Shown piece by piece: positions 1 through 64,000 of a stretch of 64,000 nucleotides of DNA (position 1 is the stretch's first letter; every line of letters starts with the position of its first letter). The notes below the pieces were generated by a model, which did no database searches, was not told the origin of the DNA, and saw nothing but the letters and a program-made list of their open reading frames with translations. Source of the stretch: Xanthomonas euvesicatoria pv. euvesicatoria (GTDB lineage: Bacteria; Pseudomonadota; Gammaproteobacteria; Xanthomonadales; Xanthomonadaceae); assembly GCF_020880415.1 (NCBI RefSeq), contig NZ_JAJIUJ010000111.1, forward strand, positions 1 to 64,000, written 5' to 3'. The translations under genes and the position numbers were made by a program.

Positions 1-420
1 TGCGGTCGCCTCAGGCTGCCGGGGCGCGGCAGAAGGTGGACGGGTTGGAGGTGCAGTAGGAGACGGCAATTCACTCGCCCGGCGCGCAGCGGCGCGGTGG
101 GGACTACGGTCGCCTCAGGCTGCTGGGGCGGCCCAACATACGCAGGAGTCTGCCCTGGCGGAGGAACTTATCCTCCTTCAACGCGCCACGCCTCCGCTGC
201 AGGACGTTGACCCCCTACTGCTCCTGTGCAACGCAACCAGGCGTCCGCACACCTGGGGCATTGCAGGCAATAAAACTGCTGATGCACTGGCATCAAGTAT
301 TCTCATCCAGGCGCAAAGATGCAGTCGCAAACGCACAGCCAACGCCGCGCACCGCTTCAGAACGCGCCACGCCCCGCTCTCGCATGACCACAGTGGAGAC
401 AGCCACTGACAAGGCAACGC
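1..420 (+). other. left-edge region with a direct repeat and an uncertain coding tail
   Basis: A 24-bp unit at 3-26 recurs at 107-130 with one mismatch, 104 bp apart, so the copies lie in different frames; both can be read as RSPQAAGA. The first copy's frame ends at a TAG at 57-59. The second copy's frame is open from base 2 to a TGA at 407-409 and would give an Ala/Leu/Arg-rich C-terminal tail. Third-position GC there looks lower than in the neighbouring genes. This may be the 3' end, or a duplicated and frameshifted 3' end, of a gene entering from the left. I do not recognise it, and a chance open frame is possible. Confidence 0.3.
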
Positions 421-1077
421 ATGGACACGAATTTCTGGTTGGAACGTTGGCAGCTGGGACACACCGGCTTTCATCAGCAAGAGGTATTGCCGCTGCTGCA
501 AAAGCACTGGCACGCACTGGATCTGCCGAAGGAAGCGCGCGTGCTGGTGCCCCTGTGCGGCAAGACGCTGGACATGCATTGGCTGGCGGCGCAAGGCCAT
601 CGCGTGCTTGGCGTGGAGCTGTCGCCGCTGGCGGTGACGCAATTCTTCGATGAGGCGGGCCTTCAACCGCAGCGTCACAGCAGCGCTGCTGGCGAGCATT
701 TCATCGCCGGCCCGATCGAGATCATCTGCGGCGATGCATTCGCGCTGGACGCCAGCGCGCTGGCCGACTGCACGGCCGTCTACGACCGCGCCGCACTGGT
801 CGCGCTACCGGCCGAACTGCGCCAGCATTACCTGCAAACGGTCTACGCGCCGTTGCCCACACACTGCCACGGCCTGCTGATCACCCTGGAATATCCGCAG
901 GCTGAAAAGGCCGGCCCGCCGTTCTCGGTGGACGCAACGCACGTGCATGCACTTTTCGATTCCGCCTGGCAGGTAGACCAGCTGGAACACCGCGACATCC
1001 TCGATCAGGAACCACGCTTCCGCGATGAAGGCGTCACCGGGTTATCGACGGCTGTCTATCGCCTGCAAGGCCGCTGA
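421..1077 (+). CDS. tpm: thiopurine S-methyltransferase
   Basis: A 218-aa cytosolic SAM-dependent methyltransferase of the TPMT family, which methylates thiopurines; bacterial members also act on tellurite and selenium compounds (family knowledge). The N-terminal FWLERW (5-10) and GHTGFH (13-18) signatures are typical, followed by SAM-binding motif I around RVLVPLCGKTLDM (40-52) and the acidic strand end in GVELS. The length matches the bacterial family. The start is the ATG at 421, preceded by a modest AAGGC. It stands alone, convergent with the bacterioferritin gene. Nothing unusual is seen in the protein. Confidence 0.93.
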   Translation: MDTNFWLERWQLGHTGFHQQEVLPLLQKHWHALDLPKEARVLVPLCGKTLDMHWLAAQGHRVLGVELSPLAVTQFFDEAGLQPQRHSSAAGEHFIAGPIEIICGDAFALDASALADCTAVYDRAALVALPAELRQHYLQTVYAPLPTHCHGLLITLEYPQAEKAGPPFSVDATHVHALFDSAWQVDQLEHRDILDQEPRFRDEGVTGLSTAVYRLQGR

Positions 1078-1342
1078 AACGGCCGTCGGGCGCTGCACGC
1101 CCATCACGTGGCAATTGCATGTCTGCATGCGGCAAGCGTGGGTGGCGGATCAGGACAGCGCGGCATTGCGCCATGCGGTCGTTCTGCAGCAAAACGCGAC
1201 AAAACGGAATCCTGCAGCCAGCTGCAGGAGTGGCAGGCAGGCCGCACAGACCATCGTGGGAATGGCCAGGCACGCGTATTCCATGCCGAGCCGGTTCACG
1301 CTGCGTCAGCCAGCCAAGCGACTGCGCAGCGTCGTTGCCGAC

Positions 1343-1828
1343 TCAACCGGCGACGTGGCCCTTGTCGATCTTGGAGGTCTGATACAACTCCAGTCCGATG
1401 CGCTTGATCAGGCCAAGCTGCTGCTCCAGCCACCACGCATGATCTTCTTCGGTGTCCTGCAGCTGCTTGAGCAGCACATCGCGGCTGACATAGTCGCCAT
1501 GTTCTTCGCACAGCTTCATGCCGGCAGCGAGCGCAGCGCGCACTTCGTACTCGACCACCAGGTCGCGCTCCAGCATTTCGACCACGGTCTTGCCCGGGGT
1601 GAATTCGGCCGGGCGCATGTCCGGGTCGCCTTCCAGGAACAGGATGCGCCGCAGCAACGCGTCGGCGTGCTCGGTCTCCTCTTCCATTTCATGGTTGATG
1701 CGCTCGTACAGCGCCATCAGACCCTGATCCTCGTACCGGCGCGAATGCAGGAAATATTGATCGCGCGCCGCCAATTCGCCGCGCAGCAGCTGCTTGAGGT
1801 AATCGACGACTTCGGGATGGCCTTTCAT
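1343..1828 (-). CDS. bfr: bacterioferritin (ferroxidase-type, haem Met absent)
   Basis: A 161-aa four-helix ferritin-like protein that should form the 24-mer iron store. The start [11 protein letters not shown] (ATG at 1828) is preceded by GGAG; longer upstream starts lack this. Ferroxidase ligands are visible: E18, E51, H54, then a Glu near 93-95, and E127 and H130. The position that in E. coli Bfr is haem-ligating Met52 is Thr here (sequence EETEH at 50-54), so inter-subunit haem binding through that residue is not expected. Haem-free bacterioferritin subunits are known in other bacteria. A role in iron storage and detoxification is inferred from the family. Confidence 0.92.
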
Positions 1829-1974
1829 GGTGTGCTCCAGCGACGCAATGCGCGCATGGTGCCCTAAGCCGCCGGGCAATGATCTAATCGGAATCACTTT
1901 CAGTTGCGCTTGCGGCCGGACCCGCCACGGTCATGTCCGCCGGCCACACTTCACCGGGGTCCAAGGAACCGACA

Positions 1975-4389
1975 ATGCGTAAATGGCTGGGCCGGCTGCT
2001 GCTGGGAATCGTGTTGCTGGTCCTGGCGGCCAGCCTGGGGCTGTATCTGTTGATGCGCGGCAGCCTGCCGCAGTTGGACGGCGACAGCGCGCTCAGCGGC
2101 CTGGCTGCGCCGGTCAGCGTGCAGCGCGACCGGCTGGGCGTGGTCACCATCGATGCAGCAAACCAGCTCGATGCGATGCGCGCGCTCGGCTACGTGCATG
2201 CGCAGGAACGCTATTTCGAGATGGATCTGATGCGCCGCGCACCGGCCGGCGAGTTGTCCGAGCTGTTTGGCGCCAAGGCCGTGGACCTGGACAAGCGCAA
2301 CCGCGTGCATCGCCTGCGTGCCCGCGTGCAGGCCAGCCTGGACATCGCCACCAGCAGCCAGCACGCTGCATTGCAAGCCTATACCGATGGCGTCAACGCA
2401 GGACTGGCGGCACTGCGCGTACGGCCCTGGCCCTATCTGCTGCTGCGCCAGACACCGCGCGCATGGACGCTGGACGACTCCATCCTCACCGGCCTTGCGA
2501 TGTACGCGGACCTGCAGGACAGCGATAACCAGACCGAGCTGGCCGCCGCGCGCATCCGTGCCGTGGTGCCGCCTGCGCTGGCGGCACTGCTCGACCACCA
2601 GGGCTCCAGTTGGGACGCGCCGTTGTTCGGGGAGCCGCAGGGCGATGCCAGCTTGCCGGATGCGACCACGCTGGATCTACGGCGTCTACAGCATCGGCCT
2701 GCCGCGCCCCACGCGGAAACGCCGACACCGGGCAGCAACAACTTCGCGGTAGACGGCAGCCTCACCGCCGACGGCCGCGCCATCGTTGCCGACGACATGC
2801 ATCTGGGCCTGCGCGCGCCCAATATCTGGTTCCGCGCACGCCTGCGCTATGCAGACAGCAATGCGCCCGAGGGCAAGGTGGATGTCACCGGATTCACCCT
2901 GCCGGGTTTGCCGGCGGTGGTCGTGGGCAGCAATGGGCACGTGGCTTGGGCATTTACCAACAGCTATATCGACACCGCGGATTTCGCGCGCATTCCTGCA
3001 CCCACGCCGGGTCACCCGCAAGCACTGACCAGGCATGTGGAAACCATCCGCGTGGCGGGCGCAGCGCCGGTGCAGTTCGAGTTCCGCGAAGCGGCGTGGG
3101 GACCGCTGCTGCACGTCAACGCCGACGGCAGCGCGCTGGCATTGCGCTGGGTGGCGCAGTTGCCCGGTGCGATCCGGTTGGACTTCGCTCAGATGAGCAC
3201 GGCGGGCGATCTGCAGGCGGCGTTCGCGGTGGCCGACCGCTCCGGCATTCCGGCGCAGAACCTGCTGCTTGCCGATCGCAGCGGGCGCATCGCCTGGCGG
3301 CTGATCGGCGCGCGCCCCGCCCGCAATGCCGGGTGCGGCCCGAGCGGGATTGCCGAACTGGCGACATCGACGCCCGTCCCTGAGGCAGCATCCGGCGCAC
3401 CTGCAGAACCGGCTGCAGCGCCGATGTCGGGCACCTGCCTGCCATGGTCGCTGCGCAGCGATGCTGCGCCTGCGTTGATCGATCCGCCGTCGCACCGGCT
3501 CTGGACCGCCAACAACCGTATCGTCGATGCGCAGCAACTGGCCACGCTTGGCAACGCAGGTTACGACCTTGGCACGCGTGCCCAGCAAATTCGCGATGAT
3601 CTTTTCGCAAAGCAGCGCTTCAACGAACGCGATCTGCTCGCCATCCAGCTCGACGATCGCGCCGTGCTGCTTACGCGCTGGTGGCAACTGCTGCGTAGCG
3701 TGGTCGAGCACAGCAAGGACCCGGCACTGCAACAGATTGCACATGCCAGGCGCGACTGGGACGGGCACGCATCGACTGGCTCGGCCAGCTATCGCATCGT
3801 GCGCGAATTCCGCAACAAGACCATCGAAGCGGTGGAAGCCGGCCTGTTGGCCCCGGCAAAAGCCGCACTTGGCGAGGAGTTCCTGCCGCCGCGTCGCGCG
3901 CAACTGGAGGGCGTCGTTTGGCCGTTGCTGCAACAGCGCCCGGCCCACCTGTTACCGCCCACCGCCGCAAGCTGGGACCAGTTGCTCGACGATGCTGCGC
4001 GCAGTGCGCAGTCAGAGGTGATTGCAGAAGACGCACAAAGCGAACCGCGCGGCCAGCACACCTGGGGCCAGCGCAACACCGCTGCCATCTGCCACCCCAT
4101 CGCGCGTGCCCTGCCCGCCCTGGCCAAGCGCTGGCTCTGCATGCCGCCCGATCAACTGCCGGGCGACCGCGACATGCCGCGTGTGCAAGGCCCGGCCTTT
4201 GGCGCCTCCGAGCGCATGGTGGTTTCGCCCGGCCACGAGCAGGACGGCATCGTGCACATGCCCGGCGGCCAGAGCGGCCACCCGCTCTCGCCGTTCTGGG
4301 GCGCAGGGCACGACGATTGGGTGCATGGCAGACCCACACCATTCTTGCCCACTGCCACGCGGTACACGCTGCAATTGCATCCGCAGTAA
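1975..4389 (+). CDS. penicillin acylase family protein (Ntn hydrolase)
   Basis: An 804-aa precursor of the penicillin amidase/acylase family. These enzymes are exported and self-cleaved into alpha and beta chains that hydrolyse amides such as beta-lactam side chains or acyl-homoserine lactones. A hydrophobic anchor or signal lies at about residues 5-27. The processing site is the GSNNFAV motif, with Ser254 as the predicted N-terminal nucleophile of the beta chain. The start at 1975 is chosen because AAGGA lies 8 bp upstream; an in-frame ATG at 1933 has no such site and would put the hydrophobic segment further in. The natural substrate cannot be told from sequence; quorum-signal acylase is one option. 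Confidence 0.88.
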   Translation: MRKWLGRLLLGIVLLVLAASLGLYLLMRGSLPQLDGDSALSGLAAPVSVQRDRLGVVTIDAANQLDAMRALGYVHAQERYFEMDLMRRAPAGELSELFGAKAVDLDKRNRVHRLRARVQASLDIATSSQHAALQAYTDGVNAGLAALRVRPWPYLLLRQTPRAWTLDDSILTGLAMYADLQDSDNQTELAAARIRAVVPPALAALLDHQGSSWDAPLFGEPQGDASLPDATTLDLRRLQHRPAAPHAETPTPGSNNFAVDGSLTADGRAIVADDMHLGLRAPNIWFRARLRYADSNAPEGKVDVTGFTLPGLPAVVVGSNGHVAWAFTNSYIDTADFARIPAPTPGHPQALTRHVETIRVAGAAPVQFEFREAAWGPLLHVNADGSALALRWVAQLPGAIRLDFAQMSTAGDLQAAFAVADRSGIPAQNLLLADRSGRIAWRLIGARPARNAGCGPSGIAELATSTPVPEAASGAPAEPAAAPMSGTCLPWSLRSDAAPALIDPPSHRLWTANNRIVDAQQLATLGNAGYDLGTRAQQIRDDLFAKQRFNERDLLAIQLDDRAVLLTRWWQLLRSVVEHSKDPALQQIAHARRDWDGHASTGSASYRIVREFRNKTIEAVEAGLLAPAKAALGEEFLPPRRAQLEGVVWPLLQQRPAHLLPPTAASWDQLLDDAARSAQSEVIAEDAQSEPRGQHTWGQRNTAAICHPIARALPALAKRWLCMPPDQLPGDRDMPRVQGPAFGASERMVVSPGHEQDGIVHMPGGQSGHPLSPFWGAGHDDWVHGRPTPFLPTATRYTLQLHPQ

Positions 4390-4457
4390 CAGCGGGCGGC
4401 AACGCGGCTGCGCAGCGTCCAGCGAAGCAGGACGAGACGTCACAGCATCGCCGCTTC

Positions 4458-4630
4458 AGGCGCCTCTCCCCTCGGGAGAGGGGGTGGGGTGAGGGTACGG
4501 CCATCAGCACGATTGGACGAGTGCGTGATGTGCCCCTGCGCGCGCCCATCAGGCTTCGCACGTACCCTCATCCGCCCTTCGGGCACCTTCTCACCTGTGT
4601 AGCAGGACAATATTCCGGAAGGAGAGGGGA
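4458..4630. repeat. imperfect palindromic intergenic repeat (REP/MITE-like)
   Basis: The left arm contains CTCCCCTCGGGAGAGGGG followed by TGGGGTGAGGGTACGG. The right arm carries the complement CGTACCCTCATCCGCCC and ends in a GGAGAGGGGA block, giving an overall inverted structure of about 170 bp. Such elements are common between genes in Xanthomonas and Stenotrophomonas (general knowledge). It lies in the 416-bp gap between the acylase gene and the TonB receptor gene; no ORF of interest is seen there. Confidence 0.6.
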
Positions 4631-4771
4631 AGCTGCGCACTCATGCCTCCATTTCCGGGCTCCGCATCTTCGCGTCGCATGTCTGCATCCGCACAGGTGC
4701 GCGCGCATCTGCCACCAAACAGGGTGCCCAACGCCCGGCGACCTCCGTGATCAAGCAAACACATCATGCTA

Positions 4772-4796
4772 AAATGCATTTGATAACCATTCCCAT
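4772..4796 (+). promoter_or_regulatory. candidate Fur box
   Basis: The stretch around TTGATAACCATTCCCAT ends 9 bp before the receptor's ATG and resembles the AT-rich GATAAT-type Fur consensus. It is conspicuously AT-rich against the surrounding DNA. Iron-repressed transcription of the siderophore receptor is the expected reading. Confidence 0.6.
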
Positions 4797-4805
4797 TAGT
4801 GACCA

Positions 4806-6944
4806 ATGCGCCCCACGCTTCTTGTCACCGCGCTCGCCGCTGCGCTCGCTCTGCACACCCTGCCCGCCTTCGCTCAACACACCACCACGCCAGCCGTGAC
4901 CGAGCTGGATGGCGTGGATGTCATCGGCCGTGCGCAGACGCTCTACAAGTCCGAAGACGCAGCTGTTGCCACGCGCACCGATACCCCGCTGGCACTGGTG
5001 CCGCAGTCGGTGCAGGTGCTGCCGCGCGAGTTGATCGACGACCAGGCTGCGCGGCAGATCACCGATCTGTATCGCAGCATCAGTGGCATCAGCTTCTTCA
5101 GCTATGCCGGTGTGACCTTGCGCGGTTTCCGCCAGGAAAACGTGCTGTACGACGGCCTGCGTGGCGACCCGTATGCCGGGTTCTCGGTGCCGCAGCTGTT
5201 CAACATCGAGCGTGTGGAAGTGCTCAAGGGTCCAGCCGGTGCGCTGTACGGCGGTGGCGAACCCGGGGGTGTGATCAACTATGTCACGCGCAAACCCGCT
5301 CATCAGGCGGCGCGACGCATCGAGCTGCAGCTGGGCAATCAATCCTTCGGTGCAGCCTCGTTCGAGGCCACCGGCCCTGCGCGCGCAGATGGCCGCATCC
5401 GGTACCGCATCGGCGCCTATGCCGATGGCGAAGACGGGTTTCGTTGGAATACCGACAGCCAGAGCCAGATCGGCGATGCGTCGGTGGCCTTCGATCTGGG
5501 CGATACCGGCGAGCTCACCCTGCAATACACCGACATCACCCAAAACCTGGGCGGCAACCGCCTACGTGGCGTGCCGGTGGATAACGCCGGCAACTTCCTC
5601 ACCGACCGGCGCTGGAACCACAACGAACCCACAGATTTCCTGGACATGCGCGCCAAGGTGGCGCTTGCGCAATATCGGTTTGCGCCGTCCAGCGCGTGGG
5701 AGGTGGACATGGCGCTGCGCTGGTTCAAGAACCAGGAGCATCAGATCTATCACGAGCCAATGGGGTTGATCGACCGCGATCGCGACGGCACCGCCGAGTG
5801 GATGACCCGGCAGCTGCGCAATCAATACCGCGACAACGATGCGATCTCCAGCAACGTCAACGCGATATTCCGCACCAGTACCGGGGCAATCGACCACACG
5901 TTGCTGATGGGCGCGGACTACTATCGCCTGGACGCGGATTTCCGCGCGCAAACCGCCAACACCGCCGACACCGGACGCGTACGTGGCCCGGTGCCCGGCA
6001 TCAATCTGTTCAACCCGGTGTACGGCCGCAGCGGCTTCTACGACTAGGGCTTGGATGCCCTGCCCTGGCGCGCCACCAGCACGCGCAGTCAACGCTACGG
6101 TGCATATCTGCAGGACGAACTCACGCTGACGCCGCGCTGGTATGCAATGGCCGGGCTACGCTGGGACGGCTTCAAGGACGACGACCTGCTGACTGGTTCG
6201 CGCGTCACCGGCAACGATCGCAGTTGGCGCGTCGGCAGCACCGTCGTGTTACGCGACGGCATCAATGCCTACGCAAGCTATGCCAGCGGCTTCCTGCCGC
6301 AGGACGCGGCCAATCAGGACAGCAGCGTGGGCGGCCCGTTCGCACCGGAACGCAGCACCCAATGGGAAGTGGGCCTGAAGACTGCGCTCAACGATGGCGG
6401 ACTCACCCTCAACACGGCGCTGTATCGCATCGAGCGTAGCAACATCGTGCAGGCGAACGGGCGCGTCGTCGACGGCGTCAATCAACTCTCCGCGCTTGGC
6501 TTGGTGCGTAGCGAAGGGCTGGAAGTCGACCTACTGGCCGACCTGACCGAACGCTGGGTGCTCAATCTCACTTATGCCTACAACGATGCACGCGTGCTCG
6601 ATGCCGGCACCAACGGCATCACCAATGCCTCTGGCGATCGCTTCGCCAATGCACCGCGCAACACTTTTGGCTTGTGGACACGCTACGACCTGCCCGCTTG
6701 GCGCTCGGCGATCGCCTTCGGTGCCGACTACGTGGGCGAACGCGTCAGCCTGGATGGGCAACGCGTCAAACCGTACGCCATCTACGACATCAGCTGGCAG
6801 ACGCAATGGAACGCGTGGAAGCTGCAGATCAACATCAAGAACCTGTTCGACAAGGTGTATGCAGTGAGCGGTTTCAATACGCGCGCCGGGCACTTCCCCG
6901 GCGAGCCGCGTCGCCTTTACGCGCAGTTGGCCTACAGCTTCTGA
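4806..6944 (+). pseudogene. TonB-dependent siderophore receptor, interrupted by an in-frame TAG
   Basis: Without the internal stop this would be a 712-residue outer-membrane receptor of the TonB-dependent siderophore family: signal peptide ending PAFA, plug domain (about 40-170, with LKGPAGALYGGGEPGG near the plug end), and a beta-barrel ending in the typical aromatic AYSF. A TAG at 6045-6047 (codon 414) splits it: FYD-stop-GLDALPW. The downstream half continues in the same frame with no indel and intact barrel sequence, so the lesion looks like one recent substitution. The truncated product lacks roughly the last 40% of the protein, including most barrel strands, and should not insert. A sequencing error or suppressor tRNA are the alternatives. 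Confidence 0.9.
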
Positions 6945-7385
6945 CCAGCGCGCAGCGGATCGGTGGCGCGCCGCCGGCCCGCTGCGACGGCAACGCAAAC
7001 AGCACAGCGTGCCTGCGGCCGCCACGCGCTCAAGACACGTGTTTCTCCTGTTTGGAACGACAAACCGCGTCTGGCTCGGTGTGCAAGTTGCATGCGCAAA
7101 ACGCCTGGAAACGGCCGCAGCCTTCGCTTGAAGGCGCGAAGACGTTCGACGCAAGACGAATCGCACGCTGACAACATAGCGTGCGCAATGTGATGCAGGT
7201 CAGCCAAGCCGACCGTGCGGTGTGCTCAAGGCAGCCTCGACTGCGGCAACGTAATGAACCTGCGCCGAATCGAGCGGCTGCGCATGGGCTGGAACTTAAC
7301 GTTCGGTGGGACACACTAGAGCCCGTCGCGAATGTGGAGTCTTGCTCCGCACATCGCCCTACTTCCCCCACTGACCGGAATCCGC
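6945..7385. other. intergenic region with a perfect 8-bp inverted repeat
   Basis: No credible gene. CGCACGCT (7162-7169) and AGCGTGCG (7178-7185) form a perfect inverted repeat with an 8-nt spacer, which could be an operator or a small hairpin. GGAACTT at 7291-7297, about 90 bp before the next start, weakly resembles an extracytoplasmic-function sigma -35 element; no convincing -10 partner is seen. Confidence 0.35.
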
Positions 7386-8438
7386 ATGCCTTTGCTTGCC
7401 CGCTCCGTTTCCGCCCTGTTGCCACTGATGTTTGCGACTGCCTGCACGGCAGCGCCGCCAGCCAAATACGGCCCGCCGGATGCGCCCGTGGCTGCATGCA
7501 CTGCCAAGGTACGTCCTGGCCAGGACCTGCAGAAAGCCATCGACAAACTGCCGCAAAGCGACAAACCCACGGTACTTTGCCTGGAAAAGGGCGAGTTCCC
7601 GCTCAACGGCTTGGTGTCGATCCATCGCGGCAACTTCACCTTGCGCGGCCAGGGTCCCAGCACCGTCGTGCGCATGGCCGACGGCGTGCAGCAGCCGGTG
7701 CTGGTGGTTGGCGATTACGAAAACCAGCAGCCCACCGGCGTGATCCGCAACGTCAGCATCGAAGACATGCAGATCGTAGCGAGCACAGGCGACAAGGAGT
7801 TCATGCCCGAGCGCCCCTACCTGAGCAACAGCGCAGTGGTGGTGCGGTCCGGGCAAGGCATCCGGCTTGCAGGCCTGCAGGTCAACAAGTGCCGCAGCGC
7901 GTGCCTGCTGAGCGAGTACGACACCCGCGAGATCACCATCGAAAACAACGATGTGTCCGGCGCAATCTGGGACGGCGTCTCGTTCAACCGCACCGCCAAG
8001 GTCACGATGGTCAACAACTACATCCACGACAACGTGGCCGCCGGCTTGACCACCGAACACCTGGAAGACAGCGAGATCCGCAACAACCGTTTCGAGCGCA
8101 ACGGCAGCCAGGGCATCTATCTCTCCGATGCGCGTCGCAATCGCTTCAGCAACAATCAATTCGACGGCAACAAGGTGGCCGGCGTGTTTCTGGCCTGCGC
8201 GATTCGTTATCGCACACCGGAAATTTTGTGCTGGGACAACAGCATGAGCCAGGACAACGTGTTCGAGAACAACCGTTTCGCCAACACGCCATTTACCTAC
8301 ACCATCGGCGTGGACCGCGCGGCCAACTGCACGTCGGCCGACTTCAAGCCGAACCTATGGCGCAACAACCAGGCCGACATGGCCGGTGTGGATATCGATC
8401 CGCAGCGCTATGGGTACTGCGTGCGTCACGAGCAATAA
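7386..8438 (+). CDS. secreted right-handed parallel beta-helix protein
   Basis: A 350-aa exported protein. MPLLARSVSALLPLMFATAC is a signal sequence with a weak lipobox-like ATAC, so it may be a lipoprotein. From about residue 100 onward there are repeated turns of the parallel beta-helix type, with Asn-rich steps such as IENNDVSG, VNNYIHDN, IRNNRFERNG and FSNNQFDGN, as in pectate-lyase-fold and nitrous-oxide-accessory-like proteins. Polysaccharide binding or cleavage is typical of the fold, but no catalytic motif was recognised. The 7386 ATG is preferred over 7332 because it places the hydrophobic signal at the N-terminus. It converges with asnB. Confidence 0.75.
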   Translation: MPLLARSVSALLPLMFATACTAAPPAKYGPPDAPVAACTAKVRPGQDLQKAIDKLPQSDKPTVLCLEKGEFPLNGLVSIHRGNFTLRGQGPSTVVRMADGVQQPVLVVGDYENQQPTGVIRNVSIEDMQIVASTGDKEFMPERPYLSNSAVVVRSGQGIRLAGLQVNKCRSACLLSEYDTREITIENNDVSGAIWDGVSFNRTAKVTMVNNYIHDNVAAGLTTEHLEDSEIRNNRFERNGSQGIYLSDARRNRFSNNQFDGNKVAGVFLACAIRYRTPEILCWDNSMSQDNVFENNRFANTPFTYTIGVDRAANCTSADFKPNLWRNNQADMAGVDIDPQRYGYCVRHEQ

Positions 8439-8454
8439 GACGCGCCGATCAACA

Positions 8455-8491
8455 CAGCGGCCGGCCGTGCAGCGATGCATGCCGGCCGCTG
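8455..8491. terminator. candidate bidirectional hairpin between convergent genes
   Basis: CAGCGGCCGGC and GCCGGCCGCTG form a perfect 11-bp stem with a 15-nt loop between the beta-helix gene and the asnB stop. There is no T-run, so termination efficiency is uncertain. Confidence 0.45.
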
Positions 8492-8505
8492 CAGTGAATG
8501 CAGCC

Positions 8506-10200
8506 TTATGAAGCCAGCGCCTGCGCGTGCACCCCGGCAATCGCGCGGCCCGATGGGTCGGCCATCGCGGCAAAACTCGCATCCCAGGCAATCGCCGTTG
8601 GCGACGAACAGGCAATCGACTTGCCGCCCGGCACGGTTTCCGCCGCCGCCTGACCGGGGAAAAACTGCTCGAACAAGCTGCGATAGAAATACGCCTCCTT
8701 GGTCTGCGGCGGGTTGACCGGGTAGCGCCGGTCGGCGGCGGCCAGTTCGCGGTCGCTCACCTGCGCCTGCGCATGCGCCTTCAGCCCGTCGATCCAGCCG
8801 TAGCCCACGCCGTCACTGAACTGCTCTTTCTGACGCCACAGGATCGATTCGGGCAGATAGCCGGCAAATGCCTCGCGCAGTACGCCCTTCTCCATGCGCG
8901 CTGCCCCACCGCTGGTCTTGTCGATCATCTTGAACCTGGCATCCATGCGCATCGCCACATCCAGGAATTCGCGGTCCAGGAACGGCACGCGTGGCTCTAC
9001 GCCCCAGGCCATCATCGACTTGTTCGCGCGCAGGCAATCGTAGTTGTTGAGCGCGTCGAGCTTGCGGACCAGCTCTTCGTGGAATTCGCGCGCGTTCGGC
9101 GCCTTATGGAAATACAGGTAGCCGCCGAAGATCTCGTCGCTGCCTTCGCCGGAAAGCACCATCTTGACGCCCATTGCCTTGATCCGCCGCGCCAGCAAGA
9201 ACATCGGCGTGGAGGCGCGAATGGTGGTGACGTCATAGGTTTCGATGTGGCGAATGACGTCGGGCAATGCATCCAGACCTTCGTCGAAGGTGTATTCGAA
9301 GCCGTGATGCACGGTGCCGAGCGCCGCGGCGGCCACTTCGGCGGCGGCCAGATCCGGCGAGCCTTTCAAGCCGATCGCGAACGAGTGCAGGCGCGGCCAC
9401 CAGGCTTCGGTGGTGTCGTTTTCTTCGATGCGGTGACGGGCATAGCGCGCGGCAACGGCCGCAACCAGCGAAGAATCCAGTCCACCGGACAGCAGCACAC
9501 CGTACGGCACATCGGTCATGAGCTGACGGTGCACGGCGCGCTCGAATGCTTCGCGCAATTCCTGTAGTTGCACCTGTACACCTTCCACCGCGTCATAGTG
9601 GCGCCAGGCGCGCTCGTAGTAACGGCTCAGTGCGCCGGTGGCGCTGTCGTACCAATGGCCCGGCGGAAACTGCGCTGCATCGGCGCAGTCGTCCACCAGC
9701 GATTTCAGTTCCGAGGCCACACGCAAACGGCCTTCGCGGTCGTGTCCCCAGTACAGCGGCACCACGCCGATCGGGTCGCGCGCGATGATGACGCGCCCTT
9801 CCGTCTTGTCCCAAAGCGCGAATGCAAAGATGCCGTTGAGGCGGTTGAGATAGGAGGCCGGCGTATCTTCGCGATACAGCGCATTGATCACCTCGCAATC
9901 GGAGCCGGTCTGGAATGCGTACGGCTGCAGCAGCTCCGCCTTGAGTTCGCGGTGGTTGTAGATCTCGCCATTGACCGCCAAGGCGAGCTGCCCGTCATCG
10001 GAGAGCAACGGTTGCGAGCCTCCGGCCGGATCGACGATGGCCAGGCGCTCGTGCACCAGGATGGCACCGGTATCGACGTAGACGCCGCTCCAGTCGGGCC
10101 CGCGGTGACGCTGCCGCTGCGAACATTCCAGCGCCTGCCGGCGCAGCGCCTGCAGGTCGTCACCGGGTTGCAGGCCGAAAATACCGAAGATGGAACACAT
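8506..10200 (-). CDS. asnB: asparagine synthase B (glutamine-hydrolysing)
   Basis: A 564-aa cytosolic enzyme making Asn from Asp, ATP and Gln. MCSIFGIFG gives the N-terminal catalytic Cys2 of the class II glutaminase domain (about residues 2-190). The synthetase domain carries the ATP pyrophosphatase loop SGGLDSSLVAA and the downstream GEGSDEIFGGY signature. The length is close to the 554 aa of E. coli AsnB. The start at 10200 is fixed by the obligatory Cys2 and by AGGAGA upstream. A leader ORF rich in Asn codons and a terminator stand between this gene and dapE, implying control by transcription attenuation (see those entries). Confidence 0.95.
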   Translation of the reverse strand: MCSIFGIFGLQPGDDLQALRRQALECSQRQRHRGPDWSGVYVDTGAILVHERLAIVDPAGGSQPLLSDDGQLALAVNGEIYNHRELKAELLQPYAFQTGSDCEVINALYREDTPASYLNRLNGIFAFALWDKTEGRVIIARDPIGVVPLYWGHDREGRLRVASELKSLVDDCADAAQFPPGHWYDSATGALSRYYERAWRHYDAVEGVQVQLQELREAFERAVHRQLMTDVPYGVLLSGGLDSSLVAAVAARYARHRIEENDTTEAWWPRLHSFAIGLKGSPDLAAAEVAAAALGTVHHGFEYTFDEGLDALPDVIRHIETYDVTTIRASTPMFLLARRIKAMGVKMVLSGEGSDEIFGGYLYFHKAPNAREFHEELVRKLDALNNYDCLRANKSMMAWGVEPRVPFLDREFLDVAMRMDARFKMIDKTSGGAARMEKGVLREAFAGYLPESILWRQKEQFSDGVGYGWIDGLKAHAQAQVSDRELAAADRRYPVNPPQTKEAYFYRSLFEQFFPGQAAAETVPGGKSIACSSPTAIAWDASFAAMADPSGRAIAGVHAQALAS

Positions 10201-10269
10201 GGAAACTCTCCTGAAGAACTGCGGGGGGTGGCGGCCGGGTGAGAGCGTGCTGCATGGATTGACGCCCAT

Positions 10270-10297
10270 AAAAAAACCCGCATCGGCCGATGCGGGT
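10270..10297 (-). terminator. Rho-independent terminator of the asnB leader
   Basis: On the minus strand the palindrome ACCCGCATCGGCCGATGCGG (continuing GT) occupies 10297 to 10276 and is followed by seven T residues (10276 to 10270). It lies 70 bp upstream of the asnB ATG, inside the presumed 5' leader. A T-run on the other side makes it potentially bidirectional, but the plus strand has no gene here. Confidence 0.9.
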
Positions 10298-10330
10298 TTT
10301 TCTGGTTCCTGGGCGCTTGGTGGACGTCGC

Positions 10331-10420
10331 CTAGTCGCAGACCCGCATCGGCCGCGCACGATTATTCGCGCGCAGATTGTTGCGGTTGGCGTTATTGAGG
10401 TTGGCGAGGCGAAGGACCAT
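10331..10420 (-). CDS. asnB leader peptide (29 aa, eight Asn)
   Basis: An ATG at 10420 opens a 29-codon frame ending in TAG at 10331. Asn occurs at positions 7, 9, 10, 12, 14, 15, 19 and 20 (28%), encoded by both AAC and AAT; AAT is otherwise uncommon in this GC-rich DNA. The ORF ends 33 bases before the terminator hairpin, and its last codons overlap the antiterminator copy. This is the arrangement of the trp, his and leu leader peptides. No strong Shine-Dalgarno is visible upstream (GTTAGCGTCGCCGAC), which is the main weakness. A TTGCCA at about 10465-10470 could be a -35 element. The product is expected to be unstable, with translation itself as the signal. Confidence 0.78.
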   Translation of the reverse strand: MVLRLANLNNANRNNLRANNRARPMRVCD

Positions 10421-10493
10421 GTCGGCGACGCTAACGGTTCGGTGGTACCGGCGCAACTGTTTCAGTGGCAACGACGGCGTCTGCGTGGCCCGC

Positions 10494-11624
10494 TCACTCG
10501 ACCAGCAGGCGCTCGATCAACGTGCGGTACAGCGCCGGTAGCGCCTGCAGGTCGGCGACGCGCACATGCTCGTCGACCTGGTGGATGCTGGCATTGACCG
10601 GGCCCACTTCGATGCATTGCGCACCCAGTGGCGCAATGAACCGCGCGTCGGAGGTGCCGCCCCCGGTGCTTTCTTCCGGCGGCGCACCGGCGAACTCCCC
10701 CAGGACCTCACGCGCGACGCTGCGCAACCGCCCTTCCGGGGTATAGAACGGCTCGCCGCTGCGGTGCCAGCGCAGCGTGTAGTCCAGCGCATGCCGATCG
10801 AGCAGCGCGGTGATTTCGGCTTCCAGGCGCGGCGCGTCCCAGTGCGGCGTATAGCGCAGATTGAAGGCCACCTGCAGCTCGCCAGGAATCACGTTATTGG
10901 CGCCGGTGCCGGCGTGGATGTTGGAAAGTTGCAGGCTGGTGGGCGGAAAGCTTTCGAAGCCGTCGTCCCATTGCCGCGCCACCAGTTCGGCCAGCGCAGG
11001 CGCTGCCAGATGGATGGGGTTGCGCGCCTTGTGCGGATACGCCACATGCCCCTGCACACCCTTCACGGTCAACGTGCCGGACAGGCTGCCGCGACGGCCC
11101 ACGCGCAACAGATCGCCCAGGCGCTCGGTGGACGACGGTTCGCCGGTGATGCACCAGTCGATCGTTTGCCCGCGTTCGCGAAACACCTCGGCAACCCGGC
11201 GCACGCCATCGATGGCATCGCCCTCTTCGTCCGAGGTCAACAGCACCGCCAGCGTGCCGGAGTGCGTTGGGTGTGCAGCGACGAATTGCTCTGCGGCGAC
11301 CACGAAGGCGGCCACGCTGCCTTTCATGTCCGCTGCACCACGCCCATACAACACGCCGTCGCGGATCTGCGGATCGAACGGGTCGCTGGTCCACGCCTCG
11401 CGCGGGCCCGGCGGCACCACATCGGTATGCCCGAGCAACACCAGCACCGGCGCACCGCTGCCATGGGTTGCCCACAGATTCTCGACCTCGCCAAGGCGCA
11501 AGTGCTCGCAGCCGAAGCCGGCTGCGCGCAGGCGCTGCGCAATCGCGGCCTGGCAACCGGCATCTGCCGGCGTTACCGAGGCACGTGCAATGAGGTCACA
11601 GGTCAACTCCAGCACATCGCTCAT
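10494..11624 (-). CDS. dapE: succinyl-diaminopimelate desuccinylase
   Basis: A 376-aa M20-family di-zinc hydrolase that releases succinate from N-succinyl-LL-diaminopimelate, a step to meso-DAP and lysine. Metal and catalytic motifs are visible in order: [23 protein letters not shown], the EEGDAIDG Glu pair, and the C-terminal GGTSDARF with a late His in ASIHQVDEH. The length matches E. coli DapE (375 aa). It lies upstream of asnB on the same strand, but the asnB attenuator and its terminator separate them. dapD, which makes an earlier pathway intermediate, is under 1 kb away. Confidence 0.95.
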
Positions 11625-11869
11625 GAAACGTCACCGCAGTAGGGCCGCAGCGCGGCGTTGATGGAGGGATCGTGTCTGCATCGATCGGCGTGGCTTGAAC
11701 GCACTTGCAGTGGTGGAAGCTAACCGGTTTGCAGGCAGTCGTCGCGTCATTGCCGGCGCGAGGTCGAACGGCTTGCCCGGCCGATGAGCGCGCGATCAAC
11801 ATGCGAGACATCACGTATCACGACGATATCGGTAACACCGTCCGCAGCACCATCGAAAACCGCAGTCGC

Positions 11870-12226
11870 TTAGCCAACGCCGAATAGCTTCTTGAAGCCG
11901 TTGTCGGAAAAGCCCTGATGCAGCGCGCCCTCGTCGGTGATGACAAGCGGCCGCCGGATCAGCTGCGGGTACTCGCGCAGCAACAGCTTCCATTCGGCCG
12001 CACTGCCCGCCGCCTTGCGGTTGTCCGGCAACTGCCGCCAGGTGGTCGAAGACTTGTTGATCAACACATCGAATCCACCGACCTGCTGCGCCCACGCCGC
12101 CAGAGTCTCCGGCTCCGGCTTGTGATCGCGGTAGTCGACAAACGTATACGCCACACCAACACGATCCAGCCACTTGGCGGCTTTCTTGCAGGTATCGCAG
12201 TTTTTGAGTCCGTAGAGCGTGGTCAT
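11870..12226 (-). CDS. ArsC/Spx/YffB-family reductase
   Basis: A 118-aa thioredoxin-fold protein. MTTLYGLKNCDTCKKA carries a CX2C pair (C10, C13), and the rest follows the YffB subgroup (ITDEGALHQGFSDNGFKKLF at the C-terminus). Family members are called arsenate reductase-like or glutathione-dependent thiol reductases; arsenate itself is probably not the substrate of the YffB branch. The start at 12226 is preferred because it begins the conserved beta strand; the longer frame upstream has no homologous look. It sits between dapE and dapD, an arrangement that also places YffB next to dapE in E. coli. Confidence 0.85.
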   Translation of the reverse strand: MTTLYGLKNCDTCKKAAKWLDRVGVAYTFVDYRDHKPEPETLAAWAQQVGGFDVLINKSSTTWRQLPDNRKAAGSAAEWKLLLREYPQLIRRPLVITDEGALHQGFSDNGFKKLFGVG

Positions 12227-12418
12227 GCGAAATATCCCAAAAGGCGGTGTGCAGAGCCCCTCACTTCTCGAAAGGGGGTGCGATAAAACTGCGTGCAACG
12301 CGACCGGCAGGCGATCTCACAAGCGCGGCTGGACGCGCGTGTCATCGCAGCGGCCGAGAGTGCCAAAGGCACACCCTCGACCGGCGCTGCGCGTCATCTG
12401 TTGCCGCTGCGAAGCGGA

Positions 12419-13615
12419 TTAATCCGCCAGACCACGCAACAGTTCGTTGACGCTGGTCTTGCTGCGCGTCTTGGCGTCCACCTGCTTGACGATCACCGCG
12501 CAATACAGCGAGTGCGAGCCGTCCTTGGAGGGCAGCTGCCCGGACACCACCACGCTGTACGGCGGCACATAGCCATAGGAAATCTCGCCGGTCGCGCGGT
12601 TGTAGATGCGTGTGCTCTGGCCGATGAACACGCCCATGCCGATCACGCTGTGGTGCCCGATGACCACGCCTTCCACCACTTCCGAGCGTGCGCCGATAAA
12701 GCAGTGATCTTCGATGATGGTGGAGCTGGCCTGCAGCGGTTCGAGCACGCCGCCGATGCCGGCGCCGCCGGACAAATGGCAGTGCTTGCCGATCTGCGCG
12801 CACGACCCCACGGTGGCCCAGGTATCGACCATGGTGCCTTCACCGACATAGGCGCCGATGTTGGTGAAACTCGGCATCAGCACCACGTCCTTGCCGAAGT
12901 AACTGCCGCGACGCGCCACCGCACCCGGCACCACGCGCACGCCGGCCTTGCGGAATTCGGCTTCATGGAAGCCGGCAAAGCGCGATTCCACCTTGTCCCA
13001 GAACGGCGCCGGCTGCGCTTCGATCACCGCCATCTCGTTGACGCGGAAATACAGCAACACCGCTTTTTTCAGCCACTCGTTGACGGTCCAGCCGCCCTGT
13101 CCGTCCGGCTCGGCGACGCGAAACTGCCCGCTTTCCAGTCCGTCGATCACGCGATTGACAATGGCACGGGTGGAACCGTCGATCTCGTCCATGGTCAGCG
13201 TGGCGCGCCGTTCGAATGCGCTTTCGATGCCCAGTTTGAGTTCGTCGCTGCCGACCTGCGTTGCGGCGCTGTGCACGGCCTGCTCTGCAATCGGCAGCTT
13301 CTTTGCCGCCGCAGCCTTCTTTGCGGCCGGTGCAGCAACCACCTTGGTCGGCTGCTTGGCCACGCGCGGTGCAGCGGACGTCGCGGACTTGCCGCCAGTC
13401 TTCCTTGCAGCGGTTTTCGGGCTTGCCGCATCAGATGCAGCAGCCTTTTTGCCGACAGCGCCAGCTGCCGCGCCCTGTTTACCGACGCCAGCGCCTGGCT
13501 TGGAAGCGGCAACAGCCGGCACCTTGGCGGCCTTGGCCGTTGCACTCGCGCGCTTGGACGCTGCGGTGGGGGTGGTCGCGCTCTGCTTGCGCGCGGTCTT
13601 CTTGCTGGTGGCCAT
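12419..13615 (-). CDS. dapD: tetrahydrodipicolinate N-succinyltransferase with histone-like N-terminal tail
   Basis: Residues from about 123 ([16 protein letters not shown]) to 398 are a full DapD: hexapeptide-repeat left-handed beta-helix with [17 protein letters not shown] near the C-terminus, transferring succinyl from succinyl-CoA in DAP/lysine synthesis. Residues 1-120 are unusual, a tract of Ala, Lys, Pro, Ser and Thr resembling histone H1 or AlgP-type tails. The ATG at 13615 has a GGAG just upstream and no other Met occurs before the enzyme domain, so the tail is probably translated. E. coli DapD has 274 residues. The gene follows glnD by 21 bp, in one operon with map. Confidence 0.9.
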
Positions 13616-13636
13616 GGGGGTCTCCGGAGTTGCTAG

Positions 13637-16246
13637 CTAGACAGGGTCAAGGCAGGCGCACAGCGCATCGCGCAAGGCCTGCCGGGCGGATTCGGACAAC
13701 GGGCGGTCATGCTCGTCGGTGATCTGGAACTGGTCTTCGGCACGCTCGCCGAAGGTGGCGATACGCGCGTCGTGCACGCGCAGGTGCTGCATGCGCAACA
13801 CGTGCGCGACATCGGCGAGCAGGCCGGGGCGGTCGGGTGCGACCAGACTGATGCGGGTGCGGCGGCCGCCGGCGCTTTCGCTGAATTCCACCCGCGGTGC
13901 GAAGCGGAAATGGCGCAACTGGCGCGGCACTGCGCGGCGCGCCGGGCGCACCTTGTGCAGATCGCCTGCCAACACCTGACGCAGCGTTGCCGCCAGCCGC
14001 TGCGGGTCGCCGTCGGCATAGGTCTCCTGCGGCAACACTTCGAACACGTCGAAGATCGCATCGTGTGGCGCATCCAGCACACGTGCGCGATGGATGCCGT
14101 AGCCCTTGCGATCGAGCGTGGCCACGATGGCCGCAAACAGCCCATCGCGGTCCGGCGAATACACGAACACTTCCAGTGCGTCGTTGTCCGGCACCGCGCG
14201 ACGCGCCTTGACCAGGGTCTGGCCGATCTCCACTTCGATCAGCGAGGCCGCCTGCCAAGCCAATTGCTCGGGACGGAAGCGCAGGAAATTCTCGTCCGGC
14301 ATGCCGGCGAACTGCCGGTCGATGGTGACGTCATCGTGCCCCTGCGCCTGCATCAAGGTACGCGCCGATTCGCGCGCTTCGCGTAGCCGTTCCTCACGCG
14401 GCGGCGGGTGTTCCAGGCCTTCGCGCAACGCGCGACGCGCGGCGAAATACAGATCCGCCAACAGCCGGTCTTTCCAGGCGTTCCACAGCTTGGGACTGGT
14501 GCCGGCAATATCGGCGCAGGTGAGCAGGTACAGATAGTCCAGACGCTCACGTGTGCCCACCAACGTCGCAAAACGGTGAATTACCTCCGGGTCGGAAATG
14601 TCCTGCTTCTGCGCGGTGACCGACATGCGCAAGTGCTGCTCCACCAGCCAGGTCACCAGCTCGGTATCGCCTTCGCTCAAGCGATGCGCCAGGCAGAACG
14701 CGCGCGCATCCACCGCGCCCAGTTCCGAATGATCGCCGCCGCGGCCCTTGGCGATGTCGTGGAACAGGCCCGCCAGCAACAGCAGTTCCGGCTTGCGCAG
14801 ACGCGGCCAGACTTCATGCGCGATGGAGAAACGCTCGTCGGCACGGCCGGCGGCAAACAGCGCGATGTTCCGCAGCACCATCAAGGTGTGCTGGTCCACC
14901 GTGTAGACATGGAACAGGTCGAACTGCATGCGCCCGGAAACGCTGGCGAATGCCGGAATCCACTGGCCCAGCACGCCCAGCCGCGCCATGCGATTGAGCG
15001 TTTCCACCGCACGCGGGCCGCGCAGCAACGCCATGAAGCGTTCCCGGGCCGTTGCATCGGCAATGTCGTACGCCGGCAGATCGCGCAGGACCTCGGCCAG
15101 CGCGCGCGCGGTCAGCGAATGCAGTCCGCGCACCTCGCGATGCGCGGCCCATTGCGCAAACAGCGCGAACACCTGCAGCACATCGCCGTCCGGCCAGCTC
15201 TCGGCGTCGGCAGCCAGATAGCCGCGGCGCAGGCTGAAGCCGCCGCCCAGCGGCTCCGGCGTCGCTTCGCCATCGAACTGTTCTTCGAAGCGCTGCAACA
15301 AGCGGTCGCTGATGCGGCGGATCAGTGCAGCGCTGCGATAAAAGCGCTGCATCATTTTTTCCACGCCCAGGCTTTCCGGGTCGTCGGCGAACCCCAACCG
15401 TTCGGCCAGGGTCTTTTGGTAATCGAACCGCAGGCGCTCTTCCGGCCGGTTGGCCACGATGTGCAGACCGAAACGCAGACGGGCAAGTTCTTCGCGCTCG
15501 CGACGCAACGCGGCGGCCTCGTCGAAGCCGACATGGCCCAGCCCGACCAGGGCCTCCAGGTCCTTGACCCCGAACGCGCGCAAGGCCATCCAGCCCAGCG
15601 TCTGCAGATCGCGCAGACCGCCGGGGCCGTCCTTGATATCCGGCTCGAGATTATCGGCGGTGTCGCCGAAGCGCTGATGGCGCGCCAGCAATTCCTCGCG
15701 CTTGGCCTGGAAGAAATCGCGCGGCGGCCACACCTGCGGCGGCGCGATCGCCGTGGCCAGCGCAGCACGCGCCTGGCCGTCGGCCACCAGTGCGCGCGAT
15801 TCGATCAAGGCAGTGAGCACGGTCTGGTCCGCCGCCGCAGCGGTGCACTGCGCTGGCGAGCGCACCGCGTGACTGATCGGCAAGCCCACATCCCACAGCA
15901 GCGCGAACAAGCGTGCCAGGGCCTGCTCGTGCTGCTGTTGCGCGGCGGTGTCGCCCAGCACCAGCACATCAACGTCCGAGCGCGGAAACAGTTCGCCGCG
16001 CCCATAGCCGCCGACCGCATGCAGCGACAAACCGCTGTCGGCCGGAATACAGCGCATCCAGGCATTGCGCATCAATTGGTCGACAGCGCGTGCGCGCAGC
16101 GCGACCAGACGCTCGATCGGCTCGCCCTGATCGAAGCGTTTGCACAGGCGCATGTCCGCATGCACCAGCAGCGGACGGGCCTGCGCGGCCCAGTCCGCGT
16201 CGCCGGCGACGCCCGGGTCGGGTCGCTCCGCCGGCGTGTCGGTCAT
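13637..16246 (-). CDS. glnD: bifunctional PII uridylyltransferase/uridylyl-removing enzyme
   Basis: An 869-aa nitrogen-status sensor that uridylylates PII when Gln is low and deuridylylates it when Gln is high. Domains: nucleotidyltransferase with GGYGRGELFPRSDVDVLVLG (79-98, Asp91 and Asp93), a helical GlnE-like region, an HD phosphohydrolase domain (LFHDIAKGRGGDHS), and two C-terminal ACT domains that bind glutamine. The start at 16246 overlaps the map stop (ATGA), showing translational coupling. Its partner PII gene is not in this window. The length is usual for the family. Confidence 0.95.
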   Translation of the reverse strand: MTDTPAERPDPGVAGDADWAAQARPLLVHADMRLCKRFDQGEPIERLVALRARAVDQLMRNAWMRCIPADSGLSLHAVGGYGRGELFPRSDVDVLVLGDTAAQQQHEQALARLFALLWDVGLPISHAVRSPAQCTAAAADQTVLTALIESRALVADGQARAALATAIAPPQVWPPRDFFQAKREELLARHQRFGDTADNLEPDIKDGPGGLRDLQTLGWMALRAFGVKDLEALVGLGHVGFDEAAALRREREELARLRFGLHIVANRPEERLRFDYQKTLAERLGFADDPESLGVEKMMQRFYRSAALIRRISDRLLQRFEEQFDGEATPEPLGGGFSLRRGYLAADAESWPDGDVLQVFALFAQWAAHREVRGLHSLTARALAEVLRDLPAYDIADATARERFMALLRGPRAVETLNRMARLGVLGQWIPAFASVSGRMQFDLFHVYTVDQHTLMVLRNIALFAAGRADERFSIAHEVWPRLRKPELLLLAGLFHDIAKGRGGDHSELGAVDARAFCLAHRLSEGDTELVTWLVEQHLRMSVTAQKQDISDPEVIHRFATLVGTRERLDYLYLLTCADIAGTSPKLWNAWKDRLLADLYFAARRALREGLEHPPPREERLREARESARTLMQAQGHDDVTIDRQFAGMPDENFLRFRPEQLAWQAASLIEVEIGQTLVKARRAVPDNDALEVFVYSPDRDGLFAAIVATLDRKGYGIHRARVLDAPHDAIFDVFEVLPQETYADGDPQRLAATLRQVLAGDLHKVRPARRAVPRQLRHFRFAPRVEFSESAGGRRTRISLVAPDRPGLLADVAHVLRMQHLRVHDARIATFGERAEDQFQITDEHDRPLSESARQALRDALCACLDPV

Positions 16247-17019
16247 ACCGGCGCGGGCGAATTGGCCGACAGCGTCAACACATCCACGCCGTCTTCGGTC
16301 ACCGCAACCATGTGCTCCCACTGCGCAGACAACTTGCGGTCCTTGGTGACCACGGTCCAGCCGTCCGGCAGCGTCTTATGGTGATAGGTGCCTTCGTTGA
16401 TCATCGGCTCGATGGTGAAGGTCATGCCCGGCTTGAGCACCAGCCCTTCGCCCGGACGGCCGTAATGCATGACCTGCGGCTCGTCGTGATACACCTTGCC
16501 GATGCCGTGGCCGCAGTAATCGCGTACCACGCTGAAGCGCTCGGCTTCGGCGAACTTCTGGATGGCATGGCCCACATCGCCCAGCGTGGCGCCCGGCTTG
16601 ACCGCCCGGATGCCGCGCCACATCGCTTCATATGTCGTTTCGACCAAGCGCTTGGCCATCACCGACGGGGTGCCGACGTAGTACATGCGGCTGGTGTCGC
16701 CGTGCCAGCCGTCCTTGATGACGGTGACGTCGATATTGACGATGTCGCCGTCCTTCAACACCTTGGCTGCACTCGGGATGCCGTGACAGATCACGTTGTT
16801 GACCGAGGTACACACGCTCTTGGGGAAGCCGCGATAGCCGACATTGGCGGGGATGGTGCCCTGCACGTTGACGATGTGGTCATGGCAGATGCGGTCCAGC
16901 TCGGCAGTGGTCACGCCCGGCTTCACGTGCGGCGCCACCACATCGAGCACCTCGGCGGCCAAGCGGCCGGCGACACGCATCAGTTCGATTTCTTCTTTGG
17001 TTTTCAGATTGACGCTCAT
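16243..17019 (-). CDS. map: methionine aminopeptidase type I
   Basis: A 258-aa cytosolic di-metal peptidase removing N-terminal Met from new proteins. Metal ligands of the pita-bread fold are visible: Asp in VNIDVTVIKDG and in HGDTSR, His in CGHGIGKVYHDEP, Glu in FTIEPMI and VTEDG. The ATG at 17019 is chosen; an in-frame GTG two codons earlier is possible. It is the first gene of map-glnD-dapD. In E. coli map neighbours rpsB and glnD; here rpsB lies 6.5 kb away beyond a pilus operon on the opposite strand, suggesting that the pilus genes entered an ancestral rpsB-map boundary. Confidence 0.94.
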   Translation of the reverse strand: MSVNLKTKEEIELMRVAGRLAAEVLDVVAPHVKPGVTTAELDRICHDHIVNVQGTIPANVGYRGFPKSVCTSVNNVICHGIPSAAKVLKDGDIVNIDVTVIKDGWHGDTSRMYYVGTPSVMAKRLVETTYEAMWRGIRAVKPGATLGDVGHAIQKFAEAERFSVVRDYCGHGIGKVYHDEPQVMHYGRPGEGLVLKPGMTFTIEPMINEGTYHHKTLPDGWTVVTKDRKLSAQWEHMVAVTEDGVDVLTLSANSPAPV

Positions 17020-17336
17020 GGCCACGATTATCGCCGATCCGGGCTGAATCTGAACGACCAGCGCACGCGCTTTTTTGCGGACGCAACGACTGGCCTCAAG
17101 CGGACCGCACAGCGGAAAACCGGCGCAGCCGCCTATTCATGCGTGACGCCGTGCACACGGCGTCAAAAAACACCTTAACGAAGTCATCCATAGGACATCG
17201 CACTTTTGCCAATAAAGCGAGTCAGGACAGCTAGATAGCGTGTGAATTCGGCGTTATGTTTGGCACAGCTGATGCATTGCAGGGAAGGCGACGACTCGTC
17301 GCGTCATCAATGACCAGAACGGTCAAGGAAATGTCC
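17020..17336. other. divergent intergenic region between map and the pilus operon
   Basis: No gene is seen in these 317 bp. It must hold promoters for map (minus) and for the pilus operon (plus). It is more AT-rich around 17165-17240 than the flanks. No operator could be assigned. Confidence 0.4.
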
Positions 17337-17861
17337 ATGCGTACTGTCCGCCCTGTCCTGCTATCGCTCGGCCTGCTTTCGACCATTGGCATGGCGAGCG
17401 CGGCAGACACCACCACCTTCAACGTCAAGATCGCGGTCACCAAGGCCTGCACGATCACCGCCGCATCCGCCACGGACGTCGACTTCGGCTCGGTACTCTC
17501 GACCTCGACCGCCAATGCGGACGCCAACGGCAGCGTGACGGCCCAGTGCACCGCATTGACGCCGTACAACATCGCACTGAGCGCGGGCAGCAATGCCGGG
17601 ACTGCCAACGACGTCACCACCCGCCGCATGAAAAATACCGACGCGCTGGTGACCACCAACAACTACATCGCCTACCAGCTCTACCAGGATCTGGGCCGCA
17701 GCACGGTCTGGGGCAGCACCACCGGCACCAACACGCTCAGCCGCACCGCCACCGGCCTGAACCAGGTCTACCCGGTCTACGGCCGCGTGACCAACCCGTC
17801 GGCCAACAATCCTGCGACCGGTAGTTACCAGGACACGATCACTGCCACGATCGTCTATTGA
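17337..17861 (+). CDS. spore-coat-U-domain pilin, CsuA/B-like major subunit
   Basis: A 174-aa secreted subunit. The signal peptide ends GMASA (residue 22). The mature part is one SCPU domain: TTFNVKIAVTKACTITA at the start with a conserved Cys, a second Cys in VTAQCTAL, the RRMKN segment, and the typical C-terminal YQDTITATIVY strand that should be accepted by the chaperone and neighbouring subunit. The ATG at 17337 is chosen because AAGGA lies 7 bp upstream; the ATG at 17331 would be too close. It is the first gene of a Csu-type (archaic/sigma) chaperone-usher operon involved in attachment and biofilm in known systems. Confidence 0.87.
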   Translation: MRTVRPVLLSLGLLSTIGMASAADTTTFNVKIAVTKACTITAASATDVDFGSVLSTSTANADANGSVTAQCTALTPYNIALSAGSNAGTANDVTTRRMKNTDALVTTNNYIAYQLYQDLGRSTVWGSTTGTNTLSRTATGLNQVYPVYGRVTNPSANNPATGSYQDTITATIVY

Positions 17862-17869
17862 GCCCGCGC

Positions 17870-18640
17870 ATGCCTGTGCATCACCGCCCGTTGTCACGTT
17901 TACCTGCCTGGCTGATGTCGGCCGGGCTGGCGATGACGCTGGTCATGGCCAACGGCGCCCTGCCGACGCCGGCGCATGCCGCCAGCCTGCAGTTGGCACC
18001 CACATCGCTGAGCCTGAGCGCCCAGCAGACCGCCGACGGCCTGTGGCTGAGCAACAGCGGCAGCGCGCCGGTACAGGTGCAGACCCGCGCCTATCGCTGG
18101 ACCCAGCGCGATGGGCAGGATCAGCTCGACCCCACCCAGGATCTGCTGGTCAGCCCGCCGATGCGCACCCTGGCCGCTGGCGAGCGCCAGTTGATCCGGG
18201 TCATCCGCGCCGGGCCTGCCCCGAGCGGGCAGGAGCAGTGTTACCGCATCATCGTCGACGAGTTGCCCAGTGCCGATGCCGACCGCAAAGGCATGCAGTT
18301 CGTGCTGCGTTATTCGGTGCCGATCTTCCTGCTGCCGCCCGGCAACACCGAACCCTCGCCGACCCTGAGCGCGCAGGTGGTTGCCGGCAGCGATGGCAAG
18401 GCGCAGATCCAGATCAGCAACACCGGCACCGGCCATGCGCAGGTCGCCGACCTGCGGCACCAGGTCGATGGCGCAACCAAGACCGCGTTGAACGGCTTGG
18501 TCGGTTATGTACTGCCCGGGCAGACCATGCGTTGGTCGCTGAGTGCGCCGCTGGCGCAGTTCGGCCGCGGCACCATCATCGCAAGGATCAATGGTGAGGC
18601 TGACGAACGTACCTTGTTGGCCGCGCCGACGGCGCCTTGA
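17870..18640 (+). CDS. periplasmic pilus chaperone, Csu-type
   Basis: A 256-aa PapD-superfamily chaperone. An N-terminal signal region ends ALPTPAHA, followed by the first Ig-like domain (LQLAPTSLSLSAQQTADGLWLSNSG) and the motif YRIIVDELP typical of this fold, then a second domain from about residue 165. It should cap SCPU subunits by donor-strand complementation and deliver them to the usher. It starts 8 bp after the pilin stop; a TTG at 17858 overlapping the pilin stop is less likely. The usher gene begins 50 bp before this gene ends. Confidence 0.85.
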   Translation: MPVHHRPLSRLPAWLMSAGLAMTLVMANGALPTPAHAASLQLAPTSLSLSAQQTADGLWLSNSGSAPVQVQTRAYRWTQRDGQDQLDPTQDLLVSPPMRTLAAGERQLIRVIRAGPAPSGQEQCYRIIVDELPSADADRKGMQFVLRYSVPIFLLPPGNTEPSPTLSAQVVAGSDGKAQIQISNTGTGHAQVADLRHQVDGATKTALNGLVGYVLPGQTMRWSLSAPLAQFGRGTIIARINGEADERTLLAAPTAP

Positions 18641-21008
18641 TGCGGCGCGGCTGGCGATGACGCTCCTTGCGACCGCCAGTTGCCTGGGCAGCGCCGCAGC
18701 CGGCGATCTGGCCGATGTGACGTCGCTTCCCGATCAGCCGCCACCCAGCGCCACGCCACAGCCGCAAACGCTGTATCTGGACGTGACCTTGAACCAGGCC
18801 GACCGCGGCCTGGCACCATTCGAACTGGTCGACGGGCGGCTACGCGGCTCGGTGGAAACCCTGCGCAAACTCGGCTTCATCCTGGCCGACCGCGTGCCTG
18901 GCGAATTGGTCGATCTGGACCGCCTGCCCGACGTGGAAGTGCGCTACGACGCGGCGCTGCAGCGGCTGGCGCTGCAGGCGCCGCTGGCGCAGCTGTCGTT
19001 GTCCACCACGGTGCTCAAAGCCGAAGAAGTGGCCCCGCCCAGCGCCACTGCATCGCCCGGCATGCTGCTCAATTACGACCTGTATGCCACCCGCAATGCC
19101 GGCGTCAGCAGCGCGTCGCTGGCCACCGAAGTGCGCGCGTTCGGCATCGGGCGCGGCATGGTCGATACCACCGCGGTCTTCCTGGCCTACGATCGCCCCC
19201 AGGACAAACGCTGGCGCAGCGAAGCGGTGCGTCTGGACAGTGCCTGGCAGATGGATTTCCCGGACAGCGCCACCAGCCTCAGCGTGGGCGATTTCTATAG
19301 CGGCTTTGTCGACTGGAGCCGCTCGATCCGCCTGGGCGGCGTGCAGATCGGCCGCAATTACGCCTTGCAACCGTATCGGGTGCTGACGCCGACGCCGAGC
19401 TTTCTCGGCGAAGCGGCAGTGCCTTCCACCGTTGAGCTGTATGTGGACGGCTTGCGCCAGTGCAGCGGCCAGGTGCCGGCCGGCCCGTTTCAGCTGGCCG
19501 CGCAACCGGGCATCAGCGGCACCGGCCAGGCGCAGATCGTGGTGACCGATGCGTTCGGACGCGTGCGTCGGCTGGATTTCGCGTTCTATGGCACACCGCA
19601 GTTGCTGGCGCGCGGCATTTCCGAATGGTCGGCCGGCATCGGCCATCTGCGCCGCGACTACGGCGTGCGCTCGTTTTCCTACGACCGACGCCGTGTGGCC
19701 AGCGCCACCTTTCGCAAAGGCCTGCGCGACGATTTCACGATCGAAGCGCATGCCGAAACTGGCGGCGGCGTGATCAACGCAGGCGCAGGCGGCGTGTGGC
19801 TGCTTGGCGTGGGCGGTGTGGTCAATGCCGCCTACGCGCACAGCCGGATGGACGCGCTACGGGGCGGCCAGTACGTGCTGGGCTACGCCTGGAACAACTG
19901 GCGTTTCAACGTCAATCTGGGCAGCCAGCGCACCCATGGCGACTATCGCGACCTGGGCGCATTGCAAGGCGCCCTGCCAGCGCGCGTCAGCGACCGCGCA
20001 GCAGTCGGGGTCAACGTCGACCCGATCGGCTCGCTCGGCACCAGCTATGTGCGGCTGAGCTATCCGCAAGGCGATACCTCGCGCTATGCGAGCGTGTTCT
20101 GGTCCCGCAGCTTCGGGCGCAACTGGGCGGCCAATCTGTCGGGCAATCAGAATCTGGATGTCTCCAGCGATCGCAGCCTGTACCTGTCGCTGTCGACCAC
20201 CTTCGGCGAAGTGCGTCAGGCCAGCGCATCGATGCAGCGCAACGGCGAGCGTACCGGCCTGGTGGCCGACGTCAGCCAGCCGCTGCCTGGCGATGGCGAT
20301 CTGGGCGGCATCGGCTGGCGCCTGCAAGGCCGTGCCGGCGACGACGCCAGCGGCGGGCTGGCCGAACTGGGCTGGTTGAACCGGGTCGGCCGCTACAACC
20401 TCGGCGCCGCAACCCAGGACGGCGACAGCTTCGGCTATGCCAGCGCCAGCGGTAGCCTGGTGTGGATGAATGGCCGCACCTTCGCCGCGCGCGATATCCA
20501 GGACGCGTTCGCGGTGGTCTCCACCGACGGCCAGCCCGGCATTCCGGTCCGCCTGGAAAACCGCCTGATCGGAGTCACCGACGCGCGCGGCACCCTGCTG
20601 GTGACGCCGTTGCAATCGTGGCAGCGCAACCAGCTCTCCATCGACACCTTGAGCCTGCCGGCAGACCTGCGCGTAGACCGTGTCGACACCACGGTGACAC
20701 CACGCCAGCAATCCGGCGTGGCGGTGCGCTTCGGCATTACCCGCGTGCGCGCCGCCATCATCGTGCTGCACGACGCGCAAGGCGCGCCGCTGCCCGTGGG
20801 CAGCGTGGTGCAGCGCGACGGCAGTACCGAACGCGTGGTGGTCGGCTACGACGGCGAAACCTATCTGGACAATCTGCAACGCGACAACCGCATCCTGGTC
20901 GACCTGCCCGAGGGCCGTTGCGTTGCGCAGTTCGCGTATCCCGCCGATCCGGGCGGCATTCCGCGGGTGGGGCCGCTGCAGTGCATCCCTGAGCAGACCA
21001 CGCCATGA
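18591..21008 (+). CDS. outer-membrane usher of the Csu-type pilus
   Basis: An 805-aa FimD/PapC-family usher that forms the secretion pore and polymerisation platform. A signal peptide with a long basic n-region is followed by LYLDVTLNQADRGLAPFELV, the N-terminal periplasmic domain; then come the barrel (DFYSGFVDWSRSIRLGGVQIG) with plug and C-terminal domains. The start at 18591 has AAGGA 5 bp upstream and gives basic residues before the hydrophobic core; a later ATG at 18657 would lose them. It overlaps the chaperone gene by 50 bp and the next gene by ATGA, so it is cotranscribed and translationally coupled. Confidence 0.9.
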   Translation: MVRLTNVPCWPRRRRLDAARLAMTLLATASCLGSAAAGDLADVTSLPDQPPPSATPQPQTLYLDVTLNQADRGLAPFELVDGRLRGSVETLRKLGFILADRVPGELVDLDRLPDVEVRYDAALQRLALQAPLAQLSLSTTVLKAEEVAPPSATASPGMLLNYDLYATRNAGVSSASLATEVRAFGIGRGMVDTTAVFLAYDRPQDKRWRSEAVRLDSAWQMDFPDSATSLSVGDFYSGFVDWSRSIRLGGVQIGRNYALQPYRVLTPTPSFLGEAAVPSTVELYVDGLRQCSGQVPAGPFQLAAQPGISGTGQAQIVVTDAFGRVRRLDFAFYGTPQLLARGISEWSAGIGHLRRDYGVRSFSYDRRRVASATFRKGLRDDFTIEAHAETGGGVINAGAGGVWLLGVGGVVNAAYAHSRMDALRGGQYVLGYAWNNWRFNVNLGSQRTHGDYRDLGALQGALPARVSDRAAVGVNVDPIGSLGTSYVRLSYPQGDTSRYASVFWSRSFGRNWAANLSGNQNLDVSSDRSLYLSLSTTFGEVRQASASMQRNGERTGLVADVSQPLPGDGDLGGIGWRLQGRAGDDASGGLAELGWLNRVGRYNLGAATQDGDSFGYASASGSLVWMNGRTFAARDIQDAFAVVSTDGQPGIPVRLENRLIGVTDARGTLLVTPLQSWQRNQLSIDTLSLPADLRVDRVDTTVTPRQQSGVAVRFGITRVRAAIIVLHDAQGAPLPVGSVVQRDGSTERVVVGYDGETYLDNLQRDNRILVDLPEGRCVAQFAYPADPGGIPRVGPLQCIPEQTTP

Positions 21009-22039
21009 GCATGTCCACGCTTTGGCGCCTGATGCTCGCGCTGACGATCGCGATGGTGTGGCTTGGGCCCAGCGAGCGGGCGCACGCAGAGACCACCTGC
21101 ACCGTCACCCTCGGCACACCGTTGGCATTTGGCAACGTGGCGGCCAACGGCACCACCGATGCAGTGGCAACACTCAACGTTTCCTGCGCGACTGCCGCGC
21201 TCAGCGTGCTGGGCTACGCACAAGTCAGCCTCTGCCTGGACCTTGGCCCCGGCAGTGCCAGCAGCGGCGTGTATGCCCCTCGTCGCATGCTCAATTCCAC
21301 CAGCGACAGCCTGGATTTCCAGATCTACAGCGAGGCAACCCGCACGCAGATCTGGGGCGCCACCGGGTCGGCGGCTCCCTCGCCGCGCACGTTGACACTG
21401 TCCTACAACGTGCCGGTGATCACCGGCGGCTCGCAGACCGCCACCATCACCGTGTATGGGCGGATTCCGGCCAACCAGATCCTTTCGGTCGGCAACCACA
21501 CCAGCAGCTTTGGCGGCGCCGACACCGTGCTGCGCTACTCCTACAACGAAAGCATCATCGGGGTACCCTCGCTGCCGAGCAGTTGCACGGCGGGCGGCAC
21601 CGGCTCCAAGACTGCCAGCAATGCCTTTCCGTTCACTGCCTCGGCCACCGTGCCGGCACGCTGCAATGCCTACGTCACCACCGATCTGGACTTCGGCAGC
21701 ATTGCCGGCAGCATCGACACCGCCATCGATCGCACCTCCACCATCAGCCTGGCCTGCACCAACCGCACCGCGTGGAATATAGGCCTGGACAATGGCAGCA
21801 ATGCCAGCGGCAGCGTGCGGCGAATGCGCCACGCCAGCAGCGCCAATTACATCAATTACGAGCTCTACAGCAATACCGGCCGCAGTAATCGGTGGGGTAC
21901 CGTCATCGGGGTGGATACGCTGGCAGGCACCGGCAACGGCACCACCCAGACGGTCACCGTCTATGGCCGTGCGCCGGCCCCACAACTGCCGATTGCCGGC
22001 GCCTATACCGACACGGTGACCGTCTCCATCACTTACTGA
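21005..22039 (+). CDS. two-domain spore-coat-U protein, CsuE-like tip adhesin
   Basis: A 344-aa secreted protein: signal peptide ending ERAHA (residue 28) and two SCPU domains in tandem (about 30-185 and 190-344). Each begins with the conserved Cys strand (TTCTVTLGTPLAFGNV; ARCNAYVTTDLDFGSI), and the last strand is YTDTVTVSITY. In Csu systems the two-domain subunit sits at the pilus tip and its exposed loops bind hydrophobic surfaces. The start overlaps the usher stop (ATGA). The position after the usher fits csuE order. Confidence 0.85.
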   Translation: MSMSTLWRLMLALTIAMVWLGPSERAHAETTCTVTLGTPLAFGNVAANGTTDAVATLNVSCATAALSVLGYAQVSLCLDLGPGSASSGVYAPRRMLNSTSDSLDFQIYSEATRTQIWGATGSAAPSPRTLTLSYNVPVITGGSQTATITVYGRIPANQILSVGNHTSSFGGADTVLRYSYNESIIGVPSLPSSCTAGGTGSKTASNAFPFTASATVPARCNAYVTTDLDFGSIAGSIDTAIDRTSTISLACTNRTAWNIGLDNGSNASGSVRRMRHASSANYINYELYSNTGRSNRWGTVIGVDTLAGTGNGTTQTVTVYGRAPAPQLPIAGAYTDTVTVSITY

Positions 22040-22087
22040 CAGTTAATAAAGTTCGTATCGGGGGCGTCGCTATTTGTTACGTCTCCA

Positions 22088-22420
22088 ATGCAAACGATTG
22101 CCTCCATGACGCAGGTCACCTTCCTGAAGCGCTTGGCCCTGGCTGCTCTCGCTTGCGCCGCGACATCTACCGCGGCGAACGCAGCCACCGCGCGGGGGCC
22201 GGAAAATTCCACCCTCCACATCGGCCTGCGTCTGCTCAGCGGTTGCGAACTGCGTACCGCGCCGCCGCGCGCCAGTTGCTCCAGGGGCACGCCGATGGCG
22301 ATCGCCGAGCCACCCAGCAGCAATGAGGCACCCGCCGTCACCAGCACCGGCCAGGACGCCAGCGCGCTTGGCGGGCCGCTGCCCGCCGGCAGCGCGCGCA
22401 TCACCACCATCGCGTTCTGA
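22088..22420 (+). CDS. small exported protein in the pilus operon, possibly a reduced subunit
   Basis: A 110-aa protein with a signal peptide (hydrophobic AALACAATSTAANA). The mature part begins with a strand-like STLHIGLRLLSGCEL that resembles the Cys-containing first strand of SCPU pilins. It then lacks the rest of the domain and ends in ARITTIAF. It may be a shrunken subunit, a polymerisation terminator, or a decayed pilin; I do not recognise it. It ends 2 bp before the second chaperone gene, which suggests they work as a pair. The start is uncertain (22088 or 22106; no strong ribosome site). Confidence 0.6.
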   Translation: MQTIASMTQVTFLKRLALAALACAATSTAANAATARGPENSTLHIGLRLLSGCELRTAPPRASCSRGTPMAIAEPPSSNEAPAVTSTGQDASALGGPLPAGSARITTIAF

Positions 22421-22422
22421 GC

Positions 22423-23148
22423 ATGGCCACTGCTTGCCACCTTCGCGATCTGTTGGCCTGGGCCCTGGCCCTGGGCTGTATGGCAGCAAGCGGGGCCGCC
22501 AGTGCTGCCGAGATCGCCATCGCGCCGACCACCGCGCACATCCCGGCCGACAGCGACCAGGCAACGGTCTGGCTCTACAACCAGGCCGCGCAACCCTGGC
22601 GTGCCGACGCCAAGCTCTACCGCTGGCGCCAGGACGGTGAGCGCGAACTCCTCGAGCCAGCCACCGGCGTCACGGTCAGCCCGTCGCACTTCGAAATTCC
22701 GTCGCAAGGCCGGCAGCTGTTGCGCGTGATCCGCCTCGGCCCCAGCCCCACGCAGGCCGAAGACAGCTACCGGCTCGTGGTGACCCAGCACGCGATCGGC
22801 AACGAGACCGACCTGCTGCGTTATTCCACCCCGGTGTTTGCACAGCCCAGCCAGGCCAGTGCAGCGCAACCGGCGTTGCACGCCAGCCTGGCCGGGCACG
22901 GCAGCCAGCGCGCGTTGCGTATCCACAATTCCGGCTCCAGCCATGCGCGCCTGGCCGACCTGGCCTATATCGATGCCGGCGGCACCCGCCGCAACATCCG
23001 CGGCGACCTGGCCGGCTACGTCCTCCCCGGCCAGACCCGCCAATGGGCCCTGCCCGCCAACCTGCCCGCAGGCAGTGGCCGCTTCGTGGCGCGTATCAAC
23101 AGCGATATCGAAAGCACGTTGGCGCTGGAGCCGGGAATCGGGAATTGA
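22423..23148 (+). CDS. second periplasmic pilus chaperone
   Basis: A 241-aa PapD-superfamily protein: signal peptide ending GAASA, first Ig-like domain (EIAIAPTTAHIPADSDQATVWLYNQ), the LLRVIRLGPSPTQAEDSYRLVV region with the conserved subunit-anchoring Arg, and a second domain from about 140. It parallels the first chaperone (YRW...VSP..F.I...RQLLRVIR) but is clearly diverged. No usher accompanies it, so it may serve the small upstream protein through the same usher. Its last residues (PGIGN) and stop codon are supplied by the GGGAATC repeat that follows. Confidence 0.83.
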   Translation: MATACHLRDLLAWALALGCMAASGAASAAEIAIAPTTAHIPADSDQATVWLYNQAAQPWRADAKLYRWRQDGERELLEPATGVTVSPSHFEIPSQGRQLLRVIRLGPSPTQAEDSYRLVVTQHAIGNETDLLRYSTPVFAQPSQASAAQPALHASLAGHGSQRALRIHNSGSSHARLADLAYIDAGGTRRNIRGDLAGYVLPGQTRQWALPANLPAGSGRFVARINSDIESTLALEPGIGN

Positions 23149-23260
23149 GAATTGGGAATGGGTCAAGCCGATTGCGCTAGCTGATCGTGGGCTGGTGAAG
23201 GCCCAAGCGAACCGGGCTCTGCGATTCCCGATTCCCGATTCCCGATTCCCGATTCCCGCC
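23131..23260. repeat. GGGAATC-type inverted repeat element
   Basis: The left arm (23131-23160) has three to four GGGAAT(C/T)G units. The right arm (23221-23258) has four perfect GATTCCC heptamers. The arms are complementary and separated by about 60 bp, giving a long imperfect hairpin between the pilus operon and the rpsB promoter. It is one of several such elements in the window. Confidence 0.8.
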
Positions 23261-23262
23261 AA

Positions 23263-23291
23263 TTGCGCCACGCCCACTCGCCAGCTATACT
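23263..23291 (+). promoter_or_regulatory. rpsB promoter (sigma-70 type)
   Basis: TTGCGC (23263-23268) and TATACT (23286-23291) are separated by exactly 17 bp. Transcription would begin near 23298, leaving a leader of about 240 nt before rpsB, long enough for the S2 autoregulation known in other proteobacteria. Confidence 0.65.
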
Positions 23292-23469
23292 CCGCCGGCT
23301 GTTTTGCGTCTCTTGCGCATTGCGTCGTCCACGTCGGACGTCACCGACGAATTCACACCTGCTGCCGCCATCCGCGCCGGGGTGCCCTCACACAGGGTTC
23401 GTCGCGGAGGCAACAGGGAAGCCCAACCCCGGAATCGTGTGCGTTTTGATGCGAGCCCCTCGCAACAGC

Positions 23470-23487
23470 CCGCACATCCATGTGCGG
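23470..23487 (+). promoter_or_regulatory. hairpin in the rpsB leader
   Basis: CCGCACAT and ATGTGCGG form a perfect 8-bp inverted repeat 52 bp upstream of the rpsB ATG, followed by ACTTTTC. It may be part of an S2-binding leader structure or a weak attenuator; its function is inferred only from position. Confidence 0.45.
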
Positions 23488-23539
23488 ACTTTTCAACAAC
23501 AAGCCGCGCACGGCGATTCCGCTATCAGGAGTTTTTTCA

Positions 23540-24337
23540 ATGCCCCAAGTCACCATGCGTCAGATGCTGGAAGCCGGCGTCCATTTCGGCCACCAGACCC
23601 GCTACTGGAACCCCAAGATGGCGCCGTACATCTTCGGCGCGCGCGGCAAGATCCACATCATCAACCTCGAGAAGACCGTTCCGCTCTTCAACGACGCGAT
23701 GAACTTCCTCTCCTCGGTTGCGCAGAAGCGCGGCACCGTGCTGTTCCTGGGCACCAAGCGCAGCGCGCGCGAGTCCATCAAGGAAGAAGCCGAGCGTTGC
23801 AACATGCCGTTCATGACCCAGCGCTGGCTGGGCGGCACGCTGACCAACTTCCGCACCGTCAAGCAGTCGGTTGCCCGCCTGAAGGAACTGGAAGCCGCTG
23901 AAACCGACGGCACCTTCGACAAGCTGGTCAAGCACGAAGTGCTGGGCCTGCGTCGCGAGCGCGAAAAGCTGGACGCCTCGCTCGGTGGCATCAAGGAAAT
24001 GAACCGCCTGCCGGATGCGATCTTCGTGATCGATATCGGCCATGAAGACATCGCCATCAAGGAAGCCAAGAAGCTCGGCATTCCGGTGATCGCCGTGGTT
24101 GACACCAACTACGATCCGGCCCTGGTCGACTACGCCATCCCGGGCAACGACGACGCCATTCGCGCCGTGCAGCTGTACGCACGCGCCGCTGCTGACGCCG
24201 TGCTGGAAGGCAAGGCGGCTGCGCCGAACTCCGCTTCGGTGCGCGAAGAAGAGTTCTCGGCCGAGTCCGCCGACGAAGGCAAGGGCCGTCGCGCTCCGGC
24301 CAAGAAGGGCGACAAGAAGGCTGACGCCGCCGAGTAA
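23540..24337 (+). CDS. rpsB: 30S ribosomal protein S2
   Basis: A 265-aa small-subunit protein. The start [25 protein letters not shown] is the classic S2 N-terminus and is preceded by CAGGAG; the longer upstream frame is spurious. The family signature [16 protein letters not shown] and the C-terminal [15 protein letters not shown] are intact. The C-terminus adds an acidic/basic tail ([20 protein letters not shown]). It is first of the conserved rpsB-tsf pair and carries a long leader, consistent with autogenous control by S2. Confidence 0.97.
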
Positions 24338-24506
24338 TCGGCGTGCAATGCGGCCGCACCATGCTGTGCGGCCGCAGTCCCGACGGCGCCCTCGCGCTCC
24401 GTCGCTGAGGCTACTGCATACATCTACGGGGGCGGCGGCATGCCGCACCGTCTCCTACTGGCGGAATCGCTTCCGCCGCACGCATTCGTCCATATGAGGT
24501 AATTCC

Positions 24507-25385
24507 ATGGAAATCACTGCTTCCCTGGTCAAGGAACTGCGCGAGCGCACCGGCGCCGGCATGATGGAGTGCAAGAAGGCACTCGTCGAAAACGCAGGCG
24601 ACATCGACGCCGCGGCCGAGTGGCTGCGCAAGTCGGGCCTGGCCAAGGCCGACAAGAAGGCTGACCGCGTCGCCGCCGAAGGCCGCATCGCCACCGCCCA
24701 GGCCGGCGGCAAGGCCGTGCTGGTCGAAGTCAATTCCGAGACCGACTTCGTCGCCAAGGACGAAAACTTCCTGGCCTTCACCGAGGTCGTGGCCAATGCC
24801 GCACTGAACTCGGACGCTGCCGATGCCGAAGCGCTCAAGAGCGTCAAGCTCGACAGCGGCGAGACCATCGAAGAGCGTCGCGCTGCGGTGATCGCCAAGG
24901 TCGGCGAAAACCTGCAGGTGCGTCGCCTGGTCCGTATCGACAGCGCCAACAACGTCGCGGCCTATGTGCACGGCGGCCGTATCGGCGTGCTGGTCGAACT
25001 GAAGGGTGGCGACATCGAGCTGGCGCGCGGCATCGCCATGCACATTGCGGCGATGAACCCGCCGCACGTCAAGGCCTCCGACGTTCCAGCCGAATTCGTT
25101 GCCAAGGAAAAGGAAATCGAACTGGCCAAGATGTCCGAAAAGGACAAGGCCAAGCCGGCCGAGATTCTGGAAAAGATCATCAGCGGCAAGATCAGCAAGA
25201 TCGTCAACGAAGTGACGCTGTACGGCCAGCCGTACGTGCTCAACACCGACCAGACCGTCGAGCAGGCAGTCAAGGCCGCCGGCGCCGACGTGATCGGCTT
25301 CCAGCGCCTGGCCGTTGGCGAAGGCATCGAGAAGGTGGTGGAAGACTACGCCGCCGAAGTGATGAAGCAGGCCGGCCTGGCCTGA
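24507..25385 (+). CDS. tsf: translation elongation factor Ts
   Basis: A 292-aa guanine-nucleotide exchange factor that recycles EF-Tu-GDP. The N-terminal UBA-like helix region ([20 protein letters not shown]) and the core motif [13 protein letters not shown] are canonical. The start ATG at 24507 has TGAGGTAATTCC upstream. It lies 169 bp after rpsB and is followed by a strong terminator, closing the operon. Confidence 0.97.
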
Positions 25386-25400
25386 TCTTCCCCGCTCGGA

Positions 25401-25431
25401 AAAAAGCCGCGGCATGCCGCGGCTTTTTTTT
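25401..25431 (+). terminator. terminator after tsf
   Basis: AAAAAGCCGCGGCATGCCGCGG continues into CTTTTTTTT; the 18-bp palindrome GCCGCGGCATGCCGCGGC spans 25406-25423 and is followed by eight T residues. Confidence 0.95.
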
Positions 25432-25661
25432 GCCTGTCGCTCGCGCATCCGCACACTGGCGCGAACCTGAAGCGAACGCATCCGGCACGGCGGCAAGCGG
25501 CCTCAACTCTACAGATGTCATCGGCATTGCCGTTACCTGAAGATGCCGACCAGGCTCTGGCGTTCCATCACGCATGTTTTGTGGCGCGGCGATGGCGGAG
25601 CATGGCGCGCCCTACTCAACGACCGCAGCTGTATGCTTGTGGCCACTGTTGGCGATGACTC

Positions 25662-27185
25662 ATGCAACCAGATCTCCAGGCCGCCCTGCACTACTGCCGT
25701 AATCTGCCCTCGCCGCCCGGCGTTGCGTTGCGCATCATCGAACTTGCGCAGGATCCGGACGTGGACATGACCACCACGGCCAAGGTCATCGGCATGGACA
25801 TGGCATTGAGCGCACGTATGCTGCGGGTGGCCAATTCGCCGCTCTACGCCAGTCGCCGCCGCATCGACAATCTCGGCCAGGCGCTGACCATGCTCGGCCT
25901 CAACGCGACCTTGAGCCTGGCACTGGGCTTTTCGATGGTGCACGGCGTGCGCAGCACCTTCATCGCCCACCCCTTGCACGAGCGCATCTGGCGCCGCGCC
26001 GGCCTATGCGCGCTGGCCAGTCGCATCCTCGGCCAGGCCTACGGCATCCGCAAACCCGAAGAATTGATGCTGGCCGGCCTGCTGCAGGACATCGGCAAGC
26101 TGGCCCTGCTGCAGGGCGCGCCCGATCTATACGGGCCGCTGCTGGAACAGGCCGCCGACAACACCGCGCTGCTGGTTGCCGAACGCGAACAGCTGGGCGC
26201 CACGCATGCCGAAGTCGGCGCCTGGCTGGCGCATCAGTGGCAGCTGCCGCCGTATCTGCAGAATGCGATTGCGCAGAGCGAAGAAGAACCGGCAGGCCTG
26301 GAACCGTTCATGGCCTGCGTGGCGCTATCCGGGCGCCTGGCCGATATCTGGCTCTCGGCCAGTGCGGTCACTGCAACCGAACATGCGCAGCAGCAGGCGC
26401 AGGACGTGCTGGAGCTCGATGCCGAACGCTTCGAAAAAGTGATCGAACGCATCGCCGAATCGCTGCCGGAACTGGAGGCGCTGTTCGACATCCGCGTGCC
26501 GCAGCCCGAGCACATCCAGATGATCTTCGAGCAGGCGCGTGAACTGGCGATGCTGCGCAGCCTGCGCGAATTGCAGGACGTGGCCGAAGCGCGCCGGCAT
26601 GCCGACGAATCGGAAAACCGCATGCGTCACCTGGCCGAACAGGCCAGCCGCGATGCGTTGACCGGGGTATTCAATCGGCATCAGCTCGGTACCGCGCTGA
26701 CGCATGAGTTCGAACTGGCCTCGCGCCAGGGCTGGCCGCTGTCGATCGCCTTCATCGACCTGGACGAGTTCAAGCGCGTCAACGATGCGCACGGACATCT
26801 GGTCGGCGATGAAGTGTTGCGCAATTTCGCGCAAACGCTGCAACGCATGGTGCGCACCAGCGACCTGGTGGCGCGCTACGGCGGCGAAGAATTCCTGGTG
26901 ATCCTGCCCAATACACCGGCCGATGCGGCGCTGATGGTGATCGAACGCATCCTGGCCGAAACCGCGCGTACGCCGATGGCGCAACTGAAGGGCGGCCCAT
27001 TGCATATCACCTTCTCTGCGGGTCTTGCCACGCACGGCGGTGCCGAGCGCCAGTTCGACAGCATCGACCATTTGTTGCAGGCCGCCGACAGCACACTGTA
27101 TCGCTCCAAGCATCGCGGCCGCAACCGCGTCACTGCGTACGATGCGACCGATGTACCAACGCCGCCGAACCCGCGCGCGCATTGA
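25662..27185 (+). CDS. HDOD-GGDEF signalling protein (probable diguanylate cyclase)
   Basis: A 507-aa cytosolic protein. The N-terminal HDOD domain (about 10-210) has LPSPPGVALRIIELAQDPD and LLQDIGKLALLQ, followed by a helical linker and a GGDEF domain (about 335-490). The active-site loop is YGGEEF, an accepted catalytic variant, and RTSD lies exactly five residues before it, matching the RxxD allosteric I-site. Therefore c-di-GMP synthesis with product inhibition is expected. HDOD domains integrate other signals through protein contacts. It stands alone between tsf and pyrH with no strong ribosome site before the ATG. Confidence 0.88.
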   Translation: MQPDLQAALHYCRNLPSPPGVALRIIELAQDPDVDMTTTAKVIGMDMALSARMLRVANSPLYASRRRIDNLGQALTMLGLNATLSLALGFSMVHGVRSTFIAHPLHERIWRRAGLCALASRILGQAYGIRKPEELMLAGLLQDIGKLALLQGAPDLYGPLLEQAADNTALLVAEREQLGATHAEVGAWLAHQWQLPPYLQNAIAQSEEEPAGLEPFMACVALSGRLADIWLSASAVTATEHAQQQAQDVLELDAERFEKVIERIAESLPELEALFDIRVPQPEHIQMIFEQARELAMLRSLRELQDVAEARRHADESENRMRHLAEQASRDALTGVFNRHQLGTALTHEFELASRQGWPLSIAFIDLDEFKRVNDAHGHLVGDEVLRNFAQTLQRMVRTSDLVARYGGEEFLVILPNTPADAALMVIERILAETARTPMAQLKGGPLHITFSAGLATHGGAERQFDSIDHLLQAADSTLYRSKHRGRNRVTAYDATDVPTPPNPRAH

Positions 27186-27291
27186 GCAACCGGTCACGCC
27201 ACTGCCAACAAAGGAATTTTTACCACGCCAGGTGACAGGCTTCCGCTAGAATTGCCGGCGTTTGCCGATCCCCCACCCCCGAGGTTTCCCC

Positions 27292-28014
27292 ATGTCCGAA
27301 CTTTCCTATCGCCGCATTCTTCTCAAACTTTCCGGGGAGGCGCTGATGGGGGACGGGGATTACGGCATCGACCCCAAGGTCATCAATCGCCTGGCGCATG
27401 AAGTGATCGAAGCCCAGCAGGCCGGCGCGCAGGTGGCGCTGGTGATCGGCGGTGGCAACATCTTCCGCGGCGCCGGCCTGGCTGCCAGCGGCATGGACCG
27501 CGTCACCGGCGACCACATGGGCATGCTGGCCACGGTGATCAACGCGCTGGCGATGCAGGATGCGCTGGAAAAGCTCGGCGCCAAGGTGCGCGTGATGAGC
27601 GCCATCAAGATCAACGATGTCTGCGAAGACTTCATCCGTCGCCGTGCGATCCGTCACCTGGAGAAGGGCCGCATCGCGATCTTCGCCGCCGGCACCGGCA
27701 ACCCGTTCTTCACCACCGACTCGGGCGCAGCGCTGCGCGCGATCGAGATCGGTGCCGACCTGCTGCTCAAGGCAACCAAGGTCGACGGCGTGTACGACAA
27801 GGACCCGAAGAAGCACACCGATGCGGTGCGCTACGACAGCCTGACCTACGACCAGGTGATCCTGCAGGGCCTGGAAGTGATGGATACCGCCGCCTTCGCA
27901 CTGGCGCGCGACAGCGACCTGCCGCTGCGCATCTTCGGCATGAGCGAACCGGGCGTGCTGCTGCGCATCCTGCACGGCGAGCAGATCGGCACGTTGGTGC
28001 AGGGCCGCAGCTGA
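27292..28014 (+). CDS. pyrH: UMP kinase
   Basis: A 240-aa bacterial-type UMP kinase (amino acid kinase fold) making UDP from UMP. Motifs: [25 protein letters not shown], and [20 protein letters not shown]. The ATG at 27292 with GAGG upstream is preferred to an ATG 30 bp earlier. A TAGAAT at 27247-27252 could be its -10 element. It begins the conserved pyrH-frr-uppS cluster, although frr appears to have a promoter of its own. Confidence 0.96.
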
Positions 28015-28164
28015 GGTCGGGAATCGGGATTGGGGAATCGCAAGAGCGCACGGCCGCAGGCTGCACAGCGATCTCCAACCCGGCGCCCGGCGTGAAAAGG
28101 GGCGCCAAGTGAACCGGCTGCGCGGGTGCTGACGGCCCGCGAGTCGTGAAACCCCAGTCCCGGC

Positions 28165-28170
28165 TATAAT
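28165..28170 (+). promoter_or_regulatory. -10 element upstream of frr
   Basis: A perfect TATAAT 31 bp before the frr ATG in otherwise GC-rich DNA. No good -35 is seen at 17 bp. It probably drives frr and the downstream envelope genes. Confidence 0.5.
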
Positions 28171-28201
28171 CCCCGGATTCAGCTCCACACGGATTCCGGC
28201 G

Positions 28202-28759
28202 ATGCTCACCCAGATCAAACAAGACGCGCAGACGCGCATGACCAAGAGCATCGATGCTCTGCGCCATTCCCTCACCACCATCCGCACCGGCCGTGCCTCG
28301 CCGGCGCTGCTGGACGGTATCAAGGTCAAGGCCTACGGCGCCGATACGCCCCTGAATCAGGTTGCCAGCATCAGCGTGTCCGAAGGCCGCTCGCTGGTCA
28401 TCAGCCTGTTCGACAAGGGCATGATCAAGGACGTGGAAAAAGCCATTTACGCTTCGGATCTGGGCCTGACCCCGACCGTGGTCGGCACCGTGATCCGCCT
28501 GAACCTGCCGCCGCTGACCGAGGAGCGCCGCAAGGAGCTCAGCAAGTCCGTGCATGGCGAGGGCGAAGACAGCAAGGTCGCCATTCGCAACATCCGCCGC
28601 GACGCCAATCAGCAGGTCAAGGATCTGCTCAAGGACAAGGCCGTCACCGAAGACGAAGCCCGCAGCGCCGAGGACGATATCCAGAAGCTCACCGACAAGG
28701 CCATCAAGGACGTGGATGAGGTCGTCAAGGGCAAGGAACAGGAATTGATGACGGTCTGA
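28202..28759 (+). CDS. frr: ribosome recycling factor
   Basis: A 185-aa protein that splits post-termination ribosomes together with EF-G. It shows the all-helical domain with [26 protein letters not shown] at the start and [13 protein letters not shown] in the middle. The length equals E. coli RRF. The start ATG at 28202 follows ATTCCGGCG. It is followed by uppS after two bases. Confidence 0.97.
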
Positions 28760-28761
28760 TC

Positions 28762-29535
28762 GTGGCATCGCCTGCCATGCATCCAGTCCCTTCTGCTGCT
28801 GTGCCGCGCCACATCGCCATCATCATGGATGGCAATGGGCGTTGGGCGCAGCGTCGGCGGCGTCCGCGCATGATCGGCCATCGCGCCGGCGCGCGCGCGG
28901 TCAATCGCACGATCGATTTCTGCCTGGAAAAAGGCGTGTCGGCGCTGACCCTGTTCGCGTTTTCCAGTGAAAACTGGGGCCGTCCGCAGGATGAGGTCGA
29001 CGCGCTGATGAAGCTGTTCCTGCATGCGCTCGACCGCGAGGTCGAAGAACTGCAGCGACGTGGCGTGCAGGTGCGCTTCATCGGCGACCGCAGCCGCTTT
29101 GCCGCACCATTGCGCGAGCGCATGGCCGGCGCCGAGCGCAGCACCGCAACGAACTCGCGGCTGGTGCTGAGCATCGCAGCCAGCTACGGCGGCCGCCAGG
29201 ACATCGCAGCGGCTGCCCGCGCATTGGCCGAAGACGTCGCTGCCGGCCGCCTGCAGCCAGAGCAGATCGACGAAGCGCTGCTGTCCAGCCGGGTCGCCCT
29301 GGCCGACCTGCCCGCGCCGGACCTGTTCATCCGCACCGGTGGCGACACCCGCATCAGCAATTTCCTGTTGTGGCAGCTGGCTTACACCGAGCTGTGGTTC
29401 ACCGAAACCCTGTGGCCGGAGTTCGATGCCGGCGTGCTGCAGCAAGCGCTGGACGACTTTGCCGGGCGTGAACGCCGCTTCGGCCTGACCAGCGCACAGA
29501 TCGCCGACAAGGCGACGGAGAGCTCCTCCGCATGA
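28762..29535 (+). CDS. uppS: undecaprenyl diphosphate synthase
   Basis: A 257-aa cis-prenyltransferase making C55-PP, the lipid carrier for peptidoglycan and O-antigen. IAIIMDGNGRWAQRR includes catalytic Asp23; the later FIRTGGDTRISNFLLWQ and YTELWFTETLWPEF motifs are intact. The start is taken as GTG at 28762, 2 bp after the frr stop; an ATG at 28777 is possible and would lose only five residues. Its stop overlaps the next start (ATGA). Confidence 0.95.
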   Translation: MASPAMHPVPSAAVPRHIAIIMDGNGRWAQRRRRPRMIGHRAGARAVNRTIDFCLEKGVSALTLFAFSSENWGRPQDEVDALMKLFLHALDREVEELQRRGVQVRFIGDRSRFAAPLRERMAGAERSTATNSRLVLSIAASYGGRQDIAAAARALAEDVAAGRLQPEQIDEALLSSRVALADLPAPDLFIRTGGDTRISNFLLWQLAYTELWFTETLWPEFDAGVLQQALDDFAGRERRFGLTSAQIADKATESSSA

Positions 29536-30359
29536 CCAAGACTCGCGTGATTGCCGCGCTGATCATGGCGCCGCTCGCGATTTGCGCGATCGTGCTGCTG
29601 CCCACCCAATGGCTGGCAGCGCTGGCGGCGGTCCTGTTCCTGACCGGCCTGTGGGAGTGGCTCAAGCTCTCCGGGATCGACGACAGCCTGCCGCGCACCG
29701 TGCTTTTGACGCTCAACCTGCTGCTGATGGTGCTGATGGTGTGGGCCTCGGCCGGCTCGATGGTGCTGTTCCAGATTGCGTCGCTGGTCGGCGTGGCGTG
29801 GTGGCTGTTGGCGCTGCTGTGGCTGCGCTTTTTCACCTTCGGCGCCGATCATGGCAACGGCCAGGCGCGCGCACTCAAGCTGGCCGCCGGCACCCTGGCG
29901 GTGCTGCCGGCATGGGCAGCGCTGGTGCTGCTGCATGCCAGCCCGGACAAGGGCAACCTGTGGTTGCTGACCGCGCTGACCATGGTGTGGGCGGCTGACT
30001 CCGGTGCCTACTTCGCCGGCCGCGCGTTCGGCAAACACAAGCTGGCGCCGCGGGTCAGCCCCAACAAGACCATCGAAGGGTTGCTCGGAGGCCTGCTCGC
30101 CGGCATTGCGGTTGCCTGCGCGTTCGGCTGGCTGGCCGGGCTGACGCTGGCACATGTGCCGCAGCTGGTGCTGGTCTCCGCACTGGCGGTGCTGGCATCG
30201 GTGCTGGGCGACCTGTTCGAAAGCCTGCTCAAGCGCCACGCCGGCGCCAAGGACTCGGGCACGCTGATTCCGGGCCATGGCGGCGTGCTGGACCGCATCG
30301 ATGGCGTGCTCGCTGCCCTGCCGGTGTTCGCACTCGGCAAGGAAATTCTCGGATTCTAG
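29532..30359 (+). CDS. cdsA: phosphatidate cytidylyltransferase
   Basis: A 275-aa inner-membrane enzyme making CDP-diacylglycerol from phosphatidate and CTP. Seven to eight hydrophobic segments precede the C-terminal family signature, [20 protein letters not shown] followed by [16 protein letters not shown]. It is translationally coupled to uppS by ATGA overlap, and dxr begins 2 bp after its stop, so the lipid and isoprenoid genes form a tight operon. Confidence 0.95.
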
Positions 30360-30361
30360 GC

Positions 30362-31552
30362 ATGGCTGGCTCCTCTCTCCGTCAGGTCGCCGTGTTCGGC
30401 GCCACCGGCTCGATCGGTGCATCGGCACTGGACGTGATCGCGCGTCACCCCGAGCGGCTGCGCGCCAGCCTGCTGTCGGCCGGCAGCAAGGTCGATGAGC
30501 TGCTGGCGCTGTGCGCCACCCACCGGCCTGCGCATGCGGTGATTGCCGATGCAGCGCTGTATCCCGCGCTGCGCGATGGCCTGCGCGCGCTGGGCCTGGC
30601 GACCCAGGCGCACGCCGGCGCCGAGGCGTTGGACGCACTGGCGAGCGGCGATGTGTGCGACACCGTGGTGGCGGCGATCGTGGGTGCGGCCGGGCTGCCG
30701 TCTACGCTGGCGGCAGCGCGCGCCGGCAAGCGTCTGTTGCTGGCCAACAAGGAATCGCTGGTGCTGGCTGGCGAGCTGCTGACCCGCACCGCAGCCGCTG
30801 CCGGCGCTGAAATCATTCCGATCGACAGCGAACACAGCGCCATCTTCCAGTGCCTGCGCTCCTGCGACGCCAGCCGCGGCGTGCGCCGGGTCATCCTGAC
30901 TGCCTCCGGTGGCCCGTTCCGCGGCCGCGACCGCGCGGCACTTGCCGCAGTCACGCCCGCGCAGGCAGTGGCGCATCCCAAGTGGTCGATGGGCCCGAAG
31001 ATCTCGGTGGATTCGGCAACCCTGATGAACAAGGGCCTGGAAGTCATCGAGGCGCATCACCTGTTCGGACTGCCGGGCGAGCAGATCGATGTGCTGGTGC
31101 ATCCGCAGAGCCTGGTGCATTCGCTGGTGGAATTCGTCGACGGCTCCACGCTTGCCCAGCTTGGCCTGCCGGACATGCGTACCACCCTGGCGGTGGGCTT
31201 GGCCTGGCCGGAGCGGGTCGACTCCGGCGTCGGCGGGCTGGACCTGCTTCGCCAGGGCCGGCTGGATTTCGAGGCCCCCGACACCGCCGCGTTCCCATGT
31301 CTGCGCCTGGCCTGGGACGCGTTACGGGCCGGCGGCACCGCCCCGGCGATCCTGAACGCGGCCAATGAAGTGGCTGTTTCAGCCTTTCTTCAGGGCCAGG
31401 TGGGTTTCCTAGCGATCCCTGCGTTGGTCGAACACACACTGACAACGCTCCCGCGGCACAATGCCGACTCCCTCGACACCCTGCTTTTTGCCGATGCGCA
31501 AGCCCGGCAAATCACTGAACGCGCCCTCGCCCACCACGCCCTTCATGCCTGA
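30362..31552 (+). CDS. dxr: 1-deoxy-D-xylulose 5-phosphate reductoisomerase
   Basis: A 396-aa NADPH enzyme of the MEP isoprenoid pathway, feeding the precursors used by UppS. Motifs: [16 protein letters not shown] (NADPH), [13 protein letters not shown], the metal- and substrate-binding [12 protein letters not shown], and [20 protein letters not shown]. The length is typical (E. coli 398). The start ATG at 30362 lies 2 bp after cdsA. Confidence 0.96.
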
Positions 31553-31578
31553 TCGTTCCACGCACGCGAGCTGCACAC

Positions 31579-32925
31579 ATGGGTGATTTCATCGGTTCGG
31601 TCTGGTGGATGATCGTCAGCCTGGGCGTGTTGGTGACCTTTCACGAATTCGGGCATTTCTGGGTGGCGCGGCGCTGCGGCGTCAAGGTGCTGCGCTTTTC
31701 GGTGGGCTTCGGCAAACCGCTGTGGATGCGCCGCAACCGCCACGGCACCGAGTTCGTGGTTGCCGCGATTCCGCTGGGCGGCTACGTCAAAATGCTCGAC
31801 GAGCGCGAAGGCGACGTGCATCCGGCCGAGCAGGGCCAAGCCTTCAATCGCAAGACCGTGTGGCAGCGCATCGCGATCGTCGCAGCCGGTCCCATTGCCA
31901 ACCTGTTGCTGTGCATGGCGATGCTGTGGGCGATGTTCGTGGTAGGCAAGCAGGATTATTCGGCAACCATTGGTCGGGCCGATGGCCTGGCCGCCGAGGC
32001 CGGGCTGGGCCCGGGCGAGCGCATCGTGCGCATCGACGGTCGCAGCGTGAGCAGCTGGAGCGATGCCAGCATGCAGCTCACCACTGCGGCAATGGACAGG
32101 CGCGATGTCCGCGTCCTGACCGCCTCTGACGCTGCGGGCAGCAGTGAGCACACCTTGCGCTTGTCGCAGCTGCCGGTCGGTTTCGACGAACGCCGCGTGG
32201 CCGCACTGGCCGGCATCGGCTGGCAGTTCATGCTGAAGCCACCGGTGATTGCCGAAGTGGTGAAGGGCTCGGTGGCCGATGGCCTGCTCAAGCCGGGCGA
32301 CCGCATCGTGGCCATCGACGGCCAGCCGATCCGCTCGGCCGAAGACATCATTCCGCAAGTTCAGGCGTTGGGCGCCCACGGCGGGCCGGGCATGATCGAG
32401 GTGGCGCGCGGCGAAGACCGGCTGGCGCTGGAGATTGCCCCGCGCAAGTCGCCGCAGGGCCAATGGATGATCGGCGTGCGTCCGGCCGCTGCGCCGGCTC
32501 CGGAATACGACAGCCGCCAGCAGTACGGGCTGTTCGCCGCCGTGCCGGCCGCGATCCGCGAAACCGGCCGGATGACCGCCGACTCGCTGGGCATGATGAA
32601 GCGCATGCTGACCGGCCAGGCCTCGGTCAAGAACATCTCCGGCCCGGTCACCATTGCGCGTGCCGCCAACGCCTCGGCCGAACGCGGGCTCGACTGGTTC
32701 CTGTATTTCCTCGGATTGCTGTCGCTCAGCCTTGCGATCATCAACCTGATGCCCATCCCGATCTTGGACGGTGGGCATCTGCTGTATTACCTTATCGAGT
32801 TGATCAAGGGCAGCCCGATCAGCGAACGGGCCATGATTGCCGGACAATACGTCGGCCTGGCGGTCCTGGCCGGGTTGATGGGACTGGCGTTCTACAACGA
32901 CATCCTCGGCCTGGTTCCACGATGA
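31579..32925 (+). CDS. rseP: RseP site-2 zinc metalloprotease
   Basis: A 448-aa inner-membrane protease that cuts anti-sigma factor RseA within the membrane and so activates sigma-E under envelope stress. The zinc motif HEFGH is at 22-26 in the first transmembrane helix; two PDZ domains lie in the periplasmic middle; the LDG motif (NLMPIPILDGGHL) is near the C-terminus. The position just before bamA, whose assembly failure triggers the pathway, is conserved. Confidence 0.95.
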   Translation: MGDFIGSVWWMIVSLGVLVTFHEFGHFWVARRCGVKVLRFSVGFGKPLWMRRNRHGTEFVVAAIPLGGYVKMLDEREGDVHPAEQGQAFNRKTVWQRIAIVAAGPIANLLLCMAMLWAMFVVGKQDYSATIGRADGLAAEAGLGPGERIVRIDGRSVSSWSDASMQLTTAAMDRRDVRVLTASDAAGSSEHTLRLSQLPVGFDERRVAALAGIGWQFMLKPPVIAEVVKGSVADGLLKPGDRIVAIDGQPIRSAEDIIPQVQALGAHGGPGMIEVARGEDRLALEIAPRKSPQGQWMIGVRPAAAPAPEYDSRQQYGLFAAVPAAIRETGRMTADSLGMMKRMLTGQASVKNISGPVTIARAANASAERGLDWFLYFLGLLSLSLAIINLMPIPILDGGHLLYYLIELIKGSPISERAMIAGQYVGLAVLAGLMGLAFYNDILGLVPR

Positions 32926-33008
32926 AGCTGCTCCACTCTTTCCGCCTGTTGTCGTCGTCATACGCCGGCATCCAGCAACACCCGAATACGACTCCAACCG
33001 GATGTGAC

Positions 33009-35375
33009 ATGACGCGTCTTCCCACTCGCCGCCTGCTTGCCCTCGCTCTTGCCGCCGGCCTCAGCCTGCCGGCCGTTGCTCTGGCCGTCGAGCCGTTCGT
33101 TGCCAGCGACATCCGCGTCGACGGCCTGCAGCGCATCGCCTCCGGCACCGTATTCACCTATCTGCCGGTGAACCGCGGCGACACCGTGGACGATGCCAAG
33201 GTGGCCGACGCGATCCGTGCGCTCTACCGCACCGGCTTCTTCGAGGACGTGCAGCTGGACCGCCAGGGCAACATCCTGGTGATCACGGTCAAGGAGCGCC
33301 CGGCGATCAACAAGCTCACCGTGACCGGCAACAAGGACATCAAGTCCGAGGAACTGCTCAAGGGCCTGGGTGACATCGGCCTGTCCGAGGGCGGCACCTT
33401 CGATCGCCTGAGCCTGGACCGCGTGACCCAGGAACTGACCCGCCAGTACAACAACCGCGGCAAGTACAACGTGGAAATCACCCCGACGGTGAGTCCGCTG
33501 GACCGTAACCGCGTCGACGTGGCCATCGCGATCAAGGAAGGCAAGGCGGCCAAGATCCGCCACGTCAACCTGATCGGTACGGAAAAGTTCGCCAACGAGG
33601 ACATCCTGGACAACTGGGAATCCAAGGAGCACAACTGGGCCTCGTGGTACCGCCGCGACGACCAGTACTCCAAGGAAAAGATGTCCGGCGACCTGGAAAA
33701 GCTCAACTCCTGGTACCTGGACCGCGGCTATGTCGACTTCAGCATCGACTCCACCCAGGTCTCGATCAGCCCCGACAAGCGCGATATGTTCATCAGCGCC
33801 GGCGTCACCGAGGGCGAGCAGTACAAGATTTCCGAAATCAAGGTGACCGGCGACACCGTGCTGCCGCAGGCCGACATCGAGCGCCTGGTGATCCCCAAGG
33901 CCGGCGACATCTTCTCGCGTGCATTGCTGGAGTACACCTCCGATGCGATCACCAACACGCTGAGCAACGTCGGCTACGCGTTCGCCAAGGTCAACCCGAT
34001 CCCGACGCCGAACCGCGAAGACCGCACCGTGGCAGTGAACCTGCAGGTGGTGCCCGGCCCGCGCGTGACCGTGCGCCGCATCCTCTACAAGGGCAACAGC
34101 CGCACCTCCGACGAGGTCTTGCGCCGCGAAATGCGCCAGTTCGAGAACACTTGGTACTCGCAGGCGGCGATCGACCGTTCCAAGATCCGCCTGCAGCGGT
34201 TGGGCTACTTCGAAAGCGTGGACGTGGAAACGCCCGCGGTGCCCGGCAGCAACGACCAGGTCGACGTGGTCTACAACGTCAAGGAGACCACCTCCGGCAG
34301 CTTCGTGTTCGGCCTGGGCTACTCGCAGAGCTTCGGTGTGACCACCTCGGTGCAGTTGTCGCAGAACAACTTCCTGGGTGGCGGTAACCGCGTGGCAGTG
34401 GAGGCTTCGCGCAGCAGCTACCAGCAACGCTACGCGTTCTCCTACACCAATCCGTTCTTTACCGACGACGGCGTATCGCTGGGCTACAACCTGTCCTGGC
34501 GCGCGCTGGATTACTCGGACTTCAATACCGCACAGTTCAACAGCAAGAATGGTTCGGCGCAGGTGGTGTTCGGCGTGCCGATCACCGAAAACGACACCGT
34601 CTCGGCGATGGTGGGTATCGACAGCAACCAGATCACGACCTTCGCGGGCACCACACCGCAGGCGATCATCGACTACATCAATGCGATCGGCACGCGCACC
34701 TTCCATGCCTGGCGCACGGAGCTGGGCTGGGCACGCGACACCCGCAACGACTTCTTCATGCCGACCCGCGGCATGTACCAACGCGTGGGCCTGGAGACCA
34801 CCCTGCCCGGCTCCACGGTCGAGTACTACAAGCTCAACTACCAGATCTCCAACTACTGGCCGATCATTCCGGCGCTGGTGTTGAACACGCGCTTCGAACT
34901 GGGCTACGGCGACAGTTACGGGAAGGACAGCACCCGCGTGCTGACCAACCCGGATGGCAGCACCCGCACGGTCACCGCCACCGGCCTGCCGTTCTACGAG
35001 AACTTCTACGCCGGCGGCACCAATTCGGTTCGTGGCTTCGAAGACAACACCCTGGGCCCGCGTTCGGAAGCGATCAATGGCTTTACCCGCGGCCAGCCGT
35101 TGGGTGGCTCGTTCAAGACGGTGGGCTCGGTGGAAATGTATTTCCCCAAGCTGTTCGACAGCCCGTCGGCGCGCGTTTCGGCATTCGTCGACTTCGGTAA
35201 CGTGTACAACGGGGTGGACAACTTCAAGGCCAACGAGTTGCGCGCCTCTACCGGTGTGGCGCTGTTGTGGCGCGCGCCTGTCGGCCCCATTTCGATCAGC
35301 TACGCATTCCCGCTGAAGAAGGAAGACAACGACGAGATCGAGCGTCTGCAGTTCACCTTCGGCGGCCAGTTCTAA
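33009..35375 (+). CDS. bamA: outer-membrane protein assembly factor BamA
   Basis: A 788-aa Omp85 protein that folds beta-barrel proteins into the outer membrane. Signal peptide LALAAGLSLPAVALA, then five POTRA domains (about 25-430), and a 16-strand barrel ending FTFGGQF with the C-terminal Phe. The ATG at 33009 directly precedes the signal peptide; an ATG at 32922 overlapping the rseP stop (ATGA) would add 29 residues before it, so coupling through a short re-read is possible. The barrel VRGF motif is present (NSVRGFEDNTLGP). Confidence 0.95.
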   Translation: MTRLPTRRLLALALAAGLSLPAVALAVEPFVASDIRVDGLQRIASGTVFTYLPVNRGDTVDDAKVADAIRALYRTGFFEDVQLDRQGNILVITVKERPAINKLTVTGNKDIKSEELLKGLGDIGLSEGGTFDRLSLDRVTQELTRQYNNRGKYNVEITPTVSPLDRNRVDVAIAIKEGKAAKIRHVNLIGTEKFANEDILDNWESKEHNWASWYRRDDQYSKEKMSGDLEKLNSWYLDRGYVDFSIDSTQVSISPDKRDMFISAGVTEGEQYKISEIKVTGDTVLPQADIERLVIPKAGDIFSRALLEYTSDAITNTLSNVGYAFAKVNPIPTPNREDRTVAVNLQVVPGPRVTVRRILYKGNSRTSDEVLRREMRQFENTWYSQAAIDRSKIRLQRLGYFESVDVETPAVPGSNDQVDVVYNVKETTSGSFVFGLGYSQSFGVTTSVQLSQNNFLGGGNRVAVEASRSSYQQRYAFSYTNPFFTDDGVSLGYNLSWRALDYSDFNTAQFNSKNGSAQVVFGVPITENDTVSAMVGIDSNQITTFAGTTPQAIIDYINAIGTRTFHAWRTELGWARDTRNDFFMPTRGMYQRVGLETTLPGSTVEYYKLNYQISNYWPIIPALVLNTRFELGYGDSYGKDSTRVLTNPDGSTRTVTATGLPFYENFYAGGTNSVRGFEDNTLGPRSEAINGFTRGQPLGGSFKTVGSVEMYFPKLFDSPSARVSAFVDFGNVYNGVDNFKANELRASTGVALLWRAPVGPISISYAFPLKKEDNDEIERLQFTFGGQF

Positions 35376-35390
35376 GATTGGCACGCGAAA

Positions 35391-35422
35391 CAATGGCGGC
35401 CCGGACGCCCGGGCCGCCATTG
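35391..35422. terminator. hairpin terminator after bamA
   Basis: CAATGGCGGCCCGG and CCGGGCCGCCATTG form a perfect 14-bp stem around ACGC, followed by TTGTTTG on the plus strand and TTTCGCG on the minus strand. It separates bamA from the convergent small gene and probably serves both. Confidence 0.75.
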
Positions 35423-35451
35423 TTGTTTGAACACCCTGGTATGAAACAGCT

Positions 35452-35643
35452 TCAGAAGTAGTTGTTCCAGACATTGCCCAGGCAGGTGGCGGTGGCGCCC
35501 CAATCGGATGCGTCCACGCATTGCACCTGCTGGTCCCAGAAGCTCAGCGCGCTGGTGCGCTGCTGCGCGAAATCGTCGGCCGATGCACTGGTGATTGCGC
35601 CCAGCAGGATCACGCTACCGAAAATGGAGAGAACAGTTTTCAT
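35452..35643 (-). CDS. small secreted protein of unknown function
   Basis: A 63-aa precursor: MKTVLSIFGSVILLGAITSASA is a clear signal peptide. It leaves about 41 mature residues with two Cys (VQCVDASDW and TATCLGNVW) that could form one disulphide, and several aromatic residues. AGGAAG lies 6 bp upstream of the ATG at 35643, supporting real translation. The longer frame to 35709 is not needed. It lies on the minus strand in the space where skp normally sits between bamA and lpxD. No family was recognised. Confidence 0.72.
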   Translation of the reverse strand: MKTVLSIFGSVILLGAITSASADDFAQQRTSALSFWDQQVQCVDASDWGATATCLGNVWNNYF

Positions 35644-35770
35644 ATGTTTCTTCCTGGGTTCGCCGCATCGTTGCGGCCCGGCAAGCAATACGCTCGACTG
35701 TTTAGCCAACTTTTGGCGACGTTTTCCCCCTGTTAAACCAGCACCTACCGTTTACGCGAGGTTTACCCTG

Positions 35771-36784
35771 ATGCGATTGACCGCCAGTGCGATTGCCGAA
35801 CAATTCGGGTTGACCGTCGTCGGTGACGGCACCACCGAAGTCAGCGGCGTCGCCACCCTGGCCCATGCCGGCGCAGGCCAGCTGAGCTTCCTGTCCAACC
35901 CGCGCTATCGTCCGCAACTGGCCGACACCCAGGCCGCCGTCGTAGTGCTACGCGCCGACGATGCCGACGCCGCCAAGGGCACCGCGCTGGTCGCCAAGGA
36001 TCCGTATACCGCATTCGCCAAGATCGCCGCGCTGTTCGACGTGGCACCGGTGCGCGAACCGGGCATCCATGCCTCTGCGGTGATCGACCCGACCGCGCAG
36101 GTGTCGCCTGGCGCGCATGTCGGTCCGTTCGTCAGCATCGGTGCGCGTAGTCGCGTGGGCGATGGCTGCGTGATCGGCACCGGCAGCATCATCGGCGAGG
36201 ACTGCGTGGTGGACGAGGGGAGCGAACTGCTCGCCCGCGTCACCCTGGTCACGCGCGTGCGGTTGGGCAAGCGCGTGCGCATCCACCCTGGCGCGGTGAT
36301 CGGCGCCGACGGCTTCGGCCTGGCCATGGATGCCGGGCACTGGATCAAGGTGCCCCAGCTCGGCGGTGTGGTGATCGGCGACGACTGCGAAATCGGTGCC
36401 AATACCTGCATCGACCGCGGTGCGCTGGAAGACACCGTGCTGGAAGAAGACGTGCGCGTGGACAACCTGGTGCAGATCGCGCACAACTGCCGCATCGGCG
36501 CGCACAGTGCGATCGCCGGCTGCACCGGCATTGCCGGTAGCGCCAAGATCGGCCGTTATTGCCTGCTTGGCGGGCATGTCGGCGTGGTCGGCCACCTGGA
36601 GATCTGCGACAAGGTGGTGATCACCGGCAAGTCTGTCGTGCGTAATTCCATCCATGAGCCGGGCGAGTATTCGTCCGGCACCCCTCTCACCGACAATCGC
36701 ACGTGGCGCAAAAACGCCGCGCGCTTCAAGCAGCTTGATGTGCTCGCTAGGCGCATCCTGGCTGTGGGCAAGGAGAAAGAATGA
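35771..36784 (+). CDS. lpxD: UDP-3-O-(3-hydroxyacyl)glucosamine N-acyltransferase
   Basis: A 337-aa enzyme of lipid A synthesis that adds the second hydroxyacyl chain. The N-terminal uridine-binding domain (MRLTASAIAEQFGLTVVGDG) is followed by hexapeptide repeats of the left-handed beta-helix, catalytic His in VQIAHNCRIG, and a C-terminal helix. The ATG at 35771 with GAGG upstream is the conserved start; the frame extending to 35462 is spurious. It overlaps fabZ by ATGA. Confidence 0.95.
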   Translation: MRLTASAIAEQFGLTVVGDGTTEVSGVATLAHAGAGQLSFLSNPRYRPQLADTQAAVVVLRADDADAAKGTALVAKDPYTAFAKIAALFDVAPVREPGIHASAVIDPTAQVSPGAHVGPFVSIGARSRVGDGCVIGTGSIIGEDCVVDEGSELLARVTLVTRVRLGKRVRIHPGAVIGADGFGLAMDAGHWIKVPQLGGVVIGDDCEIGANTCIDRGALEDTVLEEDVRVDNLVQIAHNCRIGAHSAIAGCTGIAGSAKIGRYCLLGGHVGVVGHLEICDKVVITGKSVVRNSIHEPGEYSSGTPLTDNRTWRKNAARFKQLDVLARRILAVGKEKE

Positions 36785-37239
36785 GCCACCACGTTTACGA
36801 ACTGCCGATCGACGTCAGTCAAATCCAGACGCTGCTCCCGCACCGTTACCCGTTTCTGCTGGTCGACCGCATCCTCGAACTCGATCTTGAAACCAAGTGG
36901 ATCGTGGCGCAGAAGAACGTCAGCATCAACGAGCCGTTCTTCCAGGGCCATTTTCCGAACCGCCCGGTGATGCCTGGCGTGCTGATCATCGAGGCGCTGG
37001 CGCAGGTCGGCGGCGTGATGACCCAGCTCGGTCTGGGCCGCGATGCCTTGTCGCAGCTGTTCTATATGGTCAAGGTGGACAAGGCCCGCTTCAACAAGCA
37101 GGTGGTCCCGGGTGACGTGTTGATCATGGAGGTGCAGATGAAGCGCCTGATCCGCAACGTGGGATGCTTCTACGGCGAGGCCAAGGTCGATGGCGAAGTG
37201 GTGGCCAGTGCCGAGGTGATGTGCGCCGGCGCCAGGTAA
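36781..37239 (+). CDS. fabZ: 3-hydroxyacyl-ACP dehydratase
   Basis: A 152-aa hot-dog-fold dehydratase of fatty acid elongation. Catalytic His57 in [11 protein letters not shown] and Glu71 in IIEALAQ are in the canonical arrangement. It shares hydroxyacyl-ACP substrates with LpxA and LpxD, which explains its place between them. The ATGA overlap with lpxD shows coupling; lpxA follows after 25 bp. Confidence 0.96.
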
Positions 37240-37264
37240 TCACCCGCTTTCGGAGTAAGACACG

Positions 37265-38056
37265 ATGCGCGATTCAACACCTTTGATTCATCCGACGGCG
37301 GTCATCGATCCATCGGCAACGCTGGCAGACGACGTCCGCGTCGGCGCCTTCTCGTTGATCGGCGCCGATGTGCAGATCGGGGCGGGCACCGAGGTGGGGC
37401 CACACTGCTCGATCCACGGCCCGACCCGGATCGGCCGCAACAACCGCTTCATCGGCCACGCCGCGATCGGCGGCGAACCGCAGGACAAGAAGTACGCTGG
37501 CGAGCGCACCGAACTGGTGATCGGCGACGGCAACGTGATCCGCGAATTCGTCACCATCAATCGCGGCACCGGCGGCGGCGGCGGCGTCACCGTGGTCGGC
37601 AACGACAACTGGATGCTGGCCTATACGCACGTGGCGCACGACTGCCATGTGGGCAACCACTGCGTGTTTTCCAACAACACCACGCTCGCCGGCCACGTCA
37701 CCGTGGGCGACTACGTGATCATCAGCGGCTTTGCCGGCGCGCATCAGTTTTGCCGGATCGGCGCGCATGCCTTCCTGGGCATGGGCGCGCTGACCAATGG
37801 CGACGTCCCGCCGTTCACCATGGTGGGCAGCGACTCGCTGGGGCGTCCGCGCGGCATCAATAGCGAAGGGCTCAAGCGTCGCGGTTTCGACGCCGAACGC
37901 ATTACCGCGATCAAGCGCGCCTACCGCACGCTGTACGTGGCCGGCCTGCCGCTGGCCGATGCCAAGCTGCAGCTGGCCGAACAGGCCAAGAGCAGCGAGG
38001 ATGTGCGCGGCATGCTCGAGTTCATCGAAGCGGCAGAACGGCCGTTGTTACGATGA
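37265..38056 (+). CDS. lpxA: UDP-N-acetylglucosamine acyltransferase
   Basis: A 263-aa first enzyme of lipid A synthesis. Hexapeptide repeats run from residue 5 to about 190, with the catalytic His in [12 protein letters not shown], and a helical C-terminal domain follows. The length matches E. coli LpxA (262). The TGA stop overlaps the lpxB ATG (ATGA), and this junction is directly followed by a repeat element inside lpxB. Confidence 0.96.
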
Positions 38057-39372
38057 AGGAAATCGGGAATCGGGAGTCGGGAATCGTGGACGGTCAGCGC
38101 AACGGCGCGTCGGTCGGCAGCGACCCGACTGCGCTGCCGATTCCCCATTCCCCACTCCCCATTCCCGGCGCGCATGCGCGCCCTCCCCGCATCGCGCTGA
38201 TCGCTGGCGAGGCCTCTGGCGACATCCTGGGCGCGGGACTGATCGAGCAGCTGCGGCTGCGCTATCCGAATGCCGAATTCGTCGGCATCGGTGGCGATGC
38301 GATGCGTGGCGTCGGTTGCCAGACCTGGTTCGATGCCAGCGAGCTGGCGGTGATGGGCCTGACCGAGGTGCTGCGGCATTTGCCGCGCCTGCTCAAGCTG
38401 CGCAGCGCGTTCCGCGAGCGGGTGCTGGCGTGGAAGCCGGACGTGTTCATCGGCATCGACGCGCCGGATTTCAACCTCCCGGTGGAACGCTGGCTCAAGC
38501 AGCGCGGGATCAAGACCGTGCACTACGTCAGCCCGTCGGTGTGGGCGTGGCGCGAGAAGCGTGCCGAAAAAATCGGCGTCAGCGCCGATCTGGTGCTGTG
38601 CCTGTTTCCGATGGAACCGCCGATCTACGCCAGGCATGGCGTGGACGCCCGTTTTGTCGGCCACCCGATGGCCGACGATATCGCCTACCAGGCCGACCGC
38701 GCAGCGGCGCGCGCAACGCTGGGCCTGTCCGCCTCCAGCACCGTCCTGGCAGTGTTGCCGGGCAGCCGGCACGGCGAAATCAGCCGGCTCGGCGACACCT
38801 TTTTCCAGGCCGCATGGCTGGTGTCCGAGCACCTGCCCAACCTGCACGTGCTGGTACCGGCCGCCAATCCGGGCTGCAAGCAACTGCTGGCCGAGCAGCT
38901 CTCACGCTCGTCGCTGCCGGTGATGCGCTCCCACCTGCTCGACGGCCAGGCACGCACTGCGATGCTGGCCGCCGACGTGGTGCTGCTGGCCTCCGGCACC
39001 GCCACGCTGGAAGCGATGCTGGTCAAGCGCCCGATGGTGGTGGGCTACAAGGTCGCACCGCTCACCTACCGCATCGTCAAGCTGCTGGGCCTGCTCAAGG
39101 TCAACCGCTACGCCCTGCCCAATATCCTGGCCAATGACGACCTGGCGCCGGAACTGATGCAGGACGACTGCGCCCCCGAGCGCCTGTGCGTGGCGCTGCT
39201 GGACTGGTTCAAACACCCCGACAAGGTCGCCGCCCTGCAACCGCGCTACCTGGCCCTGCATGCGCAGTTGCGCCGCGACGCGTCGGCGCGGGCAGCGGAT
39301 GCGGTGGCCGGGCTGCTGGAAGGCAGGGATTCGGAGGTCGGGATTTGGGATTCGGCAGGAGCGAAGGCATGA
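38053..39372 (+). CDS. lpxB: lipid-A-disaccharide synthase with repeat-encoded ends
   Basis: A 439-aa GT19 glycosyltransferase joining UDP-diacylglucosamine and lipid X. The enzyme proper begins at about residue 47 ([20 protein letters not shown]), whereas in E. coli the same motif starts near residue 9. The first ~45 residues are encoded by a GGGAATC-type inverted repeat (38059-38170) and read as Gly/Pro/Ser-rich filler. The last ~12 residues ([13 protein letters not shown] region) come from the arm of another copy. The ATGA overlap with lpxA remains. Core motifs such as [12 protein letters not shown] and LPGSRHGEI are intact, so the enzyme is probably functional. Confidence 0.93.
38059..38170. 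repeat. repeat element inside the 5' end of lpxB
   Basis: The left arm GAAATCGGGAATCGGGAGTC (extending to about 38090) and the right arm GATTCCCCATTCCCCACTCC (to about 38168) are imperfect inverted copies of the heptamer repeat. The element lies immediately after the lpxA-lpxB ATGA overlap and is read in frame without a stop. Confidence 0.8.
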
Positions 39373-39473
39373 AAATCATTGCTTTAGGCACCCAAGCCGA
39401 TAGCGCCGACGCTGAGGCGCGCCAGTCGCCCTTGTTTGACCAATCCCAAATCCCGAATGTCGAATCCCGGCGT
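39328..39473. repeat. repeat element spanning the lpxB/rnhB junction
   Basis: The left arm (GGATTCGGAGGTCGGGATTT, to 39357) encodes the C-terminus of LpxB. The right arm (CCAATCCCAAATCCCGAATG, 39441-39473) encodes residues ~25-35 of the rnhB frame. The arms are complementary over about 30 bp. Confidence 0.75.
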
Positions 39474-40113
39474 TTGATCGCCGGCGTCGACGAAGCTGGC
39501 CGCGGCCCGCTGGCCGGTCCGGTGGCCGTGGCGGCCGTGGTGTTCGACCCCGGCAAACCACGCATCAATGGGCTGGACGATTCCAAGCAGCTCACGGCCG
39601 AGCGGCGCGAGCAGCTGTATGCGCGCATCGTCGACCGGGCGCTGGCGTGGTCGGTGGTGTTGATCCACAGCGAAGAGATCGACCGCATCAATATCTACCA
39701 GGCGACCATGCTCGGCATGCGGCATGCGGCGCGCGGTGGAAGGCGTGGCGCATGTGGCCGGGTTCGCGCGCATCGATGGCAACCGCGTGCCCAAAGGCCT
39801 GCCCTGCCCGGCCGAGGCATTGATCGGTGGCGACGCGCTGGATCGCGCCATCATGGCCGCCTCGATCGTGGCCAAGGTGACGCGCGACCGGCTGATGCAC
39901 GAACTGCACACGCGGCACCCGGAATATCGCTTCGATCAGCACAAGGGCTACAGCACGCCGGTGCATCTGGCCGCGTTGCAAACCCACGGGCCATGCCCCC
40001 AGCATCGGCGCAGCTTTGCGCCGGTGCGCCTGGCGCTGGAAGGCCGCAACCCGGGGCCCGGGACCCGGGACCCGGAACAGCTGCAAGTGGGCAGGTTGGT
40101 GGTGCCGCTTTAG
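39369..40113 (+). pseudogene. rnhB: ribonuclease HII, frameshifted by a 7-bp duplication
   Basis: The first part (from ATG 39369, overlapping lpxB by ATGA) encodes [20 protein letters not shown] with the catalytic Asp-Glu, up to [11 protein letters not shown]. There GGCATGC is present twice in tandem (39714-39720, 39721-39727). Removing one copy restores [20 protein letters not shown] and the rest of RNase HII to the stop at 40111-40113. As it stands, the reading frame runs on as unrelated Arg-rich sequence to 40457 and loses the two later catalytic Asp residues (in ARIDGN and in the SIVAKVTRD region). Slippage during replication or sequencing could explain it. RNase HI may cover some of the function. 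Confidence 0.88.
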
Positions 40114-40260
40114 AGGTCGGGACCCGGGACCCGGAAAAGCACCAGCACAGCAACAGCAAAGAAACGACGAGTGGCGTCCCGCCACGTCTTCCCGCTTTGC
40201 TTTCCCGGCCCCCCGGTGCCGGGTCCCGGCTCCTCAAGCCTGGCAGGTCCCCAGGTCCCG
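40047..40260. repeat. GGGACCC-type repeat cluster between rnhB and dnaE
   Basis: Tandem GGGACCC/CCCGGGACCC units lie at 40047-40080 and 40117-40135, with inverted CCGGGTCCCGG and GGTCCCCAGGTCCCG at 40215-40260. This is a GC variant of the heptamer family. The first arm encodes the Gly/Pro-rich C-terminal stretch of the RNase HII frame. Confidence 0.7.
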
Positions 40261-40330
40261 CCCCCAGCTGTCAAGCCTTGTTCGCCCCCGCCCCCGCCGG
40301 TACCCTGACCGCGCATTATTCCGGTCCCGC

Positions 40331-43300
40331 ATGTCCACTTCCCGCTTCGTCCATCTGCACGTCCACACCGAGTTCTCGCTGGCGGATTCCACCATCCGTG
40401 TGCCCGAGAAACCGGATCAGGCTGACCCGAAAAAGGCCAAGCAGGCCAACCTGCTGAGCCGGGCAGTCGAACTCGACATGCCCGCGCTGGCGGTCACCGA
40501 CCTCAACAACCTGTTCGCGCTGGTCAAGTTCTACAAGGCGGCCGAAGGCGTGGGCATCAAGCCGATCGCCGGCGCCGATGTGATGATCGCCACCCCGGAC
40601 ATGACGCCCTGGCGCATGACCCTGCTGTGCCGCGACCGCGAGGGCTACCTGAGCCTGTCGCGGCTGCTCACCCGCGCCTGGATGGAAGGCCACCGCCCCG
40701 AAGGCGGCGTGGCGATCCATCCGGAATGGCTGCAGGCCGGGCACGCCAACCTGTTTGCGCTGGCCGGCCGCGACAGCCTGGCCGGGCGCCTGTTCAACGA
40801 GGGCCGCGCGGACCTGGCCGAGCAACAGCTGGCCGACTGGCAGCGCGTGTTCGGCGATGGCCTGCACCTGGAACTGACCCGCACCGGGCGCGAGGGCGAA
40901 GAACGCTTCAACCAGTTCGCCCTGCACGCCGCGGGCGTGCGCGGGCTGCCGGTAGTGGCCAGCAACGACGTGCGTTTTTTGTACGCCAGCGACTTCAATG
41001 CGCACGAAGCGCGCGTCTGCATTTCCTCCGGCCGCGTGCTCGACGACCCCAAGCGCCCGCGCGAGTACAGCGACCAGCAGTACATGAAGTCCAGCGAGGA
41101 GATGGCGGCGCTGTTCGCCGACATCCCCGACGCCATCGACAACACCCACGCGCTGGCGCAGCGCTGCAACATCGAGATGCGCCTGGGCACCTACTTCCTG
41201 CCCGCCTACCCGGTGCCGGAAGACGAGACCCTGGACAGCTGGATCCGCAGCCAGTCGCGACAGGGTCTGGCCGCACGCCTGGAAAAGAACCCGATCGCGC
41301 CGGGCAAGACCCGCCAGGACTATGTGGACCGGCTCGAATTCGAGCTGGACACCATCATCAAGATGGGCTTTCCCGGCTACTTCCTGATCGTGGCCGACTT
41401 CATCCAGTGGGGCAAAAACCAGGGCATTCCGATCGGCCCGGGCCGCGGTTCCGGTGCCGGCTCGCTGGTGGCCTGGGCGCTGCAGATCACCGACCTGGAC
41501 CCACTGCCCTACAACCTGCTGTTCGAGCGCTTTTTGAATCCAGAGCGCGTGTCGATGCCCGACTTCGACATCGACTTCTGCATGGACCGCCGCGACGAAG
41601 TCATCGACTACGTGGCGCGCAAATACGGCCGCGAACGCGTCAGCCAGATCATCACCTACGGCACCATGGCCGCCAAGGCGGTGGTGCGCGATGCCGGGCG
41701 CGTGCTGGGCTTCTCGTATGGGCTGGTGGACAGCGTGGCCAAGCTGATCCCCAACATCCTGGGCATCACGCTCAAGGACGCGATGGGCGAAGGCAAGGAC
41801 TCGGAGATGGCCTCGCCGGACCTGATCCAGCGCTACCAGGTCGAAGACGACGTGCGCGACCTGATGGACCTGGCGCGCCAGCTCGAAGACCTCACCCGCA
41901 ACGCCGGCAAGCACGCCGGCGGCGTGGTGATCGCCCCCGATCCACTCTCCGAGTTCTGCCCGCTGTTCGCCGAACACGACGAGGACGGCCGCGGCAAGAA
42001 CCCGGTGACCCAGTTCGACAAGGACGACGTCGAAGCGGTGGGACTGGTGAAGTTCGACTTCCTCGGCCTGCGCACGCTGACCATCATCGATTGGGCGGTC
42101 AAGGCGATCAACGTGCGCCACGCGCGCGCCGGCATCGACCCGGTGGACATCACCGCCATTCCGCTCGACGACGTGCCCACCTACAAGGGCGTGTTCGCCT
42201 CGGGCAATACCGGTGCGGTGTTCCAGTTCGAATCCTCGGGCATGCGCCGCCTGCTCAAGGACGCGCGCCCGGACCGCTTCGAGGACCTGATCGCGCTGGT
42301 GTCGCTGTACCGCCCCGGCCCGATGGACCTGATCCCGGACTTCAACGCGCGCAAGCACGGCCAGCAGGAGATCGTCTACCCCGATCCGCGCACCGAAGTC
42401 ATCCTGAAAGACACCTACGGCATCATGGTGTATCAGGAGCAGGTGATGCAGATGGCGCAGATCGTCGGCGACTATTCGCTGGGCGGCGCCGACCTGCTGC
42501 GTCGCGCGATGGGCAAGAAGGTGCCGGCCGAAATGGCCAAGCACCGCGAAATCTTTCGCGAAGGTGCGGCCAAGGGCGGCGTGAGCGCAGCCAAGGCCGA
42601 CGAAATCTTCGACCTGATGGAGAAGTTCGCCGGCTACGGCTTCAACAAGTCGCACGCCGCCGCCTACGCGTTGGTCAGCTACCAGACTGCGTGGCTGAAA
42701 CGGCATTACCCGGCCGAATTCATGGCCGCCACGCTGTCCTCTGACATGGACAACACCGACAAGGTGGTCGGCTTTCTCGATGAAGTGCGCAACCTCGGCC
42801 TCACCGTCAAACCGCCGCGCGTCAACGAGTCAGCGTACATGTTCGAGGCCGCCAGCCCGGACACCATCCAGTACGGCCTGGGCGCGATCAAGGGCGTCGG
42901 CCAGGGCGCCTGCGAGGCGATCGTCGAAGAACGCCAGCGCGGCGGCCCCTACACCACGCTGCTGGATTTCTGCACGCGCGTGGGCACCGCAAGGCTCAAC
43001 CGGCGCACGCTGGAAGCGATGATCAATGCCGGCGCGATGGATGGGCTGGGCAAGAACCGCGCCTCGCTGATGCTGCAGCTGCCCGAGGTGATGAAGGCCA
43101 CCGAGCAGATGGCGCGTGAACGCGCCTCCGGGCAGAACTCGCTGTTCGGCGGGCCGGACCCGAGCGCCCCGGCAATGCGCCTGGACCTGCCCGAAAGCAA
43201 GGAATGGCCGTTGGGCCAGCTGCTCACCGGCGAGCGCGAAACGCTGGGCTTCTATCTCAGCGGCCACCCGTTCGACCCGCACCGCGAAGAAGTCCGCGAG

Positions 43301-43921
43301 CTGGTCGGCTGCGACCTGGGTGCGCTGGAAAAGATCCTGGCCTCGCAACAACGTGGCGGCGGTGGGGGCGGCGGCGATGGCGAAAAACGCGCCTGGCGGC
43401 CGGAAGTGAGCGCGATCCTGGCCGGCCAGGTGGTCGGCGTACGCCGCAAGGGCGACAGCCAGGTGTTCGTGCAACTGGAAGACGGCCGCGGCCGGGTCGA
43501 ATGCAGCGCGTTTTCCGATGCGATGGCCGAATTCGGCCACCTGCTCACCCGCGACCGCATCCTGATCGTCAAGGGCGGCCTGCGCGAGGACGAATTCAAC
43601 GACGGATACAGCCTGCGCATCCGCCAGTGCTGGGACTACGAGCAGATCTGCGCCGACCACGCGCAGCGGCTGTCGCTACGGCTGGACCTGCGCGAGAAGC
43701 ACGCCTTCTCCCGTATCGACGCGCTGCTGGCCAAGCACCGACCCGGCAAGACGCCCCTGCGCCTGGACCTGCTGCTGCGCGCACCCAGCGGCGGCGTGGC
43801 CGGCATGCTCGACCTCAATGGCACCCATTCGGTGCGCATCGACCAGCAGCTGATGGACAGCCTGCGCGCAGACCCGGCGGTGCGGACGGTGAAGATCAAG
43901 TACAGCCCGCCGTGGGCGTGA
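40331..43921 (+). CDS. dnaE: DNA polymerase III alpha subunit
   Basis: A 1196-aa C-family replicative polymerase. The N-terminal PHP domain starts [15 protein letters not shown]; the palm contains [16 protein letters not shown] with catalytic Asp residues, and [12 protein letters not shown] precedes it; then come the tandem HhH, the OB-fold ([20 protein letters not shown]) and the tau-binding C-terminus. The ATG at 40331 is chosen since it starts the PHP domain; the upstream frame is repeat DNA. A short Gly-rich linker ([12 protein letters not shown]) precedes the OB region. Confidence 0.97.
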
Positions 43922-43924
43922 GGG

Positions 43925-44026
43925 GCCGGGATTGGGGATTGGAGATTGGGGATTTGTAACGGCAGTCTACTGGCACGTCGAAGCCGCGATAGTGCTCTTG
44001 CGAATCCCGAATCCCCAATCCCGGCC
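43925..44026. repeat. GGGATTG-type inverted repeat after dnaE
   Basis: The left arm GCCGGGATTGGGGATTGGAG (to 43956) and right arm CGAATCCCGAATCCCCAATC (to 44026) can form a stem of about 25 bp with a 45-nt loop. It lies between dnaE and accA and may act as a transcription or mRNA-stability boundary. Confidence 0.75.
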
Positions 44027-44104
44027 ATGCAACCGCACGGCTGCGTACGGGCCAGCCACACCGCTTCAGCTACACTCCCCGCCTTACGTTGACGACGCCA
44101 TTGC

Positions 44105-45064
44105 ATGAATCCTAACTACCTCGACTTCGAGCAACCCATCGCCGATCTGGAAGCAAAGATCCAGGAACTGCGCAAGGCCAGTACCGGGCCTGCGGTCAAC
44201 GTGGAGACCGAAGTGCGGGCGCTGCGCGACAAGCTGCGCGTGCGCACCGCGCAGATCTTCCGCGATCTGTCGGCCTGGCAGGTCTCGCAGCTGGCGCGTC
44301 ATCCGCAGCGCCCGTACACGCTGGACTACATCGACACCATCTGCGACGAATTCCAGGAGTTGGCCGGCGACCGCGCCTATGCCGACGACAAGGCCATCGT
44401 CGGTGGCCTGGGCCGCATCGACGGGCGCCCGGTGGTGATCATCGGCCACCAGAAGGGCCGCGACACCAAGACCAAGGTGGCGCGCAACTTCGGCATGCCG
44501 CGCCCGGAGGGCTACCGCAAGGCCTTGCGCCTGATGAAGCTGGCCGAGCGCTTCCGCCTGCCGCTGCTGACCTTCATCGACACCCCCGGCGCCTACCCTG
44601 GCATCGGCGCCGAAGAGCGCGGCCAGAGCGAGGCGATCGCGCGCAACCTGCTGGAAATGGCCGAGCTGAAAATACCGGTGATCTGCACCGTCATCGGCGA
44701 AGGCGGCTCCGGCGGCGCGCTGGCCATCGGCGTGGGCGACCGCACCTTGATGCTGGAATACGGCACCTATTCGGTGATTTCGCCGGAAGGCTGCGCCTCG
44801 ATCCTGTGGAAGGACGCGGCTAAGGCCAAGGACGCCGCCGAACAGCTCGGCCTGACCGCCAAGCGCCTGAAGGGTCTGGGCCTGGTCGACAAGGTGATCC
44901 GTGAACCCACCGGCGGTGCGCATCGCAATCCCGAACAGATGGGCAAGCGCCTGAAAGCGGTGCTGCTCAACGAGCTGGACGCGCTGGAAAAGATTCCAGT
45001 GGATGCGTTGCTGCAGCAGCGCTACGAGCGCCTGCGCAGCTATGGTGCCTACGAAGGGCATTGA
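44105..45064 (+). CDS. accA: acetyl-CoA carboxylase carboxyltransferase subunit alpha
   Basis: A 319-aa alpha subunit that pairs with AccD to carboxylate acetyl-CoA for fatty acid synthesis. [20 protein letters not shown] starts it; the crotonase-like core shows [20 protein letters not shown] and [15 protein letters not shown]. The length equals E. coli AccA. TACACT at about 44070 may be its -10. Its place after dnaE is conserved in gammaproteobacteria. Confidence 0.97.
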
Positions 45065-45121
45065 TTCGCACGATGGCCGGCCGCGCCCAGTGCGCGGCCA
45101 TGGAAAGGACGCCACACCCGC

Positions 45122-45877
45122 ATGTCTCCGCTCCTGCTGATCTCGCTGCTGCTGCAAGCCGCCTGCTGCGTCCACGTCGTGCGCAGCGGGCGGCCCCTGT
45201 ACTGGATCTTCCTGCTGCTGGCGTTTTCGCTGCTGGCGGTGCTGGTCTATGTGTGCGTGGCGGTCATCCCCGATCTGCGCAACGACCCCAATGCACGCCG
45301 TCGCCTCAAGCGCGTGCGCAGCACCCTGGATCCGCAACGCGAACAGCGTGATGCCTCGCGCCGGCTGGATGTGGCCGACACTCCGGAAAATCGCCGCCAG
45401 CTCGCAGAGACCTTGCTGGCGCGCGGCGATTACGCCCAGGCCGCCGAGCATTACCAGGGCGCGTTGCGCGGCTTGTATCGCGATGATCCGCACCTGATGC
45501 TCGGTCTGGCCAAGGCCCAGTTCGGGCTGGGCCAGCCACAGCAGACGCGGCAGACCCTGGATGCCTTGATCGCGGCCAACCCCAGCTTCCGCTCGCATGA
45601 CGGGCATCTGCTGTATGCACGCGCGGTCGAAGGCAGCGGCGACACCGAGGCTGCGCTGCACGAGTACGAAACGCTGGCCCAAGGCTATCCGGGCGAAGAA
45701 GCGCGCGTGCGCTATGCACAACTGCTGCAGCGCATCGCACGCAATGACCAGGCCAGGGCGGTGTACGAACAGGTGCTGCGTCACGCCGCCGCCTCGCCCA
45801 AGCATTACCAACGCGAGCAACGCGCCTGGGTCGACCTGGCACGCAAGGGCCTGCGCGAGCTGGACACCAGCGCCTGA
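45122..45877 (+). CDS. membrane-anchored TPR protein
   Basis: A 251-aa protein with two N-terminal transmembrane helices (about 3-20 and 27-48) and a cytosolic or periplasmic TPR-like helical repeat region (from ~75 on: RRQLAETLLARGDYAQAAEH, LMLGLAKAQFGLGQPQQTRQ, ALHEYETLAQGYPGEEARVR). It resembles tetratricopeptide proteins with a PLDc-N-type membrane head. A scaffold role is likely but partners are unknown. It follows accA by 57 bp on the same strand. Confidence 0.72.
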   Translation: MSPLLLISLLLQAACCVHVVRSGRPLYWIFLLLAFSLLAVLVYVCVAVIPDLRNDPNARRRLKRVRSTLDPQREQRDASRRLDVADTPENRRQLAETLLARGDYAQAAEHYQGALRGLYRDDPHLMLGLAKAQFGLGQPQQTRQTLDALIAANPSFRSHDGHLLYARAVEGSGDTEAALHEYETLAQGYPGEEARVRYAQLLQRIARNDQARAVYEQVLRHAAASPKHYQREQRAWVDLARKGLRELDTSA

Positions 45878-45966
45878 GGGCCGCCGACAAGACGCTCGCA
45901 GCTGCAGGTCACATGCATTGAATCGCTCGGCAACGAATCGCTCGGCACCTGATCAAGGCCATCAAC

Positions 45967-46416
45967 GTGCAAAGGAAGCCTGAAATCGAGGCAGTTCTGA
46001 AAGCCGAGATCGATCATCTGCTGGAGCAATCCACACAGCGGTTTCGCAGCGGCGCCCTGGCGGAATCGCTCGCCCTGGGATTACAGGCGTGGGCGCTGAT
46101 CCCCGAACCCAAGGCGAACTGGGACTATTACCCGCAAAGCCTGTCTGCAAGTTTCGTCAAGGATTACGCCGACCTGCACGATCAGGAAAACGTGCATCGA
46201 TGGATCGAGGTGATGGCGCTGATGTACGACGACCCAGACCACACCGATCATCTTGTGCTGATGACCGAAGGCGAGGCGATGCTGCAGCTCGGCGATGAGG
46301 CACGTGCCTGCGCTGCCTTCGGCAAAATTCACGCGCTGTACGGCAAAAAGGGATTTGCCGGACACCAGAAACGGTATCTGGAGATGCTGCTCAAGCCACA
46401 CCCGACCGGCGCATGA
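45967..46416 (+). CDS. hypothetical helical protein
   Basis: A 149-aa soluble, largely helical, acidic protein with no signal peptide. The start is GTG at 45967 (no in-frame ATG nearby). The C-terminal half (GEAMLQLGDEARACAAFGKI) looks like one TPR hairpin. Such small soluble helical proteins are often immunity or adaptor proteins, but no partner gene is next to it. Codon use fits a real gene. No family was assigned. Confidence 0.65.
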   Translation: MQRKPEIEAVLKAEIDHLLEQSTQRFRSGALAESLALGLQAWALIPEPKANWDYYPQSLSASFVKDYADLHDQENVHRWIEVMALMYDDPDHTDHLVLMTEGEAMLQLGDEARACAAFGKIHALYGKKGFAGHQKRYLEMLLKPHPTGA

Positions 46417-46620
46417 ATTCATATGCGCCCTAGCGCGGCCTGCCGGATTCATCGACCCTTGCCCCGGTGCGCACATCGCGACGTCACTGGCCGTCCCATC
46501 ATGAAGCACCGCAGGCATTCGCGGTGGGACACCGGAATGCCCCGCATTTTTAGCAGTGGCAGCTGTGGGCACCTGCGCGCCGAAGCCGTCGGGCGTGCGT
46601 AGATGCGGTGCGCAATGCGC

Positions 46621-47067
46621 TCAGAATGGCTTGGCCAGCACCAGCCAGATCACGCCGACCAGCAGGATCACCGGTGCTTCATTGAACCAGCGCAAGGCCC
46701 GCCCGCTGGGCACTGCACGCCCCTGTTCGGCGCCTTTGACCCAGCGGCCGGACACGATGTAGTGGGCCAGAATCAAGGCCACGGCAAACAGCTTGGCGTG
46801 CAACCAGCCGCCAGCGACCATCGTCGGGAAATCCGGAATGACCCGGTAGCCCTGCCATAGCACCGCGCCCAGCAGCAGCGCCAGACCGAGCATGCTGTGG
46901 CCGAATGTGTAGAGCCGCCGCCCCATCAACACCAGGCGCGCGCGCACCGCGGTGTCGCTGCCGGCTTCGGCGATGTTGACCAGAATGCGCGGCAGGTAGA
47001 ACACCGCGGCCATCCAGGCGATCACGAACAACAGATGGAAGGTCTTGATCCACAAATACAGGGTCAT
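46621..47067 (-). CDS. hemJ: HemJ-like protoporphyrinogen oxidase / CopD family membrane protein
   Basis: A 148-aa protein with four transmembrane helices. LWIKTFHLLFVIAWMAAVFY has the conserved His of HemJ, YTFGHSMLGLALLLG a second His in helix 2, and GGWLHAKLFAVALILAHY further conserved His and Lys. HemJ oxidises protoporphyrinogen IX in many Gram-negatives that lack HemG. It begins 73 bp from the divergent methyltransferase gene. Confidence 0.82.
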   Translation of the reverse strand: MTLYLWIKTFHLLFVIAWMAAVFYLPRILVNIAEAGSDTAVRARLVLMGRRLYTFGHSMLGLALLLGAVLWQGYRVIPDFPTMVAGGWLHAKLFAVALILAHYIVSGRWVKGAEQGRAVPSGRALRWFNEAPVILLVGVIWLVLAKPF

Positions 47068-47140
47068 GCGCTGGCTCCGCTGGCTCGCGTAGGATGGCCC
47101 GCATTTTCACCTATCCGCGCGCGCGAAAGCAGCCAAGCCC

Positions 47141-47743
47141 ATGCAGCAGTCCGCCCCCAAACAATACGACGCCCACTATTTCCGCCGCTGGTATCGCGAT
47201 GCCGGCCTGGCCGATCCCGCGCGCCTGCGACGCAAGGTCGCACTCGCCGTCGCACAGGCCGAGTACTACCTGGAACGACCGATCCGCAGCGTGCTCGACG
47301 TCGGCTGCGGCGAGGCCGCGTGGCGCGCGCCGTTGTTGGCGTTGCGGCCGAAGCTGAGCTATCTGGGTTTCGACAGCAGCGCCTATGCGGTGCAGCGTTA
47401 TGGCCGCAGCCGCCAGATCCACCCCGCCCGCTTCGGCGACTTCGCCTGGTTGCGCCCGTGCGCACCGGTGGACTTGCTGATCTGCTCGGACGTGCTGCAT
47501 TACGTGCCCACCCGCGAATTCAACCAGGGCCTGCCTGGATTGGCCGAGATGTGCGCAGGCGTGGCGTTTCTGGAAGCCTTCGCCGAAGAAGATGCGTTCG
47601 AGGGCGATCACGACGGTTTCCAGGCGCGACCGGCGCGCTGGTATCGCAAGCGCTTCGCCAGCGTGGGCTTCGCTGCGCTGGGGTCGCACTGCTGGCTGTC
47701 GCCGCAGCTGGCTGACCAGGCATCGGCGCTGGAGCGCGGCTGA
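47141..47743 (+). CDS. class I SAM-dependent methyltransferase
   Basis: A 200-aa cytosolic enzyme with motif I VLDVGCGEAAWRAPL (about 50-64), acidic strand 2 end GFDSSAYAVQ, and LLICSDVLHYVP as motif II/post-II region. The substrate is unknown. The N-terminus KQYDAHYFRRWYRD is typical of a widespread subgroup of uncharacterised methyltransferases. The start ATG at 47141 follows AAGCAGCCAAGCCC. Confidence 0.8.
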   Translation: MQQSAPKQYDAHYFRRWYRDAGLADPARLRRKVALAVAQAEYYLERPIRSVLDVGCGEAAWRAPLLALRPKLSYLGFDSSAYAVQRYGRSRQIHPARFGDFAWLRPCAPVDLLICSDVLHYVPTREFNQGLPGLAEMCAGVAFLEAFAEEDAFEGDHDGFQARPARWYRKRFASVGFAALGSHCWLSPQLADQASALERG

Positions 47744-48052
47744 GCGGGATGGTGGCTGCCAGCGAGCAGCGCGTGGGGTATCGCGTCGCCTGGAGCCATC
47801 GCTGCGTGGAGGGAGATCGCCCAGCACCTTCTCCCCCGCTCCGCGCCCCTGCCCGCGCTTGTGGCGGGGCGCTCAAAGGTACGCGTCAGGTGGTGCGCAG
47901 GGCCTGTCGTCACGCCCCGCAGTCAAGGCGCTTGCCTCCCAGAAATCGCTGCCACAAAGCCGTGACAGCCTCAACCGTCCGCAGCCCCATTAAGGTGCAA
48001 ATGCGCCAAAACCGGTATGCTGCGCGGCAGCAAAACCGCACGGATGGGTGGA
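47744..48052. other. intergenic region
   Basis: No gene or clear regulatory element is seen in these 309 bp apart from the likely promoter region of the PHA depolymerase gene. Confidence 0.5.
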
Positions 48053-49360
48053 ATGCTTTATCAACTGCATGAGCTGACCCGCAATCTGCTAGCCCCCTGG
48101 GTGCATCAGGCCCAGGCGAACGCCAAGATGTTTTCCGACCCCGACAGCCTGTGGGCCTCGCTCCCGGGCGCCGAGCGTATGGCCGCCAGCAACGAGCTGT
48201 TCCACCGTCTGGGCAAGGAATACGAAAAGCCGGCCTGGGCGCTCGACGATGTCGAGGTCGACGGCCATTCGCTGCCGATCATCGAACGCGAAGTGCTGAG
48301 CAAGCCGTTCTGCCGGTTACTGCGCTTCAAGCGTTTCAGCGACCACGTCGAACTGATCGGCAAGATGAAGGAGCAGCCCGCCGTGCTGGTGGTTGCGCCG
48401 TTGTCCGGCCACCACGCCACGTTGCTGCGCGACACCGTGCGCACCCTGCTGCGCAACCACAAGGTCTACGTGACCGATTGGGTGGATGCGCGCATGGTGC
48501 CGCTGGAGGCCGGCGCGTTCCGGCTCGAGGACTACATCACCTATATCCAGGAGTTCATCCGCCACATCGGCGCCGAGCGCCTGCATGTGGTGAGCGTGTG
48601 CCAGCCCACCGTTCCGGTGCTGGCGGCAGTGTCGCTGATGGCCAGCAACGACGAGCCCACCCCGCGCTCGCTGGTGATGATGGGCGGTCCGATCGATGCG
48701 CGTCGCAGCCCCACTCAGGTCAACAACCTGGCCACGGAAAACGGCATCGAGTGGTTCCAGAACAACCTGATCCACACGGTGCCGTTCCCGTATCCGGGCC
48801 ATGGCCGCCAGGTGTATCCGGGCTTCCTGCAGCACGCCGGCTTCCTGTCGATGAACCCCAACCGGCACGTGATGTCGCACTGGGATTTCTACACCGACCT
48901 GGTCAAGGGCGACCTGCAGGATGCGCAAGCGCACCGGCAGTTCTACGACGAATACAACGCCGTGCTCGACATGCCGGCCGAGTATTACCTGGACACCATC
49001 CGCGTGGTGTTTCAGGAGTTTTTGCTGCCCCAGGGCAAGTGGAAAGTGGACGGCCAACTGGTCAAGCCATCGGCGATCCGCAATACCGCGCTGCTGAGCA
49101 TCGAAGGCGAACTGGACGACATCGCCGGCCTCGGCCAGACCGAGGCGGTGCACGATCTGTGCACCGGCATCGATGCGGCGCATCGTCGTCACCTGGTCGT
49201 GGAAGGCGCCGGTCACTACGGCATTTTCAGCGGCCGCCGCTGGCGCGAGGTGGTGTATCCGCAGGTGCGCGAATTCATCGCGCGCTACGATGCGGATCCG
49301 GTCGGTAGCCGCGACCTGGCCACCGTGACCCCGATCCGCAAGCGCGGCAAACGCGCCTGA
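48053..49360 (+). CDS. phaZ: intracellular polyhydroxyalkanoate depolymerase
   Basis: A 435-aa alpha/beta hydrolase of the intracellular PHB depolymerase family (PhaZ type), mobilising carbon from PHA granules. No signal peptide. The nucleophile is Cys in VVSVCQPTVPVLAA, as in Ralstonia PhaZ1; SHWDFYTDL and GAGHYGIFSGRRWRE supply later conserved residues including the catalytic His. The ATG at 48053 (MLYQLHE) is preferred; 48044 is possible. No PHA synthase gene is in the window. A strong terminator follows. Confidence 0.85.
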   Translation: MLYQLHELTRNLLAPWVHQAQANAKMFSDPDSLWASLPGAERMAASNELFHRLGKEYEKPAWALDDVEVDGHSLPIIEREVLSKPFCRLLRFKRFSDHVELIGKMKEQPAVLVVAPLSGHHATLLRDTVRTLLRNHKVYVTDWVDARMVPLEAGAFRLEDYITYIQEFIRHIGAERLHVVSVCQPTVPVLAAVSLMASNDEPTPRSLVMMGGPIDARRSPTQVNNLATENGIEWFQNNLIHTVPFPYPGHGRQVYPGFLQHAGFLSMNPNRHVMSHWDFYTDLVKGDLQDAQAHRQFYDEYNAVLDMPAEYYLDTIRVVFQEFLLPQGKWKVDGQLVKPSAIRNTALLSIEGELDDIAGLGQTEAVHDLCTGIDAAHRRHLVVEGAGHYGIFSGRRWREVVYPQVREFIARYDADPVGSRDLATVTPIRKRGKRA

Positions 49361-49370
49361 GGTACCCAAG

Positions 49371-49397
49371 AAAATCCCCGGCAATGCCGGGGATTTT
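49371..49397. terminator. bidirectional terminator
   Basis: AAAATCCCCGGCAATGCCGG continues GGATTTT: an 11-bp stem flanked by A and T runs, between phaZ and the convergent sensor-domain gene. Confidence 0.88.
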
Positions 49398-49488
49398 CAT
49401 CTTGATCTGCGTGCAACCGCCACAGCGCGTCATGCCAGCGGCAAGCAGCACCATCGACCTGCGCACGCTGACATCTAGGCCAGTCGCA

Positions 49489-50406
49489 TCACGCAGCCGC
49501 CTCTCCGCTCCTGACCAGCAGTTGCTTGGCGAACATGCCGTGCAGCTTGCCGAACGCGCGTGCCAGATGCAGCGTAACGAACAACAACAGCACGCCCACC
49601 GCGAACAACGGCAGCGTCAGCCAGGCGCTGGTGATGTCCAGGCCATCCCACGTCAGCACGGCGACCTGGTCGAACAACGCCGCGATCGGTGAAGCGGCCA
49701 GGCCCAACGACAGCGATAGCAGCGTGCAAAACACGGTGAAATACACAATGCCCAGCGGCAGCATCAGCAGGAAGTACAGCATCGTGCTCCAGGTCCGCGC
49801 GTCGGTGAACATCGCGCCGATGCGCTGCAGCCAACCGCCTTGCAGGCCCGGGTGTTGGGGGCGACGCGGCATGCGCACGCCCAGCAACGTCTCGACCACG
49901 CGGCCTTCCACCAGCGACAACACCCGCACCGAGCCGAAGAACAACACCAGCAGCGGCACGCCGATGATCAGGATCAGCATCCCCACCGACAGGCTGGCGC
50001 CGGTCACGACCCAGGTGAAATAGAACACCCCGGTGAGCAGTGACAGCAGCATGTAGAACAATGCGCCATAGGTGCGCGGGTCGGCAGCCACGCCGAAGAA
50101 CGTGCCGATCCACGATGCCCGCTGCGGTGGCACCGGGGGGCGCAGTGCGCGTGCCACGGTCACTTCGGTTTCGCGGTAGATCTCTGCCACTTCCTCCGGG
50201 GCGCCGTAGCTGCTGGCCACGCCGGCAATGACCTCGGCCTCGCTCTTGCCTTGCTGTTCTGCCAGTTCGGAACGCAGATACTCTTCGGCGTCGTACAGCG
50301 CGTCCTGGATCATTGCCGGATCTGCCCCGGACAGCGCCTGGCGCAGCTGCAGCAGATAATCGCCAATGGTGGTCGGCAACGGGTGTGCCTGTGCAATTGT
50401 GTTCAT
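49489..50406 (-). CDS. HAAS/sensor-domain membrane protein
   Basis: A 305-aa protein. Residues ~10-80 (LLQLRQALSGADPAMIQDAL, then EEYLRSEL and VASSYGAPEEVAEIY) form a HAAS-type helical module, as in DUF1700 proteins cotranscribed with PadR regulators. The rest has five or six transmembrane segments arranged as two similar halves, a putative sensor domain. Its start overlaps the padR-type stop (ATGA), so regulator and membrane protein are made together. A role in sensing membrane conditions is inferred from this pairing. Confidence 0.8.
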   Translation of the reverse strand: MNTIAQAHPLPTTIGDYLLQLRQALSGADPAMIQDALYDAEEYLRSELAEQQGKSEAEVIAGVASSYGAPEEVAEIYRETEVTVARALRPPVPPQRASWIGTFFGVAADPRTYGALFYMLLSLLTGVFYFTWVVTGASLSVGMLILIIGVPLLVLFFGSVRVLSLVEGRVVETLLGVRMPRRPQHPGLQGGWLQRIGAMFTDARTWSTMLYFLLMLPLGIVYFTVFCTLLSLSLGLAASPIAALFDQVAVLTWDGLDITSAWLTLPLFAVGVLLLFVTLHLARAFGKLHGMFAKQLLVRSGEAAA

Positions 50407-50765
50407 GAGTGGGTCCCCTCCAGCACGGAATCAACGGAATCTCGGGTGGCACGCCAGGCGGCGGTCCAGTCGCGCAGGCAGTCACGCCCGCTGTCGGTGA
50501 TGCGGTAATACCGCCGCGGCGGCCCGGAGGCCGAGGGTTCGACATGGCTGTGCAGCAACCCGGCCCCTTCCAGATTGCGCAGCACCGGGTACAGGGCACT
50601 CTGCTTGCCGCTAAGCACGCCCTCCAGACGCTCGAGCCGCTTGGCGATGAGGTAGCCGTACAGCGGTGCATCGGCCTGCGCCAGGACGGCCAGCAAGGCC
50701 AACGACACGGTGCCCGCACTCAGTTCCTTCTGAAATTTGCGTAGGTGGATATCCGGCTCGCTCAT
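50403..50765 (-). CDS. PadR-family transcriptional regulator
   Basis: A 120-aa winged-helix repressor. LRKFQKELSAGTVSLALLAV is the usual lead into the PadR fold, APLYGYLIAKRLE is the recognition region, and KQSALYPVLRNLEGAGLLHS with RRYYRITDSGRDCL forms the wing. It is the first gene of a two-gene unit with the HAAS membrane protein and probably represses its own promoter. The start is ATG at 50765 with CGGAGA upstream. Confidence 0.9.
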   Translation of the reverse strand: MSEPDIHLRKFQKELSAGTVSLALLAVLAQADAPLYGYLIAKRLERLEGVLSGKQSALYPVLRNLEGAGLLHSHVEPSASGPPRRYYRITDSGRDCLRDWTAAWRATRDSVDSVLEGTHS

Positions 50766-50794
50766 CGGCCATCTCCGCTAGGTTGAAGGTAATG

Positions 50795-50815
50795 CTATGT
50801 AGAACCTAGCTATAG
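50795..50815. promoter_or_regulatory. candidate PadR operator
   Basis: CTATGTAGAACCTAGCTATA (then G) lies 30 bp upstream of the regulator gene in AT-rich DNA. Only the outer CTAT/ATAG arms are symmetric, so this is a weak assignment based on position and composition. Confidence 0.35.
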
Positions 50816-50833
50816 TGAATGTGCCGGTAGTCA

Positions 50834-50993
50834 CGGGCGGGATTGGGGAGTCGGGATTGGAGATTCGCGAAAGCAAGAACAAAGGCGTGGTCGCCAGCTT
50901 GTGTGAGTAATTGTCAGCATCGCAGCGAACTCCACCGCAAAACGCAGCGCCGCCGTTGCGAATCCCCAATACCGAATCCCGACTCCCCGCCCC
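50834..50993. repeat. GGGATTG-type inverted repeat
   Basis: Left arm GGGCGGGATTGGGGAGTCGG to 50870 and right arm GCGAATCCCCAATACCGAAT to 50993 are imperfect complements about 90 bp apart. It fills much of the 372-bp gap between the PadR gene and the alginate-export gene. No ORF is seen there. Confidence 0.75.
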
Positions 50994-51137
50994 GCTAGCG
51001 CCCGCCTGCGTAAACCCAGTGCGTTCATGAGCTTAGAACCTTTGGGTTACTGCCTTTCTGGCACGGCTTTACTACAGTCGGTGTCCCCCCTGCCGATACC
51101 TTTCGCCTAGGGGTTTTCACTTTCGACGGGGAATACG

Positions 51138-52691
51138 ATGCAAATGACACGCTTGGCGCAGCCGGCCATGGCTGATACTTCCTTTGGTGCCACACGGCGC
51201 CTGTGCCTTGCGATCGGGTTGGCGCTGCCGGGCCTTGGCCTGGCGCAGGTGCAGCCGGCGCCGACCAATGCCGAGCAGGCGGTCGCCGAGCCGGCCAAAG
51301 CGCCGGTCACCGCCGCACCGGCAACCGCCAAGGGCTATCCGCTCGAAGCGCAGGGTTGGGGTGCCAAACAAGGCGGCAACATGTGGCAGGTGCGCTGGGC
51401 CGAAGACTGGTCGTATCTGAAGGACCCGTCCAAGCGCAAGAGTCCGTTCGATCCGCTCAAGTACATTCCGCTCAACGACGACGGCGATGTGTACGTGTCG
51501 CTCAGCAACGAGTTGCGCGTGCGCAGCAATACCATCACCAATCCGGGCCTGATTCCCGGCAGCCATTCTCAGCAGCAATATCTGCTGCGCGCCTTCTTCG
51601 GCGCCGACTTCCATGTAGGCGAGCACTTCCGTCTGTACACGGAATTGGCGCATGGCAGCCTGGACGGGCGCAACGAAGGCACCAAGACCGGCACCCAGGA
51701 AAACAACGCGATCCTGCAGCAGGTGTTCTTCGACGTGAAAGGCCGGATCGGCAGCGCCGACACCGGCTTGCGCGTCGGCCGCCAGGTGTTCGTCGATGGC
51801 CCGACCACGCTGATGGCGCTGCGCGACAACACCGATATCTTCGTGACCTTCAACGGCGCGCGCGCCTGGGCAATTGGCGACAGGACACGTGTTGACCTGT
51901 TCGATTTCAATTTCAACATCGATGGCACCGAAGGCCTCGGCGATGATCGCATCGACCGCTCGCGGCACTTCCGCGGCGTGGTCGGTGGCTACCGCCTGGC
52001 GACTGCCAAGCCGATGTACCTGGAGCCGTTCTTCTATCAGTTCCGCAACGACAACCAGGTGTGGGGACGCCAGACCGCGGAAGAAAACCGCAATTACTAC
52101 GGCCTGCGCCTGTGGGGCAATGTGGGCAAGCTGCGCACCGATTCGTTCGTGACCGTGCAGCGCGGCAGCTTCGGTGGACGCGACCTGCGCGCCTACATGG
52201 CCAGTACCTCCAATGCCTGGTCGTTGAGCGAATCGGGCTGGAAGCCGCGCCTGGGCTTCCATAGCGAAATCGCCTCTGGTGGCGGCGGCACCTCCGGCAC
52301 CGGCACGTTGCGCAACAACAACTTCCTGTACGGCAACACGATCTACTTCAGCTGGGCCACGTTCTTCGGCCCGGTAAACCTGGTCACGGCTGCACCGACG
52401 TTGACGTTCTCGCCGACCTCCAAGCTCACCGTGAACCTGGAGTGGGAAACGCTGTGGCGCCAGACCACCAGCGATGCGATCTACAACAACCAGGCACGCG
52501 CCTACGCACGCACCCAGAACACCGGCGAGCGCCGCATCGGCACCATGCCGCGCATCAACGCCACCTGGAACATCGACCCGAACTGGTCGGTGACCTTCCG
52601 CGCCGAACATCTGATGGCCGGGCCGGCGTTGGAGAAGGCCGGCTACGGCGATTCGACCTTTGTGATGGGCTGGTTGAACTTCCGCTTCTGA
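51138..52691 (+). CDS. alginate-export-family outer-membrane porin
   Basis: A 517-aa exported protein. The signal peptide (LCLAIGLALPGLGLAQ) is followed by an Ala/Pro-rich stretch and a beta-barrel with alternating aromatic strands, ending FVMGWLNFRF with C-terminal Phe. The internal RVGRQVFVDGPTTLMALRDN matches the alginate_exp domain, which is also found in porins unrelated to alginate. Xanthomonas does not generally make alginate, so another anionic substrate is likely (inference). The start ATG at 51138 has GGGGAA upstream; a second ATG lies two codons later. Confidence 0.8.
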   Translation: MQMTRLAQPAMADTSFGATRRLCLAIGLALPGLGLAQVQPAPTNAEQAVAEPAKAPVTAAPATAKGYPLEAQGWGAKQGGNMWQVRWAEDWSYLKDPSKRKSPFDPLKYIPLNDDGDVYVSLSNELRVRSNTITNPGLIPGSHSQQQYLLRAFFGADFHVGEHFRLYTELAHGSLDGRNEGTKTGTQENNAILQQVFFDVKGRIGSADTGLRVGRQVFVDGPTTLMALRDNTDIFVTFNGARAWAIGDRTRVDLFDFNFNIDGTEGLGDDRIDRSRHFRGVVGGYRLATAKPMYLEPFFYQFRNDNQVWGRQTAEENRNYYGLRLWGNVGKLRTDSFVTVQRGSFGGRDLRAYMASTSNAWSLSESGWKPRLGFHSEIASGGGGTSGTGTLRNNNFLYGNTIYFSWATFFGPVNLVTAAPTLTFSPTSKLTVNLEWETLWRQTTSDAIYNNQARAYARTQNTGERRIGTMPRINATWNIDPNWSVTFRAEHLMAGPALEKAGYGDSTFVMGWLNFRF

Positions 52692-52740
52692 CCACAGCCG
52701 TTGGGTGCGTCATGCATCCCCAATAGGCAGTGGCGTCATC

Positions 52741-52779
52741 ACATGCCGCGTCCCGCAAGGACGCGGCATGTTGTTTTTT
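52741..52779 (+). terminator. terminator after the porin gene
   Basis: ACATGCCGCGTCC and GGACGCGGCATGT form a perfect 13-bp stem with CGCAA loop, followed by TGTTTTTT. Confidence 0.92.
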
Positions 52780-53113
52780 ACGTGCGGGCATGCCGATGAC
52801 AACGAACAAGGCAGACACAGACGCGCGCGCTGCATTCAAGGCGTAAGGTCGTCCTGACCTCCGGCCGCTTCAGGCAACCAACGCACCACTGCGCAGATAC
52901 CAGGCAGGCGTGGCGGATGCTTCGCATCGGCATTGCCACGCACGCTGATACATGCGCGCCTCCATGCGCACCTGGCGACTGCTCGATCCGATTGACTGCT
53001 ATCCGTCGGAGGTCGCCAGGCAGCCGCTGCGGATGCAAGCATTGCGCATGCAAGCGCAGACCGCCTGCACCAGCGCTGCGACCTGCGCCTGGCGATGCGG
53101 AAGGCGTCTTGTT
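52780..53113. other. intergenic region
   Basis: No gene or recognised repeat was found in this 334-bp stretch between the porin terminator and the stop of the next minus-strand gene. Confidence 0.5.
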
Positions 53114-54490
53114 TTAGTGAGCCGCTGAGGCTGCCTGTGTGGCCGCGATCGCACTGCCTGGCAACGGCCAGCGATCATTGCCCGCCACGCCCTCCGGTCG
53201 TGCGTACTGCCGAAGCGTCAGGCTCTTGCCGTCGTTTCCGGTGCCTAGCGGGCGCACCTGTCCACGCAACGCAGGCGGTAGCGCGGCGATCTGCTGCGCC
53301 AGCGGCGTTGTCGGCGCAGGATGGTCGCGCAACCACTGCAGCGCCGACAGCGCGCGCAATGCAGCGGCGGTGTCCTGCATCTTGTGCTGATAGTTGACGT
53401 AGTCCGGATGCGACACGCTTGCCAGCAAACACCCGGTTGCATTGGCGATGCAGGCCACCGATGCGGTCTGGGGCAGCGGGATCAGCGTTTGCGGAACCGG
53501 CCGATCCTGCGCCAGCAAGGTCCGCACCGGCGCGCTGCAGGCCCAGGTAAAGGTGGGCGCCAGCAAGGCCTGGGTGCGGTCGTCGTCCAGCAACCGCAAC
53601 GGGAAGCGGTCTTGCCAGGACGATTGGCTGCCTTGCGTCAACGCATCCTCCTGCAGCATCGCAAATACCATCCGCGATTCACCGTGCAACGCGTGACACA
53701 GCGCGATCTCATCCACCGGCAGCGGCGCAAAGGCAGCGGCGCATTGCGCGGGCAGCGGATGCTGCGCCGGCAATTCGGCCAGCATGTCGGCAAACAGGTG
53801 CGCATTGCCGCGCAACATCGCCGCGCCGATCATCGTGATCGCCAGATTGTCGCTACTGCGCATCAGGACACGGGCCACCTGCGCATCGGTGCAGACACCG
53901 GACAAGGCCTGGGTGGTGCGCCCCTGGACAAAGTCCAAGGCGCTGGCCGTCATCGACAAGGACATGCGCGGCAGTTCGGGCAACGGCGTATCGGCGCGTG
54001 GACGGAACGGGCTGCGGTAGTCGGCGTGTTGCGCCAACGCCCGCATCCGCGCCAGCATCGGTGCCTGTGCGGCCAGCGCAGCGGCATAGGCCTGCGGTTG
54101 TTCGCGCACGCGCTGCAAGCATCCGCCAGCGCTGGCCATGCATAGCGCAGGCGCGCCGGATGGCCAACCTGGCAAGCGCCGATAGCCTGCAGCGGCGCTT
54201 TGGAATGCCGCATGCTCCGGCAACCGATTGAATCGCGCGAGGTCTTGCGCCAGCACTGTCTCGCGCTGCGCCTCGGGAATCGCGTACGACAACGACCACA
54301 GCGCCCCGAACATGTTGCTCCCGCGCAACGGTGGAAGCGGCTGGCGCAGCTGCGCCAACGCCTCACGCTGCGATTCGGGAATCGGCCAATGCCTGGAGAC
54401 CGTATACAGCGACAGCACCGCGGCGATCAGGATGCAGACACCGAGCAAGGCGGCTTTGAGAAATTTGGCGAGCACGTGCGAAAGATCCAT
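53114..54490 (-). CDS. hypothetical membrane-anchored protein
   Basis: A 458-aa protein with one N-terminal transmembrane helix (FLKAALLGVCILIAAVLSLY, about 10-30) and a large, mostly helical, presumably periplasmic domain rich in Ala, Leu and Gln. It contains at least nine Cys, several of them in pairs spaced by a few residues (LCMASAGGCL, ACIANATGCL), which suggests disulphides. Codon use is that of a normal chromosomal gene. No family recognised; it is monocistronic as far as can be seen. Confidence 0.68.
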   Translation of the reverse strand: MDLSHVLAKFLKAALLGVCILIAAVLSLYTVSRHWPIPESQREALAQLRQPLPPLRGSNMFGALWSLSYAIPEAQRETVLAQDLARFNRLPEHAAFQSAAAGYRRLPGWPSGAPALCMASAGGCLQRVREQPQAYAAALAAQAPMLARMRALAQHADYRSPFRPRADTPLPELPRMSLSMTASALDFVQGRTTQALSGVCTDAQVARVLMRSSDNLAITMIGAAMLRGNAHLFADMLAELPAQHPLPAQCAAAFAPLPVDEIALCHALHGESRMVFAMLQEDALTQGSQSSWQDRFPLRLLDDDRTQALLAPTFTWACSAPVRTLLAQDRPVPQTLIPLPQTASVACIANATGCLLASVSHPDYVNYQHKMQDTAAALRALSALQWLRDHPAPTTPLAQQIAALPPALRGQVRPLGTGNDGKSLTLRQYARPEGVAGNDRWPLPGSAIAATQAASAAH

Positions 54491-54920
54491 CCCTGGGAGC
54501 TGCGCATCTTAGTGCCATCTGCGCAGGCCTGCGATGGGCATAGACGCATCGCGTGCCTTGGGGCTACAGGCCATCGGCAACCGTGTGTCTGGCGGCCCGC
54601 GCAACGTTGGGCAACGACACCGCGCGCTGGCGATGGGCGGTGGTCTCGGTAAGTGGTTGAAAGAATCCGGGTGCTGGCAGACGTCGCCCCACCCTTCATC
54701 CGCACTGCGCGCCATGGTTGCCAACGGCAGGAGGGCTGTACGAGCCGTACGGGTTGCCCGCTGCCGCTGGGCTGCGGGTGCCGCCAGGTCTGTGTCGAGG
54801 TGAGTACAGGAATCATGGGATTGCAGCGGATCGCGGCACGCGAAACACTCTTGCCAATCGCGAATGCCTGCTGCCAAACCCCGTCCCCAGCTCCACCGAG
54901 CGTGGCCGAATGCCTACACT
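54491..54920. other. intergenic region
   Basis: No gene recognised in this 430-bp stretch between divergent genes. A TACACT at 54915-54920 directly before the ATG of the DUF502 gene could be a -10 element and would give a nearly leaderless transcript if used. Confidence 0.4.
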
Positions 54921-55601
54921 ATGGCGATGTCCGAATCCCCCACTCCCCACGTCCGCCCTTCCCTGCAACGGGTCTTTCTGACCGGGTTGCTCACCTTGCT
55001 GCCGGTCTGGTTGACCTGGGTGGTGGTGAAGTTCGTTTTCTCGCTGCTTTCGGGCATCAGCAGCCCGTGGGTGGTGCCGCTGTCCGAACGCATCGCTGCC
55101 TCGTTCCCCGATTACCTGGGCTGGTTCAAGGCGCTGTGGGTGCAGAACACCATCGCGTTGATCGCCACGGTGGCAGTCATCCTGTTCGTCGGGATCCTGA
55201 GCCGGCGCGTGATCGGCCAGCGCTTGCTGCGCTGGTTCGAGGCCATCATGCGGCGCATTCCGCTGGCCAGCGTGGTCTACGACAGCGCGCGCAAGCTGCT
55301 GGACATTTTGCAGACCCAGCCCGGCAGCACCCAGCGCGTGGTGCTGATCGATTTCCCACATCGCGACATGAAATCGGTGGGCCTGGTCACCCGCGTGATC
55401 AAGGAACAGGGCACCGGCCGCGAGCTGGCCGCGGTCTACGTGCCCACCACGCCCAACCCCACCTCCGGCTACCTGGAAATCGTGCCGGTGGAACTGCTCA
55501 CGCCCACCGACTGGAGCGTGGATCAGGCAATGAGCTTCATCATTTCCGGTGGCGCCGTGGCGCCCGAATCGGTTCCCTTCACCCGGACTGCGGATCGCTG
55601 A
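54921..55601 (+). CDS. DUF502 family inner-membrane protein
   Basis: A 226-aa protein with two transmembrane helices (about 15-45 and 70-95) and a conserved C-terminal soluble domain: RRIPLASVVYDSARKLLD, VLIDFPHRDMKSVGLVT, VYVPTTPNPTSGYLEIVP and FIISGGAV are the DUF502 signatures. Its biochemical role is not established. In other bacteria it often neighbours aspS or envelope genes. The start is 54921 (MAMSESP) or 54927; no ribosome site is obvious. The next gene begins 5 bp after its stop. Confidence 0.83.
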   Translation: MAMSESPTPHVRPSLQRVFLTGLLTLLPVWLTWVVVKFVFSLLSGISSPWVVPLSERIAASFPDYLGWFKALWVQNTIALIATVAVILFVGILSRRVIGQRLLRWFEAIMRRIPLASVVYDSARKLLDILQTQPGSTQRVVLIDFPHRDMKSVGLVTRVIKEQGTGRELAAVYVPTTPNPTSGYLEIVPVELLTPTDWSVDQAMSFIISGGAVAPESVPFTRTADR

Positions 55602-55605
55602 CACC

Positions 55606-56382
55606 ATGTCCCATGTGCGCACCCTCGACGATCGTGCGGTCCGCCTGTTCATCGCACTGGCGGCCTTCTTCTGCGTCAACGCGGCGCTGGCCGAGTTCAT
55701 TGGCGTCAAGATCTTCGCGTTGGAAGACACGCTCGGCATTGCGCCACTGAACTGGAATCTGTTCGGCCAGCGCGGCTCGCTCAGCTTCACCGCCGGCACC
55801 TTGCTGTGGCCGATCGTGTTCATCATGACCGACACCATCAACGAGTTCTTCGGCAGCCGCGGGGTGCGTTTCATCTCGTGGGTGGCGGTGGTGCTGATCG
55901 GCTATGGCTTCGTGTTCGCCTTCGCGGCCATTGCGCTGGCGCCGGCGGGCTGGTGGGTCACTGCGGCGCAGAGCCAGGGGGTGCCCGATTACCAGGCCGC
56001 ATTTGCGGCAGTGTTCGGACAAGGGCTGTGGACCATCGGCGGCTCGCTGGTGGCATTCCTGTTCAGCCAGTTGATCGATGTCTCGGTGTTTCACCGCATC
56101 CGTCGCGTCACTGGCGAAAAACACGTGTGGCTGCGCGCCACCGGCTCCACTGCGGTCTCGCAGGTGGTGGACAGCTTCGTGGTGATCTATATCGCCTTCG
56201 TGCTCGGCCCGCAGCATTGGTCGATCGACCAGTTCCTGGCGGTGAGCACGCTCAACTACATCTACAAGATGGGCTTTGCGGTCTTACTGATCCCGCTGCT
56301 GTATCTGGCACGCCGCGGCATCACCGCGTACCTGGGCGCCGAGCGTGCCGAGCAGCTGCGCGAAGAAGCCGCTGCCGACTGA
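55606..56382 (+). CDS. queuosine precursor transporter (YhhQ/VUT family)
   Basis: A 258-aa inner-membrane protein with six hydrophobic segments. The signature region FIMTDTINEFFGSRGVRFI is characteristic of the family, as are FLFSQLIDVSVFHRIRR and the late VDSFVVIYIAF. Members import preQ0 or preQ1 for tRNA queuosine synthesis. The ATG at 55606 is chosen because the upstream frame overlaps the DUF502 gene. The two genes probably share a transcript, though a functional link is not evident. Confidence 0.85.
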   Translation: MSHVRTLDDRAVRLFIALAAFFCVNAALAEFIGVKIFALEDTLGIAPLNWNLFGQRGSLSFTAGTLLWPIVFIMTDTINEFFGSRGVRFISWVAVVLIGYGFVFAFAAIALAPAGWWVTAAQSQGVPDYQAAFAAVFGQGLWTIGGSLVAFLFSQLIDVSVFHRIRRVTGEKHVWLRATGSTAVSQVVDSFVVIYIAFVLGPQHWSIDQFLAVSTLNYIYKMGFAVLLIPLLYLARRGITAYLGAERAEQLREEAAAD

Positions 56383-56657
56383 GCCGGGCTGTCTCCCAGC
56401 CAGGGTCATCGCAACGCAATGGGTTGCGGCGGCAACGTCTGGTCGCCAGTGGTCCTGATCGCGGCGCTGCGAGCCAGCCCACCGCGGTGTGACTTGGACG
56501 CAGCCTTGCCGGCCATGTCGCAGCGCAACACATCACCCCGGGCGCAGCACCGCGCCCATGCGCCGCATGAATTGCCGATAGGCGGTATGCCCCCAATGGG
56601 TGGCCGTAACCGTGCGGATCGGGCAAGCTCCCCGCTCGCTTGTTTCCGGAGCCGGTA

Positions 56658-58595
56658 ATGCCCCTCAGCTTTTCCCGCCTGCTGTCCCTGGCCATGGCCG
56701 CCCTCGTGAGCCTGTCGCTGGCGGCGCCGGCCGATGCGGCCAAGAAGAAGACCGCCAAGGCACAGACCACGCAAACGCGCGCGAAGGCGAGCAAAGGCAA
56801 GAAGACCGCCAAGCCGGCAGCCAAAAGCACCAAGGGCAAGGGCAGCAAGGCCGCCAGGGTCAGGCCCCGCGCGGTGGCCGCGCCGGTGGTGCTGACCAAG
56901 GCGCAGCAGCTCAACCTGCTGTACGACCAGTACTGGGACGCCTCGCTCAAGCTCAACCCGCTGCAGGCCACCTTCCAGGGCGAGAGCCGCTACAACGACC
57001 AGTTGCCGAACTTCCTGTCGCCGGCATTCCGCCAGCAATCGCACGATTTCACCGTACTGTGGCTGGGCAAGGCCGAGGCGCTGGGGCCCGATGGGCTGAG
57101 TGGGCAGGACCTGCTCAGTTACCAGATCTTCGTGCGCGATGCGCGCAGCGCACTGGCCGCCGAGCAGTTTCCCAGCTGGATGCTGCCGATCAACCAGTTC
57201 TACAACATCGCCAGCATTGCGGTGGTGCTGGGCTCGGGCACCGGCGCGCAGCCGTTCAAGACGGTCAAGGATTACGACAACTGGTCGCGGCGTGCGCTCG
57301 GCATTCCCGACCTGTTCGAGCAGGCCATCGCCAACATGCGTGCCGGCATGCAGGCCGGCGTGGTGCAGCCCAAGGTGCTGATGCAGAAGGTGCTGCCGCA
57401 GCTGGACGCGATCATCGCGCGCAATGCCGAAGACAGCCTGTTCTGGGGGCCGGTGCGCAACCTGCCCGCCGACATGCCCGAGGCCGACAAGCAGCGCATC
57501 ACTGCAGAGTACAAGCGCATGATCGAAGTGCGCATCATGCCGGCCTACCGCGCGTTGCGCGGCTTCATCGCCACCGAATACCTGCCCGCCTGCCGCGATA
57601 GCGATGGACTGGCGGCATTGCCCAATGGCGCGGCGTGGTACGCCTATGACGTACGCCAGAGCACCACCACGGATTTGACCCCGGAACAGGTGCATCAGAT
57701 CGGCCTGGATGAGGTCGCTCGCCTGCAGGGAGAAATCCAGGCAGTGGCCAAACAGGTCAAATTCCGCGGCAACCTGCCCAAGTTCTACAAGTTCATGCAG
57801 ACCGACCGGCGCTTCGGCTTCCGCAGCGACACCGAGTTGCTGGGCACGTACCGCAGCCTGCAGGGCCGCGTGCAGCTGGCGGTGCCGCGGCTGTTCAACA
57901 CCCAGGGCATGCCGGCGCTGGAAGTTCGTGCGGTGGAACCGCAGCGTGCGCAATCGGCCGCCAGCGGCTCGTACATGCGCCCAAGCGGCGACGGCAGCAC
58001 GCCGGGCATCTTCTACGTCAACACCTCGGACCTGCCTTCACGCAAGACCTGGGAGGCCGAGAGCCTGTACCTGCACGAAGCGGTGCCCGGCCACCACTAC
58101 CAGCTGGGGTTGCAGCAGCAGTTGACCGACCTGCCCAAGTTCCGCCGCCTGGGCGGTGAGACCGCCTACATCGAAGGCTGGGGCCTGTATGCCGAATCGC
58201 TTGGCCGCGAGCTAGGGCTGTATGACGACCCCTACAACTACTACGGCTATCTGCAGAACGCCTTGTGGCGCTCGATTCGCCTGGTCACCGACACCGGCCT
58301 GCACAGCAAGGGCTGGACGCGTAGCCAGGCCATCGACTACATGGTGGACAACTCCGCCATGAGCCGTGCCGATGCCGAAGCCGAGGTCGACCGCTACATG
58401 GCCATCCCCGGCCAGGCGCTGGCCTACAAGGTGGGCGAGATGAAGATTGCGCAATTGCGCGAGCAGGCGCAGCGCGAGCTGGGCCCACGCTTCGATGTCC
58501 GCGCCTTCCACACCGAAGTACTCAAGGACGGCTCGGTGCCGCTGGATATCTTGCAGGACAAGATCCAGCGCTGGATCGCCACGCAGAAGGGATAA
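56658..58595 (+). CDS. exported DUF885 metallopeptidase-like protein
   Basis: A 645-aa protein: signal peptide MPLSFSRLLSLAMAALVSLS ending PADA, a Lys/Ala/Thr-rich basic tract (about 29-75), then the DUF885 domain. HEAVPGHHYQLGLQQQ supplies a HExxxHH zinc-like motif with a downstream Glu in YIEGWGLYAESL, as in this family of presumed metallopeptidases. CGGAG lies 6 bp before the ATG at 56658. The basic linker resembles the tail on DapD in composition and might bind polyanions such as peptidoglycan-associated polymers (inference). It is a single-gene unit. Confidence 0.82.
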   Translation: MPLSFSRLLSLAMAALVSLSLAAPADAAKKKTAKAQTTQTRAKASKGKKTAKPAAKSTKGKGSKAARVRPRAVAAPVVLTKAQQLNLLYDQYWDASLKLNPLQATFQGESRYNDQLPNFLSPAFRQQSHDFTVLWLGKAEALGPDGLSGQDLLSYQIFVRDARSALAAEQFPSWMLPINQFYNIASIAVVLGSGTGAQPFKTVKDYDNWSRRALGIPDLFEQAIANMRAGMQAGVVQPKVLMQKVLPQLDAIIARNAEDSLFWGPVRNLPADMPEADKQRITAEYKRMIEVRIMPAYRALRGFIATEYLPACRDSDGLAALPNGAAWYAYDVRQSTTTDLTPEQVHQIGLDEVARLQGEIQAVAKQVKFRGNLPKFYKFMQTDRRFGFRSDTELLGTYRSLQGRVQLAVPRLFNTQGMPALEVRAVEPQRAQSAASGSYMRPSGDGSTPGIFYVNTSDLPSRKTWEAESLYLHEAVPGHHYQLGLQQQLTDLPKFRRLGGETAYIEGWGLYAESLGRELGLYDDPYNYYGYLQNALWRSIRLVTDTGLHSKGWTRSQAIDYMVDNSAMSRADAEAEVDRYMAIPGQALAYKVGEMKIAQLREQAQRELGPRFDVRAFHTEVLKDGSVPLDILQDKIQRWIATQKG

Positions 58596-58675
58596 AGCGT
58601 ACGGCTACGGTAGTTGGACGCTGCTGACCCGTTACTGCGGGTAGGCCTTCGATGCGCGCGCGTTCGCAGGTCGGG

Positions 58676-59641
58676 TCAGCCCAGCGCACGCGCCGCCGCC
58701 AGCGCGGCGATATCGCGCGGTGCGGTGCGGCAGCAGCCACCGATCAAGCGCGCGCCAGCCGCCAACCAGTGCGCATGCTGGTCGGCCAACGTGAGCGCAG
58801 CCCCGTGACCGGCATGCCAGCGCTTGTCGCTGGCGTCGTAGTGCTCGCCCGAGTTCGGGTATACCACCAGCGGTAGCGCAGTCAGCGCCGCAAGGCTGTG
58901 CAATGCAGCCCTCGCCTGATCCAGTGCAATGCAGTTGATGCCCACCGCAATCACCTGCGCGCAGGCATCCAGCGCCGGCACCACCTGCGCCAGCGGCGTG
59001 CCGTCGCTCAGATGCGCCGCATCGCGCAAGGTGAAGGAAAACCAGGCATGCAGCTGCGGAAATTCGTGTTGCAGTAACTGCCGCAGCGCCACGATTTCGC
59101 TGGCCGATGGCAACGTCTCGCAAGCCAGCAGATCCACGCCCGCCTCGGCCAGCGCGGCGATGCGCGGGCGATGGAAATCCATCAACTGCTCGATCGGCAG
59201 CACGTAGTCGCCACGATATTCCGAGCCATCGGCCAGATACGCGCCATACGGCCCCACCGAGCCGGCCACCCACAGCGGCGCCGCATACGGGTGCAGGGTC
59301 AGATGATCGGCACGCGCCTGCGCCGCCAGCGCCACGCTGCGAGCGATCAACGCCTGCGCTTGCGCAGCATCCAGTCCGCGTGCGGCAAATCCCAGCGGCG
59401 TGGCCTGATAACTGGCGGTGATCGCGCATTGCGCACCGGCAGCGAAGTAGTCGCGATGCACCTGATAGATCAGCTCCGGCTGCTCCATCAGCACGCGCGC
59501 CGACCACAGCGCATCGTTGAGATCGCAGCCGCGCTGTTCCAGCTCGGTGGCCAGCGCGCCATCCAGCACCACATACCCATCGTGCTGCAAGGCCTGGCTG
59601 AAAGGTGCGTTGGCACGCGGCTGGCGTGGAAGAATCGTCAT
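58676..59641 (-). CDS. mmuM: homocysteine S-methyltransferase
   Basis: A 321-aa zinc-dependent enzyme transferring a methyl group from S-methylmethionine (or SAM) to homocysteine, giving Met. [19 protein letters not shown] starts the TIM barrel; zinc Cys residues are in LLACETLPS and in the C-terminal [12 protein letters not shown]. The ATG at 59641 overlaps the permease stop (ATGA), the same order as mmuPM in E. coli. The frame further upstream is inside the permease gene. Confidence 0.93.
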
Positions 59642-61035
59642 GCGTGCAGTCTCCGGGCCGCAAGCCATTGGGTCAGTGCGTAGGCGCCATAGCACAGCGC
59701 GACGAACGGAACACCGCACCACAGCGCAATGCGCTGCTGCGGATCAAATGCCAGGCCGATGCAGGCGAGCAGACACAGCGAAAAGCCCAGAATTGGGGTC
59801 CATGGGTACCACGGCGCGCGATACGCCAACGTTTCCAGCGCAGCGCCATCGCGCAGCAGTTGGCGACGGAAACGGTAATGCGCCGCGCAGATGCTCAGCC
59901 ACACCACCACGACCGCGAATCCCGAGACCGCCGAGATCGCAACGAACACCGTCTCTGGCGCATACACGCCGGTGAGCAGCGCCAGCAAGCCGCCCAGCAT
60001 GCTCAGCGACACGGCACGCAGTGGAATGCCACGGCCGGTCAAGCGCGCCAGGCCACTCGGCAACGTGCCTTCATTGGCCAACGACCACAGCATGCGCGCG
60101 GCTGCATACAGACCGGAATTGGCCGCCGACAGGATCGCAGTGAGGATCACCGCGTTCAAGATGTCGGCTGCATATGGAATGCCCAACAGCTCGAAGGCGC
60201 GCACGAACGGGCTGGTTTCCACCGCCGCTTGTTTGGCGGGAAGCAGCGCCGCAAGCACCAGCACCGTGCCGACGAACAGCACCACCAGCCGCACCAGCGT
60301 GGTGCGGATTGCCAGCGGAATCGCGCGTGCAGGCTGGGCGGTTTCGCCGGCCGCCACACCAATCAACTCGGTGCCGGAAAATGCGAAATTCACCGCCACC
60401 ATCGTCATCAAGATCGGCAGCGCGCCATGCGCAAACCAGCCCTCGGCGCGCAGATGGCGCAGCCCCGGTGCGGGCGAACCATCGGCCAACGGCAACAGAC
60501 CGATCACCGCCGCGCCGCCAAGCACGATGAATACCAGGATGGTGACCACCTTGATCAACGAAAACCAGAACTCGCCTTCGGCAAACCAGCGCGCCGAGAC
60601 TGTATTCAGGCCGAAGATCAGCGCGCAGAACAGCAGGCACCAGGGCCACGCCGGACTGTGCGGAAACCAGTACTGCATGCAGAACGCTGCGGCAGTCAGG
60701 CTCGAGCCCAATGCCACCGTCCAGGTCAACCAGTACAACCACGCCACCACGTAGCCGGTCGCCGGGCCGAGGTAACGCGCGGCATACACGTGAAACGCAC
60801 CGGTTTGCGGCATCGCCACCGCCAGCTCGCCCAGGCATTGCATCACCAGGTACACCACCAGTGCGCCGATCAGATACGCCAATACCGTGCCAAGCGCGCC
60901 GGTGCTGGCAATGATGTACCCGGTGTTGAAAAACAGGCCGGTGCCGATCACGCCGCCCAGCGACAGCATCACCAGATGGCGCACCTGCATGCTGCGCTGG
61001 AACTGCGGCGCGGTGGCAGACGACGATTCGGGCAT
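59638..61035 (-). CDS. mmuP: amino-acid permease, probable S-methylmethionine transporter
   Basis: A 465-aa APC-superfamily transporter with about 12 transmembrane helices. [20 protein letters not shown] is the family's helix 1 unwound segment, and [20 protein letters not shown] is the helix 6 region. Substrate assignment to S-methylmethionine rests on the ATGA-coupled mmuM downstream. S-methylmethionine is a plant metabolite, which would suit a plant-associated bacterium. No methionine riboswitch or operator was seen upstream. Confidence 0.88.
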
Positions 61036-61079
61036 GGGTGCATCTGATCGGGTGGAAGCTTTATGCTGCCACGCGCAGC

Positions 61080-61164
61080 CAGACGGGCACAGCCGTGCGC
61101 GGGCCAGCCGTGGGCGAGGGCCCGCCTCTGACTGGCGGGCGGGCGGTGATGCTGCCGATCGGTT
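61080..61164. repeat. short flanking repeat, copy 1
   Basis: It begins CAGACGGGCACAGCCGTGCG and ends TGATGCTGCCGATCGGTT. Both ends match a second copy at 62677-62753 (left ends 21/22, right ends 16/18 identical); the middles differ in length. It lies just downstream of the 141-aa gene and upstream of mmuP. Confidence 0.65.
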
Positions 61165-61179
61165 CGTTCGCCGTGCCGG

Positions 61180-61605
61180 TCAGGGATCGAGCCGGCAATA
61201 GGCGCCCGGTGTATAGCCGAAGCTCTCGCTCATCGCTTTGCGGAACTCGGCGAACGTGAAGTCGGTCGCCACCCGCATCAACACGCCGGCATAGGCACCG
61301 CCGGTTTTGCCGTTGCTGCCGGTGCCCCACTGCACCTGCCAGGTTGCGTAGGTATTACCGTCGTGGGCCTGCGCGCGCTGCAGGTCCACACGCAGGCCTT
61401 TGACCAGTTCCATGCCCGAAATCACGCCTTCGCTGTTGGCGTAGCTGGCGGGGACCTGGATCACGGTACCGTCGTTGACATCGCTGCGGCGGATGCCGAG
61501 ATGGTTGGCGATCTTCGCCGCCAGGTAGTCGTCGAGCACATGCTTGCGGATCGCGTTGCTGGCACTACTGAAGGTGCCGGTGCCGTTGTTGGTGTAGGTG
61601 GTCAT
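61180..61605 (-). CDS. hypothetical partner of the caspase-like protein
   Basis: A 141-aa soluble protein with no signal peptide or membrane segment, rich in Thr, Ser, Gly and Asn at the start (TTYTNNGTGTFSSASNAIR). It then has a mixed alpha/beta pattern (VQVPASYA, GLRVDLQRAQ, YATWQVQWGTGS) and ends YTPGAYCRLDP. AGAGGAC lies just upstream of the ATG at 61605. It follows the caspase-like gene by 56 bp on the same strand and is probably cotranscribed with it. It could be substrate, inhibitor or activator of that protein; no family recognised. Confidence 0.68.
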   Translation of the reverse strand: MTTYTNNGTGTFSSASNAIRKHVLDDYLAAKIANHLGIRRSDVNDGTVIQVPASYANSEGVISGMELVKGLRVDLQRAQAHDGNTYATWQVQWGTGSNGKTGGAYAGVLMRVATDFTFAEFRKAMSESFGYTPGAYCRLDP

Positions 61606-61661
61606 GGAGAAAGTCCTCTGGTGTTGGGTGGATGACCGGATGGCCGACGGTGCCGGGCCGG

Positions 61662-62342
61662 TCAGAGCTGGTGCAGGCGTTCGATGAACCGCGTGCGGTC
61701 CTCGGTGCGCTGGTCGGTGGCGATCAGCGGCCTGCCCTGCCAGGTCGCCTTGCCGACGCGGGCGAGGGTTACCTGGGCATCGGTGAGATCGGCGGCCTTA
61801 ACCTCCACGCTCTCGGTCAACTGCGCATAGCGGATCAGCAACCGATCACGTGCGATGTAGACCACCTGGCTGGACGTCGCCGTGTCCATATTGATCTCGA
61901 TCTGCTCCACCAGCGCCGGCAACCGGTGCGATGTCAGCAGTTCGAGGCGATTGACGCTGCAGATGCACGACCAGCCGGCAAACATGCCGTCCTCGGTGAG
62001 CAGGGGAGCAAATTGCGGCAGCCAGGCCAGCGAAAAGCAGCTATCGACGATCAGCGCCGGCGTGCGGATGCCGATGGTGACCAGATCCTCGATGAAGCTC
62101 GTGACCTTTTCGACACCTGTGCAGTCGTTTAACTTGGTCGGTGCTCCTTGGTTGTCGACATCGCCGTGGCCGCCGCCGATCCACAGCGTGTCGTAATGCA
62201 ACTGCGGCGTGCCCTGCTCGGTGCGCGGCAAGGCCGCGACGATGGCGTCGCGATCGGGCAGCGTGCCGGCCGGGTGCCGGATCACATGCACGCCCTGGGG
62301 GATGGATTTGAGATGCTGCGGCTGGAACGCAAGAATGGACAT
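61662..62342 (-). CDS. caspase-like (clan CD) cysteine peptidase candidate
   Basis: A 226-aa protein. LHYDTLWIGGGHGD places His59-Gly60 after a hydrophobic strand, and TPALIVDSCFSLAWL places Cys102 after another strand in the Asp-Ser-Cys context. This His-Gly...Asp-Ser-Cys order is that of caspases, metacaspases, gingipains and CHAT proteins. The N-terminal part ahead of the dyad is short, and residues 120-226 look like a separate alpha/beta segment. No signal peptide. Catalysis is inferred from motif only; it might be a degenerate, non-peptidase relative. It is followed by the 141-aa gene. Confidence 0.6.
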   Translation of the reverse strand: MSILAFQPQHLKSIPQGVHVIRHPAGTLPDRDAIVAALPRTEQGTPQLHYDTLWIGGGHGDVDNQGAPTKLNDCTGVEKVTSFIEDLVTIGIRTPALIVDSCFSLAWLPQFAPLLTEDGMFAGWSCICSVNRLELLTSHRLPALVEQIEINMDTATSSQVVYIARDRLLIRYAQLTESVEVKAADLTDAQVTLARVGKATWQGRPLIATDQRTEDRTRFIERLHQL

Positions 62343-62982
62343 GGGCAGGCTCGGTTGGCATGGAAGGACGATGCCGCGGCGGCGTCATGCAAACGCACAC
62401 CGGTACGACATCGGTGTCCAGCATCGGCGGCGACGACAGTGCAGCCCATCGGCAAACCCCTGACATCGGCCTGCCACGCGGAGGATGTGGGCGGACAGCG
62501 CCGCGCTGCCCTTCCGCATCTGCGGCCAGGAATCGCGCATGCGGCACTGCAGGTCCGTGCAGGGGCCGTTGGCAAATCAGCCGTGCTGTCGTCCTTGATG
62601 TGCACGCACGGGCGCCGCGTTACGCGCATTGCATCGCTCCCGCCGGATTTCGATTCGGCCATCCTGCGACCGTGCGCAAACGGGCACAGCCGTGCGCGCG
62701 CCGTGAACCAGGGCCTGCGGCTAACGCTCGGGCGATTATGCTGCCGATTGGTTTCTGCTGGTCCTCTGACATGCCGCACCCTTACCTTCGATCTGCGCAA
62801 ACATCCGTGCACTGCCTGCTTGCCGGGCGCTTGCCCATAAATCCGCCAAGGCCACAGCACGCTGCGTGCGATAGCGGTGCTGCGTCCTGCATCGCGGACG
62901 GGCGCCTGCCATCTGCATGCGAGGCGCCGTCGAGCGCGCCGGCACTGCCCGGCCGGTCAACGTCAATGCGCCGGAGCGCGGC
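62343..62982. other. 640-bp intergenic region
   Basis: No convincing gene; the open frames here are Arg/Ala-rich and typical of shadows in GC-rich DNA. It holds the second flanking repeat (62677-62753) and must include promoters for the divergent caspase-like gene and VOC gene. Confidence 0.45.
62677..62753. repeat. short flanking repeat, copy 2
   Basis: It begins CAAACGGGCACAGCCGTGCG and ends TTATGCTGCCGATTGGTT. It has the same orientation as the copy at 61080-61164, so the caspase-like gene and its partner are bracketed by direct repeats about 1.6 kb apart. Confidence 0.65.
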
Positions 62983-63372
62983 ATGATGCTCGCCGGCATC
63001 CACCATGTGGCGATCATCGCCGGCGACTACGCGCGTTCCAAACGGTTCTATTGCCAGATCCTGGGCCTGCGCGTGCTCGACGAGCATTACCGACAGGCGC
63101 GCGATTCGTGGAAGCTGGATCTGGCGCTGCCCGATGGCGGACAGATCGAGTTGTTCTCGTTCCCCGCTGCCCCGGCAAGCCCCAGCCGCCCTGAAGCCCA
63201 AGGGCTGCGCCACCTTGCGTTTCGCGTCGCAGATCTGGACAGCGCGGTTGCGCACCTCAATGCATCCGGCGTGGCCACCGAAGACATCCGCATCGACGAA
63301 TACACCGGCCGCCGCTTTACCTTTTTTGCAGATCCGGACGAGCTGCCGCTGGAGTTGTACGAGGTCGGCTAG
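62983..63372 (+). CDS. VOC-family protein (YaeR/glyoxalase-like)
   Basis: A 129-aa metal-binding vicinal-oxygen-chelate protein of the YaeR subgroup. The metal-ligand pattern is visible: His in GIHHVAIIAGDY, Glu in QIELFSFP, His in GLRHLAFRV and Glu in LELYEVG. YaeR is annotated as a glyoxalase relative without a proven substrate. GGAG lies 6 bp before the ATG at 62983 (a second ATG follows directly); the frame extending upstream to 62917 is not needed. Confidence 0.88.
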   Translation: MMLAGIHHVAIIAGDYARSKRFYCQILGLRVLDEHYRQARDSWKLDLALPDGGQIELFSFPAAPASPSRPEAQGLRHLAFRVADLDSAVAHLNASGVATEDIRIDEYTGRRFTFFADPDELPLELYEVG

Positions 63373-63576
63373 CGCGTATGCCTGACGGAACCGCAGTGCA
63401 GCGAGGCACGCGTACCCGTTGAGTCATGCGCCGACCTTCGCCTCGCTAAGGTGTCGACCGCGTGACTCAAGCGCAGGGGCGAGTGGCCGTTATCAAGAGG
63501 CTGGCGTCATGTCGCCGCGGTGGCGTCGCAGGCATGGATGCGGCACAGACAACGTACGCCATGCCGGACCTGACGC

Positions 63577-64000
63577 ATGTTTCATTTCATCTTGCGCATC
63601 GTTGTAGCCGTGGCGATCGTACTTGCCGGCTGCGGTTTTCTTTTCCCCAAGCGCTATGTCGCGCCAAAACCTGGCGAGCCGTTCGCCACCCTGACGCTGG
63701 CCAAGCCCGCCAGGCCCAACCCGATACCCATCGAGCCGGTCCAATACTTCGATGTCTTCGACGATGCCAGCTGCGCAAAGGGTGGCCATGGCGGATTTCT
63801 GGGCGCACTGACGCCGCCCGTCAACGGCGTGCTCGGGAAGTTGAGCAACAATCAGTCTCGCGAGGCGTATTCGGTTGTCCCCGACAGACAGCTGTTTTTA
63901 CGTGCACGAATGGTGCAAACGCTCGACTCGCGTCGTCGGAGCCTGACCACAAACAATTGCACCAACCTGGTGACATTCACGCCCGCGCCTGGCGAGCACT
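63577..64000 (+). CDS. putative lipoprotein, cut by the right edge
   Basis: An ATG at 63577 opens a frame that runs to the window end without a stop (141 codons). MFHFILRIVVAVAIVLAGCG is a lipoprotein signal with lipobox LAGC and Cys19 as the lipidated residue. The mature part has at least two further Cys (DASCAKGG and TNNCTNLVTF). The pattern FATLTLAKPARPNP suggests a beta-rich periplasmic domain. No family recognised. GC content is lower than in neighbouring genes. Confidence 0.7.
   Translation, partial: MFHFILRIVVAVAIVLAGCGFLFPKRYVAPKPGEPFATLTLAKPARPNPIPIEPVQYFDVFDDASCAKGGHGGFLGALTPPVNGVLGKLSNNQSREAYSVVPDRQLFLRARMVQTLDSRRRSLTTNNCTNLVTFTPAPGEH

Follow-up and report, generated by a model that had tools for sequence, protein, structure and literature searches.

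A conserved asparagine-rich leader peptide and putative transcription attenuator upstream of asnB in Xanthomonas and related bacteria

In Xanthomonas euvesicatoria pv. euvesicatoria, the asparagine synthetase gene asnB is preceded by a short open reading frame (ORF) rich in asparagine codons, and between the two lies a hairpin whose 3' side is repeated in the last codons of the ORF. The same parts occur in the same order upstream of asnB in many related genomes. We propose that they make up a ribosome-mediated transcription attenuator of the trp/his type, which would sense charged tRNA-Asn and control asnB, and we put the probability of this reading at about 0.89. The evidence that supports it includes the following: the Asn-rich frame is kept in relatives, the pairing between the ORF tail and the hairpin co-varies in two of three sets of aligned leaders, and the distance from the hairpin to asnB is very short at some loci.

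All parts of the element are on the minus strand of the window, by which we mean the whole stretch of 64,000 nucleotides that was analysed. The leader ORF (10420–10331) has 29 codons and a UAG stop codon; its translation is MVLRLANLNNANRNNLRANNRARPMRVCD, with Asn at positions 7, 9, 10, 12, 14, 15, 19 and 20, exactly as an earlier note on this DNA had claimed. Upstream of it is dapE (11624–10494, stop codon 10496–10494; TIGR01246), and downstream is asnB (10200–8506, ATG at 10200), with the ribosome site AGGAGA at 10212–10207. The earlier note had named asnB as the target gene, and the identification holds: the product matches the model for asparagine synthase B (glutamine-hydrolysing; NF006949) with 869.4 bits against a cut-off of 499. 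The U7 terminator noted 3' of the ORF corresponds to the hairpin GAAAAACCCGCATC-GGCC-GATGCGGGTTTTTT with its U run at 10302–10270 (T run 10276–10270), which is apparent from the sequence, from folding and from a shuffle control. The 14-nt copy of its 3' side in the ORF tail is exact: CGGCCGATGCGGGT is found at 10354–10341 in the last codons (R1, the 5' strand of the putative antiterminator) and again at 10289–10276 (R3, loop and 3' arm of the terminator). The strand shared between them, ACCCGCATCGGCCG (R2, 10297–10284), is the 5' arm and loop of the terminator and can pair with either R1 or R3. Further upstream, the minimum-energy fold has a segment 1 region (10385–10354) made up of CCGCA (10385–10381) and a hairpin inside the ORF, GCGCGCGA/UCGUGCGC (10373–10354), around Asn19–20. 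The earlier note gave the element as 10270 to 10420; that range contains the leader parts, but the predicted promoter (10456–10428) and the controlled gene, from 10200 onward, lie outside it. The leader RNA (161 nt) is more stable than expected by chance (z = −3.05; equal stability in 0 of 200 shuffles). Rfam families gave no match at gathering scores anywhere in the 64-kb window, and we therefore rejected a T-box riboswitch at asnB. Elsewhere in the window, at 4806–6944 on the plus strand, a TonB-dependent siderophore receptor is represented by two adjoining in-frame ORFs, one matching the first half of the profile and the other the second; this is either an interrupted gene or a sequencing error.

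To establish how widely the leader occurs we read the DNA upstream of asnB in relatives. This type of AsnB is present in 269 of 297 genomes of the window's family and in 90 of 151 genomes of the order (E 1e-100), and upstream DNA was read at 130 such loci and at 80 named loci, with some genomes represented in both. An Asn-rich ORF precedes asnB at 93 of 95 loci in the window's own family (f1), at 13 of 14 loci in f12 and at all three in f2, and at none of the 18 loci from other families of the order. The earlier note had suggested looking for the Asn-codon frame across relatives, and there it is kept. It had also pointed to a terminator kept where the ORF is lost as a pattern that would speak against the idea; by eye, the three loci of these families that lack the ORF (L141, L186 and L194, the asnB start of L186 being uncertain) have no T-run terminator either. 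Among the 80 named loci, 41 were accepted, as records whose titles place them in the order or as bins whose AsnB identity places them near it. Marine gammaproteobacteria (Rheinheimera, Shewanella, Pseudoalteromonas, Vibrio and others) account for most of the remaining 39, which also include the Lysobacterales bin L097. Short ORFs with Asn codons occur in a few AT-rich marine genomes, with at most 7 Asn in 26 codons in a Photobacterium locus (L102), a count equalled by 5 of 100 shuffles, and we read them as chance. This view of the spread outside the order comes from the named loci; in a search of the whole class, this type of AsnB turned up in only 8 of 229 genomes.

Some relatives of AsnB are found in other settings. 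Records titled Rhodococcus, Holophagales and Deltaproteobacteria (L056, L048 and L073) contain AsnB relatives with 74–81% identity and no leader, which reflects either gene transfer or mixed assemblies. The genome of the window itself has a second AsnB-like frame of about 698 amino acids with 37–43% identity, in two stretches (L002 and L003, on contig C3).

The abundance of Asn codons is far beyond chance. In the window, where the ORF was counted from an upstream TTG for this comparison, none of 100 shuffles of the 350 nt upstream of asnB, with dinucleotides preserved, reached its Asn count, and at 118 of the 149 accepted loci the count lies beyond all 100 shuffles; the weak accepted loci, exceeding 3 of 100 shuffles, are L050, L062, L092 and L161. 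Seven loci with an Asn ORF (L088, L091, L102, L103, L109, L112 and L200), for which 3 to 20 of 100 shuffles gave as many Asn codons and which lack the promoter or relatives, were dropped before a non-redundant set of 111 leaders was made. This set includes L062 and L092, and several analyses use the 109 leaders without these two, which have a misplaced start or are weak. In the 109 leaders the mean number of Asn codons is 6.46 in the ORF frame (minimum 3), against 0.02 and 0.06 in the other two, and the three frames contain an internal stop codon in 0, 60 and 97 leaders, respectively; the shuffle test is the fairer of the two comparisons, as the number of Asn codons had been the criterion for picking the ORFs. 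The Asn-rich frame is kept far beyond the genus, also where the rest of the peptide differs. Leaders range from 19 to 61 codons, the longest probably having a misplaced start, and residues other than Asn vary widely. Among 18 Xanthomonas leaders, variation is not concentrated at third codon positions (of 28 columns, 16 are variable at position 1, 13 at position 2 and 11 at position 3), and some lack individual Asn codons. The leader peptide is enriched in codons for the product of its target gene, as in attenuators of the trp/his type. The leader ORF ends in TAG at 60 of 71 loci, compared to 8 of the same 71 for asnB; pairing and slow release are candidate causes of this bias.

All 111 non-redundant leaders have a hairpin of at least 7 bp within 110 nt 3' of the ORF. 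When those stretches were shuffled preserving dinucleotides, some hairpin was present in 601 of 2220 shuffles but the real score was reached in none of the 2220, and a hairpin occurs in the final 130 nt at 23 of 54 loci that have no leader, at a mean score of 16.9 compared to 34.7 in the leaders. We predict from this that an intrinsic terminator lies between the leader ORF and the gene. A simple consensus scan of 10150–10560 reported neither a terminator nor a promoter, and it probably missed the terminator because most of the T run is taken up in the stem. The stem itself co-varies: in the 22 leaders of Lysobacter type 97.5% of its cells are paired and 19 cells are changed on both sides, and shuffles equalled these leaders in 0 of 500 cases for paired cells, for double-changed cells and for score, and in 6 of 500 for pairs.

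These data bear on a different read-out of the same leader, in which stalling at Asn codons would alter translation or the access of Rho and no intrinsic terminator would be involved. A stricter hairpin search that demands a U run is passed by 82 of 109 leaders and failed by 27, including GCGGGCTTCGTCGTTT among several leaders of Lysobacter type, as a read-out through translation or Rho would allow. Against it, the hairpin carries a long U run in the window and its Xanthomonas-type relatives, the terminator stem co-varies, and the asnB ribosome site lies outside the switch. We regard this read-out as improbable, though it is the strongest competitor of the attenuator.

In the attenuator, the ORF tail and the 5' arm of the terminator are predicted to form a mutually exclusive antiterminator. 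Across the non-redundant leaders the pairing of tail with arm has a mean energy of −16.0 kcal/mol, compared to −10.0 for mononucleotide-shuffled tails (as good in 224 of 5550) and −11.1 for dinucleotide-shuffled tails (as good in 405 of 5550), and a leader's own tail beats the tails of other leaders on its arm in 8453 of 11872 comparisons. We counted co-variation on three aligned sets, using shuffles that do not allow for relatedness: 39 of 43 leaders of Xanthomonas type (leaving out L039, L137, L163 and L170), 18 of 28 of Rhodanobacter type (leaving out L049, L052, L064, L066, L173–L177 and L183, which are harder to align) and all 22 of Lysobacter type; a further 16 leaders fall outside the three groups and were left unaligned. 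When the partners are slid against each other, paired cells drop to 58% or less in all of the pairing counts.

The earlier note had predicted compensatory changes between the ORF tail and the terminator arms, and these are present in the Lysobacter and Rhodanobacter types, but the window's own clade has hardly any variation in which they could show. In the Lysobacter type 99.2% of R1:R2 cells are paired and 7 carry a change on each side; none of 500 shuffles equals these leaders in paired cells, in double-changed cells or in score, and for the weaker measures the figures are 23 of 500 (pairs with a double change) and 500 of 500 (further pair types). Six of these leaders have CAG for CGG, which places an A-U pair instead of G-C in R1:R2 and Gln instead of Arg in the peptide, while the same pair in the terminator keeps only U-G. 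A matched change in R1:R2 that leaves the terminator with U-G seems to reflect selection on the antiterminator itself, although this Arg-to-Gln change may be a single event in one lineage. In the Rhodanobacter type 87.3% of cells are paired (2 of 500 shuffles) and 3 are changed on both sides, with 0 of 500 for double-changed cells and for score, 43 of 500 for pairs that include a double change and 234 of 500 for further pair types. One leader outside the aligned sets (L121) has ACGGGC facing GCCCGT. In the Xanthomonas type R1:R2 is 88.6% paired and nearly invariant (25 of 500 for paired cells, 23 of 500 for score), and is therefore too conserved for strong co-variation.

The same evidence weighs on an explanation that we consider very improbable, namely that the hairpin is the terminator of dapE, that asnB has its own promoter downstream, and that the ORF is there by chance. 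dapE does lie upstream on the same strand, as it does at 35 of 71 tested loci, and terminators with similar stems are found elsewhere in these genomes (L233, L235 and L238). But the element accompanies asnB also at the remaining 36 loci of the 71, which showed no dapE upstream (for 12 of them the upstream DNA extends to about 1650 nt at most), and on these grounds we rejected the explanation. It also gives no role to Asn codons confined to one frame or to co-variation of R1:R2, and in 9 of the 111 leaders the hairpin is only 28–35 nt from the asnB start, which is too short for a separate promoter and ribosome site. Least credible of all is that the ORF encodes a small functional Asn-rich protein and the RNA structure is incidental, because, even though conservation of a short frame and of its start context would suit a protein, its length and non-Asn residues vary so widely, changes in the peptide follow the base pairing, and the conserved tail doubles as R1.

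A trp-like segment 1 that pairs with the ORF tail is likely but not settled. In the Rhodanobacter type this pairing has 75.3% of cells paired and 11 double-changed cells, with a score equalled in 0 of 500 shuffles. In the Xanthomonas type the pairing of CCGCA in segment 1 with UGCGG in R1 is present in 96.4% of cells and hardly varies, and the hairpin inside the ORF is paired in 75.3%, which is weak as evidence. Folding gave an ambiguous picture of whether pairing of segments 1 and 2 would bring termination back when the leader is not translated.

The stop codon lies where a ribosome terminating on it would mask the antiterminator strand: in the 109 leaders the distance from the end of R1 to the end of the stop codon has a median of 9 nt (range 1–21), and the terminator starts a median of 26 nt after the stop codon. 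We folded three leaders in detail (the window's, L150 and L053), under the assumption that a ribosome masks the RNA to 12 nt past its A site. For the full RNA of the window, a ribosome stalled at any Asn from 7 to 15 favours the antiterminator; the terminator is favoured if the ribosome stands at Asn 19/20 or at the stop codon, or if there is none. For the full RNAs of L150 and L053 the terminator is preferred for every stall, so that the antiterminator would have to win kinetically there, by forming first. In 105 of 109 leaders at least half of the 5' arm is paired upstream before the 3' arm emerges if the ribosome is stalled in the middle of the Asn run, compared to 6 with a ribosome at the stop codon and 95 with no ribosome. 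The value of 95 makes it uncertain that termination is the default when the leader is not translated, and the low value of 6 arises because R1 is masked, and hence speaks for the consistency of the layout and is not a proof.

Upstream of the leader we found a conserved promoter-like sequence. In 107 of 111 leaders TTGC or TTGA occurs within −38 to −33 relative to the leader start, compared to 95 of 2220 random upstream positions; the matrix used to pick the leader starts covers the promoter region as well and so works in favour of this result, and with starts chosen before that matrix was applied the TTGC box is present in 91 of 111. The best mean match to TATAAT is 2.15 of 6 and ends at −7. 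In the window, the −35-like TTGCGC (10456–10451) and the −10-like TAGCGT (10433–10428) are separated by a 17-nt spacer, and each matches 3 of 6 positions of the E. coli consensus, so the promoter claim rests on conservation. Seven nucleotides separate TAGCGT from the leader ATG, and this spacing predicts that transcription starts on the A of the ATG (10420). The leader start codon is preceded by C in 105 of 111 leaders (98 of 111 before the choice by matrix). A 5-nt Shine-Dalgarno match was found at 0 of 111 leaders compared to 61 of 111 asnB starts, and a 4-nt match at 25 of 111 leaders, mostly inside a −10-like CAGGAT, compared to 100 of 111 asnB starts. The leader mRNA is probably leaderless, with its 5' end predicted from the promoter spacing.

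From these parts we infer the following sequence of events. Transcription would begin on the A of the leader AUG or on a nucleotide beside it, a position taken from the promoter spacing, and a ribosome would trail the polymerase through the Asn-rich ORF. If Asn-tRNA is plentiful, the ribosome would reach the UAG and cover R1, allowing R2 to pair with R3, and transcription would stop before asnB. If Asn-tRNA is short, the ribosome would stall on the Asn codons (7 to 15, judging by folding), R1 would be free to pair with R2, the terminator would form too late, and asnB would be transcribed. Asparaginyl-tRNA synthetase (AsnRS) is encoded in 140 of 151 genomes of the order, including that of the window, and tRNA-Asn can therefore be charged with the free asparagine made by AsnB, which fits the proposed sensing. 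AsnA, the ammonia-dependent synthetase, was looked for in 13 genomes of the genus, including the window's, and found in none.

We searched for similar leaders at other genes with a covariance model made from Xanthomonas-type leaders, run on 99 genomes of the family. The eight best matches are asnB leaders, several of which were used in the model or are close to sequences that were. We read 12 weaker matches among those listed and found no further Asn attenuator at another gene among them: three are plain terminators (L233, L235 and L238), and nine are leaders with runs of Leu, Val and Ile codons, for example MLHRHTPPTHDLRTAPSAASILVVVLITSPTGAGRTGV, and a matching terminator (L227–L232, L234, L236 and L237). 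ilvC lies downstream of the branched-chain leader in all nine cases, the family model being matched for two of these. By eye, the tail of the ilvC leader ORF is repeated in the 3' arm of its terminator, and a TTGACA promoter abuts its ATG, so this leader also looks leaderless. A loose Asn-codon pattern run on the window's own genome gave 79 and 81 matches compared to 60 and 49 for the control, and is uninformative. On balance we lean towards the view that Xanthomonadaceae and neighbouring families run amino acid attenuators, for asparagine at asnB and for branched-chain amino acids at ilvC, on leaderless leader mRNAs. If so, a 70S ribosome would have to bind right at the 5' terminus, with the polymerase only a short way ahead, and initiation on leaderless mRNA would become part of amino acid sensing.

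Leader-peptide attenuators have been described for Trp, His, Phe, Thr, Leu, Ile/Val and a few other amino acids. A 2004 comparative study by Vitreschak et al. reportedly lists none for Asn, and we know of no description of one. The mechanism that we propose is a known one, and its amino acid and target gene are, to our knowledge, new. Searches for Asn leaders and for leader peptides in this order, judged by title and the start of abstracts and with most subscription papers outside their reach, returned no Asn leader peptide, and in the main text of an attenuator survey (PMC2965389) the words 'asparagine' and 'asn' do not appear. A conserved Asn version would add an amino acid to those sensed by leader-peptide attenuators and would explain how asparagine synthetase is set in three bacterial families. 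Its many leaders also form an extensive natural collection in which pairings co-vary, and the predicted leaderless start offers a direct way to test how the start of transcription is coupled to leaderless initiation.

Sensing of tRNA-Asn charging is known in Gram-positive bacteria, where Asn-specific T-box riboswitches control Asn genes; a T-box binds the tRNA directly and without a translated ORF, whereas the asnB leader has an ORF. A close parallel in design is E. coli trpL, which like the asnB leader has a short ORF with cognate codons, a tail that pairs with the 5' arm of the terminator, a stop codon placed to let a terminating ribosome block that pairing, and biosynthetic genes downstream. 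The asnB leader differs from E. coli trpL in being specific for Asn instead of Trp, in controlling one gene, in its predicted leaderless start and in that the pairing of segments 1 and 2 is partly supported. In the alphaproteobacterium Sinorhizobium meliloti, the passages on trpL attenuation in PMC7298713 report a 5' end according to which the trpL leader RNA begins with the ATG of the leader ORF. That system resembles the asnB leader in combining an RNA that starts on the leader ATG with an attenuated biosynthetic gene, and differs in that it responds to Trp and has a reported 5' end, whereas the start of the asnB leader is predicted from promoter spacing. Within the window's own family, the ilvC leader shares the layout of the asnB leader and applies it to other amino acids and another target gene.
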